Below, piece after piece: positions 1 to 46,469 of a stretch of DNA of 46,469 bases. Origin of the DNA: a virus; the IMG/VR virus record IMGVR_UViG_3300006916_000082, positions 1 to 46,469 of that record. One strand, given 5' to 3'. Numbering within the stretch: position 1 is the first letter of the stretch; each line of letters starts with the position of its first letter. The translations under genes were made by a program, and so were the position numbers. The notes under the pieces were generated by a model, which did not search any database, was not told the origin of the DNA, and saw only the letters and a list, made by a program, of their open reading frames with translations.

Positions 1-123
1 GAAATTGTTGACTATGAGACACGTCTAGATGAAGCACAGGCAACCATCGCCGGTCTTGAAACAGTAATGGCAAATCAGGAAGCTGATAATGCCAAGGCTG
101 AATTCGAAGCTGTCCTTGATGCA
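1..123. repeat. Terminal overlap of circular assembly (left copy)
   Basis: Bases 1-123 are identical to bases 46347-46469. The repeat lies inside a single open reading frame (the S49 protease) and joining the ends keeps the frame, so it is most simply the overlap of a circular or circularly permuted genome left by the assembler rather than a biological terminal repeat. The unique genome is therefore 46,346 bp. Confidence 0.95.
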
Positions 124-360
124 GGTATTCAATCTGGTCGTATTCCAGCCGGTCTCCGGGCCGAATGGATTGCAGATTTCGATGCGGGTTCCGTATCAAC
201 TTCTGCTTTCTCTCGCATGGTTAGCAACATTTCTGAAGGTACAGCCGTACCATCGGATTCTTTAACACCTGACGTAGAAGCAAGCACTCCTGATCCGCTC
301 AAGCCGAGCAACGATCTTGAACGCGGTCTTTTCGCGCAGTTCGGTCTCGCTACCGAGTAA
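1..360 (+). CDS. Head maturation protease, S49 family (C-terminal part; continues from 45414-46469)
   Basis: This is the 3' end of the gene that starts at 45414. Joining 46346 to base 1 keeps the frame and gives a 430-residue protein, of which the last 119 residues are here. This part is rich in Glu, Ala and Gln, looks like a coiled coil in its first third and ends in an acidic, Pro/Ser/Thr-containing tail. In phages such as lambda, a serine protease with a C-terminal scaffold-like extension drives procapsid assembly and is then cleaved; the same arrangement is inferred here. The decoration and capsid genes follow directly, as expected for a protease-scaffold gene. Confidence 0.9.
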   Translation, partial: EIVDYETRLDEAQATIAGLETVMANQEADNAKAEFEAVLDAGIQSGRIPAGLRAEWIADFDAGSVSTSAFSRMVSNISEGTAVPSDSLTPDVEASTPDPLKPSNDLERGLFAQFGLATE

Positions 361-398
361 TTCATTACCCTTACCAAGAAAACTAAAAGGCAACTACT

Positions 399-851
399 AT
401 GGCTGCTACAGCAGTTTCAAGAGTCGGTAACTTGATCAAGTCTCAACCATACGGATACGAAGTAGCCGTGCAGTTGGAAGATTCAAGTGCTGCTTCTATA
501 ATTCCTGCATTCACTCTCATCGGCGTTAAACCTGACGGTTACGGCGAGATTGCTGCTGGAAATATCGCATACACGTTCGTTGGAGTCGCTACTAGCGAAA
601 CTGACGTATCCGGCGACACTGCGGATGGTGACACTACGATTAACGTTAGACAAGATTGCGTTGTCAAACTCGTTACGGCTGGTCTCACAATCGCAAACGT
701 TGGAGATCCTGTCTTTATCTCTGATAATCAGACAGTAACTGTTACGGATCCTGCGGACTCAACTCCCCAGATCGGTCACATCACTGAATTCGTAAGCGCG
801 ACCGAATCATGGGTCAAGCTCTCTTCTCCAGTTGATATTACCGTAGCGTAA
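399..851 (+). CDS. Capsid decoration/cement protein (DUF2190-like)
   Basis: A 150-residue, Val/Thr/Asp-rich, probably all-beta protein. The segment GDPVFISDNQTVTVT near residues 105-120, followed by an IGHI motif, resembles the capsid-cement (DUF2190) family whose members cap the capsid surface. It sits between the protease-scaffold and the major capsid gene, the usual place for lambda gpD-type decoration proteins. An AAGG lies 8 bases before the ATG, a weak ribosome site. The assignment rests on motif and position, not on an alignment. Confidence 0.7.
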   Translation: MAATAVSRVGNLIKSQPYGYEVAVQLEDSSAASIIPAFTLIGVKPDGYGEIAAGNIAYTFVGVATSETDVSGDTADGDTTINVRQDCVVKLVTAGLTIANVGDPVFISDNQTVTVTDPADSTPQIGHITEFVSATESWVKLSSPVDITVA

Positions 852-885
852 TTCCTTCCCACCCTTTAGATAGATAAATAAAATC

Positions 886-1794
886 ATGTCTACAGCTAAT
901 CAAGTAACTCTAGATGCTGCTAACAAAGTCTTTAAGGCTGCGTTCGCTGAAGAGTTATCAAAGCGTGGCGAAGGTGAAATCATCGACGCTGCTGCAATGA
1001 AAACCCGTTCAAAATCTAAGGTCGTAGAATACGACTGGTTGAATGCGTTTGACGAACTCAGAGAATGGGTCGGAGAACGTGAGATTGCGAACATGGCGGT
1101 TGAGTCTCACACAATCGCTTCAGTCAAGTACGAATCTTCGATGGTCGTTGATCGTGTTGACGTTGAGTCAGACAGCTTAGGTCTTTATGGACCGAAAGTT
1201 GGTTCAATGGTTGAAGGTTATTTCCGCAAACGTAGAAGCCTTATGGCTGACTTGTTCACCAACGGTGCTACCGCTGGCAATACAAGCTACGACGGTGTAA
1301 CGTTCTTCAACGCTTCACATCCTTCGGATGGAAACGGCGCAGTTCAGTCTAACCTTTCTACGTCTACGGCGTTGACTGGTGCTAACTTCGACGTTGTTCG
1401 TCTTGCTATGGAAACGCTTGTTGATCATCGGGGCAACCCAATGGACATCCAGCCAGATACGCTTGTTATTTCTCCTGCGCTTCGTGCAACGGCTCGGAAT
1501 ATCTTCGGAATGGCTACGGACTTCGGCAACTCCAACGCTGGCGATAACCCGTACTTCGGTGCTGTGAAAGTAATCGTTGAGCCTTATCTATCAGGTACCA
1601 CATGGTATCTATTGGATACGTCTAAAGCTCTCAAGCCGTTCATCCTTCAGGATGCTGATGATCTCGAACTCTCTACGCTGAACAGCGCTCAGGACGAATT
1701 CGTTATCATGAACGATGCGTTCTTCTACGGAACACGTAGTCGCTTTGGAATGGGATACGGTCTCTGGCAGTTAGCTCATCGCTGCGAAGCGTAA
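886..1794 (+). CDS. Major capsid protein (Mu gpT-like)
   Basis: A 302-residue protein with the Mu gpT (Mu-like major head subunit) pattern: an N-terminal helical region, a W-x-G-x-R segment near residues 62-66, a charged VDRVDVESDSLGLYGPKV segment, then YDGVTFFNASHP, which matches the family's YDG-x-x-F-F-x-x-x-H signature. HK97-fold capsid subunit forming the icosahedral shell. The start lacks a Shine-Dalgarno site (AT-rich leader). A strong hairpin with a TTCG loop follows the stop codon, consistent with a highly expressed gene whose transcript is partly terminated or protected there. Confidence 0.88.
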   Translation: MSTANQVTLDAANKVFKAAFAEELSKRGEGEIIDAAAMKTRSKSKVVEYDWLNAFDELREWVGEREIANMAVESHTIASVKYESSMVVDRVDVESDSLGLYGPKVGSMVEGYFRKRRSLMADLFTNGATAGNTSYDGVTFFNASHPSDGNGAVQSNLSTSTALTGANFDVVRLAMETLVDHRGNPMDIQPDTLVISPALRATARNIFGMATDFGNSNAGDNPYFGAVKVIVEPYLSGTTWYLLDTSKALKPFILQDADDLELSTLNSAQDEFVIMNDAFFYGTRSRFGMGYGLWQLAHRCEA

Positions 1795-1801
1795 GTAATT
1801 T

Positions 1802-1828
1802 GGTAACGGGGGCTTCGGCCCCCTTACC
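1802..1828 (+). terminator. Stem-loop terminator after the major capsid gene
   Basis: GGTAA-C-GGGGGC, loop TTCG, GCCCCC-TTACC: an 11-bp stem with one bulged C and a very stable UUCG-type loop, just after the capsid stop. The following tract (TTCACCTTTTAA) is only moderately T-rich, so it may be a partial terminator or an mRNA 3'-end stabiliser. Confidence 0.75.
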
Positions 1829-1854
1829 TTCACCTTTTAACCCTACGTTTTATC

Positions 1855-2331
1855 ATGGCTATTACACTTGCAAAAACAGTTGTTAATGTGCTTGCTAGGG
1901 GCGGTGGTGCTTTCGTTTCCGATGATGACGGGGTAACTTACTACGACATGGGTCGTGTTAAGAATCTCGAACTCAAAGGAGAAGCGGTAACGACTGAGAA
2001 AGATACGGCAGGTCGCGAGCTTCAGCTTGCGTTTGACGTAACCCTTACTGGAGTTATGACTCAAAGTTCCGACACGGAGATCCTGAATATTCAGGAGCTT
2101 CAGGCGCTTGCTACAAACGGACTGTGGATGAAATTCACGACAGCGTTCACTAATGCAGCCGGTGCTGGTGCAGCTACTGGATACCTGTTCAAGAATGTTC
2201 TTCCTGCGTTCAGTTTGGATATCAAATTCGATAACACAGAATCTGGAATATCTTTCGTGGCCATGGGCCGTGTAAGTGTCGATGATTTCTCTGATCTCGG
2301 AAGCACCCAGACTCTTACCTTTGACGGTTAA
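1855..2331 (+). CDS. Major tail (tube) protein
   Basis: A 158-residue beta-rich protein, flanked on both sides by strong hairpins, which suggests separately set, high expression. Size, composition (many Thr, Gly, Asp) and position between the major capsid and the minor tail genes fit a siphovirus tail-tube subunit. The ATG is preceded by CGTTTTATC with no Shine-Dalgarno, the same leader shape as at 11066. No diagnostic motif was seen; the call rests on context. Confidence 0.65.
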   Translation: MAITLAKTVVNVLARGGGAFVSDDDGVTYYDMGRVKNLELKGEAVTTEKDTAGRELQLAFDVTLTGVMTQSSDTEILNIQELQALATNGLWMKFTTAFTNAAGAGAATGYLFKNVLPAFSLDIKFDNTESGISFVAMGRVSVDDFSDLGSTQTLTFDG

Positions 2332-2353
2332 GATCTAGCAGCTATCAACTCTA

Positions 2354-2387
2354 AGGGCCGGTCGGTTATTCGGCTGGCCCTTTTTTA
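2354..2387 (+). terminator. Rho-independent terminator after the tail tube gene
   Basis: AGGGCCGGTCG / CGGCTGGCCCT form an 11-bp stem with two G-T pairs and a GTTATT loop, followed directly by TTTTTT. A classical intrinsic terminator on the plus strand. Confidence 0.9.
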
Positions 2388-2400
2388 TTGGACCTACATT

Positions 2401-2880
2401 ATGGCAGCAATAACACATTCGCAATTCACAAGCTACCTGCCTTCAGTTAAGCTGACTGTAGACACGACCGACTACACTATTCCTATATGGAACCTAACCC
2501 TTACGCTTGTTCCTTGGTCCGGGATAGGCACCCCACATCAGACCATGGCCGACGGGACGGTGCGACAGAAGGTCGAAGGGTGGCACATTCGGGTTGAATT
2601 TCAGTCTACATTCTCGCACAGCACCCTGACGGACGATCAATGTACCGCAACATCAGCAATTCTAGCAGCGTATGACTATGGGTCCGTAATCGTTGACTTT
2701 GACCCAATCGACCACGTAGGGAAGAGACTACTTACCCTTGTAATTGAAGACGGAGACGGAATGGGCGGAGCGCAGTTTATAGGGCGCGTTCGACAGAAGG
2801 AATTCAGCGTTACAATGATAACGGAAACACCATTAGCGACCGGGGCGATTCCAAGCTGGTTCGCTGGAGACACAGTTTAG
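2401..2880 (+). CDS. Minor tail protein, paralogue of the N-terminus of the next gene
   Basis: A 159-residue protein. It shares with the first ~130 residues of the next gene the elements YTIPIWNL, a following PW, an aromatic-rich strand with VEF-STFS against AEFEMVFS, and VDFDP-D--G-R--TLV. The two are therefore tandem paralogues of one beta-sandwich domain, likely baseplate or tail-tube associated. The start has no Shine-Dalgarno and follows a terminator, so it probably has its own promoter or relies on read-through. Only 3 bases separate it from the next gene. Confidence 0.6.
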   Translation: MAAITHSQFTSYLPSVKLTVDTTDYTIPIWNLTLTLVPWSGIGTPHQTMADGTVRQKVEGWHIRVEFQSTFSHSTLTDDQCTATSAILAAYDYGSVIVDFDPIDHVGKRLLTLVIEDGDGMGGAQFIGRVRQKEFSVTMITETPLATGAIPSWFAGDTV

Positions 2881-2883
2881 ACT

Positions 2884-4956
2884 ATGGGCTACACAGGATT
2901 TCTAAAGAACGTCACCCTTTACGACGGGACCACAACATACACGATCCCGATCTGGAACCTGAAGATAAAGCAGGCTCCTTGGCATTCGTCAGGGCAGATG
3001 ATGGTGCAATACTTTCACGGGAAGCATTCTACGCGGATTCAGGGATTCGAGACCACGGCGGAATTCGAAATGGTCTTCAGCGGTGCGGACGGTGAGAACG
3101 ATCAGTTATGGTCCGCTCTCCTGAACGACATAGCGGAAGACGTTGAATGGGTTATTGATTTCGATCCAGATGATGATCCCGGAGTTCGTGTGGGGACCTT
3201 TGTCCTTGCAGACTCGGCGAAAACTCATCAGGCGCTGATAGCCGGTAAGATACGGGGTCGGTCAACTGCGACTAAGTGGATAAGTACGGCCAAAGCGGAG
3301 AGTACGAGATGGTGGTACACCTGTGCATCGGATCCTGATCCATTTTTCGATGCGATTGATCTTCTAAATTATACTCAATCAAGCATAACCCGCTCTGGCG
3401 CGAATCTGACGAGTTGGGAGAATAAGGGTACGCTTGGTGCAGACGGAGACCTTCAAAACACTGGGCCATACATAACTACTGACGGGCTTCCTTCCGATAT
3501 AAACCTTGATGCTGCTTCTGGTGATTACGTTGTTAGTATTACGACCGACGAAGAATCCGTAGCGTCAACAAACTCTACGGGCGATGGCATAACTGGATTG
3601 AATACAGCCATTGGCGGTACTGATTCACTTTTTGAGATTATGTGCATTGCTAAGGTGGCAGCAGGTAATGCGTCTGGCCCTATATTTAGTTGGGGAGACA
3701 GCTCGGCAGGAAGTGCTGGTTTATACATATCTCATGGTAACGGACCGGCTTGGCAGATGTTCGGCGGAAGCGATTTTACATCGCCCTTGCAAGCATGGGA
3801 TGATGGAGCTTGGCACGTTTATAGATGGCGAGCGGACTTGAGTGCAGACTATATACTTAGTGAGATTGACGGGGTGCTGGTCCGCACAAACAATACAAGA
3901 ACGGGTGGCTCTCCTTATTTTGACAGGGCGCTTGGTATGTTTCATAACCGGGCATCTACTACGTACGTTGGAGCGAATATTGCGCTTCTTAAAGTTACAG
4001 ACGGTCACTATTCTGCGGTACGAAATAGAGAGCTTTTGAAGCTGGCAGCTACTAAATTCAACATAGCAATCCCGGCTGACGGAGAAGCCACTGGACTAAT
4101 GACAGCAGTTGGTAATTATTCGACAGCTTTGCGCTGGTTCCCGTTTGGCTTGGGTGCATACAGCAACGGCAAGCTCAGTCAGACCTTGTGGAAAAGCACG
4201 AATATGTGGCATTCTTGGATTGATAGGCCGACTCAGCAAGTGTACGGAACAACGAATACGGCATCTCAGCAACTAATAAAATGGGACGTTGACGGGCTGA
4301 ACCGAGTAGTTCTATCTAATTCTGGTGGTGGGCAAACACCCACTTACAATGGCGCATCCGCCACGGCGATTGATTTGGTTAATGAAATTGCGGTTGTCGC
4401 TACGGATACCAATGGCGCAGCATTCGAATCTCATAGTACGGATGTTGCAAACAAACTTGATCCGTGGACTACGGTTCTTGCGTCCGGAACATATGAAACG
4501 TACGGTACGCTACTTTACCACGCTACAGATCAGCTTCTATACTTCATTGACTCGTTAGCAGCCACACCTTCGCTAAGGACAATGACAACGGCAGGGGCAA
4601 GCGACACCAAGGTTGCCGATCTTACTGCGGGTAAGCAATACGAGTACATGCGGTTAGATGCAGCAAATAATGACCTGTACTTCAGCAACATCACAGACGG
4701 AACGATTGATAAATATGATCTGGATACAGATACCCTTTCTCCGGCGTGGCACACGGCTGCCGGTGGGACTCCATATGGTGTGGATGTCTACGGCGATAAA
4801 GTATGGTATATTCAGGACACAGACTGGAAAGTTTACGAAGTGGACATGGCCACTCCCGGAACGAAGACGGAGATGCAAGACGTGGGTGCGAGTTTGAGTC
4901 CGACATTTGTAACTGGCATAACTGTTAATGTATTCGACAGTACACTAACAACTTAG
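2884..4956 (+). CDS. Modular tail protein: tail domain + LamG-like domain + beta-propeller
   Basis: 690 residues in three parts. Residues 1-130 repeat the domain of the preceding gene. Residues about 170-390 look like a concanavalin/LamG lectin domain (an FEIMCIAKV strand, SAGLYISHGN, DGAWHVYRW, a SEIDGVLV strand). Residues about 400-690 consist of repeating units such as QQLIKWDVDGLNRVVL, QLLYFIDSL, NDLYFSNITDG and VYEVDMATPG, typical of YWTD/NHL beta-propeller blades. Such a protein would display carbohydrate- or protein-binding modules on the tail, so receptor recognition is a reasonable inference. Its propeller resembles that of the putative head-spike protein at 43651. Confidence 0.65.
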   Translation: MGYTGFLKNVTLYDGTTTYTIPIWNLKIKQAPWHSSGQMMVQYFHGKHSTRIQGFETTAEFEMVFSGADGENDQLWSALLNDIAEDVEWVIDFDPDDDPGVRVGTFVLADSAKTHQALIAGKIRGRSTATKWISTAKAESTRWWYTCASDPDPFFDAIDLLNYTQSSITRSGANLTSWENKGTLGADGDLQNTGPYITTDGLPSDINLDAASGDYVVSITTDEESVASTNSTGDGITGLNTAIGGTDSLFEIMCIAKVAAGNASGPIFSWGDSSAGSAGLYISHGNGPAWQMFGGSDFTSPLQAWDDGAWHVYRWRADLSADYILSEIDGVLVRTNNTRTGGSPYFDRALGMFHNRASTTYVGANIALLKVTDGHYSAVRNRELLKLAATKFNIAIPADGEATGLMTAVGNYSTALRWFPFGLGAYSNGKLSQTLWKSTNMWHSWIDRPTQQVYGTTNTASQQLIKWDVDGLNRVVLSNSGGGQTPTYNGASATAIDLVNEIAVVATDTNGAAFESHSTDVANKLDPWTTVLASGTYETYGTLLYHATDQLLYFIDSLAATPSLRTMTTAGASDTKVADLTAGKQYEYMRLDAANNDLYFSNITDGTIDKYDLDTDTLSPAWHTAAGGTPYGVDVYGDKVWYIQDTDWKVYEVDMATPGTKTEMQDVGASLSPTFVTGITVNVFDSTLTT

Positions 4957-5024
4957 AAATAGAAACCTTTCGCACTACAATAGCGTAATAGACCCGTTAA
5001 CCTTAACTATCAAAACTGACCAAA

Positions 5025-5330
5025 ATGATACCATTAGCAGGATCGACATTCGTAATACAGGGACAAGGGTACGAGCTTGTTCCCTGCTCGCAATACTACT
5101 TTGACCGCTTGAATAATCAGGGTGCTATAGCAGCAGAATCTTTAGAGAATGGTAAGATTGACACGTTTGAATACTGGGATATACTTCTGAAGCTCATAAC
5201 AAACGACGAGCCAAAGTGGGATGTCCGGGCAAAAGATTTTGATGGTCGGGAAGCCGAGAATGGGATACTGGCTTTTCTACCGCCTTCGATGCAAGCAAAA
5301 GTGTTGCTGATAGGATTTCAGTCATCTTAA
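5025..5330 (+). CDS. Tail assembly chaperone, short form (gpG-type)
   Basis: A 101-residue protein directly upstream of the tape measure gene, the standard position of the siphovirus tail assembly chaperone. It includes a cytoplasmic-looking FDRLNNQGAIAAESLENGK-type helical region. The -1 frame stays open across its 3' end (from 5243) and continues to 5566, as expected when a programmed -1 frameshift makes a longer gpGT-type product. The start has no Shine-Dalgarno. Confidence 0.65.
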   Translation: MIPLAGSTFVIQGQGYELVPCSQYYFDRLNNQGAIAAESLENGKIDTFEYWDILLKLITNDEPKWDVRAKDFDGREAENGILAFLPPSMQAKVLLIGFQSS

Positions 5331-5566
5331 GATCGGCTGATACCTTTCAGGATGCACCGAAGGGTGAGTATCCGCCGTGGGCAAAACACATGTCTGCGGA
5401 GATTGATGAGCAAGCTGATCCTTGGCTTGCTGTAGCGTGGAGCCTGTCTAACGATAACGCTCTTGACGCTATAAAGATTATTAGAGAAGTACCCATACAT
5501 CAGATGATGTTGTTTTATGGTATGAGAGCATACTCAAACAGCTTCGTCGCAGATCTAGACGATTAG
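5243..5566 (+). CDS. Tail assembly chaperone, C-terminal extension reached by -1 frameshift
   Basis: The -1 frame relative to the 5025 gene is open from 5243 to a TAG at 5564-5566. It overlaps the short form for 88 bases and is joined to the tape measure ATG (TAGATG). The shift must occur between 5243 and 5330; candidate slip points are A-AAA at 5297-5300 (codons GCA AAA GTG) and T-TTT at 5273-5276. Neither is a perfect X-XXY-YYZ heptamer. If the frame were used independently, the first ATG would be at 5390, giving 58 residues. Frameshifted gpG/gpGT pairs are conserved in long-tailed phages, which favours the fusion. Confidence 0.6.
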   Translation, partial: WSGSREWDTGFSTAFDASKSVADRISVILRSADTFQDAPKGEYPPWAKHMSAEIDEQADPWLAVAWSLSNDNALDAIKIIREVPIHQMMLFYGMRAYSNSFVADLDD

Positions 5567-7783
5567 ATGGCAAAGCAGAGCGGTTCGGAGAAGCTAAAGG
5601 CACAATTAGGCTTACAGCTTACCGGTATAAAGGAAGAGTTTGCAAAACTCAAGCCGTATGTCGAACAGCTAGGCGCAGTGTTGCCACACGCCATTCGGGA
5701 CGGGCTTAAGGATACTGAAAAAGACATCCTGAAGATGGGGGCGTTGCTTGACGAAGCCACCACGATGGAAGGGCTGGAAACTGCTCGTGTCGCGATGGGC
5801 GGGTTAGCCGATCAAGCTGCAAAGGTCTCTAAGGAAATTGCCAAAAGCGCAGGTAAACGCAATCAGTTCGTAAACGCTGCGGAAGTCAATAAGGGAACCG
5901 AATCCCTAAAGAGACTCGGACAAGAGTTAAAGAATACGCAGAAGCAGACCCAGCGTACATCGCTTGCGTCTCAAAATATGCTCCGCGTGATTCAGGACAG
6001 TCCGTTCGGCATGCTCGGAATGGCGAACAATATCCAGATGCTTGGTGAAGATATCTCTAGGGGTCTGGCTAAAGGTACGTCTGCTGCCGACACATTGAAG
6101 GCGGGACTGAAGAATCTGATCATGGGGCCGATGGCCATTGCTGGCGTTATCGCAGTCGGAACTCTGATTATTCAGAAATGGGACAAAATCCAACAAGCGG
6201 GAATCGCTCTCCGGGATATGCTTGATGGTGTCGTTGAATCTCAGCGAGCGTTCAATCAGGCCGTTAATGAATTCGAAGGATCGGAATCGTTTAAGAAGTT
6301 CGTAGATTCTTTGAACAATGAAGATGCACGGTCAGCTAGAGAAGCGGTTGACGAGCAGATCAACGCTCTGGTTAAGCTGAACCCGGAACTGATGAAGCTG
6401 GACCCGGAAAAGATTAAACGACAAGGTAACGCTCTAGATCTTCTGTTCTCTGTTATGGGACAGTCCGGTATTAAAGGTTCCGTGGTTGCCGGTGGAGCAG
6501 AAGGGGCGATGGTTAATCAGTTCCTGCATCTCCGTGAACGTCAGCGCATGCTGAACGATAAGATTCAGGCTGATGTCCGGGAAGATGGTCGGAAAAAGGC
6601 CCATAATATAGAACTCGAAGACGATAAGGAAGCAAAGAAATTAGAAGAATCAGCAGCTAAGAAGCTACAGAAAGAACTGGATCTGCTGGAGAAACTAGCC
6701 AAGCAGAGACAAGAAGCAGAGCAAAAATACGCAGACAAACGAATTGCAGACGGACAGAGAGAGCTTGAACGATTTCTTGATCAGGGCGAAGATGATCTTC
6801 AGGTAATGATTCGGGAAGACGCTCGACGCATTAGAGAACGTGCTAAAGCAATGTCCGAAGCTATGAAAAGCGTTCGTCAGGGCATAAGGATGGGGGATCT
6901 TTCGGCAAACGCTATTGGGGCCGGTATGGCTGGCGGTGCTGCTTTCGGTTCTGGTCACGGAGCAAGAATGGCCTATGAAGATCAGAAGGCATCGAACAAG
7001 CAGGCAGCGCTACAAGCGAAAATAGACGCTAGGGGCGCAGCGCGTGGGGAGCTAGAAGCTTTGAAAGTGGGCGCATCAGACGCGGAGAAGGCAGAGCTTC
7101 AGTTAACGATCAACGAGATCATAGCACAGGAAGAAGCACTTGGTGCTGCTCAGGTTGCTGCGGTCGAAGACGCTGAACGCAAGAAGGCTGCTATCCGTGA
7201 ACAGTACAGAAAGCAGGAAGTTGCTGCTATTGGAGCGTTCGCAGGTTCGATGGGCGATATCTTCGGTGGCATGAGTACCTTGATGGAGAAGGAAGGCAAA
7301 GATGGAATGCAGAAGAATAAAGCGATGCTGAAGGCCCAAGCGTGGGCGCAGGCAATATCGGCTTCGGTTTCCATATTCAATCAGGTTGCTTCGACTCCCG
7401 GTCTCGGTCCCTTTTCTCTGGCAGCAGCCGGGGCTGCAATGGCATCGACAATGGTGACGTTGGGGGCGCAGATCAAGAAGATCGACAACCCCGGTAATGG
7501 CTCCGGCTCTAGTGGTGGGGCTGCAATCACAGGCGGTCACTACTCCGCGCTCAATTCCAGAGCAGGGGCAATGAGAGCTAATCAGTATCAGAAGGCGGAA
7601 GATAGGCGGAATGCTGCTGGCGCACAAGGGGCAACGGCTACGCAATCCAACACGGAAACGTTATTAAGCAACATTAACGATGGAATCCGTACACAACAGG
7701 TAGTTATAGACCAATCAACAATCGCTACGGTGACTAGGGACGGAAACTCGACCAATCAACGGCGCGTACAGACTTCGGCTTAA
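5567..7783 (+). CDS. Tail tape measure protein
   Basis: A 738-residue, mostly alpha-helical protein whose length sets tail length. An NMLRVIQDSPFGMLGMANNI-type motif at residues 138-156 is typical of tape measures in Bacteroidota-type phages and related elements. A hydrophobic stretch follows at about 184-203. Long charged coiled coils cover about 330-600, and a Gly/Ala-rich hydrophobic region lies near 595-650. The ATG touches the stop of the chaperone extension (TAGATG), implying translational coupling. The gene is shorter than many tape measures, so a tail of roughly 110 nm would be expected from the usual 1.5 Angstrom per residue. Confidence 0.88.
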   Translation: MAKQSGSEKLKAQLGLQLTGIKEEFAKLKPYVEQLGAVLPHAIRDGLKDTEKDILKMGALLDEATTMEGLETARVAMGGLADQAAKVSKEIAKSAGKRNQFVNAAEVNKGTESLKRLGQELKNTQKQTQRTSLASQNMLRVIQDSPFGMLGMANNIQMLGEDISRGLAKGTSAADTLKAGLKNLIMGPMAIAGVIAVGTLIIQKWDKIQQAGIALRDMLDGVVESQRAFNQAVNEFEGSESFKKFVDSLNNEDARSAREAVDEQINALVKLNPELMKLDPEKIKRQGNALDLLFSVMGQSGIKGSVVAGGAEGAMVNQFLHLRERQRMLNDKIQADVREDGRKKAHNIELEDDKEAKKLEESAAKKLQKELDLLEKLAKQRQEAEQKYADKRIADGQRELERFLDQGEDDLQVMIREDARRIRERAKAMSEAMKSVRQGIRMGDLSANAIGAGMAGGAAFGSGHGARMAYEDQKASNKQAALQAKIDARGAARGELEALKVGASDAEKAELQLTINEIIAQEEALGAAQVAAVEDAERKKAAIREQYRKQEVAAIGAFAGSMGDIFGGMSTLMEKEGKDGMQKNKAMLKAQAWAQAISASVSIFNQVASTPGLGPFSLAAAGAAMASTMVTLGAQIKKIDNPGNGSGSSGGAAITGGHYSALNSRAGAMRANQYQKAEDRRNAAGAQGATATQSNTETLLSNINDGIRTQQVVIDQSTIATVTRDGNSTNQRRVQTSA

Positions 7784-7787
7784 ATAA

Positions 7788-10700
7788 ATGGCACTCTTAC
7801 CCCCTGACGTTCGTGTTCGGATCTACCAACTAGAAGAGAACGGTGGTGGAACCGACCTTCAGAAGAAAGTGTCTCCGGCTCAAGTGGAGTACACTACTGG
7901 TGGTGCGTCTAACGGTTTCTATCTTATCAGTATGTCTGATGTAACTGAGACGCTAGAGATTGATAATGGCGTTTATATGATAGACAGCGTTAGCTTGACC
8001 ATTGATGGATTAAGCGCAACGTTTTTCTCGTCCTATGATGACCCAATCAATGAGCCGTTCGTCTGTGAGATCTACGACAATAATGACCTTGAAGTAATAT
8101 TCCATGGGCCTATTGATAGGAAGTCTATCAAGTACGACGCTAGGTCCACTCAGCATACGTTCGATATCCTTTCATGGACCTATGTTCTAGAGCAGACAAC
8201 CGCTGCTTCCCGAACGGTCTACGAAACGAAGATGACAAAGGCGTATGAATCTACTGGGGCATTGTTTGCTCAGACCAAGCTGACGATACCCGGAACGTCG
8301 GATGATGGAGAAGATATGTCTGCTGGCAATATCGTTGTCGGCGACTGTGCTGTTTTCTCTTCCACCTATGGAGAGTATCGTGGGGTTATCACTGAGATCA
8401 TATCAGCAAACTCCACAACTATAGAACTTGGTATACTGGGCGAACCGAATGCAACACCGCTATTTGACTTCACCGTAACTGCTGGGAATTGCTCTTTGTA
8501 TGCTGAACCTTCATGGGATAGGCTAAAGGCAGTTGTGCTTGACGCAACATTCCGGGGCGTTTGTGAAGAACTAGAAACCGCATTCCTTGAAGACGGGCCT
8601 GAATTCTCTCGGTCTAATCAGTTTTTCAATGCGTCGATAACTTTCAGCACCGGGTCCGGACAGAAGCCCGTCCAGTTTAATTGGGCACCGGGCATATCGG
8701 ACGAACAGGGAGCTAGGGTGGTTTTCTACAACGGCTTCGAGCTAGATCCGGATGGAGTATCCGTCAACCTATACATTGATGCGACATCGGCAGAAATTGC
8801 CGACGCTATAGCGAATGGCATAGTGATCAATAGTACGACGGTTCCAACTGAAGTGAAGAAGGGGAGTAAGGTCCGAATACTTGGGAAGAACGTTTATGGA
8901 TATGCTCCGGGCGGGACGTTTGGCGTTGGTGAATCATACGAAACTGATGAAATCCTTGAAGGCATGTTCAGCCTTGCGGATCTTGGCGTGTTCCAGTACG
9001 TCTCGGATACATTCACCTATCCTACGGCGTTTGTTGACCGTCGCATGGCCCGTTGGCTTGAATGGCCACCCAATCTTATAAAGGCGCTAAGGCTATACCA
9101 AAATACGGAGCAATGCTTTCTCAAGCTAACCCCAACACTGGATGGTAGTGATCTACCTAGAATGACGGTAGAGCTTATCGACAGAAGGGACGTGAATACC
9201 GCAACCTTGGGCGCTGCAACAACCGTCACCGGTATCATTGATTATACCGAAGATGCTGCGGATCTTACGCCACGCGGGGCTTACTGCAAGCCGTTCATGA
9301 AATATAAGCAGCCACACGGATTCAAGATATACGATACCGAAGGTTTCTATTCTCCGCTACACGCTCCGACCTTATCGGAAGGCGGAAGCATTGATCCAAA
9401 GACAACGAACCCGCCGGACGCTTCGGACGTTGTGGAATTCAAGATCAATATGACTCCGGACTGGATCAACGGAGACGTGTGGGTAAGTAGCGGGAAGGGG
9501 GTTTGGAATCCCAAGAACTTAAAGCAGTGGGCAAAGTTCTATTATGATTTCTACGATAACCTTCCTAAGAAATGCTCTTTCTCGTTCGATGGAAAGATTG
9601 CCCGGTCATTGCTCGGTGAGTTCGTTGCGATCAATGAAGGCGGACTGAGCAGAACAATATTTGTGACCAAGCGGTCATACAACCCAATTTCAAGAGACAC
9701 TAGGATAGATGGGTACGTTGGGGAATTCACTCCGGCGGACGCAGACAATCCGGTGGCCATTGTTGAAGGGGAGAATCTTTATCTTGATACTGGAGCAACC
9801 GGCCTGAATGATATTTGGGCTTCGGGCATGCAGTCATATTCTCCGCTGGGACTGCCATTAACTTATGAATGGTTTCAGGACCCGGACGGGCTGAATACTT
9901 CGGTATCGACAAACCCGGTTCTAGAGCTAACGTCTCTGGCTACGGGCGCGTACACTTGGGATCTAGTTGTTACGGATTCGAATGCGAATACGGATACGGC
10001 ACGTCACATTGTTTTCATCGGAGATGATGCGGATGCTGGATCAGGCGCATATACAGAAGAAGCTCAGATCGTTTCTGGGCCAACGCTCTCCCGGAAGACG
10101 AATGGCGATGTCTACATTCTACTTTCAGGCGCAAAAGCGCTGACGCAGGATACGGCTTCGATAGACATTGAGACATCCTTGATTTCTGCAACGGGCGCAT
10201 GGTCGGCAGTTGCTGGCTCTCCGTTCAACAACCCAATTACTACGGAGCAGTTGATCTACTCTGGTCTGGCGGAAGACGCGCAGTTATGGGTGAAGATAGA
10301 ATTGCTGAACAGGGAAGATGGATCAACGTCAACCAACTCGTATGTTGTATCTACGTCTAACCCGATTGGTGGGGAAGTGGATAATCAGACGGTCGGGGTG
10401 CTGCTAGATGTAGCGGGAGATATCGCAATGGACTCCCTGACTGGAGCAAGTGCATCGTTCAAAGTTGCGACTCAGGAATACCTGCTGATTGACGATGTGA
10501 TCGGAGTACAGATTGATCTGGCTGCAACGGATGTATTCACAGTGGATAACTCTACTGCGGAATGCCTTGAGATCTCGGACACCGGAACCAAATTTACGCA
10601 GTTGACCGGGGACAGCTTCGCAGTCTACAACAATCTGACAAGTACCAACTATCTGAATATTGATGATACCGGTTTCTTCGTTGGAAACCTGACACTGCTC

Positions 10701-11012
10701 GACGAATTCCGGGTGACGCATAACGGGATGAACAAGTTCAACATCTTTGCGAACGGGATGTACCACGACATTGACAGCGGGGATATCTACAAGTGGGACA
10801 TCAACGGAGTCGAAATGGCTCGCATGGACAACTCGCAATTCCAGCTAACGATTGATCTTGATATGAACACGAACGATATCGTTTCAGTTGGCTCTATAAC
10901 CGGGTCAGGAACTATCTCCGGATTCACAGTTAATGCTGGCGGAGCTAACTTCGGTCCGGGCGCAGTTACATCTATCACAGTGGTTAATGGAATAGTTACA
11001 GCTATTTCGTAA
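7788..11012 (+). CDS. Large tail tip / central fibre protein with PKD-like domain
   Basis: 1074 residues directly after the tape measure, where distal tail, hub and fibre proteins lie. The N-terminal ~700 residues are beta-rich and resemble a tail-tip/hub platform. Residues about 650-740 (a VAIVEGENLYLDTGATG start, then PLTYEWFQDPDG and YTWDLVVTDSNANTDTA) look like a PKD/Ig-type domain. The C-terminus is made of short beta repeats and ends in a Gly/Thr-rich segment (GSITGSGTISGFTVNAGGAN) like trimeric fibre tips. Likely role: tail tip with host contact. Start ATG follows TAAATAA without a Shine-Dalgarno. Confidence 0.65.
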   Translation: MALLPPDVRVRIYQLEENGGGTDLQKKVSPAQVEYTTGGASNGFYLISMSDVTETLEIDNGVYMIDSVSLTIDGLSATFFSSYDDPINEPFVCEIYDNNDLEVIFHGPIDRKSIKYDARSTQHTFDILSWTYVLEQTTAASRTVYETKMTKAYESTGALFAQTKLTIPGTSDDGEDMSAGNIVVGDCAVFSSTYGEYRGVITEIISANSTTIELGILGEPNATPLFDFTVTAGNCSLYAEPSWDRLKAVVLDATFRGVCEELETAFLEDGPEFSRSNQFFNASITFSTGSGQKPVQFNWAPGISDEQGARVVFYNGFELDPDGVSVNLYIDATSAEIADAIANGIVINSTTVPTEVKKGSKVRILGKNVYGYAPGGTFGVGESYETDEILEGMFSLADLGVFQYVSDTFTYPTAFVDRRMARWLEWPPNLIKALRLYQNTEQCFLKLTPTLDGSDLPRMTVELIDRRDVNTATLGAATTVTGIIDYTEDAADLTPRGAYCKPFMKYKQPHGFKIYDTEGFYSPLHAPTLSEGGSIDPKTTNPPDASDVVEFKINMTPDWINGDVWVSSGKGVWNPKNLKQWAKFYYDFYDNLPKKCSFSFDGKIARSLLGEFVAINEGGLSRTIFVTKRSYNPISRDTRIDGYVGEFTPADADNPVAIVEGENLYLDTGATGLNDIWASGMQSYSPLGLPLTYEWFQDPDGLNTSVSTNPVLELTSLATGAYTWDLVVTDSNANTDTARHIVFIGDDADAGSGAYTEEAQIVSGPTLSRKTNGDVYILLSGAKALTQDTASIDIETSLISATGAWSAVAGSPFNNPITTEQLIYSGLAEDAQLWVKIELLNREDGSTSTNSYVVSTSNPIGGEVDNQTVGVLLDVAGDIAMDSLTGASASFKVATQEYLLIDDVIGVQIDLAATDVFTVDNSTAECLEISDTGTKFTQLTGDSFAVYNNLTSTNYLNIDDTGFFVGNLTLLDEFRVTHNGMNKFNIFANGMYHDIDSGDIYKWDINGVEMARMDNSQFQLTIDLDMNTNDIVSVGSITGSGTISGFTVNAGGANFGPGAVTSITVVNGIVTAIS

Positions 11013-11065
11013 CAGAATTATGAATTCGGCGTATTCTATTTAAGTTACACTCGCCACCTTTTATC

Positions 11066-11314
11066 ATGAAAAATTCATCCAATGTCATGACCCGATTCAA
11101 TGCCCTGATAGCCAATACTGTACGTGGGGAGTTATCGACATTCGGACTAGCTGCCGGTTCAAGCTACTTGGCTTGGGCAGAAGCGATCACGCCGTTTCTC
11201 GGTTTCCTTGGAGTATTACTTGGCGTGGTTGCCGGGGTATACACGATCATGATAAAGAGAAAGCAATTACAACATCTTAACAGACCAAACCGACCAGATG
11301 ATCTCGTTCTATGA
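11066..11314 (+). CDS. Small membrane protein, holin-like
   Basis: 82 residues: a polar N-terminus, one strong membrane segment (residues about 38-66, ending VLLGVVAGVYTIMI) and a basic tail KRKQLQHLNRPNRP. It opens the lysis cluster and overlaps the next membrane protein by 17 bases. One-segment or two-segment small membrane proteins before an endolysin are typical holins or antiholins. Leader CCTTTTATC before ATG resembles that at 1855. Confidence 0.55.
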   Translation: MKNSSNVMTRFNALIANTVRGELSTFGLAAGSSYLAWAEAITPFLGFLGVLLGVVAGVYTIMIKRKQLQHLNRPNRPDDLVL

Positions 11315-11600
11315 TTTAATGAAGTTCCTAGAAAGCAGAAAGTGGATTCATTCCACGACCATTTTAACCGTAATCGGAATTCTCGCATTATGGTACACCA
11401 TGACCAATTTCATCGAACTGTCAGGATTGGCATTCGGCGTTATTAAAATCCCTATTGGGCTTGCGGTCATCGGACTCGTTGACAACATAATCTTTGGAGA
11501 CCTTGATACCATTGCAGAACTACAAGAAAAGAATACTGCTTTTGCTATTGTGTATGCCAGTCTTGTTCTGCTCGTCGGACTCATTCTCGCAACAGTGTAG
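11298..11600 (+). CDS. Membrane protein, holin/antiholin candidate
   Basis: 100 residues with about three hydrophobic segments (residues 20-38, 43-63 and 82-100). It overlaps the upstream small membrane gene and, in another frame, the 5' end of the endolysin gene. Together with the preceding gene it forms a plausible holin-antiholin pair. No family-specific motif seen. Confidence 0.5.
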   Translation: MISFYDLMKFLESRKWIHSTTILTVIGILALWYTMTNFIELSGLAFGVIKIPIGLAVIGLVDNIIFGDLDTIAELQEKNTAFAIVYASLVLLVGLILATV

Positions 11601-12090
11601 TGTAGAGCCTGCCCATCTCGCTAGTGCGAAATCCTATATCGGCACTCAGGAGATCGGCAATAACGGTGGACCAGCCGTATCGAAGTTTCTGGCTTCGGTC
11701 GGCCTGTCTACCGGGAATCCATATTGCGCTGCGTTTGTATCATTCATACTGGACCAGCACCCCCAGATCAGATTTCCCCGTACCCGGTCAGCCCTTGCCA
11801 GCAAATTCATATCGAACCGATCAATGAAGGCGAGCCGGGTCTTACTGGGCCAAAAAGTCCCCAAGGGGGGTGACCTGATAATCTGGAGAAAGGGAAACAC
11901 TATTTTCGGTCACATCGGTTTCGTCCTGACATGGGACGGAGCCTGCGGGACCACCATTGAAGCCAATACATCTGATGGAGCCTACGGATCACAGTCGAAC
12001 GGAGATGGAGTCTATGTCCGGGAGCGATGCATCCAGCCCGGTAACTATTTCCGGATCGTATCATTTACCCCGGTTACGTATGCAAGCTAA
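11494..12090 (+). CDS. Endolysin, CHAP-like amidase/peptidase with signal sequence
   Basis: 198 residues from a TTG start; an internal ATG at 11554 would give 178. The domain has the CHAP/NlpC arrangement: NPYCAAFVSFIL with the catalytic Cys, a Pro/Arg-rich linker, KGGDLIIW, then the catalytic His in FGHIGFV. The N-terminus (KKRILLLLLCMPVLFC) reads as a signal or signal-anchor sequence and is encoded entirely within the overlapping membrane gene, so translation from TTG would export the enzyme. It cleaves peptidoglycan peptide or amide bonds at lysis. The start is uncertain; the domain is not. Confidence 0.75.
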   Translation: METLIPLQNYKKRILLLLLCMPVLFCSSDSFSQQCSVEPAHLASAKSYIGTQEIGNNGGPAVSKFLASVGLSTGNPYCAAFVSFILDQHPQIRFPRTRSALASKFISNRSMKASRVLLGQKVPKGGDLIIWRKGNTIFGHIGFVLTWDGACGTTIEANTSDGAYGSQSNGDGVYVRERCIQPGNYFRIVSFTPVTYAS

Positions 12091-12454
12091 AATAAGAGAG
12101 CGGTGGCCCATCCTTATTGTAGTGGCACTTGTGTTATATATCGTCTGGGGATTCCTTGACGCAGAGAAGACATCCAGTGCATACGATGCTCGGCTGGAGT
12201 TTGCTGCCCGGCAGATTGAAATGCTAGATTCAACTATTCAAGATCTACGTGTCCAGAAGGCCGAAGTGGAGCTTGCAATCTCGGCACAGGATTCCCTGAT
12301 TGCACGATTAGAATATCAGCGATGGAAACTGCGTGAGCAGGTTCGTCTGGCAGTGAACGACCTTAACCAAACCTATGAATACAATGAAACGGATTCTGCT
12401 CTTGTTGAGCTTCTGCGTTCTGCTTATTCCGAACGTCTCCGCGCAAGAAATTAG
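12080..12454 (+). CDS. Inner-membrane spanin-like protein (Rz-type)
   Basis: 124 residues with one N-terminal membrane segment (ILIVVALVLYIVWGF) and a long coiled coil (EIDs such as DSTIQDLRVQKAEVELA). This is the architecture of Rz inner-membrane spanins. The chosen ATG at 12080 overlaps the endolysin stop (ATGCAAGCTAA). Spanins link inner and outer membranes and complete lysis in Gram-negative hosts. A longer in-frame start at 11957 is a shadow of the endolysin. Confidence 0.6.
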   Translation: MQAKIRERWPILIVVALVLYIVWGFLDAEKTSSAYDARLEFAARQIEMLDSTIQDLRVQKAEVELAISAQDSLIARLEYQRWKLREQVRLAVNDLNQTYEYNETDSALVELLRSAYSERLRARN

Positions 12455-12794
12455 TCTGGCGGAAGATGGACGTTTCGTAGTTCCGCGTGGGCTGGCTGAA
12501 GACTATATAACGATGTCCCGGCTGATCCCAAAGTTCGAAGTGACGGTGGAGAAGTACAGGCTCGCTGCAATGGCCGATAGCCTACTGATATCATCCCTTA
12601 ACGGGCAGGTAGACTTGGTTAACGAACACCTTCAGATAACAATGGCGATGACCGCAGCAGAGCAGGTGAAGGCTGAAGAGTACAAAACGCTATGGCGTGA
12701 CGCTGACGCTGCTTACAAGAAGGAGAAGAGATTGAGACGGACCGTAACATACGTTGGGGTTGCTACGGCAATTCTGGTCCTGATATTCAAATAG
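12375..12794 (+). CDS. Exported protein with C-terminal membrane anchor, spanin partner candidate
   Basis: 139 residues. MNTMKRILLLLSFCVLLIP followed by NVSAQ is a clear Sec signal peptide with an A-x-A-like site, then a predicted coiled coil (residues 50-115), then a C-terminal hydrophobic anchor (VGVATAILVLIF). The gene starts inside the 3' end of the Rz-like gene in another frame, as Rz1-type genes do, but there is no lipobox. A second spanin component or an unrelated periplasmic protein is possible. Confidence 0.5.
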   Translation: MNTMKRILLLLSFCVLLIPNVSAQEISLAEDGRFVVPRGLAEDYITMSRLIPKFEVTVEKYRLAAMADSLLISSLNGQVDLVNEHLQITMAMTAAEQVKAEEYKTLWRDADAAYKKEKRLRRTVTYVGVATAILVLIFK

Positions 12795-12827
12795 CCCAAG
12801 CTGGTCACTTGGGTACAGCCGGTAAGA

Positions 12828-12846
12828 CCGGGGGCGTATCCCCCGG
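12828..12846. terminator. Hairpin between convergent late and leftward operons
   Basis: CCGGGGG-CGTAT-CCCCCGG is a perfect 7-bp GC stem in the 64-bp gap between the rightward lysis genes and the leftward 12859-13485 gene. A smaller stem, CCAAG/CTTGG, lies at 12796-12812. Neither side has a long T-run, so termination is likely but not proven. Confidence 0.55.
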
Positions 12847-12858
12847 CTCGGCTTCTGT

Positions 12859-13485
12859 TTATACTGTGACTGTGATACTGGGAACGTTCGGATAGAACTC
12901 GGCTTTATGACCTGTAGTACCGGCCACACCGTCGAACTCGTCATTGAACTTATTGTTGCCAATGTTGAACTGGTGTAGCTCAATCGTGTAGGTTCCCTTT
13001 GGTACATCTGACCACTGCAACCCGCAGATAACCCCGTCGTTCCGGATCGTCGTTTTCCGATCATCAGGCATCCATGCACCGACCTTGTTGTTAGCCGTGA
13101 AGACGGACATCTTCGATGTAATGGTCCCGAAATCCTTGGTCAATTTAGCTGGAGTATTGGGGCCACCGACAATCTTGAAGTGGAAGTTATCGAAACCCGG
13201 TACAGCACCCGGTGTGTCAGGAAGGAAGCCACCTTCGTTCCCGACTCCGAACAAGTGTACTAGAATCTTGATATAACCCTTCCCGTTCTTCGTAGCTGCT
13301 AACGGAGCAGACAATGCCACCTTGATCCCTTCTTCAGGGTCCGGGTTCGTTACAGCGTCTTCTACGGCTTTATTACCATCAGGCAGACCGAGATCAATTT
13401 GGGCAGGGTCGGCAGCAGGAAAATCTTGAGCGTACTGAGCATTTGCCTTAGCGATGTAGTTCGCATATTTTTGTAGTTCTGTCAT
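12859..13485 (-). CDS. Hypothetical beta-rich protein
   Basis: 208 residues, not recognised. The N-terminus is helical (LQKYANYIAKANAQYAQ), the rest looks all-beta with many Gly, Asn, Asp and Pro. It ends in PNVPSITVTV. It is the last gene of the leftward block, separated from the gene upstream by a strong terminator at 13568-13605, so it needs its own promoter, which I could not identify. The size and composition would suit a secreted or virion-surface protein, but there is no signal peptide. Confidence 0.6.
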   Translation of the reverse strand: MTELQKYANYIAKANAQYAQDFPAADPAQIDLGLPDGNKAVEDAVTNPDPEEGIKVALSAPLAATKNGKGYIKILVHLFGVGNEGGFLPDTPGAVPGFDNFHFKIVGGPNTPAKLTKDFGTITSKMSVFTANNKVGAWMPDDRKTTIRNDGVICGLQWSDVPKGTYTIELHQFNIGNNKFNDEFDGVAGTTGHKAEFYPNVPSITVTV

Positions 13486-13567
13486 AGGTTGTCAGGGCGT
13501 TTGGGTGAGAAAATATGTTCTACGGTCTATTTTGGGCAGCGTTGCGTGTGGCGCAAATATGGCGCAT

Positions 13568-13605
13568 AAAAAACCCCAGACCAAGCTCATTTGGTCCGGG
13601 GCTAT
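13568..13605 (-). terminator. Rho-independent terminator, leftward
   Basis: Read leftward: AGCCCCGGACCAA, loop ATGAGC, TTGGTCTGGGGT, then TTTTT. An 11-bp stem with one mismatch and a clear T-run. It ends the lipoprotein/membrane-protein operon (13651-14868). Confidence 0.9.
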
Positions 13606-13650
13606 AGGAAGTGAGAAGGAGCAACAACTCACTTATCCTTGTCGGGGGGA

Positions 13651-13893
13651 TTATCTCGTAGAGTCCGCTTCGACAGGTTTAGGTCTTATTACGTCTATCA
13701 TATCAGAATAGAGTCGATCTATACTGTATGTCTGAGTTGAAACGCAAACATTATCGGGAAGCCCGTTAATGGTCGCAACGTCTGCCATTGTAGGAACGAA
13801 TGGAGCCGGAACCAAAACTTCAGGAGCCGTATCGTTCGTGGCACACCCACCGACTAGAACTGCTATAAGCAGTATCACTTTTGCGTTTTTCAT
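13651..13893 (-). CDS. Small lipoprotein
   Basis: 80 residues. The N-terminus MKNAKVILLIAVLVGGC is a lipoprotein signal with lipobox LVGGC (Cys17), so the mature protein would be lipid-anchored. The rest has no known motif. Its ATG overlaps the stop of the upstream lipoprotein gene (TAATG), so the two are translationally coupled. Possible roles are superinfection exclusion or an outer-membrane spanin; nothing in the sequence decides. Confidence 0.7.
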   Translation of the reverse strand: MKNAKVILLIAVLVGGCATNDTAPEVLVPAPFVPTMADVATINGLPDNVCVSTQTYSIDRLYSDMIDVIRPKPVEADSTR

Positions 13894-14561
13894 TATTCAG
13901 CGGGGCAATCGTTTCCTGCACCTTGGCACGTATAGCCCGTCCAGCAGCCACCGCAGTTTTCAGGTGGACCTTCTTGGAACTTCAATCCAGTCAACCATGG
14001 AGCGTTAGGGAATGGTCGGCAGCAGCAACCGTCTGAGCATGAAGGCGCTTGTTTGCCTAGAAATGAAGCGGGATCCCGTCCATCTCTGAGTAAATTGCCA
14101 TAACCATTTTCCAAGACTCCGCGTTCGATAATGATGCTTTCCATTACGTCTACGAAAACTTCGTTGTACTCTATTGCACCGCCAACATGGTCAGCAGAAT
14201 TCAATTCGGCGTAAACTTTGCCGTTGATTTCTACTGTGACCGTTACAGCCTGTGAACGATCAATGGCGTTGATCAAGATGTAGCGCGTCAACTCATACGC
14301 GAAGACTCCTGCTTTCTCTGCTGGGCCTTGTGTCGTATACGTTGCTGAATCAGGACCGTTTGTGATTGCGACCGTGATCTGTGCGACTGAACCTTTAGCC
14401 AAGCCGAATTCTGACGCATCAAGTGGCTTTGCATCAACTAGCGTTTCGGCAGTTTCCCAAGGCTCTAAAGATGTTTCAGATTCTATACTATTGGTCTCAC
14501 TACAACCAACAAGTACGATTAGTAGAAGCGCGAGAACCGCGCCAACATGTTTCATTTTCAT
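13893..14561 (-). CDS. Cysteine-rich lipoprotein
   Basis: 222 residues from the ATG at 14561, which has AGGA 8 bases upstream; a longer frame to 14636 adds a non-signal-like basic leader. Signal MKMKHVGAVLALLLIVLVGC is a lipobox (LVGC). After a mixed alpha/beta middle part, the C-terminal ~50 residues hold ten Cys (a CSDGCCC cluster, then CGGC, then two single Cys) with many Gly and Pro, suggesting a disulfide-knotted or metal-binding exported module. Such a domain on a phage lipoprotein is unusual. No function can be assigned; blocking of secondary infection is one possibility. Confidence 0.65.
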   Translation of the reverse strand: MKMKHVGAVLALLLIVLVGCSETNSIESETSLEPWETAETLVDAKPLDASEFGLAKGSVAQITVAITNGPDSATYTTQGPAEKAGVFAYELTRYILINAIDRSQAVTVTVEINGKVYAELNSADHVGGAIEYNEVFVDVMESIIIERGVLENGYGNLLRDGRDPASFLGKQAPSCSDGCCCRPFPNAPWLTGLKFQEGPPENCGGCWTGYTCQGAGNDCPAE

Positions 14562-14643
14562 GAAGGGTTTCCTTTTTTTGTTGTGAAAACGCCACCGTCG
14601 AGTACGGTGGACTTGATTAAACAGTGCAAATATCATGCCACTG

Positions 14644-14868
14644 TTACTTAGTACGGGTTGAATCAGGGGCTGGGAATATAGCGTCGGCTTCCGCCATATA
14701 GGTCACGCACCGGTTTCGCCAAGGGTCCATCTGGACGCAATCCTTAACCTGAACGAGAGCGCTCTGCGCCTTCCTAGGTTTATTCATAAACGTTACGTAG
14801 ACGTTGTAGATGATGATTGATAGGAATATTGCCTGCGCTACTCTTAGGGCTTTCTGACCGGTTGACAT
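14644..14868 (-). CDS. Small single-span membrane protein
   Basis: 74 residues with one membrane segment near residues 9-28 (ALRVAQAIFLSIIIYNVYVTF) and a polar C-terminal part containing two Cys (KDCVQMDPWRNRCVTYMAEA). It heads the lipoprotein operon. Not recognised. Confidence 0.6.
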   Translation of the reverse strand: MSTGQKALRVAQAIFLSIIIYNVYVTFMNKPRKAQSALVQVKDCVQMDPWRNRCVTYMAEADAIFPAPDSTRTK

Positions 14869-14881
14869 GACATGTTGGGTT

Positions 14882-15286
14882 CTAGGGTGTTATTGTAACT
14901 TCCTTTTCATTAGACGATGTGGTTAGCGTACTTGTTTCGGTTGTCTCCATATGCTCCCTGAACAGACCAAGCAGTATAGGCATATAGCCAACTACGTCCA
15001 GTATTGCATCTTCGACTGTCTCCCCTTTTACGGCTAGTTCCAGTGCCTGCCCCTTCTCAATCTTCTCTATGAATGACCGGATTCGCTGCATCTTGTCCTG
15101 CACCCGGATCATTAGTCCCTTCTCCGGGGATACCCCTTCAAGCGTGGAGAGCCTGAAGTTGGCGTATGGATCGTCTGAGCCAGCCGTATAATCGTGATTT
15201 TTCTCCTGTACCTTATCGAACGTGCGACGATATAGGTCTCCTGTCAGGGCGATGTGCCCCGGCTTAGTCATTTTAACCTTTGACAT
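14882..15286 (-). CDS. Nucleotide-modification-associated (DUF1599/Nmad1-like, MazG-related) protein
   Basis: 134 residues. The pattern EKNHDY--G-DDPYANFR, then GLMIRVQDKMQRIRSF, then ETVEDAILDVVGYMPIL is that of the DUF1599 family (all-alpha NTP-pyrophosphatase relatives): a DY motif, a D-K-x-x-R-I helix and an E-D-x-x-D-x-x-x-Y helix. Family members occur in phages with altered nucleotide metabolism. It lies downstream of the DNA polymerase in the same leftward run, with short gene overlaps, which fits a role in dNTP pools. Confidence 0.65.
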   Translation of the reverse strand: MSKVKMTKPGHIALTGDLYRRTFDKVQEKNHDYTAGSDDPYANFRLSTLEGVSPEKGLMIRVQDKMQRIRSFIEKIEKGQALELAVKGETVEDAILDVVGYMPILLGLFREHMETTETSTLTTSSNEKEVTITP

Positions 15287-15536
15287 CTACTGCTACCTGT
15301 TTAATATGTGGACGAACCTTCGGTCCGTGTTTCTGTGCGAGATCAATTAACGCAGCAGCCTGCTTCTGTATGAACTTCCCGTCCGTGCCGAACATCTGCC
15401 GGAACTTTCCGGGATCCTTTCCTACGTGGTTGATAACTAGAACTGCGGTCTTTGTTACCGGGTAGTAGTTGATGTGATTGACAACCCAATCGGACTGGTC
15501 CGTATTCAGGATGCGCTGGAATCTTTTCATGTTCAT
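15273..15536 (-). CDS. Hypothetical protein
   Basis: 87 residues, basic and mixed alpha/beta (VVNHINYYPVTKTAVLVINHVG), not recognised. It overlaps the upstream gene by ATGA and the downstream gene by 14 bases, so it belongs to the polymerase operon. Confidence 0.6.
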   Translation of the reverse strand: MNMKRFQRILNTDQSDWVVNHINYYPVTKTAVLVINHVGKDPGKFRQMFGTDGKFIQKQAAALIDLAQKHGPKVRPHIKQVAVDVKG

Positions 15537-15778
15537 GATTGCAAGAACCCGTAGTCTATTGTGATGTCAGTAATGTAGAATTCTGTTACTTTGTCCAGCA
15601 GGTCTTCGTCAATCGACACAAAGCCTATTATTGGATCGTGCCTAGCGATGTACAGGCTTGGGTCTTCCCATACAAAGCCTTCTGCTTTATTGGCCCGAAC
15701 GACAAGCCACTCCGGGCTTCCAGCTTGGTTTCCGAATTCGTCTTCAAACGGGTCGAAATGTTCTATGTCAGTCATCAT
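15533..15778 (-). CDS. Hypothetical acidic protein
   Basis: 81 residues, acidic, not recognised. The start (tandem ATGATG) overlaps the polymerase stop codon, and its stop overlaps the next ATG. It is co-translated with the DNA polymerase. It contains EWLVVRANKAEGFVWEDPS, reminiscent only of generic phage small proteins. Confidence 0.6.
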   Translation of the reverse strand: MMTDIEHFDPFEDEFGNQAGSPEWLVVRANKAEGFVWEDPSLYIARHDPIIGFVSIDEDLLDKVTEFYITDITIDYGFLQS

Positions 15779-18215
15779 TGTGTTCTACGGTTTTGTTTGT
15801 TATTTTCAATCCAGATAAATCTGGTGGCCCGAAAAGACCGTTTGTCAGGTCGGGCTTGTTTGTGATCTTGGGAAATACGTAGTCGATGTGTTTATCATCA
15901 AAGAACGTGCCAAACCTTCCCGATTTATTGTCGGTCGCAATCTTTTGTAGCTTCCGGAGATAATATGCTTTGTTGTGTGACATTGGCGCTACACTTTCAA
16001 GTGGTTCTGCGTCCACAAAAGACTTGACCTTTGAGACTGGCTTGGTGCCTGTCACGATATATGAGATTCGGTCTCCTTTCTGTACTCGTCTACCTTCTTG
16101 GTCCATCTGTAGTGCAATCTCGTATTGCGGTGAACGGTTGAACACCCTGTACGTTTTCCCGGTCTCAGGGTTGATTGTGCCACGCAACGCATCCGCTTCT
16201 TCACACTTACGGGTGTATGTCTCTAGGGTTTCCTTCAGGGTCACGGTCCTGCTAAGTTCTTCGGGAGCAACGTCTTCCATGATCCGACGCTGGAATTCTT
16301 GGTGCGTCTCCCGCATTGCTAGGGCATCCTTGTCCACGAGATGATTTAGCTGGGCCTGAACATATTCGCGAAACAGTGGCTCCAGTGAACGGCTCTTGAA
16401 CGACCCGCCCTTTATCTTCAGGCTCCCGTCAATTTCTCTCAGGGCGTAGTTCTTCTTTTTGAAGCTGACCATCCGGGGATAGATCCCGTCAAGATCAATG
16501 TCGATCCCTTCGGGCATCTTGTTTGATATATGCTTCACAAATGCCGGAGCGCCTTCTGCGAAATCTGCTCCCGGTGGCATTACGCACATCACACCGTCCG
16601 TGTCAACTTCGATAACTTGACCGCTCTCCCCTTCTATCAGGCGCATCATTTGCTTGAGCAGGTCCTGCCCAGTTTTGGCTACCCGGTCCGCTTCATCCAT
16701 AGTCATGAACAGGGAGAACTTGTCTCCGAGCATTCCATAGAATGAGTTGATGATAATCTTGAATGCCTGTTCCCTTGCAGAGAGTTGGGCGCGTCTGCTT
16801 TTCTCCTTAGTTCGCTTCATCACGGCCTTGGTCTGAAGACGAAGACCCGTCAGGGATCCGAGAATGTCCTGAAATAGTCCCAAGTAATCATGGGCTGGTG
16901 CGACGTTATAGTTCAGCATGATGCTGGGGTACAGGGACTTAACATCCAGATACCATATGTTGTCGAACACGCCGGTATAGAATATGTCCGTGTACCCACC
17001 GAACTCCTGCTTGCGGACGTTGGGGTCTGTGCATGGCAAGCTGTTCCTTGTGCGAAGATACTCCCGGACGAACATGGATTGAATGACGGACGCTTTCCCG
17101 GCCAGATGGATCTTCTGGTACGGCATCGGCATCATTTGCGTAAGGGCAAAGACAGAACTACAAAGGTGGTTTGACAACCCAAGCGTTTCCTTAACATCAT
17201 CCAGAGCATAATTGAGAACAGATGCAGGATCGTCCAGCCACGTCTGAGCAATTTGGTCTCCTTCGATGTATGTACGATCTTCTGGCGTAACTCCCAAGAC
17301 TTTAGCAACAGATTTAAGTCCCACCCCGTCCAGTTTCCGGGCGTATACATCCCAGTCGATTGCCAGAAACATAGTGTCAATAATGCTTCTTCCACCCACA
17401 ACAAAATTCGTGTAGTCAATATCGCGTTCAGCAAACTTTTTGGTGGCTGGTATCTGAAAAGGTTCAAGTCCATCTCGTCCAATCGAAAAGTTGACTCCAT
17501 TGTTCCGGCATCTTAGGTGTATGTAGGGAAGGTCAAATCCGAAGAAGTTATGCCCTTCGAGAATATCAGGGTCTCGTCTCTGGATGATCTTGACGAGTTC
17601 CCTGAGCATTTCTTCTTCATCTCCGCATAACTGGTACTTATCGTCCAGCATTGCGAGAGCGTTGAAGTCTCTGGGTACGGGGTTTGCTATTTGGTATAGA
17701 ACCTTTTCGTATCCCCGGTTGTCTGAGATTGATATGATAAAGATCGGGTCCTTATGGGCATCCGGGAAACCGTCTATCCGGAAGGACTCAATGTCAATCT
17801 GCATACGGTGCGCGGAATCCGGGGACATACCCTTGAAGAAGGTTCGGCCAGAATGTACTAAATACGCTACGCTCGGGTCTCCGTAGGTAAAGAACTTGTC
17901 TGCCAGAACAGGGTCAGCATATAGCACCTTTCTTGCTCTACGGAAATCGTCCGTAGACTTGAAGGTTGCAAGCTGGTCCATCTCATTGTTCCCTTCCATT
18001 TGATGTGTCTTGAAGAAGAAGGGTCCGAGATGCTCGGTCAAGCACTGGATTCCGCGCTTTGTTGTATACAGGAACGGGTGCATGCGCTCAATGGACATGA
18101 CAACGCTGTCATCTTCCAATCTGCGCCACAACCGAACATGACCTTCGCCGTGGGGAGCGATACCGACGATTCTGTCAGTTGGGTCGTTACCAAATAGTAG
18201 GTGATCTTTATTCAT
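15768..18215 (-). CDS. polB: DNA polymerase, family B, with 3'-5' exonuclease
   Basis: 815 residues. Exonuclease motifs: Exo I D141-I-E143, Exo II in GHNFFGFDLP (D228), Exo III Y336-x3-D340. Polymerase motifs: A at D424-VKSLYPS, B at K486-IIINSFYG, C at D538-T-D540, and the downstream KKKNY. All catalytic residues are present, so this should be an active proofreading replicative enzyme. It is close to the usual ~780-900 residues. A sigma-54-like site lies at 18228-18242; its predicted start point would fall one base before the ATG, giving an almost leaderless mRNA. Confidence 0.96.
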   Translation of the reverse strand: MNKDHLLFGNDPTDRIVGIAPHGEGHVRLWRRLEDDSVVMSIERMHPFLYTTKRGIQCLTEHLGPFFFKTHQMEGNNEMDQLATFKSTDDFRRARKVLYADPVLADKFFTYGDPSVAYLVHSGRTFFKGMSPDSAHRMQIDIESFRIDGFPDAHKDPIFIISISDNRGYEKVLYQIANPVPRDFNALAMLDDKYQLCGDEEEMLRELVKIIQRRDPDILEGHNFFGFDLPYIHLRCRNNGVNFSIGRDGLEPFQIPATKKFAERDIDYTNFVVGGRSIIDTMFLAIDWDVYARKLDGVGLKSVAKVLGVTPEDRTYIEGDQIAQTWLDDPASVLNYALDDVKETLGLSNHLCSSVFALTQMMPMPYQKIHLAGKASVIQSMFVREYLRTRNSLPCTDPNVRKQEFGGYTDIFYTGVFDNIWYLDVKSLYPSIMLNYNVAPAHDYLGLFQDILGSLTGLRLQTKAVMKRTKEKSRRAQLSAREQAFKIIINSFYGMLGDKFSLFMTMDEADRVAKTGQDLLKQMMRLIEGESGQVIEVDTDGVMCVMPPGADFAEGAPAFVKHISNKMPEGIDIDLDGIYPRMVSFKKKNYALREIDGSLKIKGGSFKSRSLEPLFREYVQAQLNHLVDKDALAMRETHQEFQRRIMEDVAPEELSRTVTLKETLETYTRKCEEADALRGTINPETGKTYRVFNRSPQYEIALQMDQEGRRVQKGDRISYIVTGTKPVSKVKSFVDAEPLESVAPMSHNKAYYLRKLQKIATDNKSGRFGTFFDDKHIDYVFPKITNKPDLTNGLFGPPDLSGLKITNKTVEHNDD

Positions 18216-18227
18216 ATCCGTTTTATA

Positions 18228-18242
18228 ACAATTATCATGCCA
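18228..18242 (-). promoter_or_regulatory. Sigma-54-type promoter upstream of polB
   Basis: Leftward TGGCATG-ATAA-TTGT. The -24 element has T for C at one position and the -12 element ends in GT rather than GC, so it is one of the weaker members of the family. Predicted transcription start about 18216. Confidence 0.6.
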
Positions 18243-18294
18243 AACCGTATGACGATACTCATTCGAATGAAATTCACTTTATTTTACTAATACA

Positions 18295-18672
18295 ATGGCC
18301 TTAACAAAAGAAGTTCTTCTGTCTGCCGACCTAGCAAATGTGCCGGTCCCTGATGGGTATACGGTTCCTGTAGCTGGGATTACGCAGACCGGGAACATAA
18401 TCGACATCGGCAATTACACGTACTCATTGACTGCTAGTTCTGGAGTCAGCACTACGCCGACGCTGGGTCTTGACGCTCTGCTTGCTGCGATGGACACTGC
18501 TCTCGCAACTCATATAACTACTACTCTTGGAATTGATACGGCAACTGATACAGTGACTGCTGTAGCCACAATCAATAAAATTGTGGTCGGAAATGATCCT
18601 GCTGATATCTATGAGAACGACGCTACGCGGACGTTTGAAATAACATTCGGCACGACGATTACAGTAGTTTAA
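18295..18672 (+). CDS. Hypothetical structural-like protein, isolated rightward gene
   Basis: 125 residues, rich in Thr, Ala, Val and Asp, very low in charge variety, probably all-beta. Composition resembles the decoration and tail proteins rather than the neighbouring replication genes. It is the only rightward gene between 12.8 and 35.8 kb, divergent from polB (79-bp gap) and ending 4 bases inside the convergent 18669-18938 gene. A virion protein or surface decoration moved out of the late block is a reasonable guess; function unknown. Confidence 0.65.
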   Translation: MALTKEVLLSADLANVPVPDGYTVPVAGITQTGNIIDIGNYTYSLTASSGVSTTPTLGLDALLAAMDTALATHITTTLGIDTATDTVTAVATINKIVVGNDPADIYENDATRTFEITFGTTITVV

Positions 18673-18938
18673 TCTTCGCGTTCTTCTGACTGGTGGTAGC
18701 CCCCTTTACTGGGGGTTGCTGCCCACGTCAGGTCTTTATCGCTCGCAAGTTGTATCCCTTCATCTACGGCAGACGCTACGCCAATGACGTAGTATTCCGT
18801 GTACTCCCCTTCTCCAGACGGATCGTCGGCTACCGCAATCAAGAGCGGGTGGCGCTTACGTTGCATATCTATACCATATACGGTATGCTCTGAAATGTAA
18901 GTGCCGGACATCAGCCCCCGAACTTCTTTATATGCCAT
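18669..18938 (-). CDS. Hypothetical protein
   Basis: 89 residues, not recognised. It contains PLLIAVADD, EYTEYYVIGVAS and an acidic C-terminus. It overlaps the upstream gene by 11 bases and is part of the primase operon. A GC-rich hairpin (18698-18717) lies inside its 3' end. Confidence 0.6.
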   Translation of the reverse strand: MAYKEVRGLMSGTYISEHTVYGIDMQRKRHPLLIAVADDPSGEGEYTEYYVIGVASAVDEGIQLASDKDLTWAATPSKGGYHQSEERED

Positions 18939-19302
18939 CGGAATCCACCTTTACGATTTCGAGTTCTGTCCTACCTTCACCACGTTCTACACGCAGCCCA
19001 AACCCAGCCGTAGCCCGTGTGATCTTCTCATCTTCCACCGTGACGGACAACTTGTTCTCCGCCAAGATAGTCGAAATGATGATATCCGTGGCCCAATCTA
19101 GGTCTCTTTGCAACTCAATACCCGCCTGAGACGCTGCTATTTCCATAGAGTCGCGTAGTAGTCCCATCTGTTCCGCGAGAGCGGTCTGTAGAATGTGACC
19201 CAGCATAGTTCCTTCAAGATCCGTCAGGGGTAGGCGCTTGGTGGCCTTCTGTCGTTCGTTGAATACGCTGAGTGCATCGTTTATTGTCTTGGTCAGGTTC
19301 AT
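18928..19302 (-). CDS. Hypothetical protein
   Basis: 124 residues, largely helical N-terminal half (LTKTINDALSVFNERQKATK, then LGHILQTALAEQMGLL) and a beta C-terminal part. Not recognised. The start overlaps the primase stop by 4 bases (ATGA), so it is coupled to it. Possibly a primase accessory protein, by position only. Confidence 0.55.
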   Translation of the reverse strand: MNLTKTINDALSVFNERQKATKRLPLTDLEGTMLGHILQTALAEQMGLLRDSMEIAASQAGIELQRDLDWATDIIISTILAENKLSVTVEDEKITRATAGFGLRVERGEGRTELEIVKVDSDGI

Positions 19303-20753
19303 CGTTTTCTCTTCTGGACGTGCCGTTCTCCAGCCCCGGTCTTGCGAAGGATATCCTTCTTAGATAGCGGTGGTGAATTCAGTGCATTCCATTCGGTCAG
19401 GGTCTCGTGAACGGAGTTAAAGCTTGTATCGAATTCTCCGTGGATCTTAAGGGTACGTCTCACCATCTCGTGTTGTTTCGGGTGCGTGAAGCAGAAGCAT
19501 GATAAAGTGAACGCTGCCCAGTCCCGACCTTCCCGATTGCCCCAAGACTCTCCGGGTTTCAATCCTTTCAGGAGAGCCACGATTCCCGGACCCGGGGTGT
19601 CGTATCCCTTGTGGGGATTCTTCTTAGTATCTTGGATTATTTTCCATGCCTGCTGTGCCTGCTCTTTGGCTGCTAGTTCAAACTGGTTCTGAACTTCTTC
19701 TTCAATATCTCCAACGGTAGGATCGGGATACTGCCAAGGCTCGAATTCGTCCGTAGCAGATAGAACCTGATGTAGCTGGAACGTCCGGAACCTACTAGCC
19801 ACCCACGTCTTCTTATACTTGCCAGTCTTCTGATGACGGGACCCCGTAAGGCGGAGCATTTGGAGCGGGGAAAGTGTGGACGGATCGAACGTGTGGTCGG
19901 TAAGTGTCTTCACAAACCGGACAAGGCATTCCCTTGCGTTGTCTGAGTCCCGGAATACTGGGCACCCAATCTGCGAAGTTGCTATTGCAATATGGAATCC
20001 CTTTGATCCAGAGAACGACACGAACATGCGGTCTGAGTCTAGGCCAGCGTCTTCAAGATCTGATAGTATGCTAAGGCACGTTTCGTGAGCTTCGACCATG
20101 TGACCTGCCACGTCGATATCCAGTACGATCCAAGGCAGGAACACCGGCTGGTTCGGGTCTCTCACATCGTCCCGGTCTCTCCAGACCCCTACGGTGCGGA
20201 ACAGAGCCGACTGGCTACCGGTCGCTGCAACGTTCTTAATCAGAGATAATACATCTCCGGGCTGTCTCTGCTTCCAACGTAAAGTAGGACTAGCGTTTGC
20301 AATCCCACCATATTTGAAGGCGCTGACATCTCCGTAAGCATGTATTTTGTATTCCATTACAGGATCAAGAGTAGGTGATTGTGTACTTTGGGACAAGTTC
20401 GGGGTCAATAACAGGCCGTACTTCCCCTTGGTACTCGGTATCGCCAATTCGGATGCTAACAGTGAACGCTCCTTCAGGTAGTTCATCGCTGTTCTGATCT
20501 GCTTCCGGGATATTACCCGGCCTATCGCTGACGTTATGTCTTCCCGTATAGTTTCCATCGACATCCATGCTGTCCCGGCAGGTACAGTCAGGGTGTGAAC
20601 AGGATGCTCCGCCCACAACTTGTCCGAGTATGCAGTACCGCCTACGATTCTTGAAAGTACGAGTGCGGGAATTGGCTTCTTTTCGTTCCATAGTTCTCTA
20701 GGGATTAGACTGAATTGTTTTACTGACGGTCTTTTCTTTTTGTATAAGGCCAT
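19299..20753 (-). CDS. DNA primase, archaeo-eukaryotic (AEP) type with N-terminal winged helix
   Basis: 484 residues. The first ~120 look like a replication-initiator winged-helix domain (AWMSMETIREDI, RKQIRTAMNYLKERSLL). The AEP core has the acidic pair D212-I-D214, the SGSKGFH loop at 248-254 and MLRLTGSRHQKTGKYK, matching the D-x-D, s-G-x-G-x-H and basic third motif of AEP primases. The C-terminal region resembles a PriCT domain. It would prime replication and may bind the origin. A sigma-54-like site at 20805-20819 gives a predicted 40-base leader to this ATG. Confidence 0.85.
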   Translation of the reverse strand: MALYKKKRPSVKQFSLIPRELWNEKKPIPALVLSRIVGGTAYSDKLWAEHPVHTLTVPAGTAWMSMETIREDITSAIGRVISRKQIRTAMNYLKERSLLASELAIPSTKGKYGLLLTPNLSQSTQSPTLDPVMEYKIHAYGDVSAFKYGGIANASPTLRWKQRQPGDVLSLIKNVAATGSQSALFRTVGVWRDRDDVRDPNQPVFLPWIVLDIDVAGHMVEAHETCLSILSDLEDAGLDSDRMFVSFSGSKGFHIAIATSQIGCPVFRDSDNARECLVRFVKTLTDHTFDPSTLSPLQMLRLTGSRHQKTGKYKKTWVASRFRTFQLHQVLSATDEFEPWQYPDPTVGDIEEEVQNQFELAAKEQAQQAWKIIQDTKKNPHKGYDTPGPGIVALLKGLKPGESWGNREGRDWAAFTLSCFCFTHPKQHEMVRRTLKIHGEFDTSFNSVHETLTEWNALNSPPLSKKDILRKTGAGERHVQKRKR

Positions 20754-21315
20754 GCATTTCTAAGTAGTCAAGTATTGTTTCTTCCGTCTGGTATTCATCA
20801 TCACGCAACATCCATGCCAAACTTTCAAGCATGCGGAGCCAGACTTTAGCTGGCAATGCGATCCAATTTTCGCTGCGATTCTTACCGAATAGAATGACCG
20901 GGATATACCGTCCAGCATTTGCTACTGCCTGTTCAACCGTTGGCCAGAATCCAATACGCTCTGAGTTCTTACATTCGAACGCAAACGGAAATAGTTTTCT
21001 GGCAGTGGGGGATAGTTGTAGATCTTCACCTGAGACTCCCATTGGAGTTGACCGGATATGATCTTCGTCGTATGGAATACCGGTCGGCAAGTTTGCCATG
21101 ATCTGAAGCAACCGCTTCTGGAGCCATTGCTGCTGCCTACGGCCTTTTCCCTTGGCACTGCTTGGCTTGAGTCCCGGCGCGAGATGCTTCTTCAGGATCT
21201 TATGAATCTCGTCTTCTACAATCTCTCGACCAATTTCAGTATCGTCGAAGTGTATATCGGCATATTCCAGAATTTCCTTTGCGATCTTGTCTCGTTTTGC
21301 TTTGGTTATGCTCAT
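20698..21315 (-). CDS. PD-(D/E)XK nuclease, Holliday-junction-resolvase-like
   Basis: 205 residues. N-terminal helical part, then GVSGEDLQLSPTARKLFPFAFECKN followed by ERIGFWPTVEQA. The order G-E-D, F-x-F-E-C-K and W-x-x-x-x-Q matches the PD-(D/E)XK fold found in phage resolvases and recombination nucleases. Its start overlaps the stop of the next gene upstream as TAATG. It is adjacent to primase and helicase, consistent with branch resolution before packaging. Confidence 0.7.
   Translation of the reverse strand: MSITKAKRDKIAKEILEYADIHFDDTEIGREIVEDEIHKILKKHLAPGLKPSSAKGKGRRQQQWLQKRLLQIMANLPTGIPYDEDHIRSTPMGVSGEDLQLSPTARKLFPFAFECKNSERIGFWPTVEQAVANAGRYIPVILFGKNRSENWIALPAKVWLRMLESLAWMLRDDEYQTEETILDYLEMHGLIQKEKTVSKTIQSNP
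20805..20819 (-). promoter_or_regulatory. Sigma-54-type promoter inside the nuclease gene, upstream of the primase
   Basis: Leftward TGGCATG-GATG-TTGC. Lies in the coding sequence of 20698-21315 (codons for L-A-W-M-L). Predicted start about 20793, 40 bases before the primase ATG. It could be chance because it is intragenic, but spacing and position fit the family. Confidence 0.5.
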
Positions 21316-21590
21316 TAGAATTCTTCGTATAGTGGAAGTTTGACGTGTTGTCCGGGAACTTCTATCCGTCGATCATCATTGTCTAGGGTTCGGACTGCGT
21401 GGTTCCAAAGCCTACGTATGTCACATTTGACATATCGGGCATCCGTCAGGCCACTAGGTAGAAGCTCGTGTGGGACTTCGACGATATGCTCTGTCAGGTC
21501 TGCTGCCGGATCGTTCAGGTCGCATAGATACAGAACGTTCACTCCTACCGACGTGATCATTAGGACTTTATGGTGTGGATGTGGTTTCAT
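21315..21590 (-). CDS. Hypothetical protein
   Basis: 91 residues, His-rich start (MKPHPHHKVLMI), not recognised. It overlaps the upstream nuclease gene by 23 bases and is coupled to the downstream one by TAATG. It contains paired basic/acidic segments (NDDRRIEVPGQHVKLPLYEE). Confidence 0.55.
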   Translation of the reverse strand: MKPHPHHKVLMITSVGVNVLYLCDLNDPAADLTEHIVEVPHELLPSGLTDARYVKCDIRRLWNHAVRTLDNDDRRIEVPGQHVKLPLYEEF

Positions 21591-22122
21591 TGAGATATAT
21601 TAGAAATTTGTCGAAACTACAGACCGTTTTGTGGTCGTGTGGTATCGAATAAAAGAATTGCTGGAAACCGCGAGACTCAAATTGTTCCCTGATAATCTCG
21701 CCATTAGCTTCTCCAGCTTTGAATAGCTCGCCAATCCTAACGAGCCGAACGTCTCTACGGAATGTGGTAACTCCGTTCACCCACGCCATCCAGTATTCCT
21801 TCTCCGGGTTAGCAAAGGCGTAGTCAATTTTCCGTGGGTTGATTAGAAGGGTGCTGCCAATTCGAATGGGCCGGAGCGGACCGGTAACTTCTATGCAAAT
21901 GTCGCTGTCCTTGATCTGGAAATCTGGTTCGGATTTCTCAAACCCATGACTGCCGGAAGATCCTTTGATATACTCGTCGGACCCTGCACCGAAACCGGAC
22001 TCAATTACTATCCGGTCGGTGTAGAGTTCGATCTGCTCCTTGATGAACGACTCCTTCTGGGCAGCCTGTCCCCAAGTTCCCTTGAACTTCTCCTTGTAGA
22101 ATGTCGAAGTTGACGTGGCCAT
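21568..22122 (-). CDS. Nuclease-like protein with PD-(D/E)XK-type core
   Basis: 184 residues. The segment SEPDFQIKDSDICIEVTG has the P-D ... E-x-(K/T) layout of a restriction-like nuclease (D in EPDF, then E-V-T), preceded by a Glu-containing helix and a GSDEYIKGSSG loop. The third catalytic position is Thr rather than Lys, so activity is uncertain. It is coupled to the HNH gene upstream (TAATG). It could be a second recombination or host-DNA-degrading nuclease. Confidence 0.5.
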   Translation of the reverse strand: MATSTSTFYKEKFKGTWGQAAQKESFIKEQIELYTDRIVIESGFGAGSDEYIKGSSGSHGFEKSEPDFQIKDSDICIEVTGPLRPIRIGSTLLINPRKIDYAFANPEKEYWMAWVNGVTTFRRDVRLVRIGELFKAGEANGEIIREQFESRGFQQFFYSIPHDHKTVCSFDKFLIYLNETTSTP

Positions 22123-22544
22123 TACCTAGTCTCTATTATTTTATCGACCCAATCAGCAACTGCTCGAATCTGGTTCGGCGTTGCATTTGATTTAATCCGG
22201 TTCGCCATATGCGAGATGATTACGACATTGCCCTTCACATAGCCCTTGTTCGGATCAAGACGATCAATGGACGGAGAGTTCGGCGTTGTGACGTTTGTAG
22301 AATCAAACGGGATACCTAGGACCGGGCAGCCATCTGGCATTGGTAGATCCTTGTAGTTGATGTCAAAGTCTACTCCGGATTTCTTCGCCCTGCGTCTTGC
22401 GCCGTTCACTAGGGTCCGAATAACGTTCTCAGGTTCGGAGCGCCATTCCCGCCATTGCTTCTTCGTGCATGTCCGGCAATCTCCTTTCCCCTTGTTGTAC
22501 TCTTTTAGTGGCTTCGGCAGCCCACAGCTTTTGCAAACTTTCAT
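22122..22544 (-). CDS. HNH endonuclease with N-terminal zinc ribbon
   Basis: 140 residues from the ATG at 22544. C-x-x-C-G (residues 3-7) and C-R-T-C (about 22-25) form a zinc ribbon. The C-terminal half, SIDRLDPNKGYVKGNVVII then ANRIKSNAT, matches the phage HNH family in which D, N and the following N act in the beta-beta-metal site. The longer frame to 22607 would run through a sigma-54-like promoter at 22584-22598, whose predicted transcript starts at about 22572, so the shorter start is preferred. Confidence 0.75.
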   Translation of the reverse strand: MKVCKSCGLPKPLKEYNKGKGDCRTCTKKQWREWRSEPENVIRTLVNGARRRAKKSGVDFDINYKDLPMPDGCPVLGIPFDSTNVTTPNSPSIDRLDPNKGYVKGNVVIISHMANRIKSNATPNQIRAVADWVDKIIETR

Positions 22545-22583
22545 AGTGTTCTCTCTTATCGAATGTTTAGTGATTATCTTTAT

Positions 22584-22598
22584 ACAAGGATCGTGCCA
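22584..22598 (-). promoter_or_regulatory. Sigma-54-type promoter for the HNH-nuclease operon
   Basis: Leftward TGGCACG-ATCC-TTGT, immediately after the helicase stop codon at 22600. Predicted start about 22572, 28 bases before the HNH ATG. The -24 element is perfect; the -12 element ends GT. Confidence 0.72.
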
Positions 22599-22599
22599 A

Positions 22600-24402
22600 T
22601 TACTCAAATGGGAGATGGAACTTCTGTAGCTTTGGAACGATCAGCGCATGATCCTTTAGCATCTTGGCAGTCTCCAGCGTCAGGTTGTCGTAGTTGGCCT
22701 TAATCCCTTTTCTCTTCAGGTATAAAGCCATTTTCCCGGCAGGCCCAGAATGCTCTCTCTGCATTGTCGCGTATAGCTTCGAATTGTTTGCGTAGATCCA
22801 TTTATCCGTAGCTTTGATCCCTGAGTTAAGATCGTCTGCCAGAAAATCGAAGTCCTTACAAGTTGGTCTACATGGTCGGCCTAGATCCGGTATCCACCCG
22901 CCTTCCAAGATCCTGTGTAGCTTCCACTTACCGCTAGGCTGTTTGGCCCACGCGATTATGACCGGGGTTTGCTCTGCTGGTTTTCTGGAGAATGGATTGA
23001 ACGCGAGCCTTATGGCTCCGTACTCTTCCCCAATAACCCAGCGCAGTTGACTAAGCGCCTTTAGCTCTTCGTTGTATATGGTCTGTGTCCAAACGTCTTG
23101 ACGTTTTAACGCTATTTCTAACGAAGACATTCCAGACAGGTCTCTGGTCGGAGCTTCCGGAAGATTCTCTTCTTCGTATAGAATAACGTCCACTACTTCA
23201 GACAGCATCTTGTCCTTCACGTCCACATTCTTCGGCAGTCCCAATAGGGTTGCTGGCATGTCCAGTCCATGCTCAACCGGGAACGCGGTGATGTATGTCA
23301 GGTAGGGCTTTCTTGACAGGCGTATAGCTTCCTTCCGCTCTTCAGGAGTCGCATATGAACCAAGGTCTACAGATGGATCGACCCTTAGTCCCCTTCCGAT
23401 CTTCTGAATATATAGTGGTTGAGATTTGGTAATGGCATTGTCCAGAATACATTCAATCATAGGGTTATCATACCCTTCTGTGAATATGAGCCGGTTCGAT
23501 ACTAGATCCAGTGCGTCCGGATCATCATAGTCCAGCGCAAACCGTCTTACAATCTCTTGACGATCTTCGTCAGGGGTTTTGGCATCGACGTGTCCTGCCG
23601 TGAACTCGTCACGCTTGTTTAGGGTATTCACGAATAGCACAGACTGAGCCACGTTCTTTGCGAATGTCAGGGTGCGTAGCCCATTGCCATACGTCTCCCA
23701 CGTCTTGACCATATAGTCTACCTGCTGCTCGTGGTCGAACTCTTTGTAGTCGTGGCTGACTAGCTCTGCGTGGTAGCACTTGATATCGCACAGCCACCCA
23801 TTCTTTATTCCCCAGAGCAAATCATACGACGCAGATATTTTGTCCAGAAACGGGGCAAGCCCTGCGCCATCGGCCCTGACGAATGTTGCGCTCATGAAGA
23901 CTGACAATGGCTTGGTCCCATCTGGGAACGTATGAAACTGAGACTCATCAGAGCCAACGCCAAAGTAATTCAGGATGTTGTCCCATGTTCCATCTTCCGT
24001 AGCATGGTGACCTTCGTCCGCAATCACGATTCCGGGGTAGCGGTGCTTGAACTTCGATATCCGGTTTCCCATTACCCGACCAATCGAATCGACCGACGCG
24101 AAGATATAGTCTTCTTCTCCGGTGCAGTGGTACTCTCCCATCTCCAGCCCTATCCATTTCTCCTTCCCCCATTTGCGCTTGAAGGTATTGTAGGCTGCCA
24201 TTAGAATTTCCCTGCGATGTGACAGGAAGATCACCCCGCGCTTCTCTAGCTCAGGGAATACTTCCGGCAGGAACGCAGCAACGGCTGACGTTTTCCCTGC
24301 CCCTGTGAATAGGTTCACGCCCAGTCGATTCAGGCCAGAGTCGTAATCGGCCCTTAGATTGTCGGTTGTCTGTAGCTGGTATTCTCTTCTTACAAGTGCC
24401 AT
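22600..24402 (-). CDS. DNA helicase, superfamily 2
   Basis: 600 residues from the ATG at 24402, which overlaps the upstream stop (TAATG); a longer frame to 24507 is not needed. Motif I TGAGKTS (33-39), motif II D129-E-G-H, motif III SAT, and a C-terminal YIQKIGRGLR motif VI with two RecA-like lobes. This is the type III restriction/UvsW-like class of ATP-dependent DNA translocases used by phages in replication or recombination-dependent branch migration. The stop codon is followed at once by a sigma-54-type site for the next gene. Confidence 0.9.
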   Translation of the reverse strand: MALVRREYQLQTTDNLRADYDSGLNRLGVNLFTGAGKTSAVAAFLPEVFPELEKRGVIFLSHRREILMAAYNTFKRKWGKEKWIGLEMGEYHCTGEEDYIFASVDSIGRVMGNRISKFKHRYPGIVIADEGHHATEDGTWDNILNYFGVGSDESQFHTFPDGTKPLSVFMSATFVRADGAGLAPFLDKISASYDLLWGIKNGWLCDIKCYHAELVSHDYKEFDHEQQVDYMVKTWETYGNGLRTLTFAKNVAQSVLFVNTLNKRDEFTAGHVDAKTPDEDRQEIVRRFALDYDDPDALDLVSNRLIFTEGYDNPMIECILDNAITKSQPLYIQKIGRGLRVDPSVDLGSYATPEERKEAIRLSRKPYLTYITAFPVEHGLDMPATLLGLPKNVDVKDKMLSEVVDVILYEEENLPEAPTRDLSGMSSLEIALKRQDVWTQTIYNEELKALSQLRWVIGEEYGAIRLAFNPFSRKPAEQTPVIIAWAKQPSGKWKLHRILEGGWIPDLGRPCRPTCKDFDFLADDLNSGIKATDKWIYANNSKLYATMQREHSGPAGKMALYLKRKGIKANYDNLTLETAKMLKDHALIVPKLQKFHLPFE

Positions 24403-24764
24403 TAGTATTTCAGTATCTTGATTGATGCGCTGAACCGTTTCACGTACCCACGGCTCTGTGAGTCCCGGTCGAATGGCTGTACCGTTGTCTCCATGTGGGC
24501 CTGACATTGTTCGCCAAGTGATCGGGCAAGCATTCCGTATACGTAGCTGTCCGGTGGACCGTCCGCTGGATCGACAACATTGATCTCATGGTGGGCATGG
24601 AGACGTAGGATATCTACAGTCCTATCTATGACCATTTCTCCATTCTCCCTGCGGTATTCCAGCTTCTCTGCTTCAGCCTGAAAGCAATCATCCCAGCCGT
24701 GCATATACCCGCACGTAAATATAGTAGCTCCGAGAATCGGTAGCAAGATGCATAGTGCTATCAT
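24402..24764 (-). CDS. Hypothetical protein with N-terminal membrane segment
   Basis: 120 residues. MIALCILLPILGATIFTCGYM is a membrane segment or signal anchor; the rest is soluble and mildly acidic. Coupled by TAATG on both sides (to the nucleotidyltransferase-like gene and the helicase). Not recognised. Confidence 0.6.
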   Translation of the reverse strand: MIALCILLPILGATIFTCGYMHGWDDCFQAEAEKLEYRRENGEMVIDRTVDILRLHAHHEINVVDPADGPPDSYVYGMLARSLGEQCQAHMETTVQPFDRDSQSRGYVKRFSASIKILKY

Positions 24765-25225
24765 TAGAATGGCAAATAAGGGTTTGTACGCGCTTTCAGT
24801 CGTTCATTCTCTAGAATCAACTGGACCACCATCTTCGCTTTCTGACCGCCTTTGTCTTCTGGGGATCTGAAGTATGAGAATATTTCAATCCGGTCTTCCT
24901 TGGTCTCGCCAAGTTCGGGGTGCTTCAGTAGGAACTCATGGGCCGTTACCCAGCGCTTCCTGAACACACTATTCACTGGGAAGATCAGGTTGATATTTCC
25001 CTTCCGGTATGCGTGGAAAAGTGAGTCTGGATACTCTTCGGAGTCCAAGCTCCAGCACTTTTCATATCCAGCTTTCTCTAATCGGTCCACGTAGCTCGGC
25101 AGCCACCCATCAACGAGATAGTCAACATCGTCCGGTTCGTATCCGCCTAGAACGGTGGAGCCTGTGAGCATTACATTCAGGGGGATCCCGCTGAAGTCTC
25201 TGCATCTGAAGTTTTTGTTCGTCAT
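24764..25225 (-). CDS. Nucleotidyltransferase-like protein
   Basis: 153 residues. The segment MLTGSTVLGGYEPDDVDYLV has the G-S ... D-V-D signature of the minimal nucleotidyltransferase fold (GS loop and two metal-binding Asp). The downstream part holds YPDSLFHAYRKGNINLIFPV, fitting the third acidic strand region poorly, so the enzyme may be small or divergent. Substrate unknown. It is the first gene after a perfect sigma-54-type site (25268-25282) with a 31-base predicted leader. Confidence 0.65.
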   Translation of the reverse strand: MTNKNFRCRDFSGIPLNVMLTGSTVLGGYEPDDVDYLVDGWLPSYVDRLEKAGYEKCWSLDSEEYPDSLFHAYRKGNINLIFPVNSVFRKRWVTAHEFLLKHPELGETKEDRIEIFSYFRSPEDKGGQKAKMVVQLILENERLKARTNPYLPF

Positions 25226-25267
25226 AGTGTCGTACTAATATATTGTTTACTGATTACGTGGTATAGA

Positions 25268-25282
25268 GCAAGCATCGTGCCA
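25268..25282 (-). promoter_or_regulatory. Sigma-54-type promoter for the helicase operon
   Basis: Leftward TGGCACG-ATGC-TTGC followed by T: a full match to the sigma-54 consensus, in an intergenic gap behind a strong terminator. Predicted start about 25256, 31 bases before the ATG at 25225. The best-isolated example in the genome. Confidence 0.85.
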
Positions 25283-25373
25283 AAATCACCTTTCGTACGA
25301 ATATATTAGGACACGAGTCGAGCTTTCGTTCTATGACATTGCCTATGACACGCCGATAACTCGTTGCCACGCA

Positions 25374-25408
25374 TAAAAACGGCCCAACCTACCGTCGTAA
25401 GTTGAGCC
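25374..25408 (-). terminator. Rho-independent terminator, leftward
   Basis: Read leftward: GGCTCAACTTAC, loop GACG, GTAGGTTGGGCC, then GTTTTT. A 12-bp stem with two G-T pairs and a T-run. It ends the recombination operon after the lasso-leader gene. Confidence 0.92.
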
Positions 25409-25581
25409 ATCCTGCCGGATTGCTCCGGTTGTATGATGGAGAATGCACTTCCTATCATGTTCCGACTCCACTACTTCAGATGTCGTTTTAGCATTGCTAG
25501 TCGCCCATCGTCAGATCATCGTTTCACAGTCACCTTTTGCTGCGGTAAGCCACTTTAGCTCGCGCCACCATTTCAGCAAAT

Positions 25582-25755
25582 TTAGTTACAGTTTTGCCAG
25601 CGTCGGATCTCTTCCATCTGATCTTCGTAGTTATCGTACTCGACCCATTGTCCGGCTTCACAAAGATCTACCGAACCGTCTCCTGTAGGAGATTCGGTCA
25701 TCTCCGATACTGATCCAAGATCTTCCACCACCGGCGCTGTGTATTGTTTTTCCAT
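25582..25755 (-). CDS. Lasso-peptide-type precursor (RiPP leader-containing peptide)
   Basis: 57 residues, too short for most gene callers. The leader has Tyr5, Pro8, Val10, Gly14 and Thr20, which is exactly the lasso leader pattern Y-x2-P-x-(L/V)-x3-G-x5-T read by RRE domains. Thr20 would be the penultimate leader residue, giving a core starting at Ser22 with Asp30 at core position 9, a usable ring acceptor. The predicted tail is long (to residue 57) and contains two Cys, unlike classical lasso cores. The ATG overlaps the upstream stop (TAATG). No cyclase, protease or RRE gene is seen in the phage, so processing would rely on the host or the leader serves another purpose. Confidence 0.7.
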   Translation of the reverse strand: MEKQYTAPVVEDLGSVSEMTESPTGDGSVDLCEAGQWVEYDNYEDQMEEIRRWQNCN

Positions 25756-26222
25756 TACTTAGTTGTATTAGTTTTCTTGGCTCTAGGCTTGCGGACGAAC
25801 TTCTCTTCTTTCTTGGCCAGCGCTCCTTCAAGTTCGGAAGGGTTGCGAGCGTATGAGAAATTGCTTAGGTGGTAGGCTACGTAGACGTTGCTGTCCTTGT
25901 AGTTCTCGTCCACGTTGAAGAACATACCGGCTCCATTCTTGGCCATTCGCTCTACATCTACATGAGCGGATAGTCGTAGCTGGTTTGCCTTTGCTCCAAG
26001 GTGGCGCACTGAGAGTTGATCGACCGGCTGGTTACATTCTCGTATGAACGCTTCCTTAAGATCTGCTGTTAGTACGGCAGAGAGCCTAGTGCCTTTGAAT
26101 TCGCCGTTGTCCACTATGAACATAGCAATCTCTCGTTTCCGGCGATCCATTCCTGCACTCGTCAGGGTGATATCGTAGATCTCTCCGGATTTAGGTACAT
26201 CTGCTGGGAGTCGATTTATCAT
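25755..26222 (-). CDS. Hypothetical protein of the recombination operon
   Basis: 155 residues, starts with a beta-rich domain (GEIYDITLTSAGMDRRKREIAMFIVDNGEFKG-type segment, quoted in part) and ends in a Lys/Arg/Thr-rich tail (KPRAKKTNTTK) that could bind nucleic acid. It overlaps the Rad52-type gene by 4 bases (ATGA). Position suggests a recombination or ssDNA-binding accessory protein; family not recognised. Confidence 0.6.
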   Translation of the reverse strand: MINRLPADVPKSGEIYDITLTSAGMDRRKREIAMFIVDNGEFKGTRLSAVLTADLKEAFIRECNQPVDQLSVRHLGAKANQLRLSAHVDVERMAKNGAGMFFNVDENYKDSNVYVAYHLSNFSYARNPSELEGALAKKEEKFVRKPRAKKTNTTK

Positions 26223-26947
26223 GATACATCTGGTAATGCGGTGATTGCCTGTAGCGCTTCAGCTACCGGTGTCACACCTGTTAGGACAGTTTCGAAGATG
26301 CCTTTGACCTGCTTTAGATCCTTGCCCTTCTTGGCTGCCGAGAATTCCTTAGTTTGTGCTGGGGTCAATTTGAACCCTGCTGTCTTGCTTGCCTTTACGG
26401 GCGCAGGGCGCTCAGGTTCCGTTGCAACTGCTTTTGCTCGCTGTGCAGATGATCCCTTTGGTAGGAACTGTGCTGGCATGCGGGGCGTGGTCTTGAAGTA
26501 TAGCGGGTTCCCTTTGGTGTTGGTCGGGGTAGGCTTCATTGGAGTCCACTGGCCTTCAACTTCGTATAGGTAGCGCCCGATTCCCCACTGGACTGCTGCA
26601 CGGCGCATGGCATCAGATAGTCCGCCCTTAATGGCTTCAATATCAGAATTACCTGCTCCATCGGTACGGCTGATCCATGTCTTTTCTCCTTGGGCCGTTT
26701 CTACTAGAATCTCAATGTTGCAAAGAATAGATTTCCCTACAGTGTCCCTAGGGTCTGATGAGAATGAATTTCTCCAGACGCATGTATCGTCCAGTCTCTG
26801 CTGAACCGCTCGGTTTGTGATGTAGAACGCTGCCATTGCACTTGACTTGTCCTTCGTGTAGGCCAGCGGGAATGACTTGATGTCCGACGCAGGAAAGAAT
26901 GCCTGTAGGCGCTCTATGATTTCTGCGTAGTCGTATGTGATACTCAT
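26219..26947 (-). CDS. Single-strand annealing protein, Rad52 family
   Basis: 242 residues from the ATG at 26947. N-terminal core: YAEIIERLQAFFP, AVQQRLDDTCVW, a Trp-containing strand, then IEAIKGGLSDAMRRAAVQWGIGRYLYEV, the hallmark of Rad52/Rad22-type annealing proteins. The C-terminal third is Pro/Lys/Ala-rich with a short helical end, a probable partner-binding tail. It promotes strand annealing at phage DNA ends, working with the YqaJ exonuclease and SSB encoded just upstream. A longer start at 27019 is possible. Confidence 0.88.
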   Translation of the reverse strand: MSITYDYAEIIERLQAFFPASDIKSFPLAYTKDKSSAMAAFYITNRAVQQRLDDTCVWRNSFSSDPRDTVGKSILCNIEILVETAQGEKTWISRTDGAGNSDIEAIKGGLSDAMRRAAVQWGIGRYLYEVEGQWTPMKPTPTNTKGNPLYFKTTPRMPAQFLPKGSSAQRAKAVATEPERPAPVKASKTAGFKLTPAQTKEFSAAKKGKDLKQVKGIFETVLTGVTPVAEALQAITALPDVS

Positions 26948-27091
26948 TATAGTATTCTGGAATATGGAATGTGGTGTGCTGCAATGAAAAACCGAGATAA
27001 CCCGACTTACATCTAACATCTACGGGTGAACCTAAGATGCGAATGCGGGGTCTCTCAGCGGGGATTTTCCCAAATCACCCAGTTTCGGAGC

Positions 27092-27508
27092 TTAGAACGG
27101 TAGTTCGTCTCCTTCTGCTACAGGAGCAGCTTCCGCGACTGCGGGTGCAGGGTTTCCGCTACCACCGGCGCGACCACATAGTGTGAAGTCATCGACGCGG
27201 ATCTCTACGGTCCGGAATGTCACTTCTTCTCCACCAATAGTCTTCTGATATGAACCGTAATTCAACGATCCCTGAATAAAGATCTGAGTACCTTTCTCAA
27301 CGTACTGCGTGATGATCTCTGCCTGCTTGCCCCATGCTGTGAAGTTATGGAACTGTGGTCTCTCCTGCCATTCACCACTAGAATCCTTGTACGATTCGTT
27401 AGTGGCAACGCTGAAGTTTGTCACTGCGGTTCCACCGTCAGTGTGCTTTAGCTCAGGTTTTGCGGTTACGTTTCCGAGAACTTGAACTGTATTAACGCTT
27501 CTAGCCAT
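27092..27508 (-). CDS. ssb: Single-stranded DNA-binding protein
   Basis: 138 residues. OB-fold with VNTVQVLGNVTAKPELK, FSVATNES, FHNFTAWGKQAEI and a GTQIFIQGSLNY strand; Ala/Pro-rich linker and the acidic tip EGDELPF, equivalent to the DDDIPF tail that recruits partner proteins. Typical bacterial/phage SSB. Served by two identical sigma-54-type sites upstream (27595 and 27680), predicted leaders 75 and 160 bases. Confidence 0.95.
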   Translation of the reverse strand: MARSVNTVQVLGNVTAKPELKHTDGGTAVTNFSVATNESYKDSSGEWQERPQFHNFTAWGKQAEIITQYVEKGTQIFIQGSLNYGSYQKTIGGEEVTFRTVEIRVDDFTLCGRAGGSGNPAPAVAEAAPVAEGDELPF

Positions 27509-27594
27509 TGTATCTTACCTAATTGTTGTTACTGATGATGCTTAAATTGCACTAAGACTGTCTTAGTACGTTGTTATGGTCTGCTTGTTACAGT

Positions 27595-27609
27595 GCAAAG
27601 ACCGTGCCA
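27595..27609 (-). promoter_or_regulatory. Sigma-54-type promoter, proximal site for ssb
   Basis: Leftward TGGCACG-GTCT-TTGC followed by A, a full consensus match. It lies in the gap between the exonuclease stop and ssb; predicted start about 27583. Confidence 0.83.
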
Positions 27610-27611
27610 AA

Positions 27612-28610
27612 CTAAATGATTGCGTCTAGCTTTTGTTGTTGTGCCTTGCTGAGTTTCAGCCCAGACTCTTGTATCTCTTGCAAAGACCGTGCCAAGTTCT
27701 TGTCGTTGCGCCAGATAATTTTCTCTTCCTTTGATCGGGATTCGACGGGGGCCACACGCAGCACAGGAAAGGTCTTGCCGAAACGGGTCTGCTCCTTTGC
27801 CGTGACGTAATGTTCGTCCGTCGTTAAGCATTCCTGTCCGTTCAGGTACGTCATGATAGCGTACTTCAGATGTTTGATCCTTGGCTCCCGCTCTGCCTTA
27901 TCGTCGGTCAGCCTAGCATACTCGAAACATAGCTCGTCTAGAAGTTCATCGTGGCGAAAGTCAAACTCGTCCGGTATTCCTTCGAAGTTAGGCTCAGTTT
28001 GAGTCTCAACATGAAACCAGAACGCCGGTAGGAACTCTTCAAATGCAGCATGTACCCGCTTATTCGGATGGATGCGGACAACGAGCGGTCTCCACTCATC
28101 GTAATCCCACACGCATATCTTGGCCTGCGGTAATCCGGTGATCCACATGTAGTATTGAACCTGAAGTATCCAGCTTTCTGATACTCCGTTGGAATTGATG
28201 TACTTGAAGTTCCGCATGGCTGGGGCTTTGAATTCCCATACGGTGTCCTTGGTCAGTCCGTCCGGATGTCCCCCACAGAACGTGTGTACGTCGTGCAGGA
28301 TTGTAATCTGGGGCTTCGGCTTGCTGCTGAAGGGGCCACCATCGTATTCCCAATCAATATAGCGACCTAGTGCGCCATTCTTACCGAACCGCTTGAACAT
28401 CTCTTCCGAGTTGATCGTACTGTCCAAATTTTCGACACAGTAGTCTTCAATAATGGACTCCATCGTGTTCCCGCGCCGGATGTGATGGTTGTCCAGATCG
28501 TCGAATTCTATACCAATCTTTTTGCGCCAGATCTTTAAGACCGTCTGGAAGGGGTTGCGACCTAGAATTCCGGCAGCGTCTGCCCCGCCTATGTAGCTTG
28601 CTCTGTCCAC
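27612..28610 (-). CDS. YqaJ-type recombination exonuclease
   Basis: 332 residues from a GTG that overlaps the upstream TAG (TAGTG). The family signature is complete: IGGADAAGILGRNPF at the N-terminus (GxSDxxxIxGxxP type), then GGHPDGL and WEFKAP (the PD-(D/E)XK acidic and lysine residues), then QVQYYMWITG. This is the lambda-exonuclease-like nuclease that makes 3' overhangs for the Rad52-type annealer encoded two genes downstream. A sigma-54-type site lies within its 3' end. Confidence 0.9.
   Translation of the reverse strand: MDRASYIGGADAAGILGRNPFQTVLKIWRKKIGIEFDDLDNHHIRRGNTMESIIEDYCVENLDSTINSEEMFKRFGKNGALGRYIDWEYDGGPFSSKPKPQITILHDVHTFCGGHPDGLTKDTVWEFKAPAMRNFKYINSNGVSESWILQVQYYMWITGLPQAKICVWDYDEWRPLVVRIHPNKRVHAAFEEFLPAFWFHVETQTEPNFEGIPDEFDFRHDELLDELCFEYARLTDDKAEREPRIKHLKYAIMTYLNGQECLTTDEHYVTAKEQTRFGKTFPVLRVAPVESRSKEEKIIWRNDKNLARSLQEIQESGLKLSKAQQQKLDAII
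27680..27694 (-). promoter_or_regulatory. Sigma-54-type site within the exonuclease gene, distal site for ssb
   Basis: Leftward TGGCACG-GTCT-TTGC, identical over 16 bases to the site 85 bp away at 27595. It is read in the coding frame as L-A-R-S-L. Either a second ssb promoter or a duplicated element. Confidence 0.65.
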
Positions 28611-29017
28611 TATGAGTCACCTTTGTATTGTATTGGTTCTCCGACGTAAATCCCGGGTGGTGGTACTGGCATTTCTTCTCCGGGGTATACCACATATTCC
28701 GATTGCGTTACGATCTTGCCTACGCCACCAGCCCATGATGGGTAGATATCGCTCCCAATTTTGAATAGCCTGACGATTGTCAGAACCTGCCTGTTCTCCG
28801 CCACTAGGTCCGCGCAGAAGTTCTTAGCTTGTTGTAAGTTTCTGAACGTATTAAACATCCCTGAGTTGGCGTAGTTTCGTATTGCCCGATTTCTGACACG
28901 AATGAATTCAGGTGGGAGTTCCTGTCCCCTGCTTTTAAGCTGCTCGCTGTTCTCCGCCAGCCCCTTAAGGATTTCCAGCCAGTATACTGCGACTTCTTCT
29001 GATAGGGTTTTCATCAC
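28610..29017 (-). CDS. Hypothetical protein
   Basis: 135 residues: helical N-terminal two thirds with many Arg and Asn, then a Pro-rich C-terminal segment (GEEMPVPPPGIYVGEP). It overlaps both neighbours by 1-4 bases and leads into the YqaJ exonuclease. Not recognised. Confidence 0.6.
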   Translation of the reverse strand: MMKTLSEEVAVYWLEILKGLAENSEQLKSRGQELPPEFIRVRNRAIRNYANSGMFNTFRNLQQAKNFCADLVAENRQVLTIVRLFKIGSDIYPSWAGGVGKIVTQSEYVVYPGEEMPVPPPGIYVGEPIQYKGDS

Positions 29018-29271
29018 CCACCTATAGCCTTGGCTACTGATGTCGTTAGAGATGCTGCTACATTCAATCGACGAAAAACTGGCATGAGATGCACAATGAA
29101 TTCTGCTGCACCCATAGCTTCTGGAATAGTTAGCTCAAACTCTGAGCCATTGGCGTGTATGTAGAGCAGTCTATCGGTGAATGCCCGTAGTGTTACGTCT
29201 TCTGTTAGCGCCAACTCTCTGTATGCCGGTGAACCATCTTGCGGGACAATTAGCGTTTTGTCATTCTGCAT
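29014..29271 (-). CDS. Hypothetical protein
   Basis: 85 residues, not recognised; beta N-terminal and helical C-terminal half (AAEFIVHLMPVFRRLNVAASL). First gene behind the sigma-54-type site at 29308, predicted leader about 25 bases, so it starts the recombination operon. Confidence 0.6.
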   Translation of the reverse strand: MQNDKTLIVPQDGSPAYRELALTEDVTLRAFTDRLLYIHANGSEFELTIPEAMGAAEFIVHLMPVFRRLNVAASLTTSVAKAIGG

Positions 29272-29299
29272 GGTATTTCCATTTTGTTAGTGATAATTG

Positions 29300-29833
29300 T
29301 TATACAAGCAAATACCGTGCCAAAAGCCAAAATGCTGTTCCGGTAAGTAAATGCCACGTTCCATGCAAGACGTTGTGTCGCCAGTCGTGGCTGTATGGTC
29401 CGCCATAGCGCTTGTCTCCAATGTCCCGTAGGATTAGCCCTAAGAGTATCAGCCCCAATACTTGACCGACTGCTGCAAGGGACACGAACGCATACAGGCC
29501 CACTAGTAGGGGCAGCGCCATAACGACTAGGGCATGGCGACTGTTCAGGTCCTGTACGCCTGTGCCTAAGCCAACGAATACTGCTAGGGCCATAGCGTAT
29601 CCGATGTCGGGGCCGATAAGCTTGGCAAGTATGATCCCAAGGAACGCGCTGGTCACAAGGTACATGCCGATCCGGTCTGCCATAAGCCCAATCTCATTGC
29701 CAGTCCCATGATACCAGCCTGAGCCAATGCCAAGTGCGATAAGGGCCAGCCCAAGAACGGGCGCATATGAGAACCAATAGATGCCTACGGCAACATATAT
29801 CAAATTTGTAAGTGTAGCGAATGGCTGCTTCAT
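29300..29833 (-). CDS. CREST-superfamily membrane hydrolase (ceramidase-like)
   Basis: 177 residues, almost wholly hydrophobic with about seven membrane segments. Ser38-x3-His42 in GSGWYHGT, Asp53 in LMADRIGMY and the C-terminal His157-x3-His161 in HGTWHLLTG reproduce the CREST metal site (Ser, three His, one Asp) of alkaline ceramidases, PAQR receptors and Per1/PGAP3. Membrane location, and hydrolysis of a lipid amide or related bond, are inferred from that family. It overlaps the upstream coiled-coil gene by 4 bases. Its last codons contain the next sigma-54-type promoter. Confidence 0.72.
   Translation of the reverse strand: MKQPFATLTNLIYVAVGIYWFSYAPVLGLALIALGIGSGWYHGTGNEIGLMADRIGMYLVTSAFLGIILAKLIGPDIGYAMALAVFVGLGTGVQDLNSRHALVVMALPLLVGLYAFVSLAAVGQVLGLILLGLILRDIGDKRYGGPYSHDWRHNVLHGTWHLLTGTAFWLLARYLLV
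29308..29322 (-). promoter_or_regulatory. Sigma-54-type promoter at the 3' end of the CREST gene
   Basis: Leftward TGGCACG-GTAT-TTGC followed by T, full consensus. It is embedded in the final codons of the CREST gene (L-A-R-Y-L) and drives 29014-29271; predicted start about 29296. Confidence 0.82.
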
Positions 29834-30066
29834 TTTATTTCGATTGCTTGTTTATATAGATCCATGTAGTAATTTACCCTGTCTCGTAGTGTTGAAAGAC
29901 GGGCGCAAAGCGCGACGTTCATGTCCCGTTCAACGGTTAGTTCAGCGTCCTTTTTCTGGGCTACCTTTTTCCAGTGTTCCTTCATGCGCTCGGAGCGTCT
30001 GACTTCGCTCTGCATCCTAGTGTATCTTTCTAGGGTTATTGTAACGCTTTCTATATTATTTTCCAT
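29830..30066 (-). CDS. Small coiled-coil protein
   Basis: 78 residues from the ATG at 30066, chosen because it overlaps the upstream stop; a start at 30087 adds 7 residues. Highly charged helix (RMQSEVRRSERMKEHWKKVA and onward) likely forming a coiled coil. Not recognised. Confidence 0.55.
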   Translation of the reverse strand: MENNIESVTITLERYTRMQSEVRRSERMKEHWKKVAQKKDAELTVERDMNVALCARLSTLRDRVNYYMDLYKQAIEIK

Positions 30067-30307
30067 GTTGTTTTCTCTTGTACCCATAGGTTGAGTTCAT
30101 GTATAGATCTTGGAATAGTCGATCCGTCAGGGGTGATAGCTGGGCTTCTCTAGCCGTTTTCTTTTCTCCGCTGGGGGTGGGTGGCTCCAAGTGTGGTAGC
30201 CAGATCATTATGTCAATCCACATAAGCAGACCGAATAACAGGCACTTCAAAATACACGGTTCTCGTAGAAGAATATTGGTGGCTCGTCTGAGTTTTTGAT
30301 CTTCCAT
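30056..30307 (-). CDS. Small membrane protein
   Basis: 83 residues with a hydrophobic segment near 19-37 (ILKCLLFGLLMWIDIMIWL). The start at 30307 overlaps the upstream gene by 61 bases in another frame; a later ATG at 30223 is possible. Not recognised. Confidence 0.45.
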   Translation of the reverse strand: MEDQKLRRATNILLREPCILKCLLFGLLMWIDIMIWLPHLEPPTPSGEKKTAREAQLSPLTDRLFQDLYMNSTYGYKRKQHGK

Positions 30308-30552
30308 ATTTTGACCATCGAAGCGGTCTTGAGTAGATTAACGTCAAACGGCATGTCCCGTGTGAAGATAAGGTCGGCAGCTTCTTCAGGTTCGCTTGTG
30401 CCTAGTTCGAAAGTCAACGCGAGTTCACGGTTTTCCGTGAAGGCCGTGAAGGTAGCTACGCCACGCTTGAAATGCCGGAAGTCCGCGTGTTGGCGCGTCC
30501 AGTGGTTTTCGTGGAGTAGTCTCTGTAGTATTGCTTGTTGGTCGGTATTCAT
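30247..30552 (-). CDS. Hypothetical protein
   Basis: 101 residues, mixed alpha/beta, not recognised. AGGAG lies 5 bases upstream of the ATG, a clear Shine-Dalgarno site, and the start overlaps the stop of the upstream gene by 4 bases. Confidence 0.6.
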   Translation of the reverse strand: MNTDQQAILQRLLHENHWTRQHADFRHFKRGVATFTAFTENRELALTFELGTSEPEEAADLIFTRDMPFDVNLLKTASMVKIWKIKNSDEPPIFFYENRVF

Positions 30553-30935
30553 TGTCTCTCCTGATTAGGCCAGTTGGCGCGGATGATTTCGATACACCGC
30601 AGTTGCTCGTTATATATATCTGATTCTACTGGATCGTATGCTTCAATCTCCGCAACAATCTCTTCTAGTGTTTTCGTTTTATCTTCGCTCCTTCTGGCGA
30701 GCCGGTGATTGATAATTCGCATCAAGATGTGGGCATAAGGCTTCACATTGTCATTCTCACAGTCGCAGAGATATTCGTGTATTCTTGCTTCAATCCCAGC
30801 AATCGGTTCATCCGAGACTTTGGGCCAGTTGGCTTCTAGAATTTCTTCGACATCTCGCGCATAAACCATAGCTTCATATGGGTAGCCACATTCTTTCTTT
30901 TCAATCTCAGCGAGCGTTTCATCCAATGTTTTCAT
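30549..30935 (-). CDS. Hypothetical acidic protein with internal duplication
   Basis: 128 residues. The N-terminal LDETLAEIEKKE ... VEEILEANWP and the C-terminal KTLEEIVAEIEAYD ... CIEIIRANWP segments are alike, indicating an internal tandem duplication of a ~40-residue helical unit. AGGAG precedes the ATG. Function unknown. Confidence 0.6.
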   Translation of the reverse strand: MKTLDETLAEIEKKECGYPYEAMVYARDVEEILEANWPKVSDEPIAGIEARIHEYLCDCENDNVKPYAHILMRIINHRLARRSEDKTKTLEEIVAEIEAYDPVESDIYNEQLRCIEIIRANWPNQERQ

Positions 30936-31137
30936 CGTCGCTCCTGTCTAGTCCATTGATTTGCTCTTCTCGCTCGTCGTATGCGTCGTTACATTCCCGC
31001 TCGTACGGGGTCTCCAACTCGTCCAGTTCTTCTTCAATCGAAGGTACGATCCGCTTACCGCGTTCTCCATGTGGCCTACTCCGCCTTAGCACTTTCCGGG
31101 CTGTCATCTTTATGTGTCCCATTACTCCGATATCCAT
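30919..31137 (-). CDS. Hypothetical protein, basic head and acidic tail
   Basis: 72 residues. The first third is basic (KMTARKVLRRSRPHGERGKR), the rest strongly acidic. It overlaps both neighbours by 16-17 bases. Such charge-split small proteins often bind nucleic acid or host proteins, but nothing specific is seen. Confidence 0.5.
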   Translation of the reverse strand: MDIGVMGHIKMTARKVLRRSRPHGERGKRIVPSIEEELDELETPYERECNDAYDEREEQINGLDRSDDENIG

Positions 31138-31337
31138 TTAGTTATCCAATCATGGTTTGCTGGAGCGTGTGCCTTAATCGCTGCCAACACTTCTTGCGAA
31201 CTCAAGTTATAGTCGAGCAGGTACATTCTGCCGGACAGCCAGCCTTCAAAGTACAGGTCGAATCTAGGGCAGCATGGAGCGGAATCCATGCGCCTGATAG
31301 CTTCATAGCAGGATGTCTCTGGTATAATAGTTTTCAT
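31122..31337 (-). CDS. Hypothetical protein
   Basis: 71 residues with a CCPRFDLYFEGW segment and a C-terminal WITKWISE. Not recognised. Only 2 bases separate it from the upstream gene. Confidence 0.55.
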   Translation of the reverse strand: MKTIIPETSCYEAIRRMDSAPCCPRFDLYFEGWLSGRMYLLDYNLSSQEVLAAIKAHAPANHDWITKWISE

Positions 31338-31339
31338 AA

Positions 31340-31687
31340 TTAGTCTCTATTCATGATTTCAGCCGATACGAGTACGAACTCCCTGCACGTATCTAGGCCA
31401 AAGAATTTCCTAGCTTCCTGCGGGGTCATTCCGCAAAATAGATTGGGGTCGTGTGGGTATGCTACCCGATCATTAAGGGCCGTTGAGTACCGCATTTCGA
31501 TCCCGCCGATGAATAGGTTTACCTGCTTGCCATTCACTCCGAAAATGTTGGTCAGTCCTACACGTAGGGAAATTACATCTTCTGCCTTGGCGTAGAAATA
31601 CACTTCGTCGGTGTGTACTCCGTCAATCATTTCTAAGCCTGCTAGTAGTGCTTCTGGCACCTGTGTTCCATGATATACTGCTTTCAT
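31340..31687 (-). CDS. Possible small ADP-ribosyltransferase-like protein
   Basis: 115 residues. MKAVYHGTQVPEALLAGLE, then DEVYFYAKAEDVISL resembles the first two strands of ART/PARP-type folds (a Y-H-G-T motif, then a 'v-Y-f' strand and helix). A Glu lies in the last strand (VSAEIMN). The similarity is short and the protein small, so this is tentative. It is first behind paired sigma-54-type (31782) and sigma-28-type (31729) sites, as expected for a strongly controlled early gene. Confidence 0.4.
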   Translation of the reverse strand: MKAVYHGTQVPEALLAGLEMIDGVHTDEVYFYAKAEDVISLRVGLTNIFGVNGKQVNLFIGGIEMRYSTALNDRVAYPHDPNLFCGMTPQEARKFFGLDTCREFVLVSAEIMNRD

Positions 31688-31728
31688 AATCTTTTCTCTT
31701 TTGTTAGTTAGTTACTTTCTTATCTAAT

Positions 31729-31756
31729 GTATCGGCTAAAACGCCGATGAGCTTAA
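31729..31756 (-). promoter_or_regulatory. Sigma-28/sigma-D-type promoter
   Basis: Leftward TTAAG-N15-GCCGATAC. It lies 42 bases before the 31687 ATG and downstream of the sigma-54-type site at 31782, so the gene has two different promoters in tandem. It overlaps the stop codon of the 42-residue membrane protein. Confidence 0.75.
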
Positions 31757-31881
31757 ATTTGTTCCTGCTTTTCTTTTACTTGCAAATACCGTGCCACAAA
31801 CCGGTCATATGGTCCAAGCCAGAAAAATAATCCGCCGTAGGCCAGCATTGCTCCAGCTACAATCAAATAGTAGGTGTTCAT
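31753..31881 (-). CDS. Small single-span membrane protein (42 aa)
   Basis: 42 residues. Residues 4-23 (YYLIVAGAMLAYGGLFFWLG) form one membrane segment, then a basic/Gln-rich tail. An AGGAG lies 6-7 bases before the ATG, inside the end of the upstream gene, and the arrangement TAATATG suggests coupling. The end of the gene contains the sigma-54-type site (codons V-A-R-Y-L). Function unknown. Confidence 0.65.
   Translation of the reverse strand: MNTYYLIVAGAMLAYGGLFFWLGPYDRFVARYLQVKEKQEQI
31782..31796 (-). promoter_or_regulatory. Sigma-54-type promoter
   Basis: Leftward TGGCACG-GTAT-TTGC followed by A, full consensus. Predicted start about 31770, 83 bases before the 31687 gene, with the sigma-28-type site in the leader. 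Confidence 0.82.
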
Positions 31882-31882
31882 A

Positions 31883-32167
31883 TTATTCTCCTGTCTCGTC
31901 TGCGTACTTACTCAATTTCTTCGCTGCCCTGAATGATTCCATCTGGAAGCTATACGGTCTGGTCTCTCCAATCCATTTGCGATACCTGCGAAGGGATCTA
32001 GCGAACTCGAAGGGCGTGGTCAGTTCGTCGATCAAGTGCATGTAGTTTCGGCAGTCCAGTACGTCACGGTGATTAGATAGTCGTTTCTCTTCTCTGGCCT
32101 GTTCACGCTCTATGATGCCCCGCGTTATACGGTCCCATTCTTGGGCTGCTATTGTTTGATGCTTCAT
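31883..32167 (-). CDS. Hypothetical helical protein
   Basis: 94 residues, highly charged and helical (ITRGIIEREQAREEKRLSNH), not recognised. Its ATG overlaps the stop of the upstream gene (TAATG). Confidence 0.58.
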   Translation of the reverse strand: MKHQTIAAQEWDRITRGIIEREQAREEKRLSNHRDVLDCRNYMHLIDELTTPFEFARSLRRYRKWIGETRPYSFQMESFRAAKKLSKYADETGE

Positions 32168-32526
32168 TAGTTTCTCTGGCTAGGGTGTAGGTTGATCAGT
32201 AGGTCAATCGGTAGCGGATCGTAAGGCTCCTGTGAAGATCGTATTTCTTCGACGGTCTCCTGTAGGCCACGCTCGGCATACTCTCTAAGACCTTCAATGA
32301 TCCTTGGGTCTGACAGCACGAAGGATAAGTTCTCCGGCATGTAGAATTCTCCTTCCCCTTTGATATCGTCAAAGATCGTATCGAAGGCTTCTTCGTATTT
32401 GATGTGATCTTCGTCCCACATATCATTTGCCAGTTTCCCGATCCCTTCTTCGATGAATAGGACAAGGTTCTTGTTGTCTCTGTAGAACTCGCTGTAGTTA
32501 CTCTGGGTCAATCTAAATTTGTTCAT
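32167..32526 (-). CDS. Hypothetical acidic protein
   Basis: 119 residues from the ATG at 32526; the longer open frame to 32766 would cross a sigma-28-type promoter and the next gene. Acidic and helical with LVLFIEEGIGKLANDMWDED. Not recognised. Confidence 0.58.
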   Translation of the reverse strand: MNKFRLTQSNYSEFYRDNKNLVLFIEEGIGKLANDMWDEDHIKYEEAFDTIFDDIKGEGEFYMPENLSFVLSDPRIIEGLREYAERGLQETVEEIRSSQEPYDPLPIDLLINLHPSQRN

Positions 32527-32566
32527 GGTCCGTCTCTTAATTTGTTTGTTTACTTCTCTAACTATA

Positions 32567-32594
32567 GTATCGGCTGCGGGTTCCCAAACCTTAA
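32567..32594 (-). promoter_or_regulatory. Sigma-28/sigma-D-type promoter
   Basis: Leftward TTAAG-N15-GCCGATAC. Its -35 reads TAAGGTTT, one base from the FliA -35 consensus TAAAGTTT. About 41 bases before the 32526 ATG. The best single match in the family. Confidence 0.8.
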
Positions 32595-32633
32595 GCTTTT
32601 CTTTACTCTTAGTTACTACCCCTGATAAGCTAG

Positions 32634-32936
32634 TTAGTATGTATGTGGCCCTTTTTCGGAAAATGTGCCCTGAGTGTCTGGAAAGGCCGTTTCTATCGGA
32701 GTGATTTTTGCCAGTTTTCTCCTGACAGTTGGGCCGTTTTTTCGCATCTTGAACAGGAAGTCCCACTGCGGATCCTGCCCCTTCCGCCCGTTCTTATTGT
32801 GCCCGTCTCGTGTGCTGTGTCCCCGCGCAGAGACCCTTACCAGCCAGCCCCTTGCAGTCTTAGGGAAGTCCCTTTCGTCTATCGGCTCGGTGGCTCTGTT
32901 GTATGCTGAACGCGCCTTGTTTTCTTTGGTACTCAT
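32634..32936 (-). CDS. Hypothetical basic protein
   Basis: 100 residues, Lys/Arg/Asn-rich (STRDGHNKNGRKGQDPQWDF), probably nucleic-acid associated. GGAG precedes the ATG. It overlaps the upstream gene by 4 bases. Not recognised. Confidence 0.55.
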   Translation of the reverse strand: MSTKENKARSAYNRATEPIDERDFPKTARGWLVRVSARGHSTRDGHNKNGRKGQDPQWDFLFKMRKNGPTVRRKLAKITPIETAFPDTQGTFSEKGPHTY

Positions 32937-33118
32937 TTCTTTCTCCGGTATACAGCGGTGATGTCTTCCCGCTGGACTGTTATTGGAAACTCAAACACTA
33001 GGCCGTGAACGACAACGTAGGTCTCTCCCATTGCGACAACCTTTCCATGCCAAGGGCCACGTCTGGAGTAAAAGTTTGGGTCGATGTATTCTATGATATC
33101 ACCAAATTTTGCTTTCAT
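32933..33118 (-). CDS. Small SH3-like protein
   Basis: 61 residues, all-beta pattern: GDIIEYIDPNF, GPWHGKVVAMGETYVVVHG and EDITAVYRRKK. Resembles small SH3/KOW-type beta barrels. It overlaps both neighbours by 4 bases. Function unknown. Confidence 0.55.
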   Translation of the reverse strand: MKAKFGDIIEYIDPNFYSRRGPWHGKVVAMGETYVVVHGLVFEFPITVQREDITAVYRRKK

Positions 33119-33336
33119 TTCTGCTGGGTTCTTGGGGCACGGTTTCCCTGTGCCGTGTATATGATAGATTCGGGCTTCTGCTGCATCTCGAAGAACTCAA
33201 GATTCCTTCTGGCCATAACCCAGTTGTTTCTTAGCTCGCGCTTGACAATGTTAGACACACTCGGCAGAGCATCGTATTCAAAGAACTGCTCCCTGTAGTG
33301 CCTGACGGTTGCCTGTAATTCTTCATGTCTAGTCAT
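33115..33336 (-). CDS. Hypothetical helical protein
   Basis: 73 residues from the ATG at 33336, which overlaps the upstream stop (ATGACTAG); a GTG at 33345 would add 3 residues. Helical, basic, not recognised. Confidence 0.55.
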   Translation of the reverse strand: MTRHEELQATVRHYREQFFEYDALPSVSNIVKRELRNNWVMARRNLEFFEMQQKPESIIYTAQGNRAPRTQQK

Positions 33337-33505
33337 TTGCTTCACTCCATGCCATTAGGTTACGATCATAGTCCTGTAGTGCGTCCCTGCTTACCCGTAG
33401 CTCGCGTAAAGAGTCTGGGGTAGGTTGCCTGCCGAATTCTTTCTTCGCGTCCTGTACGCACTGCCACAGGCGGTATCTCTCTTGGAAGCTATACACTTTC
33501 TTCAT
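33329..33505 (-). CDS. Hypothetical small protein (58 aa)
   Basis: 58 residues, helical and charged (FQERYRLWQCVQDAKKEFG, then SRDALQDYDRNLMAW). It fills the gap between two genes, overlapping the upstream gene by 17 bases and the downstream by 8, the packing seen throughout this operon. Not recognised. Confidence 0.6.
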   Translation of the reverse strand: MKKVYSFQERYRLWQCVQDAKKEFGRQPTPDSLRELRVSRDALQDYDRNLMAWSEAND

Positions 33506-33734
33506 TTTCCGGACCGAATTTTTGTAGGAAAGGTTTCATGCCTTCAACGTAGACTTTGTATAGCGTAGTCGGGTTGGGACCGATCCGCTCTTCGACGAAC
33601 CACGCAAGCGCATCTTCTGCGGACGTGTGAGCGCCCCCAAGGTATTGGCGACCTGACCGGCCATGTCTCCAGACTTCAAAAGTCCCTGACGGGTTGAACC
33701 CGTCTCTATTGGTGTGAATGTAATAAGTATCCAT
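33489..33734 (-). CDS. Hypothetical protein
   Basis: 81 residues: an antiparallel-beta start (YYIHTNRDGFNPSGTFEVWR), then an acidic helix and KVYVEGMKPFLQKFG. Not recognised. TAGAGATG links it to the upstream 59-residue gene. Confidence 0.58.
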   Translation of the reverse strand: MDTYYIHTNRDGFNPSGTFEVWRHGRSGRQYLGGAHTSAEDALAWFVEERIGPNPTTLYKVYVEGMKPFLQKFGPENEESV

Positions 33735-33736
33735 CT

Positions 33737-33916
33737 CTATAGACCTAATTGTTTGTTAACTTTATCATCGAACGCTTTAAGTGCAGCTATCGCCTTACGT
33801 AGTCTAGCTTCAGCCTTACCTTCTGGCTGGCAGACAACCCTATCGACTCCGTTCCTTGCGCGTCGCAGTTCTTCGTAAAGGTCTGCTCTCTCATTCATCA
33901 TTGCTGTAATATCCAT
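33737..33916 (-). CDS. Hypothetical small protein (59 aa)
   Basis: 59 residues, helical with alternating charge (MNERADLYEELRRARNG, then EARLRKAIAALKAFDDKVN). GGAG lies 7-8 bases before the ATG. It is the first gene after the sigma-28-type site at 33961, which makes it a real gene rather than a gap. Confidence 0.65.
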   Translation of the reverse strand: MDITAMMNERADLYEELRRARNGVDRVVCQPEGKAEARLRKAIAALKAFDDKVNKQLGL

Positions 33917-33960
33917 CTCTTTTCTCCGAATTGTTTGTTTCGTTTCTTACTCTAACTAAG

Positions 33961-33988
33961 GTATCGGCATAAAGGTTCCCGATCTTAA
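33961..33988 (-). promoter_or_regulatory. Sigma-28/sigma-D-type promoter
   Basis: Leftward TTAAG-N15-GCCGATAC, 45 bases before the ATG at 33916 and just past the stop of the upstream gene. The leader sequence between it and the ATG (TTAGTTAGAG, then AAACAAACAA) is shared with the promoter at 32567. Confidence 0.78.
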
Positions 33989-33993
33989 CTACT

Positions 33994-34239
33994 TCACACT
34001 TTCTTCACAGTGAATAAATTCTCTGCCATTCTGACGATCCAAGGCTGCTGAATTCCTTTCTGGATGGCCCTGAAGACTACAATTTCTTTGACCCCTGTAG
34101 CGGTCTTCTTAAGGCACATAGCCTTCACTATACCGGCATCAATATCTTCTTTGACCTTAAAGGTGTTTCCAGAATTCCGCATTGCTGCGACCATTTTCTG
34201 TAGCTCGCTATCGGTGGCCAACATATTCTCAAATTTCAT
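33994..34239 (-). CDS. Hypothetical protein
   Basis: 81 residues from the ATG at 34239, which has AAGGAG 7 bases upstream. Alpha/beta with GVKEIVVFRAIQKGIQQPWIVR. Not recognised. Its 3' end contains a CTTCACA/CTTCACA pair 11 bp apart (33992 and 34003). Confidence 0.6.
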   Translation of the reverse strand: MKFENMLATDSELQKMVAAMRNSGNTFKVKEDIDAGIVKAMCLKKTATGVKEIVVFRAIQKGIQQPWIVRMAENLFTVKKV

Positions 34240-34250
34240 AATCATTCTCC

Positions 34251-34688
34251 TTATTTTCTTTTCTCCGCTTCCCAGTCGCTGATGGCTTGTAGCTGGGCTT
34301 GAACGTCTCGGGCTTCACTCATGCTTGCCACATTCCCGCCGTGAGTCTTTCCCCCGTAGAACGGGTTCGAAGGCTTCATGCGGATATCAAGAACCCCTAA
34401 GTGATAGCGAGCCGTGAAGTCCGCAGTCTCGAACTTGTCTAGGTCCTGTAGCTGCTCCAGCATCCCTGCAACATGTTCTCCTTCAGTCACTTCGAGTATG
34501 TGCCGTAGGTGCAGTGCAGCATCGTCTGATAGCTCAAGATACTGCATTGGCGGGTTTGTCCGTTGGTGGGACGCGAATAGATCTTCCAATTCTTCATAGT
34601 CGATCCACTTCGAACTCTCTGAGACCTTCTGGGCCAGAAGCTTGGCCATGTCGATCACTTGCTTCTTACTGTATAGATACTTTTTCAT
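34251..34688 (-). CDS. Hypothetical acidic protein
   Basis: 145 residues, helical and acidic with many Leu and Glu; contains KWIDYEELEDLFASHQ and HLRHILEVTEGEHVAGML. Not recognised. One base separates it from the upstream gene. Confidence 0.58.
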   Translation of the reverse strand: MKKYLYSKKQVIDMAKLLAQKVSESSKWIDYEELEDLFASHQRTNPPMQYLELSDDAALHLRHILEVTEGEHVAGMLEQLQDLDKFETADFTARYHLGVLDIRMKPSNPFYGGKTHGGNVASMSEARDVQAQLQAISDWEAEKRK

Positions 34689-34689
34689 C

Positions 34690-35046
34690 TTACTTCCAAA
34701 TTTCGTTTATGAGTTTGAATAATTCCCACTTTCCGTCTGTCTTAGAGAAGAGCAGGCTGTAGTAACATTTGAACCGCATAGTCCACTTCTTGCAGAATTC
34801 TCTGCAACCCTTACTCAACTGGAAATTTATCATTCCGTCTTCTCCGCCACCCAGTCCGTAATACTGTGCCAGTATGAATGGACCGATCTTGATTGCTGCG
34901 AACCCTTCCCCTTCATGGTCACTATGTCGGGTCAGAAAGGTCCGGCCTTCGCTGTAATGATGTCCGCAGAACGGCGCGGTCTCCCACTCTTCAGTGGATC
35001 CGAAGCCAAGGTCTAGCAGTTTCGTATGTAGGGCTACAATTTTCAT
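34690..35046 (-). CDS. Hypothetical protein, first gene of the leftward block
   Basis: 118 residues with a CGHHYSEGRTFLTRHSDHEGEG region rich in His and Asp (part quoted), perhaps metal-binding, and a basic/aromatic C-terminus. Not recognised. It is the first gene transcribed leftward from the control region, with the sigma-28-type site at 35075 about 29 bases upstream, so it is probably among the first expressed. Confidence 0.6.
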   Translation of the reverse strand: MKIVALHTKLLDLGFGSTEEWETAPFCGHHYSEGRTFLTRHSDHEGEGFAAIKIGPFILAQYYGLGGGEDGMINFQLSKGCREFCKKWTMRFKCYYSLLFSKTDGKWELFKLINEIWK

Positions 35047-35074
35047 ATTCGTATTAGTTAGTTACTTTCTCTCT

Positions 35075-35102
35075 GTATCGGCTTCAAGTTAAAATATCTT
35101 AA
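35075..35102 (-). promoter_or_regulatory. Sigma-28/sigma-D-type promoter for the leftward block
   Basis: Leftward TTAAG-N15-GCCGATAC, 29 bases before the 35046 ATG. Leader sequence AAAGTAACTAACTAA is shared with the site at 31729. Confidence 0.78.
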
Positions 35103-35180
35103 GCCCGATTGCAAATTATTTTTTCCGTCGCGGGATATACGTTGTGTCACACTATATTCGAATCACCTGCCAGCTTGGGT

Positions 35181-35243
35181 TTGAATTCTCCGCTACCGGA
35201 TTTGAATTCTCCGGTGGGGGGCTTGAATTCTCCGGTGGGGGTC
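35181..35243. repeat. Three tandem 21-bp iterons
   Basis: TTGAATTCTCCG begins at 35181, 35202 and 35223, exactly 21 bp apart; the second and third units also share GGTGGGGG. Two helical turns per unit puts the sites on one face of the DNA, as in initiator-binding iterons. Each contains an EcoRI-type GAATTC. Confidence 0.85.
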
Positions 35244-35280
35244 TGAAAATGGCCTTGGATAGCCGTTATTGCGATTCGAT

Positions 35281-35495
35281 CTTCACACAATCTTCATAAT
35301 TGAGAATGTCAAGACTTCACACAAACTTCACACGACCTTCACAGAACCTTCATAATAGGGTATAGCCGTTATTGCGAATCTTCACACGAACTTCACATTC
35401 AGTTCACGGAATCTTCACAAAGTAGCTTCACACTATCTTCACAGTTCCTTCACAGTATCTTCATATAATATGTCTTCACGAAATCTTCATATAAC
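35281..35495 (+). repeat. 11-bp-phased CTTCAYA direct-repeat array
   Basis: CTTCA motifs (mostly CTTCACA or CTTCATA) begin at 35281, 35292, 35315, 35326, 35337, 35348, 35380, 35391, 35413, 35426, 35437, 35448, 35459, 35474 and 35485, with a TTCA variant at 35402. Most spacings are exactly 11 bp. Two more units lie at 35554 and 35565, and isolated pairs with the same 11-bp step occur at 33992, 37392 and 38504. An 11-bp step with a 7-bp core is the layout of PHO boxes and other OmpR/PhoB-family sites; iterons for an initiator are the alternative. Confidence 0.85.
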
Positions 35496-35522
35496 TCGGT
35501 CTGGTTTATACACTGGCCAAAA

Positions 35523-35550
35523 ATATCGGCCAAAATATTGACAATGTTAA
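35523..35550 (-). promoter_or_regulatory. Sigma-28-like site, leftward variant
   Basis: Leftward TTAAC-N15-GCCGATAT. The 15-base spacer ATTGTCAATATTTTG is identical to that of the rightward site at 35767, so the two form an inverted repeat around 35551-35766. Confidence 0.55.
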
Positions 35551-35603
35551 CACCTTCACACAATCTTCATAAACCTAAGTTTGGCATAGTTTTTGTTGTC
35601 ACG

Positions 35604-35618
35604 GCAAGAATCATGCCA
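35604..35618 (-). promoter_or_regulatory. Sigma-54-type promoter in the control region
   Basis: Leftward TGGCATG-ATTC-TTGC. Predicted start about 35592, so a transcript would run some 545 bases through the phased array before the 35046 gene. It may instead make a leader RNA or a replication primer. Confidence 0.62.
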
Positions 35619-35766
35619 AAATAGTCGAATTCGCTCAAAATCGCCTATCTATTTTATTGCATACTAGAGCAAGGGTATTTTTTGCGTCGATTCTGGGGCA
35701 TTCTGGGGATCGATATATCCGTTATTGCAATATATCGGCCTGAATTGTGAAGAAATGATGAAGGAT

Positions 35767-35794
35767 TTAATATTGTCAATATTTTGACCGATAT
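35767..35794 (+). promoter_or_regulatory. Sigma-28-like site, rightward variant
   Basis: TTAAT-N15-ACCGATAT, two bases off the core family. It lies 53 bases before the ATG at 35847. Mirror image of the site at 35523. Confidence 0.5.
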
Positions 35795-35825
35795 TCGAGT
35801 TGTATTCAAATTACATCAACAAAAT

Positions 35826-35839
35826 AGGCCAGACGGTCA
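35826..35839 (+). promoter_or_regulatory. Shared 5' leader element (first copy)
   Basis: AGGCCAGACGGTCA ends exactly 7 bases before the ATG at 35847. The same 14 bases end 7 bases before the ATG at 36468. It sits where a ribosome site would be, so it is a candidate translational operator or unusual ribosome-binding element. It also decides the start of the 35847 gene. Confidence 0.75.
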
Positions 35840-35846
35840 AAAAATC

Positions 35847-36296
35847 ATGGAAAATCAGACTTCAACCCGCATCAAAAAGGAATTGAACTCAGACCGATAT
35901 ATAAGGGGCGGACAATTCCCACGGATATTTTTCGCAGGCCTTAAGCAACGTACCGTGATAGAAGGCGGATCTACGAATTTTTGGTCTCACTGCGAATCAA
36001 AATGCAATACTCGCGGATATATTGTAGCGGATGGCAAAAATGGAGTGACCGTATCAAAAAGGGATTTTCGGAGCGGTTTGGATCTTGAATCTTTCTTAGC
36101 ACCCTATATTGAACGTTGGCTGCAGAATGAAGAGTACCACGGGTTCGGCACGTGGGTATCGTTTGACGAAGAGTTAGTTTACATCGATCCTATAACTGCG
36201 GTTGATTTTCGGGTCACAGCTAGAACCTTAGCGAGCGAACGCGGAGAGACCTGTTTTAGGGACGTGGAAAATAAAACAGAATTGTACTTAAGTTAA
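35847..36296 (+). CDS. Hypothetical early protein
   Basis: 149 residues from the ATG at 35847; an upstream TTG at 35784 would overlap the promoter-like site and the leader element. Mixed alpha/beta with GGQFPRIFFAGLKQRTVIEG and GFGTWVSFDEELVYIDPITAVD. Not recognised. It is the first rightward gene from the control region and shares its leader element with the 36468 gene, so the two are probably co-regulated. Confidence 0.6.
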   Translation: MENQTSTRIKKELNSDRYIRGGQFPRIFFAGLKQRTVIEGGSTNFWSHCESKCNTRGYIVADGKNGVTVSKRDFRSGLDLESFLAPYIERWLQNEEYHGFGTWVSFDEELVYIDPITAVDFRVTARTLASERGETCFRDVENKTELYLS

Positions 36297-36315
36297 CTGG
36301 AACCCGTGCCGATAC
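36288..36315 (+). promoter_or_regulatory. Sigma-28/sigma-D-type promoter, rightward
   Basis: TTAAG-N15-GCCGATAC, the only exact copy on the plus strand. It starts inside the end of the 35847 gene and precedes the 23-residue peptide (36360) and the 36468 gene. Confidence 0.75.
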
Positions 36316-36359
36316 GTATTGTAGGATCGGTAATTAAACTCACAAAATAGGATCATATC

Positions 36360-36431
36360 ATGTTTTACTTACTCATTTTAATAGCTGCAGTCCCCTTTTT
36401 GAATATCTTAGCACGAATTGTACTCAAGTAA
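36360..36431 (+). CDS. Tiny membrane peptide (23 aa)
   Basis: ATG at 36360, stop at 36429-36431. MFYLLILIAAVPFLNILARIV is hydrophobic over almost its whole length. AGGA lies 8 bases upstream of the ATG and a sigma-28-type promoter 45 bases upstream. Size fits small phage toxins or membrane-acting peptides, but it could be a chance frame in a leader. Confidence 0.4.
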   Translation: MFYLLILIAAVPFLNILARIVLK

Positions 36432-36446
36432 TTACCCTAATAAAAC

Positions 36447-36460
36447 AGGCCAGACGGTCA
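36447..36460 (+). promoter_or_regulatory. Shared 5' leader element (second copy)
   Basis: AGGCCAGACGGTCA, identical to 35826-35839 and at the same 7-base distance from its ATG (36468). Flanking bases are A-rich in both copies. Confidence 0.75.
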
Positions 36461-36467
36461 CAAAATA

Positions 36468-37154
36468 ATGAACCTAAGTAAGCTTAAGACCCGCGTAAAT
36501 TCGACTGAAGGTATGAAAAGGCGGATAGTCGCTTTTCACAACATGCATGTGACTCCAGATATCGCAACCGCTGGAAAAATTTGGTACTCAAATGCATACG
36601 CGAAGGCGCTGTATCTTTCTAAGTGTTACGCGATATCTCTTGACACTGCAGCCGGTGTATTGTCCGCCTTATCTCCAGCCGTTTCATGGACTGCGAATCA
36701 AGTTGATGCGGAGAACTTAATTAGAGCGTACGTCGAAGGAACCGATACAGATTCAGTAACCGTTTCAACATACGGCCCTAATAAACGCAAGGCGCTTGCT
36801 ATCCTTACGGAGCATACCGAAGCTACAGAAGAGCGACGGTTTCCGGATATAAAGCGATTTTTCAAGCGTGACACTAAAACGCGTTCGTTCTTTTTGAATA
36901 TAGTACAACCCCACGGTACAATAGCTGTAACCGTGGATAGGCATGCAATCGCTGTAGCGTTAGGCACAACGTCCCCAGACGCGTCAAAATTAAGCATAAC
37001 GGCCAAAAGATACCGATCGATATCTGAAGCGTACCAACTCGCTAATAAGGCCTTAGGGTATCATGTACCGTGCGACCTGCAGGCCGTGGTATGGCTCGCG
37101 TACCGGTCACTCCACGTTGCACCCCACGTATACGCTGCAGAAGCACCTTTCTAA
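36468..37154 (+). CDS. Phage helical protein, possibly DNA-glycosylase (HhH)-like
   Basis: 228 residues. GVLSALSPAVSWTANQVDAENLI, then RSFFLNIVQPHGTIAVTVDRHA, then a C-terminal VPCDLQAVVWLAYR. The 'S-A-L-S-P---W--N---A' and 'F--N----------V-DRHA' elements recur in phage proteins of unknown function that look like helix-hairpin-helix glycosylase folds. I infer a DNA-related role without certainty. A strong terminator follows the stop. The ATG is set by the shared leader element. Confidence 0.5.
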   Translation: MNLSKLKTRVNSTEGMKRRIVAFHNMHVTPDIATAGKIWYSNAYAKALYLSKCYAISLDTAAGVLSALSPAVSWTANQVDAENLIRAYVEGTDTDSVTVSTYGPNKRKALAILTEHTEATEERRFPDIKRFFKRDTKTRSFFLNIVQPHGTIAVTVDRHAIAVALGTTSPDASKLSITAKRYRSISEAYQLANKALGYHVPCDLQAVVWLAYRSLHVAPHVYAAEAPF

Positions 37155-37172
37155 TATAGACCGATACAATAG

Positions 37173-37207
37173 ACCCGATACGTTGAACCCGTGTCGGGTT
37201 TATTTTT
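37173..37207 (+). terminator. Rho-independent terminator
   Basis: ACCCGATACG, loop TTGAACC, CGTGTCGGGT (10 bp with one T-G pair), then TTATTTTT. It closes the rightward early operon. Confidence 0.9.
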
Positions 37208-37265
37208 GCCCCGTCGCCAATGTTGTATATACAATAGTTGTATACACTTTCGTATGATGTGACAA

Positions 37266-37381
37266 GCAACTACCGTGCCAATTCACAATTCCTTCACAAA
37301 CAAAGATCGTGCCAACTTCGCTCCAGCAAAAACCGTGCCAAGTTTCCACCCGCAAAGATCGTGCCAAATAAAATCGTGCCA
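37266..37381 (-). promoter_or_regulatory. Tandem array of four sigma-54-type sites plus one half-site
   Basis: Leftward sites at 37266-37280 (TGGCACG-GTAG-TTGC), 37300-37314 (TTGT variant), 37326-37340 and 37352-37366, with spacings 34, 26 and 26 bp, plus a -24 half-element at 37375-37381. No leftward gene follows for 2.2 kb. They could make antisense RNA against 36468-37154, block rightward transcription, or titrate sigma-54 holoenzyme. Confidence 0.78.
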
Positions 37382-37391
37382 AACTATTTCT

Positions 37392-37409
37392 CTTCACACA
37401 AAATTCATA
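37392..37409 (+). promoter_or_regulatory. Isolated CTTCACA/TTCATA pair with 11-bp step
   Basis: CTTCACA at 37392 and TTCATA at 37404, in register with the 11-bp period of the main array. It lies upstream of the terminase genes and may be a response-regulator-type activator site. Confidence 0.45.
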
Positions 37410-37643
37410 TGGGGGGTAGGGGGATGGGTGTGCGATACACCGACTTAGAGAATATGACCAATTTCTCCGGGTCGTGTAAACTTTTCTCCGAGTGGGGTAG
37501 GCTCGAATCGTCTGGAATATTTTGGTCAGTGACGGGTCGGCCTTTGCTCGTGTAAACGAAACTCCCAAGTGGCGTAGTCGTATTGTTCACTTGTTAAGGG
37601 AATAGTATGACCCGCGACAATTTAGACCACCTTCGACCAAGTG

Positions 37644-37769
37644 ATGAATCCAATCTTACAAAAATGCGTCTGCTGCGGAATCGAACATGTCAACTATCCG
37701 ACGTGTCGTGCCTGTGTGCAGTGCGTATGGGCCACCATCTATAAACGCATCTACGGAAAGAATGCCTAA
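37644..37769 (+). CDS. Small zinc-ribbon protein
   Basis: 41 residues. C8-x2-C11-G and C21-x2-C24 form a four-Cys zinc ribbon, with a further Cys27, then a basic tail YKRIYGKN. The stop overlaps the terminase ATG (ATGCCTAA). Size and Cys pairs recall Mu Com, a zinc-finger translational regulator, but a Com-like function here is only a suggestion. Confidence 0.6.
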   Translation: MNPILQKCVCCGIEHVNYPTCRACVQCVWATIYKRIYGKNA

Positions 37770-38391
37770 ATATACCGAGTTCGACCAAAAGCGCTGTTTC
37801 AGCATGTATATGGATGGATTTCCATTGACTGAGATATCAGCAACCACCGGCATCAGCCGGGTCACCCTTACTAAGTGGAAGAAAAGGGGACTCCCTGTGT
37901 ATCTGTCAGGGGGAGTAACGTGGGATGATTTCCGTGAGCGTCATAACGCCGACATCCAGCAGAAGGCAATCGTCAAGCGGAGCGTCCAAGTTCAAAAGTC
38001 CAGCCTAGATTTCCTTGAGCAGACCAAGAACGACGTTCAGTCACTCTTCGAGAATCTGAAGACGGAGCTAATCCAGAACGGGGCGGACAAGTTGTCCTAT
38101 GGGGACATCGAAAAACTATTGAATATTTTCATCCGTCTCGACAATCAGGGTGCAGAGAAAATACTATGGCAGCAGAATGAGCTACGCAAAATGTTCGCTG
38201 TAGTTCTTCATCGGGTCAAAGACGAACGAGTCGTGCTGCAAATTAGAAATGACTTGATCGGAATAGCAGCAGCAGAACAGCAAAAGATGGGTGACATGCC
38301 GGGTAAGGAATTCCTACCTACTCCTGTAGATATGGTAGTTGTAGACGAAGAGACACTGAATTCGTTGGAGTCTCAAACTGACGTTAAGTAA
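37762..38391 (+). CDS. terS: Terminase small subunit (Mu gp27/DUF1804-like)
   Basis: 209 residues from the ATG at 37762, which overlaps the zinc-ribbon stop; a frame to 37687 runs through that gene. The N-terminus has a helix-turn-helix (FPLTEISATTGISRVTLTKWKKRG) that would recognise the packaging site, then a long helical oligomerisation region (SLDFLEQTKNDVQSLFENLK) and an acidic tail. It is directly upstream of the large terminase, as in Mu-like head modules. Confidence 0.78.
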   Translation: MPKYTEFDQKRCFSMYMDGFPLTEISATTGISRVTLTKWKKRGLPVYLSGGVTWDDFRERHNADIQQKAIVKRSVQVQKSSLDFLEQTKNDVQSLFENLKTELIQNGADKLSYGDIEKLLNIFIRLDNQGAEKILWQQNELRKMFAVVLHRVKDERVVLQIRNDLIGIAAAEQQKMGDMPGKEFLPTPVDMVVVDEETLNSLESQTDVK

Positions 38392-38400
38392 CTACGCTAA

Positions 38401-38490
38401 CGACCTTCCCTGACATCCCCCATCATCCCCGAATCCCTTTCACCCCCTACCCCCTATAACCCTTTACCCCTTCTTCCCCCTTCAAGTTTC
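38401..38490 (+). other. C-rich pyrimidine tract before terL
   Basis: Between terS and terL the plus strand is a near-pure pyrimidine tract with repeated CCCC runs (for example ACCCCCTACCCCC). It is not coding. It could be a rut-like/Rho site, a packaging (cos/pac) feature or an i-motif/G-quadruplex (on the other strand). Confidence 0.5.
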
Positions 38491-38503
38491 ATTACGATCT
38501 GAA

Positions 38504-38525
38504 CTTCACAGTATCTTCATAGTTT
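38504..38525 (+). promoter_or_regulatory. CTTCACA/CTTCATA pair upstream of terL
   Basis: CTTCACA at 38504 and CTTCATA at 38515, 11 bp apart, ending about 5 bases before a possible -10 (TAGACT at 38530) and 20 bases before terL. This is the spacing of a PhoB-class activated promoter, which makes it a candidate late or packaging-gene promoter. Confidence 0.45.
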
Positions 38526-38544
38526 AGCCTAGACTAACTTTTCC

Positions 38545-40311
38545 ATGGCCCACGATATAGCTTCCTTATTTGACGATGTAACGCAAGGCGCGAGAGTAGA
38601 AATACGCGACCCTTTGCTAGACCCCTACGGAAATACGTCCAAGGCAACAAAGAGCCAGCGTGAAGCGTGGGATTTCTTCCACGAGAATTTGGGCAAAACC
38701 TATATAGACAAGAATGGCGAGCAGCACATCATCGCTCCCCGAATCGGTATGGTCGGAGCGAAGGGTAGTTCCAAGACGCACTTGGGCGGATGTGTCGGCG
38801 CACACATGATCCAAGCCTATCCCGGCAGTGTGGGCTGTCTGATGTCGAACTCGTACCAGCAGGCGAAGGACAACGGTGGCCCGATCCTGATCAAGATCAT
38901 TGAGCAGCTAGGATACAGCATAGAGTTCTACACCCAGAAGAAGGTCGGCTCCCGGTCGTTCACCAACTTCTACATGATAACCTTAGCGCCCGGCGTTTAC
39001 TCATTCGTATTGGTTCGGTCGTTCGACGCTATCAGCCGAATAGAAGGGGCCGAGATTGACTGGGGCTGGGGCGAAGAAATTCAGGATGCGGACAAGGCAG
39101 CGTTTGTTGTCTTCACGTCTCGTATCCGTGGCCAAGGAAGCCCGAACGTGATCTGCTCATTTGGCATGCCTGAGCCAGCGACCCACTGGCAGTATAAGAT
39201 GCTACCGAATCTTGGGTTCCAGTTGGCAGACGAGTACACCGGTCCGCAGGAAGTAGAGCTACCGGACGGGGGCATGTCGGTCCGAGTCGGCAAGCTGTGG
39301 GAACCGAGCGTATTCGAGAACAAGCAGAACGTCGGCGCACAGTACATCCAGACCCTACTGGACTCCTACTCTAAGGAAGATGCAGATCGCTACGTATACG
39401 GCAAGCGTGGAGCGACACGCGGGGACAGGGTGTTCTACTCCTACCGGGATGATCTCCACCGCCGGGGAAACATGTCGAAACTGTTATGCGAGTACGAACC
39501 GCAGACCAAACTGATCTTCGCCTATGACTTCAACGTCTACCCGATGAGTTGCGGAGTATTTCAGCCGAAACTATGGAACGACAAATGGGACGATCTGATT
39601 CTGGACCCAAAGCTAGGATGGATGAACCCCGTAGACGGGGTATCGTATGACAGCCCGGAAGATTACTGCCCACCGAACAGAACGGTCTTCGCTCAGGTGG
39701 ACGAGCTAGAAGTTTACCCCGATAATCCAGAAGGCGGGATGACTAGGGGTATGGTTCTGCAATTAGAGAAACGATATGTCGATCATGCTGCGCCTGTAGT
39801 GGTCGTGGGTGATGCGTCGGGTAATCAGAGACGCTCTTCATCCGAAACGACAGACTGGCTGATCATCGCACAGTCTATGAAGAACTACAGACAGCCAATA
39901 GTGATCCGTGGGCTGATTGCAAACAACGATTTGAAGACTGGCAGGACCAAGTACAGCAATCCTAGCCAGAGAGACGCGCTAATGAATGCCAATCGTATGC
40001 TTTTGGACGCAAATGGTAGCGTAAATGTATGTTTTCTGCCCGAAAGTAAGCTAGAGTCAGGGGGAATAGCTAGTGCTGTAACGGCTTTAGGCTTCACTGC
40101 CGACGGTGGCTTTGACACAAGATTGGAGAGAAAAATGGACCGGGATATCCCAAGATCGCATTTCGCGGATATCTACAAGTATTTCGCGTGGTATGCTATG
40201 CCACCTAACTCATGGACAGGAAAAGAGCATAAATTGGACCGGCATATAGCCAAAGGGCCAAGGAAGCAAACCGCCAGAATGGAGTCGAGCCGTTCGGGTT
40301 GGATTAACTAA
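38545..40311 (+). CDS. terL: Terminase large subunit
   Basis: 588 residues. ATPase: Walker A GAKGSSKT at 71-78 (an uncommon variant) and Walker B with the catalytic acid in EIDWGWGEE (170-178). Nuclease: Asp in IFAYDFNVYP, Asp in VVVGDASGNQRR and a final Asp in HFADIYKYF, the three metal-binding acids of the RNase H-like domain. It packages DNA with TerS and the portal. The N-terminal extension (residues 1-35) is longer than usual. Confidence 0.92.
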   Translation: MAHDIASLFDDVTQGARVEIRDPLLDPYGNTSKATKSQREAWDFFHENLGKTYIDKNGEQHIIAPRIGMVGAKGSSKTHLGGCVGAHMIQAYPGSVGCLMSNSYQQAKDNGGPILIKIIEQLGYSIEFYTQKKVGSRSFTNFYMITLAPGVYSFVLVRSFDAISRIEGAEIDWGWGEEIQDADKAAFVVFTSRIRGQGSPNVICSFGMPEPATHWQYKMLPNLGFQLADEYTGPQEVELPDGGMSVRVGKLWEPSVFENKQNVGAQYIQTLLDSYSKEDADRYVYGKRGATRGDRVFYSYRDDLHRRGNMSKLLCEYEPQTKLIFAYDFNVYPMSCGVFQPKLWNDKWDDLILDPKLGWMNPVDGVSYDSPEDYCPPNRTVFAQVDELEVYPDNPEGGMTRGMVLQLEKRYVDHAAPVVVVGDASGNQRRSSSETTDWLIIAQSMKNYRQPIVIRGLIANNDLKTGRTKYSNPSQRDALMNANRMLLDANGSVNVCFLPESKLESGGIASAVTALGFTADGGFDTRLERKMDRDIPRSHFADIYKYFAWYAMPPNSWTGKEHKLDRHIAKGPRKQTARMESSRSGWIN

Positions 40312-40396
40312 ACCAGACAAACTGCGTACAATGCAACTATCACTAAGTCGGATGTTCGTGGCAGTACAGCCACTCATCGTAAGGAGCGACGAAAAT

Positions 40397-40564
40397 ATGA
40401 CTGAAACTGAGAAAATGAAGCTAGAGTGCGCCTGCAAAATGCTGGAGCAACTGCTTATAGTAGAACTGAAGAAGAAAGAGAAGTCTCGGATGTCCGAAAC
40501 CGAAATGGTGGACTACGTGGCAGGCATAGTGAATGAGCTATTCGACACCATTACTACCCCGTGA
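40397..40564 (+). CDS. Small hypothetical protein
   Basis: 55 residues from the ATG at 40397, with AAGGAG 10 bases upstream; a longer frame to 40331 lacks a ribosome site. Two helices (MKLECACKMLEQLLIVELKK, then MVDYVAGIVNELFDTI). It ends 11 bases inside the convergent gpG-like gene. Function unknown. Confidence 0.55.
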   Translation: MTETEKMKLECACKMLEQLLIVELKKKEKSRMSETEMVDYVAGIVNELFDTITTP

Positions 40565-40955
40565 CAATCGTGAACCCTAATGATTCTCCGACTGCCCTAG
40601 CGATAGCCCTGATGTCTGCGCGGGAGAGATAAAGGAAGTGCCGAATCTTAGTTCCGCGCTTTGTCCTTATTCCCTGATCGTTATGGTACTCCGCAATCCT
40701 GCGGTGCCTACTTGTGGCAAACGCCATACCGATATTCAACTCCGTCTTAGTGAAGGAACCCCGGCCTGTCATACCTTCCAGCATACCGGTGGAGCCACGA
40801 GACTGCGTTAGAGTTACCGGGGCCTGCCGACCCTGCTTCTTGGCATAGCTTGGCTCATAATTCTGAACGCCTGCTCCCCTACTTTTCTGTGGGTGGAACC
40901 GTCCGCTCAGAGTCCTTTCCCTGATCCTTGTCTCCGCCATTCTCGCTGCCATCAT
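40554..40955 (-). CDS. Mu gpG-like virion morphogenesis / tail completion protein
   Basis: 133 residues from the ATG at 40955; an upstream ATG at 41024 would overlap the portal by 146 bases and one at 40940 is also possible. YEPSYAKKQGRQAPVTLTQSRGSTGMLEGM, then RIAEYHNDQG, then IRHFLYLSRADIRAI (each quoted in part) follow the phage virion morphogenesis (gpG/gpS) pattern: 'YA-K-G ... LT-SG-ML ... IA-YHN-G ... FL-LS--D---I'. It joins head and tail or completes the tail end. It is encoded just after the portal on the same inverted strand. Confidence 0.68.
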   Translation of the reverse strand: MMAARMAETRIRERTLSGRFHPQKSRGAGVQNYEPSYAKKQGRQAPVTLTQSRGSTGMLEGMTGRGSFTKTELNIGMAFATSRHRRIAEYHNDQGIRTKRGTKIRHFLYLSRADIRAIARAVGESLGFTIVTG

Positions 40956-42363
40956 CGCCGTTTTCCGCTTCTTCCCTTCCGGCAGCAGACTGCTGTTCAT
41001 CGTCCAAACTATTTTCGCGCTCATCGTTCATCTTCTGGATGTTGGTCATTGGGACTAATTTGCCATGGAACAGAACCATCTGCCCTTCTTCGGCGTGTGG
41101 GATTCCAAGCTGATCGTGGATCTCATCGACCGCGACCGGCACACCAGCATTGGATAGATCCGTGAAGATCCGTACCTTCTCACTATTGTCTCCGGGCTTG
41201 GCTACAATCGGCTTCGTTAACGGGATGAGACGCTTCACGTAGTCATCTCCGTAATTGACAGCTAGTACCGCATGGTTGAATGCGTCGAAACCCTTCCGGA
41301 CAACTTCAGCTATGTGGGCAACGATTTCCAAGCGGACACCGTTGAGTACCTGAAGCTGCGCCCGGCTACCTTGGGCTGCGTCCTTATTCATACCGGACTG
41401 CCCGGTCATGGCCGTAGCGATTTCGTCGTTTGCTACCTTGATAAGGTCGGAGAACGTAGTGATGTTGCCGGAGTTCGTTGACTCTAGCAACTGGATGTCG
41501 GCTCCCTGTGGGAACATGCCCCATTTATTTCGACCAATCGTATCTAGGAAAGATTTCAATTCCGCCCGGTCAGAAGAAGTGGCTTCCGGAGCGTACCGAC
41601 CGACTCGTGTCGGCTGTCCGTACCCTTCAACGTATTCGATCCACCAAAGCTGCGCGTACATCTTGGTGATCCACCAGCCTAGCACCCGGCGCAATGCACC
41701 AAGCGTATCGTACCGGCCACGAAGCCCGGTCCCGTCTTCTACAAGGAACGCTTTACGTTTGTCGATTTCTTTGAAGTATATCCCGGTTGGCTTCTCCATC
41801 GTGATCATGTAGAGTTCGCCCCAGTTAGGGTCGTTCGTCAGCATGTTCATCTTAAGGGACTGACCCGGAATTCTCCTTGGCTGCTCTGGCAGAGCAAGTT
41901 TCTGTCCACGCGGATAATCGTGAATTTTGTACTTCATCTGGAAAGGGACGCAACCGATCTCGTATGCGTTCACCAAATCCCCGACGAAAGCGTGGGTATC
42001 AATATTGTTATACGCTTCGATACACGTATTTCTGTAGTCTTCGGCTAGAGCCACTTCGCGAGCAGATGTAGTTGGCGCTCGCATAGTCTTCAACGGCAAC
42101 CCAGACACCGTGGCCTTCATACTTCCCGATATTCCACCAATTCTAGAGTCGGACACTAACATTTTCTCGTAAAGCTCGTATAGTCTCGTCAGGTCTCCGC
42201 TTGCAGCAGCACTTCTTATGGAATCTAGCTCAGTTGGGGATATCTCGGATGGTATGATACCTAGCCGATCACTATAACCAGTCTGTCTTGCTATGAAATT
42301 GCCGAAGTCTCTGGGTAAGGCTGGAACTTCTGACGGTGCAAACCGTCCAATGGTCTTTGCCAT
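40879..42363 (-). CDS. Portal protein (Mu gp29/DUF935-like)
   Basis: 494 residues. DUF935 features: DLTRLYELYEKMLVSDSRIGGI, then WWITKMYAQLWWIEYVEGYGQPTRVGRY, then a conserved TGQSGMNKDAAQGSRAQLQV segment (quoted in part) and the acidic, Gln/Asp/Glu-rich C-terminus. It is the dodecameric vertex through which DNA passes. It lies on the opposite strand to terS, terL and all other head genes, with a 28-bp divergent gap to the gp36-like gene, which is very unusual for a portal. Confidence 0.88.
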   Translation of the reverse strand: MAKTIGRFAPSEVPALPRDFGNFIARQTGYSDRLGIIPSEISPTELDSIRSAAASGDLTRLYELYEKMLVSDSRIGGISGSMKATVSGLPLKTMRAPTTSAREVALAEDYRNTCIEAYNNIDTHAFVGDLVNAYEIGCVPFQMKYKIHDYPRGQKLALPEQPRRIPGQSLKMNMLTNDPNWGELYMITMEKPTGIYFKEIDKRKAFLVEDGTGLRGRYDTLGALRRVLGWWITKMYAQLWWIEYVEGYGQPTRVGRYAPEATSSDRAELKSFLDTIGRNKWGMFPQGADIQLLESTNSGNITTFSDLIKVANDEIATAMTGQSGMNKDAAQGSRAQLQVLNGVRLEIVAHIAEVVRKGFDAFNHAVLAVNYGDDYVKRLIPLTKPIVAKPGDNSEKVRIFTDLSNAGVPVAVDEIHDQLGIPHAEEGQMVLFHGKLVPMTNIQKMNDERENSLDDEQQSAAGREEAENGDDGSENGGDKDQGKDSERTVPPTEK

Positions 42364-42391
42364 GATAGAAAATCTCTTTTAGGTTAAAATT

Positions 42392-42802
42392 ATGCCAGTA
42401 TACACAGTAACTGCCGACATCTATAACGTTGTTTCATCGAAAGTTGTTGCGGAGCTTACGGATGACACTGCGGGAGTCACCGTTGACACCGATATTATCG
42501 ACTCTGCGCTAGAACGTGCCGAGTCCGTGGTGGACTCATACGTTGGAAAGGTCTATACTGTTCCACTGTCCACACCAGTTTTAGCTTCCGTTGAACATGC
42601 AGTAGTAACGCTTGCAGCCTGCTACCTGTACCGCCGGAGACCCGGAGCCACTCCTGACGAAGTAAAAGAAGCATGCGAACGCACCGTAGAATGGTTGGAA
42701 AAGGTTGCAGCCGGGACGATTGAGCTTGCGGATGAAACCCCAGCGACGGATGCAGCGGACGAAGGAAACGACACAGAGACCTTTAGCAAAATGGTATTTT
42801 AG
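42392..42802 (+). CDS. Head-tail connector (Mu gp36/DUF1320-like)
   Basis: 136 residues. DSALERAESVVDSYVGKVYTVPL then AVVTLAACYLYRRRPGATPDEV and an acidic tail match DUF1320 ('A---id-Y---Y-vPL ... iA-y-LY-rr'), an adaptor that binds the portal. First gene of the rightward block that faces the inverted portal. Abuts the next gene. Confidence 0.75.
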   Translation: MPVYTVTADIYNVVSSKVVAELTDDTAGVTVDTDIIDSALERAESVVDSYVGKVYTVPLSTPVLASVEHAVVTLAACYLYRRRPGATPDEVKEACERTVEWLEKVAAGTIELADETPATDAADEGNDTETFSKMVF

Positions 42803-43327
42803 ATGAGCGAATCTACTGGAGTTACGTCACATCGCGGTATTCCTTCTGGTATTGTCGGCGTTGTTGAAAGCGTACTGACTACACATATGGCTGCGGTCGG
42901 AATACTAGACAGCCAGAACTACAAACTGAAGCATTATGCTGGGGAATTCCTAGCGGAAGACAACCTTAACAGGCTGGTGGCAGACGTTTCTCAATTCTCC
43001 TATGTTATGTGGGACGTTGAGATGATTGACGAGACAGGCGAAAACTCTGATCTTACGATGGCGGAAGACACTTTCAGCCTAATTCTTTTTTGCTGTGTGA
43101 GTAATCGTTTTAGCGAATCTTCTCAATGGTCATCGTCGTATGATCTCGCTTGGGATGTCAGACGCGCCTTTCAGGGTGTATCGTTTGATAATGTCGCAGA
43201 CATTCACAGCAATGGATATTTCACCCCACTCTCTATTGAGCGGGAACTTCACGTACCGGGCATGAGCGTTCACACATTCAGAATGGATGCAACGATAGTT
43301 CACGATGTCAACGGCGTAACACCTTAA
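42803..43327 (+). CDS. Head-tail/tail terminator protein (Mu gp37/DUF1834-like)
   Basis: 174 residues. VVESVLTTHMAAVGILDSQN, then KLKHYAGEFLAEDNLNRLV, a strand WDVEMIDETGE and a C-terminal FRMDATIVHDV strand fit the DUF1834 layout. It follows the gp36-like gene without a gap, as in Mu. Moderate similarity only. Confidence 0.6.
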   Translation: MSESTGVTSHRGIPSGIVGVVESVLTTHMAAVGILDSQNYKLKHYAGEFLAEDNLNRLVADVSQFSYVMWDVEMIDETGENSDLTMAEDTFSLILFCCVSNRFSESSQWSSSYDLAWDVRRAFQGVSFDNVADIHSNGYFTPLSIERELHVPGMSVHTFRMDATIVHDVNGVTP

Positions 43328-43350
43328 CACTCTAAAACGAAAATAAAGTT

Positions 43351-43641
43351 ATGAGCGATTACGGAACAACTCTAGGCCGAGCAGGTCTTGCATACGGCCC
43401 CGGCCATTCTCCAGTTGTGGTAGTACCACACGCATCAAACCCGATATCTACGGACGGAAACGGCGAAGCACTCGTTGCTCGCGGTATCTACGTTGGCGTT
43501 ACTGGAGATATAACGGGGGTCGTGCTAGGCAATGATACTGCCGTTCTCTTTAAGGCAGTTCCAGTAGGAATTCTTAACGTTGCGTTCACGCACGTCGAAG
43601 TCGTGGGAACTACGGCTACTAATATGGTCGCACTATACTAG
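43351..43641 (+). CDS. Head spike base protein (RcGTA Rcc01079-like)
   Basis: 96 residues. ARGIYVGVTGDITGVVLGND then TAVLFKAVPVGILNVAFTHV and VVGTTATNMVALY match the spike-base family: 'raIYVG-tGdv', 'v-F--vp-G--l----v---gTTAt-ivaly'. In gene transfer agents and related phages this protein sits on capsid pentamers and holds a head fibre. The large beta-propeller gene follows after 9 bases. Confidence 0.75.
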   Translation: MSDYGTTLGRAGLAYGPGHSPVVVVPHASNPISTDGNGEALVARGIYVGVTGDITGVVLGNDTAVLFKAVPVGILNVAFTHVEVVGTTATNMVALY

Positions 43642-43650
43642 GAGACGATC

Positions 43651-45378
43651 ATGTTTTTTGGATTAAGTAACCACTACGGCCAGACGAAAGGCGGTGGTGA
43701 AGTTGTCGCTGACGTAGCTACCGGTATTTGGTGGGCATCGCAAACCGCATCGCTCTATAAATACGATACTACTACGGGAGCGGAATGGGTAATGGCGACG
43801 ATCTCTGCATCTGCGGATATCGTTACGATACTCCACGACAAGGCGAACTCTCGCTTACTTCTATTGGATATTATAGGAAATCGGGTAGTTCAGGTTGACG
43901 AAGATGGAACTAATGAAGTAGATGTATTAACTTCAGCGGATATTACTTCAGTATCAACCGGGAACTGGATGACAATCGACGCAGATAATGATAAGTTCTT
44001 TATATCATGTTCTGAAGGTCTGGTATCGTTTACACTCTCGACATTCGCGGACAAGAATGTCATGGTGACTGATGTATCAATCCCCAGTATATCCGGGATG
44101 GATTGGGATCCAATAACAGAGAAGGTTTATTTCTGTGTCGGCTCGCCCGGTGGACTGTATAGCATAAATGCAGACGGAACTAGCGTTTCTGCGAAACTAG
44201 GAACAGCAACACCGACGCACGATCTATGTGTCGCGGACGGATCTGTTTTCTATGCGAAAAATACAGACAAGGTTTATCGCGCTGACCTTGATGGCACAAA
44301 TGCTGTTACTTGGCTAGATGCTGGTATCGGTGACGTAAATCACATCAACCGCACTGAAGATGGCAATATAACATTTGGTCAGGAAGGTGGCTCTGGGGTC
44401 ATTGAAGGAGTCTGGATTGCAGATCCTACAGACACGCCAACAAGCACCCATGCTGCTGCTGCTGATTATCCGTTCGATATGGGTACTGGCGCTAGAACCT
44501 GTTCGGCGGTTGAGTACACTCCCGCTATTACACCAACTGCGACCGGACAAGTAGATGGATTCTTCTTCGTCAAAGTAGACGATACCCTTAACTATTTCAG
44601 TAAGCGTTTGGGTCGTGCCTATCAAATAAGTAATCAGATTGGAGATTCATCTAGTGCTGACTTCTTCGATATTAAATATGATCAGACGCGAGACAAGCTG
44701 ATCTTGTTGGCATCAGTTCAAAATGATGTTTGGACTTGTGACCGAGATGGTAGCAATGCCGTTAACGTATTAACGACAGCCGATTTCGGAACCTTTTCTA
44801 CTGCAAATTCTGCATGTCTTGATACCGTGAATGACAGGCTGGTATTTACCTGTAGTGAAGGTAGCGTAGCTTTCGACATGGCCACATGGTCAACAAAAAC
44901 TACACTTATAACAAGCGCGACACTTGCGAACCAGTATGCAATCGCGTATGACGAAACCAATGACAGGTACTACGTTTCAAACAACGTGAATGATCTATGG
45001 TACTGTGATTCGGATGGAACCAATCAAGTTGATGCTTCGAATGATCTACAGGGAGCCTATGCTCTAGCGATTGACAATGGAACCGGTCAGATATACGGAT
45101 CCAAAGATCAAGATCTTCTTTATGTAGCCGATCTACCTGCTGGGAACAATAACGCAACGTACTTGGATCTCGGATCTGGCGATATAACGTCACTGGAAAT
45201 CGACGAAGCCGGTGGTTTGATATGGGCGTTTAATACGTCTGATGTAGATGCTAGAGACGGTATCTATGAGATTGATATCAGCGAGCAGCCAACTAGCACC
45301 CATGCCCAAGCCGTTGACTATCAAATTCTGACAAGCGTAACATCGAACTTCGGATTCTGCGCTTACTTCGTTCAGTAA
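43651..45378 (+). CDS. Beta-propeller protein, probable head spike/fibre
   Basis: 575 residues made of repeating ~40-residue units with 'D--N-R----D---G-V---D-DGTN-V--L' (for example QVDEDGTNEVDVLTSADI, CDRDGSNAVNVLTTADF, CDSDGTNQVDASNDL), the YWTD/NHL propeller type. It appears as two propellers in tandem (about 1-290 and 300-575), each ending with a PTSTHA-AADY/AVDY element. AGGAG precedes the ATG. Placed directly after the spike base protein, it is probably the spike that contacts host or polysaccharide. Confidence 0.65.
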   Translation: MFFGLSNHYGQTKGGGEVVADVATGIWWASQTASLYKYDTTTGAEWVMATISASADIVTILHDKANSRLLLLDIIGNRVVQVDEDGTNEVDVLTSADITSVSTGNWMTIDADNDKFFISCSEGLVSFTLSTFADKNVMVTDVSIPSISGMDWDPITEKVYFCVGSPGGLYSINADGTSVSAKLGTATPTHDLCVADGSVFYAKNTDKVYRADLDGTNAVTWLDAGIGDVNHINRTEDGNITFGQEGGSGVIEGVWIADPTDTPTSTHAAAADYPFDMGTGARTCSAVEYTPAITPTATGQVDGFFFVKVDDTLNYFSKRLGRAYQISNQIGDSSSADFFDIKYDQTRDKLILLASVQNDVWTCDRDGSNAVNVLTTADFGTFSTANSACLDTVNDRLVFTCSEGSVAFDMATWSTKTTLITSATLANQYAIAYDETNDRYYVSNNVNDLWYCDSDGTNQVDASNDLQGAYALAIDNGTGQIYGSKDQDLLYVADLPAGNNNATYLDLGSGDITSLEIDEAGGLIWAFNTSDVDARDGIYEIDISEQPTSTHAQAVDYQILTSVTSNFGFCAYFVQ

Positions 45379-45413
45379 AACTTTTTCACACTTAATCTCG
45401 TAAGAGCTTACCT

Positions 45414-46469
45414 ATGAAACATCAAAACGTTATAAACTTTCTGTCTGGGTCTATGTGGCTTTCTACTGAAGCCCAGATGGACGCTATACGCTCGGTTACG
45501 GAATCAGTGTTGAATGGCAATAACGCAGAACTTCGTACGGAGTTTATGGGTGCCCGTATTAAAGCTGAAACTCCAGCTACCGGATCAGACCTATACGATA
45601 GTGCCGGGGTTGTCATCTCAGGCTCTACAGCAGTCGTTCCACTCCACGGCGCGATAGCTCCAAAGGTGAATGCGATGTCTGCAATGTCTGGCGGAACAAG
45701 TGCGGAACTATTTGCAACAACAATCAAAGCCCTGACGAAAGACCCCGCAGTGAAAACGATCCTTCTGGACGTTGACTCTGGCGGTGGAAATGTCCACGGC
45801 ATTCAGGCTGCTGCTAATGCAGTTCTGGCTGCCCGGAAGACGAAGCGGGTATTCACGCTGGCCAACTACGATATGTGCAGTGCTGCATATTGGATCGGTA
45901 GCGCAGCGGAAAAAGTCTTCGTGACCCCAACTTCAAACGTCGGTAGTATCGGCGTGTTGTCTGTACTCCAGTTCAACAGCGAAGAAGATCAGAAGCGTGT
46001 GGAGATAATTCGAAGCGCCCCTAACAAGGCTGCTGTGAATCCACATGAACCTTTGACAGATGAAGCTCGTAAGAAGTTGCAATCCGACATTGATCGGATG
46101 CATACTACTTTCGTAGAAGCAATCTCATTAAACAGAAATATCTCAATGGACAAAGCAAACGAATTGGCCGACGGTTCAGTAGAAATGGGAGAAGCAGCAG
46201 TTGAAGCTGGTCTCGCAGACGCTACCGTAGAAGGGCTTGATGACGTTCTTGCACAGATTGATGCTATGGAAAACATGGAAGGTCGTATCGACGTTCTGCG
46301 TGAATCATACATCACTGCTACAGAAGAAGTCAAAGTCTTGGCTGCTGAAATTGTTGACTATGAGACACGTCTAGATGAAGCACAGGCAACCATCGCCGGT
46401 CTTGAAACAGTAATGGCAAATCAGGAAGCTGATAATGCCAAGGCTGAATTCGAAGCTGTCCTTGATGCA
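45414..46469 (+). CDS. Head maturation protease, S49 family (N-terminal part; continues at 1-360)
   Basis: First 311 unique residues of a 430-residue protein. The S49 (SppA-like) fold is clear: VVPLHGAI, then ILLDVDSGGGNVHG (118-130), the catalytic Ser156 in DMCSAAYW, NVGSIGV (175-181) and the catalytic Lys205 in SAPNKAAVNP. Phage S49 proteases cleave scaffold and capsid delta domains during maturation. The C-terminal coiled coil (from about 285) lies past the assembly junction and looks like a fused scaffold. The start has no Shine-Dalgarno. Confidence 0.92.
   Translation, partial: MKHQNVINFLSGSMWLSTEAQMDAIRSVTESVLNGNNAELRTEFMGARIKAETPATGSDLYDSAGVVISGSTAVVPLHGAIAPKVNAMSAMSGGTSAELFATTIKALTKDPAVKTILLDVDSGGGNVHGIQAAANAVLAARKTKRVFTLANYDMCSAAYWIGSAAEKVFVTPTSNVGSIGVLSVLQFNSEEDQKRVEIIRSAPNKAAVNPHEPLTDEARKKLQSDIDRMHTTFVEAISLNRNISMDKANELADGSVEMGEAAVEAGLADATVEGLDDVLAQIDAMENMEGRIDVLRESYITATEEVKVLAAEIVDYETRLDEAQATIAGLETVMANQEADNAKAEFEAVLDA
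46347..46469. repeat. Terminal overlap of circular assembly (right copy)
   Basis: Identical to bases 1-123. See the left copy: this is the assembly overlap of a circular map, and bases 46347-46469 should be removed for a unique genome. Confidence 0.95.

Follow-up and report, generated by a model that had tools for sequence, protein, structure and literature searches.

Putative sigma-28-type promoters in the presumed early region of a phage, probably read by the FliA of its host

A phage usually starts with the main sigma factor of its host or with one that it brings along, as with the phage-encoded sigma factors that redirect the host polymerase (for example, T4 gp55 and SPO1 gp28). Here, we describe a cluster of repeated promoter-like sites in the presumed early region of a phage genome (IMG/VR record IMGVR_UViG_3300006916_000082; the window is the whole stretch analyzed, 46,469 nucleotides) and conclude, with a probability of roughly 0.85, that they are sigma-28 (FliA/WhiG-type) promoters read by the host FliA holoenzyme and driving operons of small genes. 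The sites very probably have this role because they match the promoters of flagellin genes in the probable host class, take the top ranks with a matrix built from those promoters, are conserved in the closest relative and belong to a phage with no recognizable FliA of its own. The first three of these lines also lend support to the sigma-28/FliA-type reading proposed in an earlier note on this DNA.

A fixed-spacing search of this genome, which the earlier note had called for, found the element TAAG-N15-GCCGATAC with zero mismatches five times in the whole 46-kb record and nowhere else, and the -35 element reads TTAAG at all five. The positions claimed earlier (31729, 32567, 33961 and 35075 leftward, 36288 rightward) all hold such a site, the last at 36289-36315(+). 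The leftward sites are 31729-31755(-), before the small gene 31340-31687(-) (start codon 41 nt downstream), 32567-32593(-), before the gene 32167-32526 (40 nt), 33961-33987(-), before the gene 33737-33916 (44 nt), and 35075-35101(-), before the small gene 34690-35046(-) (28 nt). The gene after the 32567 site must start at ATG 32526 and not at the upstream GTG 32766, and neither the gene 31340-31687, which has no family match, nor the gene 34690-35046 has an assigned function. The rightward site stands 45 nt before a 23-codon open reading frame (36361-36432), the first gene after it, which is followed by a DUF7178 gene (36468-37154, +). All five sites are intergenic, one with an 8-base overlap of a gene end, all lie within 4.6 kb, and each is oriented toward its start codon. 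The spacer of exactly 15, likewise claimed before, is found in every exact site: in the window, TAAG precedes GCCGATA(C/T) solely at this distance, with zero cases at the other spacings from 8 to 23. TTAAG at exactly 15 agrees in 5/5 cases with the -35 element and spacing of the lineage (TAA(A/G), N14-N15 before the -10 octamer), and the expected -10 element (core CCGATA, typically GCCGATAN) is carried by the five GCCGATAC sites and, as ACCGATAT, by a variant at 35768(+).

This variant and a second one sit in opposite arms of a 51-nt inverted repeat. Both of the variants reported before, at 35523 (leftward) and 35767 (rightward), exist, and they differ in strength. The rightward one, 35768-35794(+) (TAATATTGTCAATATTTTGACCGATAT, that is, TTTAAT-N15-ACCGATAT), is a probable sigma-28-type promoter that points at the gene 35848-36296 (ATG 35848). 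The leftward one, 35523-35549(-) (TAACATTGTCAATATTTTGGCCGATAT, that is, TAAC-N15-GCCGATAT), is a possible promoter and the weakest member of the set, because no gene start lies within about 470 bases and the host-derived matrix passes over it (under the reporting score). The claim that all sites lie upstream of gene starts, most of them 29-45 bases away, therefore stands for the five exact sites (28-45 nt) and for 35768(+) (53 nt), and fails for 35523(-).

Among relatives whose host is known, the nearest are Salinibacter phages, which give the best full-length database matches for terminase and polymerase; for this reason the host lineage is taken to be the Salinibacter class, a probable assignment from phage relatives at 34-40% identity. 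The host would be a salt-loving bacterium or a relative of one. A FliA/WhiG-type sigma factor (FliA_WhiG) is encoded by 117 of the 245 genomes of this inferred host class, Salinibacter altiplanensis included; Salinibacter xanthorhodopsin was used only to obtain a class genome as centre. Dyads counted de novo and without bias in the regions before 143 flagellin genes of the class gave the consensus TTTAAG-N14/15-NNCGATA(A/C), that is, TTTAAG-N14/15-NNCGATAA/C, with TTTAAG before NNCGATAA at N14 in 65 sequences and at N15 in 28. The lineage's own -35 element is thus TAAG and not TAAA. In one clade (genomes G179-G182) the flagellin promoters read exactly ATTTAAG-N15-GCCGATAC, the phage consensus letter for letter, and in G178 the promoter ends in GCCGATAT; the promoters of G178-G182 differ from the phage sites in that they control bacterial flagellin and have leaders of 57-63 nt, compared with 28-53 in the phage.

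A weight matrix trained solely on host-class flagellin promoters placed the five exact sites and 35768(+) at ranks 1-6 in the window, with the highest score at 31729-31755(-) (16.9) and 35768(+) at rank 5 (13.7). At a score of at least 12 it found six sites in the window, where shuffles gave 0.5; two Salinibacter phages yielded nothing comparable. Genome-wide, TTAAG-N15-GCCGATAC is enriched in some clades of the class (82 matches compared with 27 for a reversed control, and 70 compared with 3, in the genome blocks G160-G194 and G217-G241), and most of the matches inspected stand immediately before an open reading frame. The genome of S. altiplanensis holds zero exact matches. DNA comparison of the phage with the class (CRISPR spacers/prophages) gave short matches only, most of them in the genes for the annealing protein and SSB and the best in G179, G162, G180, G164 and G237, which is a weak hint to the host clade; a terminase scan found no proviruses in bacterial genomes.

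The same promoter shape might be recognized not by the flagellar FliA but by a second host paralogue of the FliA/WhiG family that serves surface proteins, or by an unrecognized phage sigma factor, and we regard this as unlikely. Several class genomes do contain a second, lower-scoring FliA_WhiG match, and in G229-G231 the genes behind the motif are lipoprotein-like and pilin-like (judged by eye) and not flagellar, such that the sigma factor reading the motif may be something other than a strictly flagellar one. Most early phage proteins also lack a family match. Against this, -35 element, spacing and -10 element are identical to the flagellin promoters of one clade, and none of the phage proteins tested clearly matches a sigma-factor family: FliA_WhiG has no match anywhere in the phage record, no sigma family exceeded the cut-off among 30 phage proteins scanned with Pfam, and a weak Sigma70_r4_2 hit falls in a terminase-small-subunit-like protein (37687-38391). 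The sigma gene that would mark a phage-encoded alternative sigma system was not found among these proteins.

The sigma-28-type reading is also consistent with the closest relative, the viral genome G001 (DNA polymerase 58% identical), in which both layout and motif are kept. In a search of relatives, as suggested in the earlier note, G001 was found to carry four sigma-28-type sites in the same arrangement, including one (35277-) before its DUF7178 gene, which is orthologous to that of the phage (46% identical) and makes this site the equivalent of 36289(+). The G001 site 35519(-) takes the place of 35768(+), and 35753(+) that of 35523(-), where it is the better site. The motif is kept while the surrounding DNA diverges, on the evidence of this one relative, in which the -35 element is imperfect at two of the four sites (AAAG, TAAT) and two sites have host-matrix scores of only 8.3-8.4. 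No clear sigma-28-type site was found in G002 (a 34-kb fragment, polymerase 47%). The closest isolated relatives, Kryptosalinivirus M8CRM-1 and Kairosalinivirus M31CR41-2 (terminase 34% and 29%, polymerase 38% and 33%), are Salinibacter phages that lack TAAG-N15-GCCGATAC and are essentially without sigma-54 sites. Blastn with the early region found nothing among isolated phages, single-protein scans with the polymerase and terminase found no relatives, a single-protein scan of IMG/VR found none of the early gene 34690-35046, and a DUF7178 scan returned only loci that are distant, unrelated and devoid of the motif.

Repeated intergenic elements of early regions are often operators, and a hexamer that several spacers have in common, GGGAAC/GGAACC, might be the site of a regulator. 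It is nevertheless very improbable that the repeats serve a phage repressor or activator as operators and are not promoters, given that the element is asymmetric and directional, that every exact copy faces a start codon from a distance typical of promoters, and that the element equals an independently found host promoter class. The spacer hexamer itself is marginal (in about 2.5% of shuffles a hexamer is shared equally often). Chance or coding coincidence has a negligible probability: two further copies of GCCGATAC do lie inside genes of the window, but the five exact sites compare with 0.013 per window expected from order-2 Markov simulations, all are intergenic in 4.6 kb, and about 200 other viral contigs with one match show no comparable cluster among the matches listed. 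Directionality, distance and counts led us to reject both the operator-only and the chance reading. When the whole collection was scanned for (T/C)TTAAG-N15-GCCGATAC, the matches listed were scattered single ones and one double match (G253); the latter was rejected as a relative, since near-identical spacers in L411 and L447 make it look like conserved coding sequence.

FliA (sigma-28) promoters of E. coli and Salmonella read TAAAGTTT-N11-GCCGATAA and share with the phage sites the -10 core GCCGATA and a -35 TAA at the same distance (TAA(A/G)-N15-GCCGATA), whereas the phage-borne sites have G as the fourth -35 base and C as the last -10 base. The Bacillus subtilis sigma-D promoter, given in the earlier note as TAAA-N15-GCCGATAT, likewise has the spacing of 15 and the -10 core, and the phage variants at 35523 and 35768 end in T; the phage -35 element has G for A, and the host lineage is unrelated. 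Like the T4 gp55 and SPO1 gp28 systems, this phage has a dedicated promoter set of one sigma class, but no phage sigma factor was found here and the promoter set suits the alternative sigma factor of the host itself.

Under the proposed mechanism, the phage would recruit the host FliA holoenzyme, and several short operons of small genes would be transcribed both ways, with a control region in their centre at about 35.5-35.8 kb. Each promoter would consist of -35 TTAAG, a spacer of 15 and -10 GCCGATAC, with transcription starting about 6-9 bases further on and leaders predicted to be about 20-45 nt long. That host FliA uses the sites, that the genes are early and that infection depends on motile cells is what we infer from these patterns. 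If this is true, infection would be coupled to one particular physiological state of the host cell, for example motility, and may need a host regulator that otherwise serves motility. With the promoter signature, hosts could be sought for uncultured phages, and the sigma-28 consensus is defined for a poorly studied bacterial class.

The early region also appears to hold near-perfect sigma-54 promoters. Flanked by the divergent pair of sigma-28-type sites are -24/-12 sites of the sigma-54 type at 35582-35596(+) (TGGCATAGTTTTTGT) and, leftward, at 35604-35618(-) (TGGCATGATTCTTGC), with counterparts at 35684(+) and 35706(-) in G001, and a further such site (TGGCACGGTATTTGC, 31782-31796, -) is directly upstream of the 31729 promoter. 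Their position beside the sigma-28-type sites suggests control by two host alternative sigma factors, between which early transcription may be split. We put forward tentatively, at somewhat less than even odds, that the early programme runs without a polymerase or sigma factor of its own, through host sigma-28 and sigma-54 around one divergent control region, and that productive infection is gated by the motility or surface-structure state of the cell; no description of such a phage strategy was found in the literature searched. Four tandem sigma-54-type sites (37352, 37326, 37300 and 37266; 37266-37366, -) face the early region, and similar tandem clusters are present in G001 (34321-34550, +) and G002 (33381-33467, +).

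All five TAAG-N15-GCCGATAC sites claimed in the earlier note were found, at 31729(-), 32567(-), 33961(-), 35075(-) and 36289(+), and the 46,469-base virus record holds no further exact match; order-2 Markov simulations give an expectation of 0.013 per window. The fixed spacing also held, given that a motif search of the window placed TAAG ahead of GCCGATA(C/T) only at 15 bases, with zero occurrences at other distances from 8 to 23. The exact sites are all intergenic, the one at 36289 sharing 8 bases with the 3' end of the preceding gene. A position upstream of gene starts applies to these five (start codon 28–45 nt on) and to the variant at 35768(+) (53 nt), but not to the variant at 35523(-), which has no start codon within approximately 470 nt. 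The two variants fall in opposite arms of a 51-nt inverted repeat (35522–35795, 80%), in which a sigma-28-like site ends each arm and two divergent sigma-54 sites are framed.

By gene content the virus is a tailed phage, encoding a terminase, a portal protein, a Mu-gpT-like major head protein, a family-B DNA polymerase and a helicase, together with an Erf-like annealing protein, a RecE-like exonuclease and SSB. Among isolated phages, the terminase matches only phages of Salinibacter ruber, and these also give the full-length matches of the polymerase. The closest IMG/VR relatives are G001 (46,189 bases), whose polymerase is 58% identical, and G002 (33,851 bases), at 47%. Short stretches of the annealing-protein and SSB genes (26564–26629 and 27368–27433) are 77–80% similar in DNA to genomes of the Salinibacter class, best to G179, G162, G180 and G237, which hints weakly at the host clade. 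No FliA_WhiG match was found in the record, and no sigma-factor family exceeded its cut-off among the 30 window proteins scanned with Pfam. A membrane protein at 29300–29833(-) has a weak ceramidase-family match (PF05875, E 6e-5) under the curated cut-off.

In the probable host class, the FliA orthologue of Salinibacter altiplanensis exceeds the curated cut-off, and the FliA_WhiG family is found in 117 of 245 genomes at E<=1e-45, with 99 of these passing the cut-off. Flagellin genes are present in 90 of the 245, and a published transcriptome of Roseithermus sacchariphilus, a species in the order Rhodothermales, includes FliA along with a complete flagellar set (PMC7409140). Spaced tetramer pairs were counted de novo in 143 distinct flagellin upstream regions, without use of the phage motif, and the top signals were TTAA/TAAG...CGAT/GATA at a fixed distance. 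The consensus is TTTAAG-N14-NNCGATAA in 65 sequences, with an N15 form in 28. Four class genomes (G179–G182) have flagellin promoters that read exactly ATTTAAG-N15-GCCGATAC, and in G178 the last base is T. Against the E. coli and B. subtilis consensus, two features of the phage sites had looked off, the G of TAAG and the C at the end of the motif; the flagellin promoters of the class carry the same features, which are thus the lineage's own usage. With a weight matrix trained on host flagellin sites alone, the five exact sites and 35768(+) take ranks 1–6 of the window, and six window sites score >=12 versus 0.5 in shuffles; the Salinibacter phages M8CRM-1 and M31CR41-2 hold nothing comparable.

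Genome-wide, TTAAG-N15-GCCGATAC is enriched in two blocks of class genomes (G160–G194 and G217–G241), with 70 matches versus 3 for the reversed control, compared with 12 versus 24 outside them. Most of 20 places examined, mainly in G229–G231, precede an open reading frame by at most about 55 bases. Several in these three genomes (L261–L275) precede genes that by eye look lipoprotein-like or pilin-like, which suggests a sigma-28-type regulon reaching beyond flagella.

G001 carries exact sites at 35277(-) and 35753(+) and one-mismatch sites at 35519(-) and 36990(+), in the same early region as in the window and with a matching layout after genome reversal; a one-mismatch place at 29668(-) lies within a gene. 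In both, a pair of divergent sigma-54-type sites is flanked by two divergent sigma-28-type sites approximately 250 bases apart (35523(-)/35768(+) in the window). Both also have a sigma-28-type site (36289(+) in the window) upstream of the DUF7178 gene, which is 46% identical between the two phages. Because G001 shows no clear homologue of the remaining early genes that follow the motif, the prediction that the motif persists where the gene does applies to DUF7178 only, for which it is borne out. A GGGAAC/GGAACC-like hexamer recurs in varying register in the spacers of 32567, 33961 and 36289 and of G001 36990 and 35753, marginally above shuffles.

The sigma-54 -24/-12 form TGGCA(C/T)(A/G)-N4-TTG(C/T) has 15 matches in the window, of which nine follow the strict version TTGGCACG-N4-TTG(C/T) (0.01 expected), versus 16 in G001, six in G002 and at most one in the two Salinibacter phages. 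These promoter-like sites span 14626–37366 on both strands, with the general look TTGGCACGnnnnTTGCw; one adjoins the 31729 site on its upstream side, and the divergent pair at approximately 35.5–35.8 kb encloses two more. Sigma-54 factor is found in 225 of the 245 class genomes. Tandem clusters of 3–4 such sites lie beyond the terminase small subunit gene.

We propose that host FliA holoenzyme would bind TTAAG and GCCGATAC and that transcription would begin 6–9 bases past GCCGATAC, so that several small operons running both ways from a central control region would have short leaders, with the interleaved promoters presumably served by sigma-54 holoenzyme plus an activator. Judged by position and gene type, the downstream genes would be early, and infection could hypothetically depend on motile cells. 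The sigma-28 promoter class itself is well known, and word matching across open-access full texts found no case of a phage using FliA-type promoters. To our knowledge, no phage lacking a FliA of its own has been described that uses clustered sigma-28-type sites as its early promoters.

Near the divergent control sites, CTTCACA-N4-CTTCACA direct repeats with an 11-bp period occupy 35277–35580, an array that we take to resemble the binding sites of OmpR/PhoB-family regulators (PhoB/PhoP-type response-regulator boxes); short similar pieces occur in G001 near 35,550–35,920. Three 21-bp tandem copies of the TTTGAATTCTCCGGTGGGGG type lie at 35177–35239 and repeats of GAACCGATTCACCCGCCCC at the early end of G002, and both are possible iterons or an origin.
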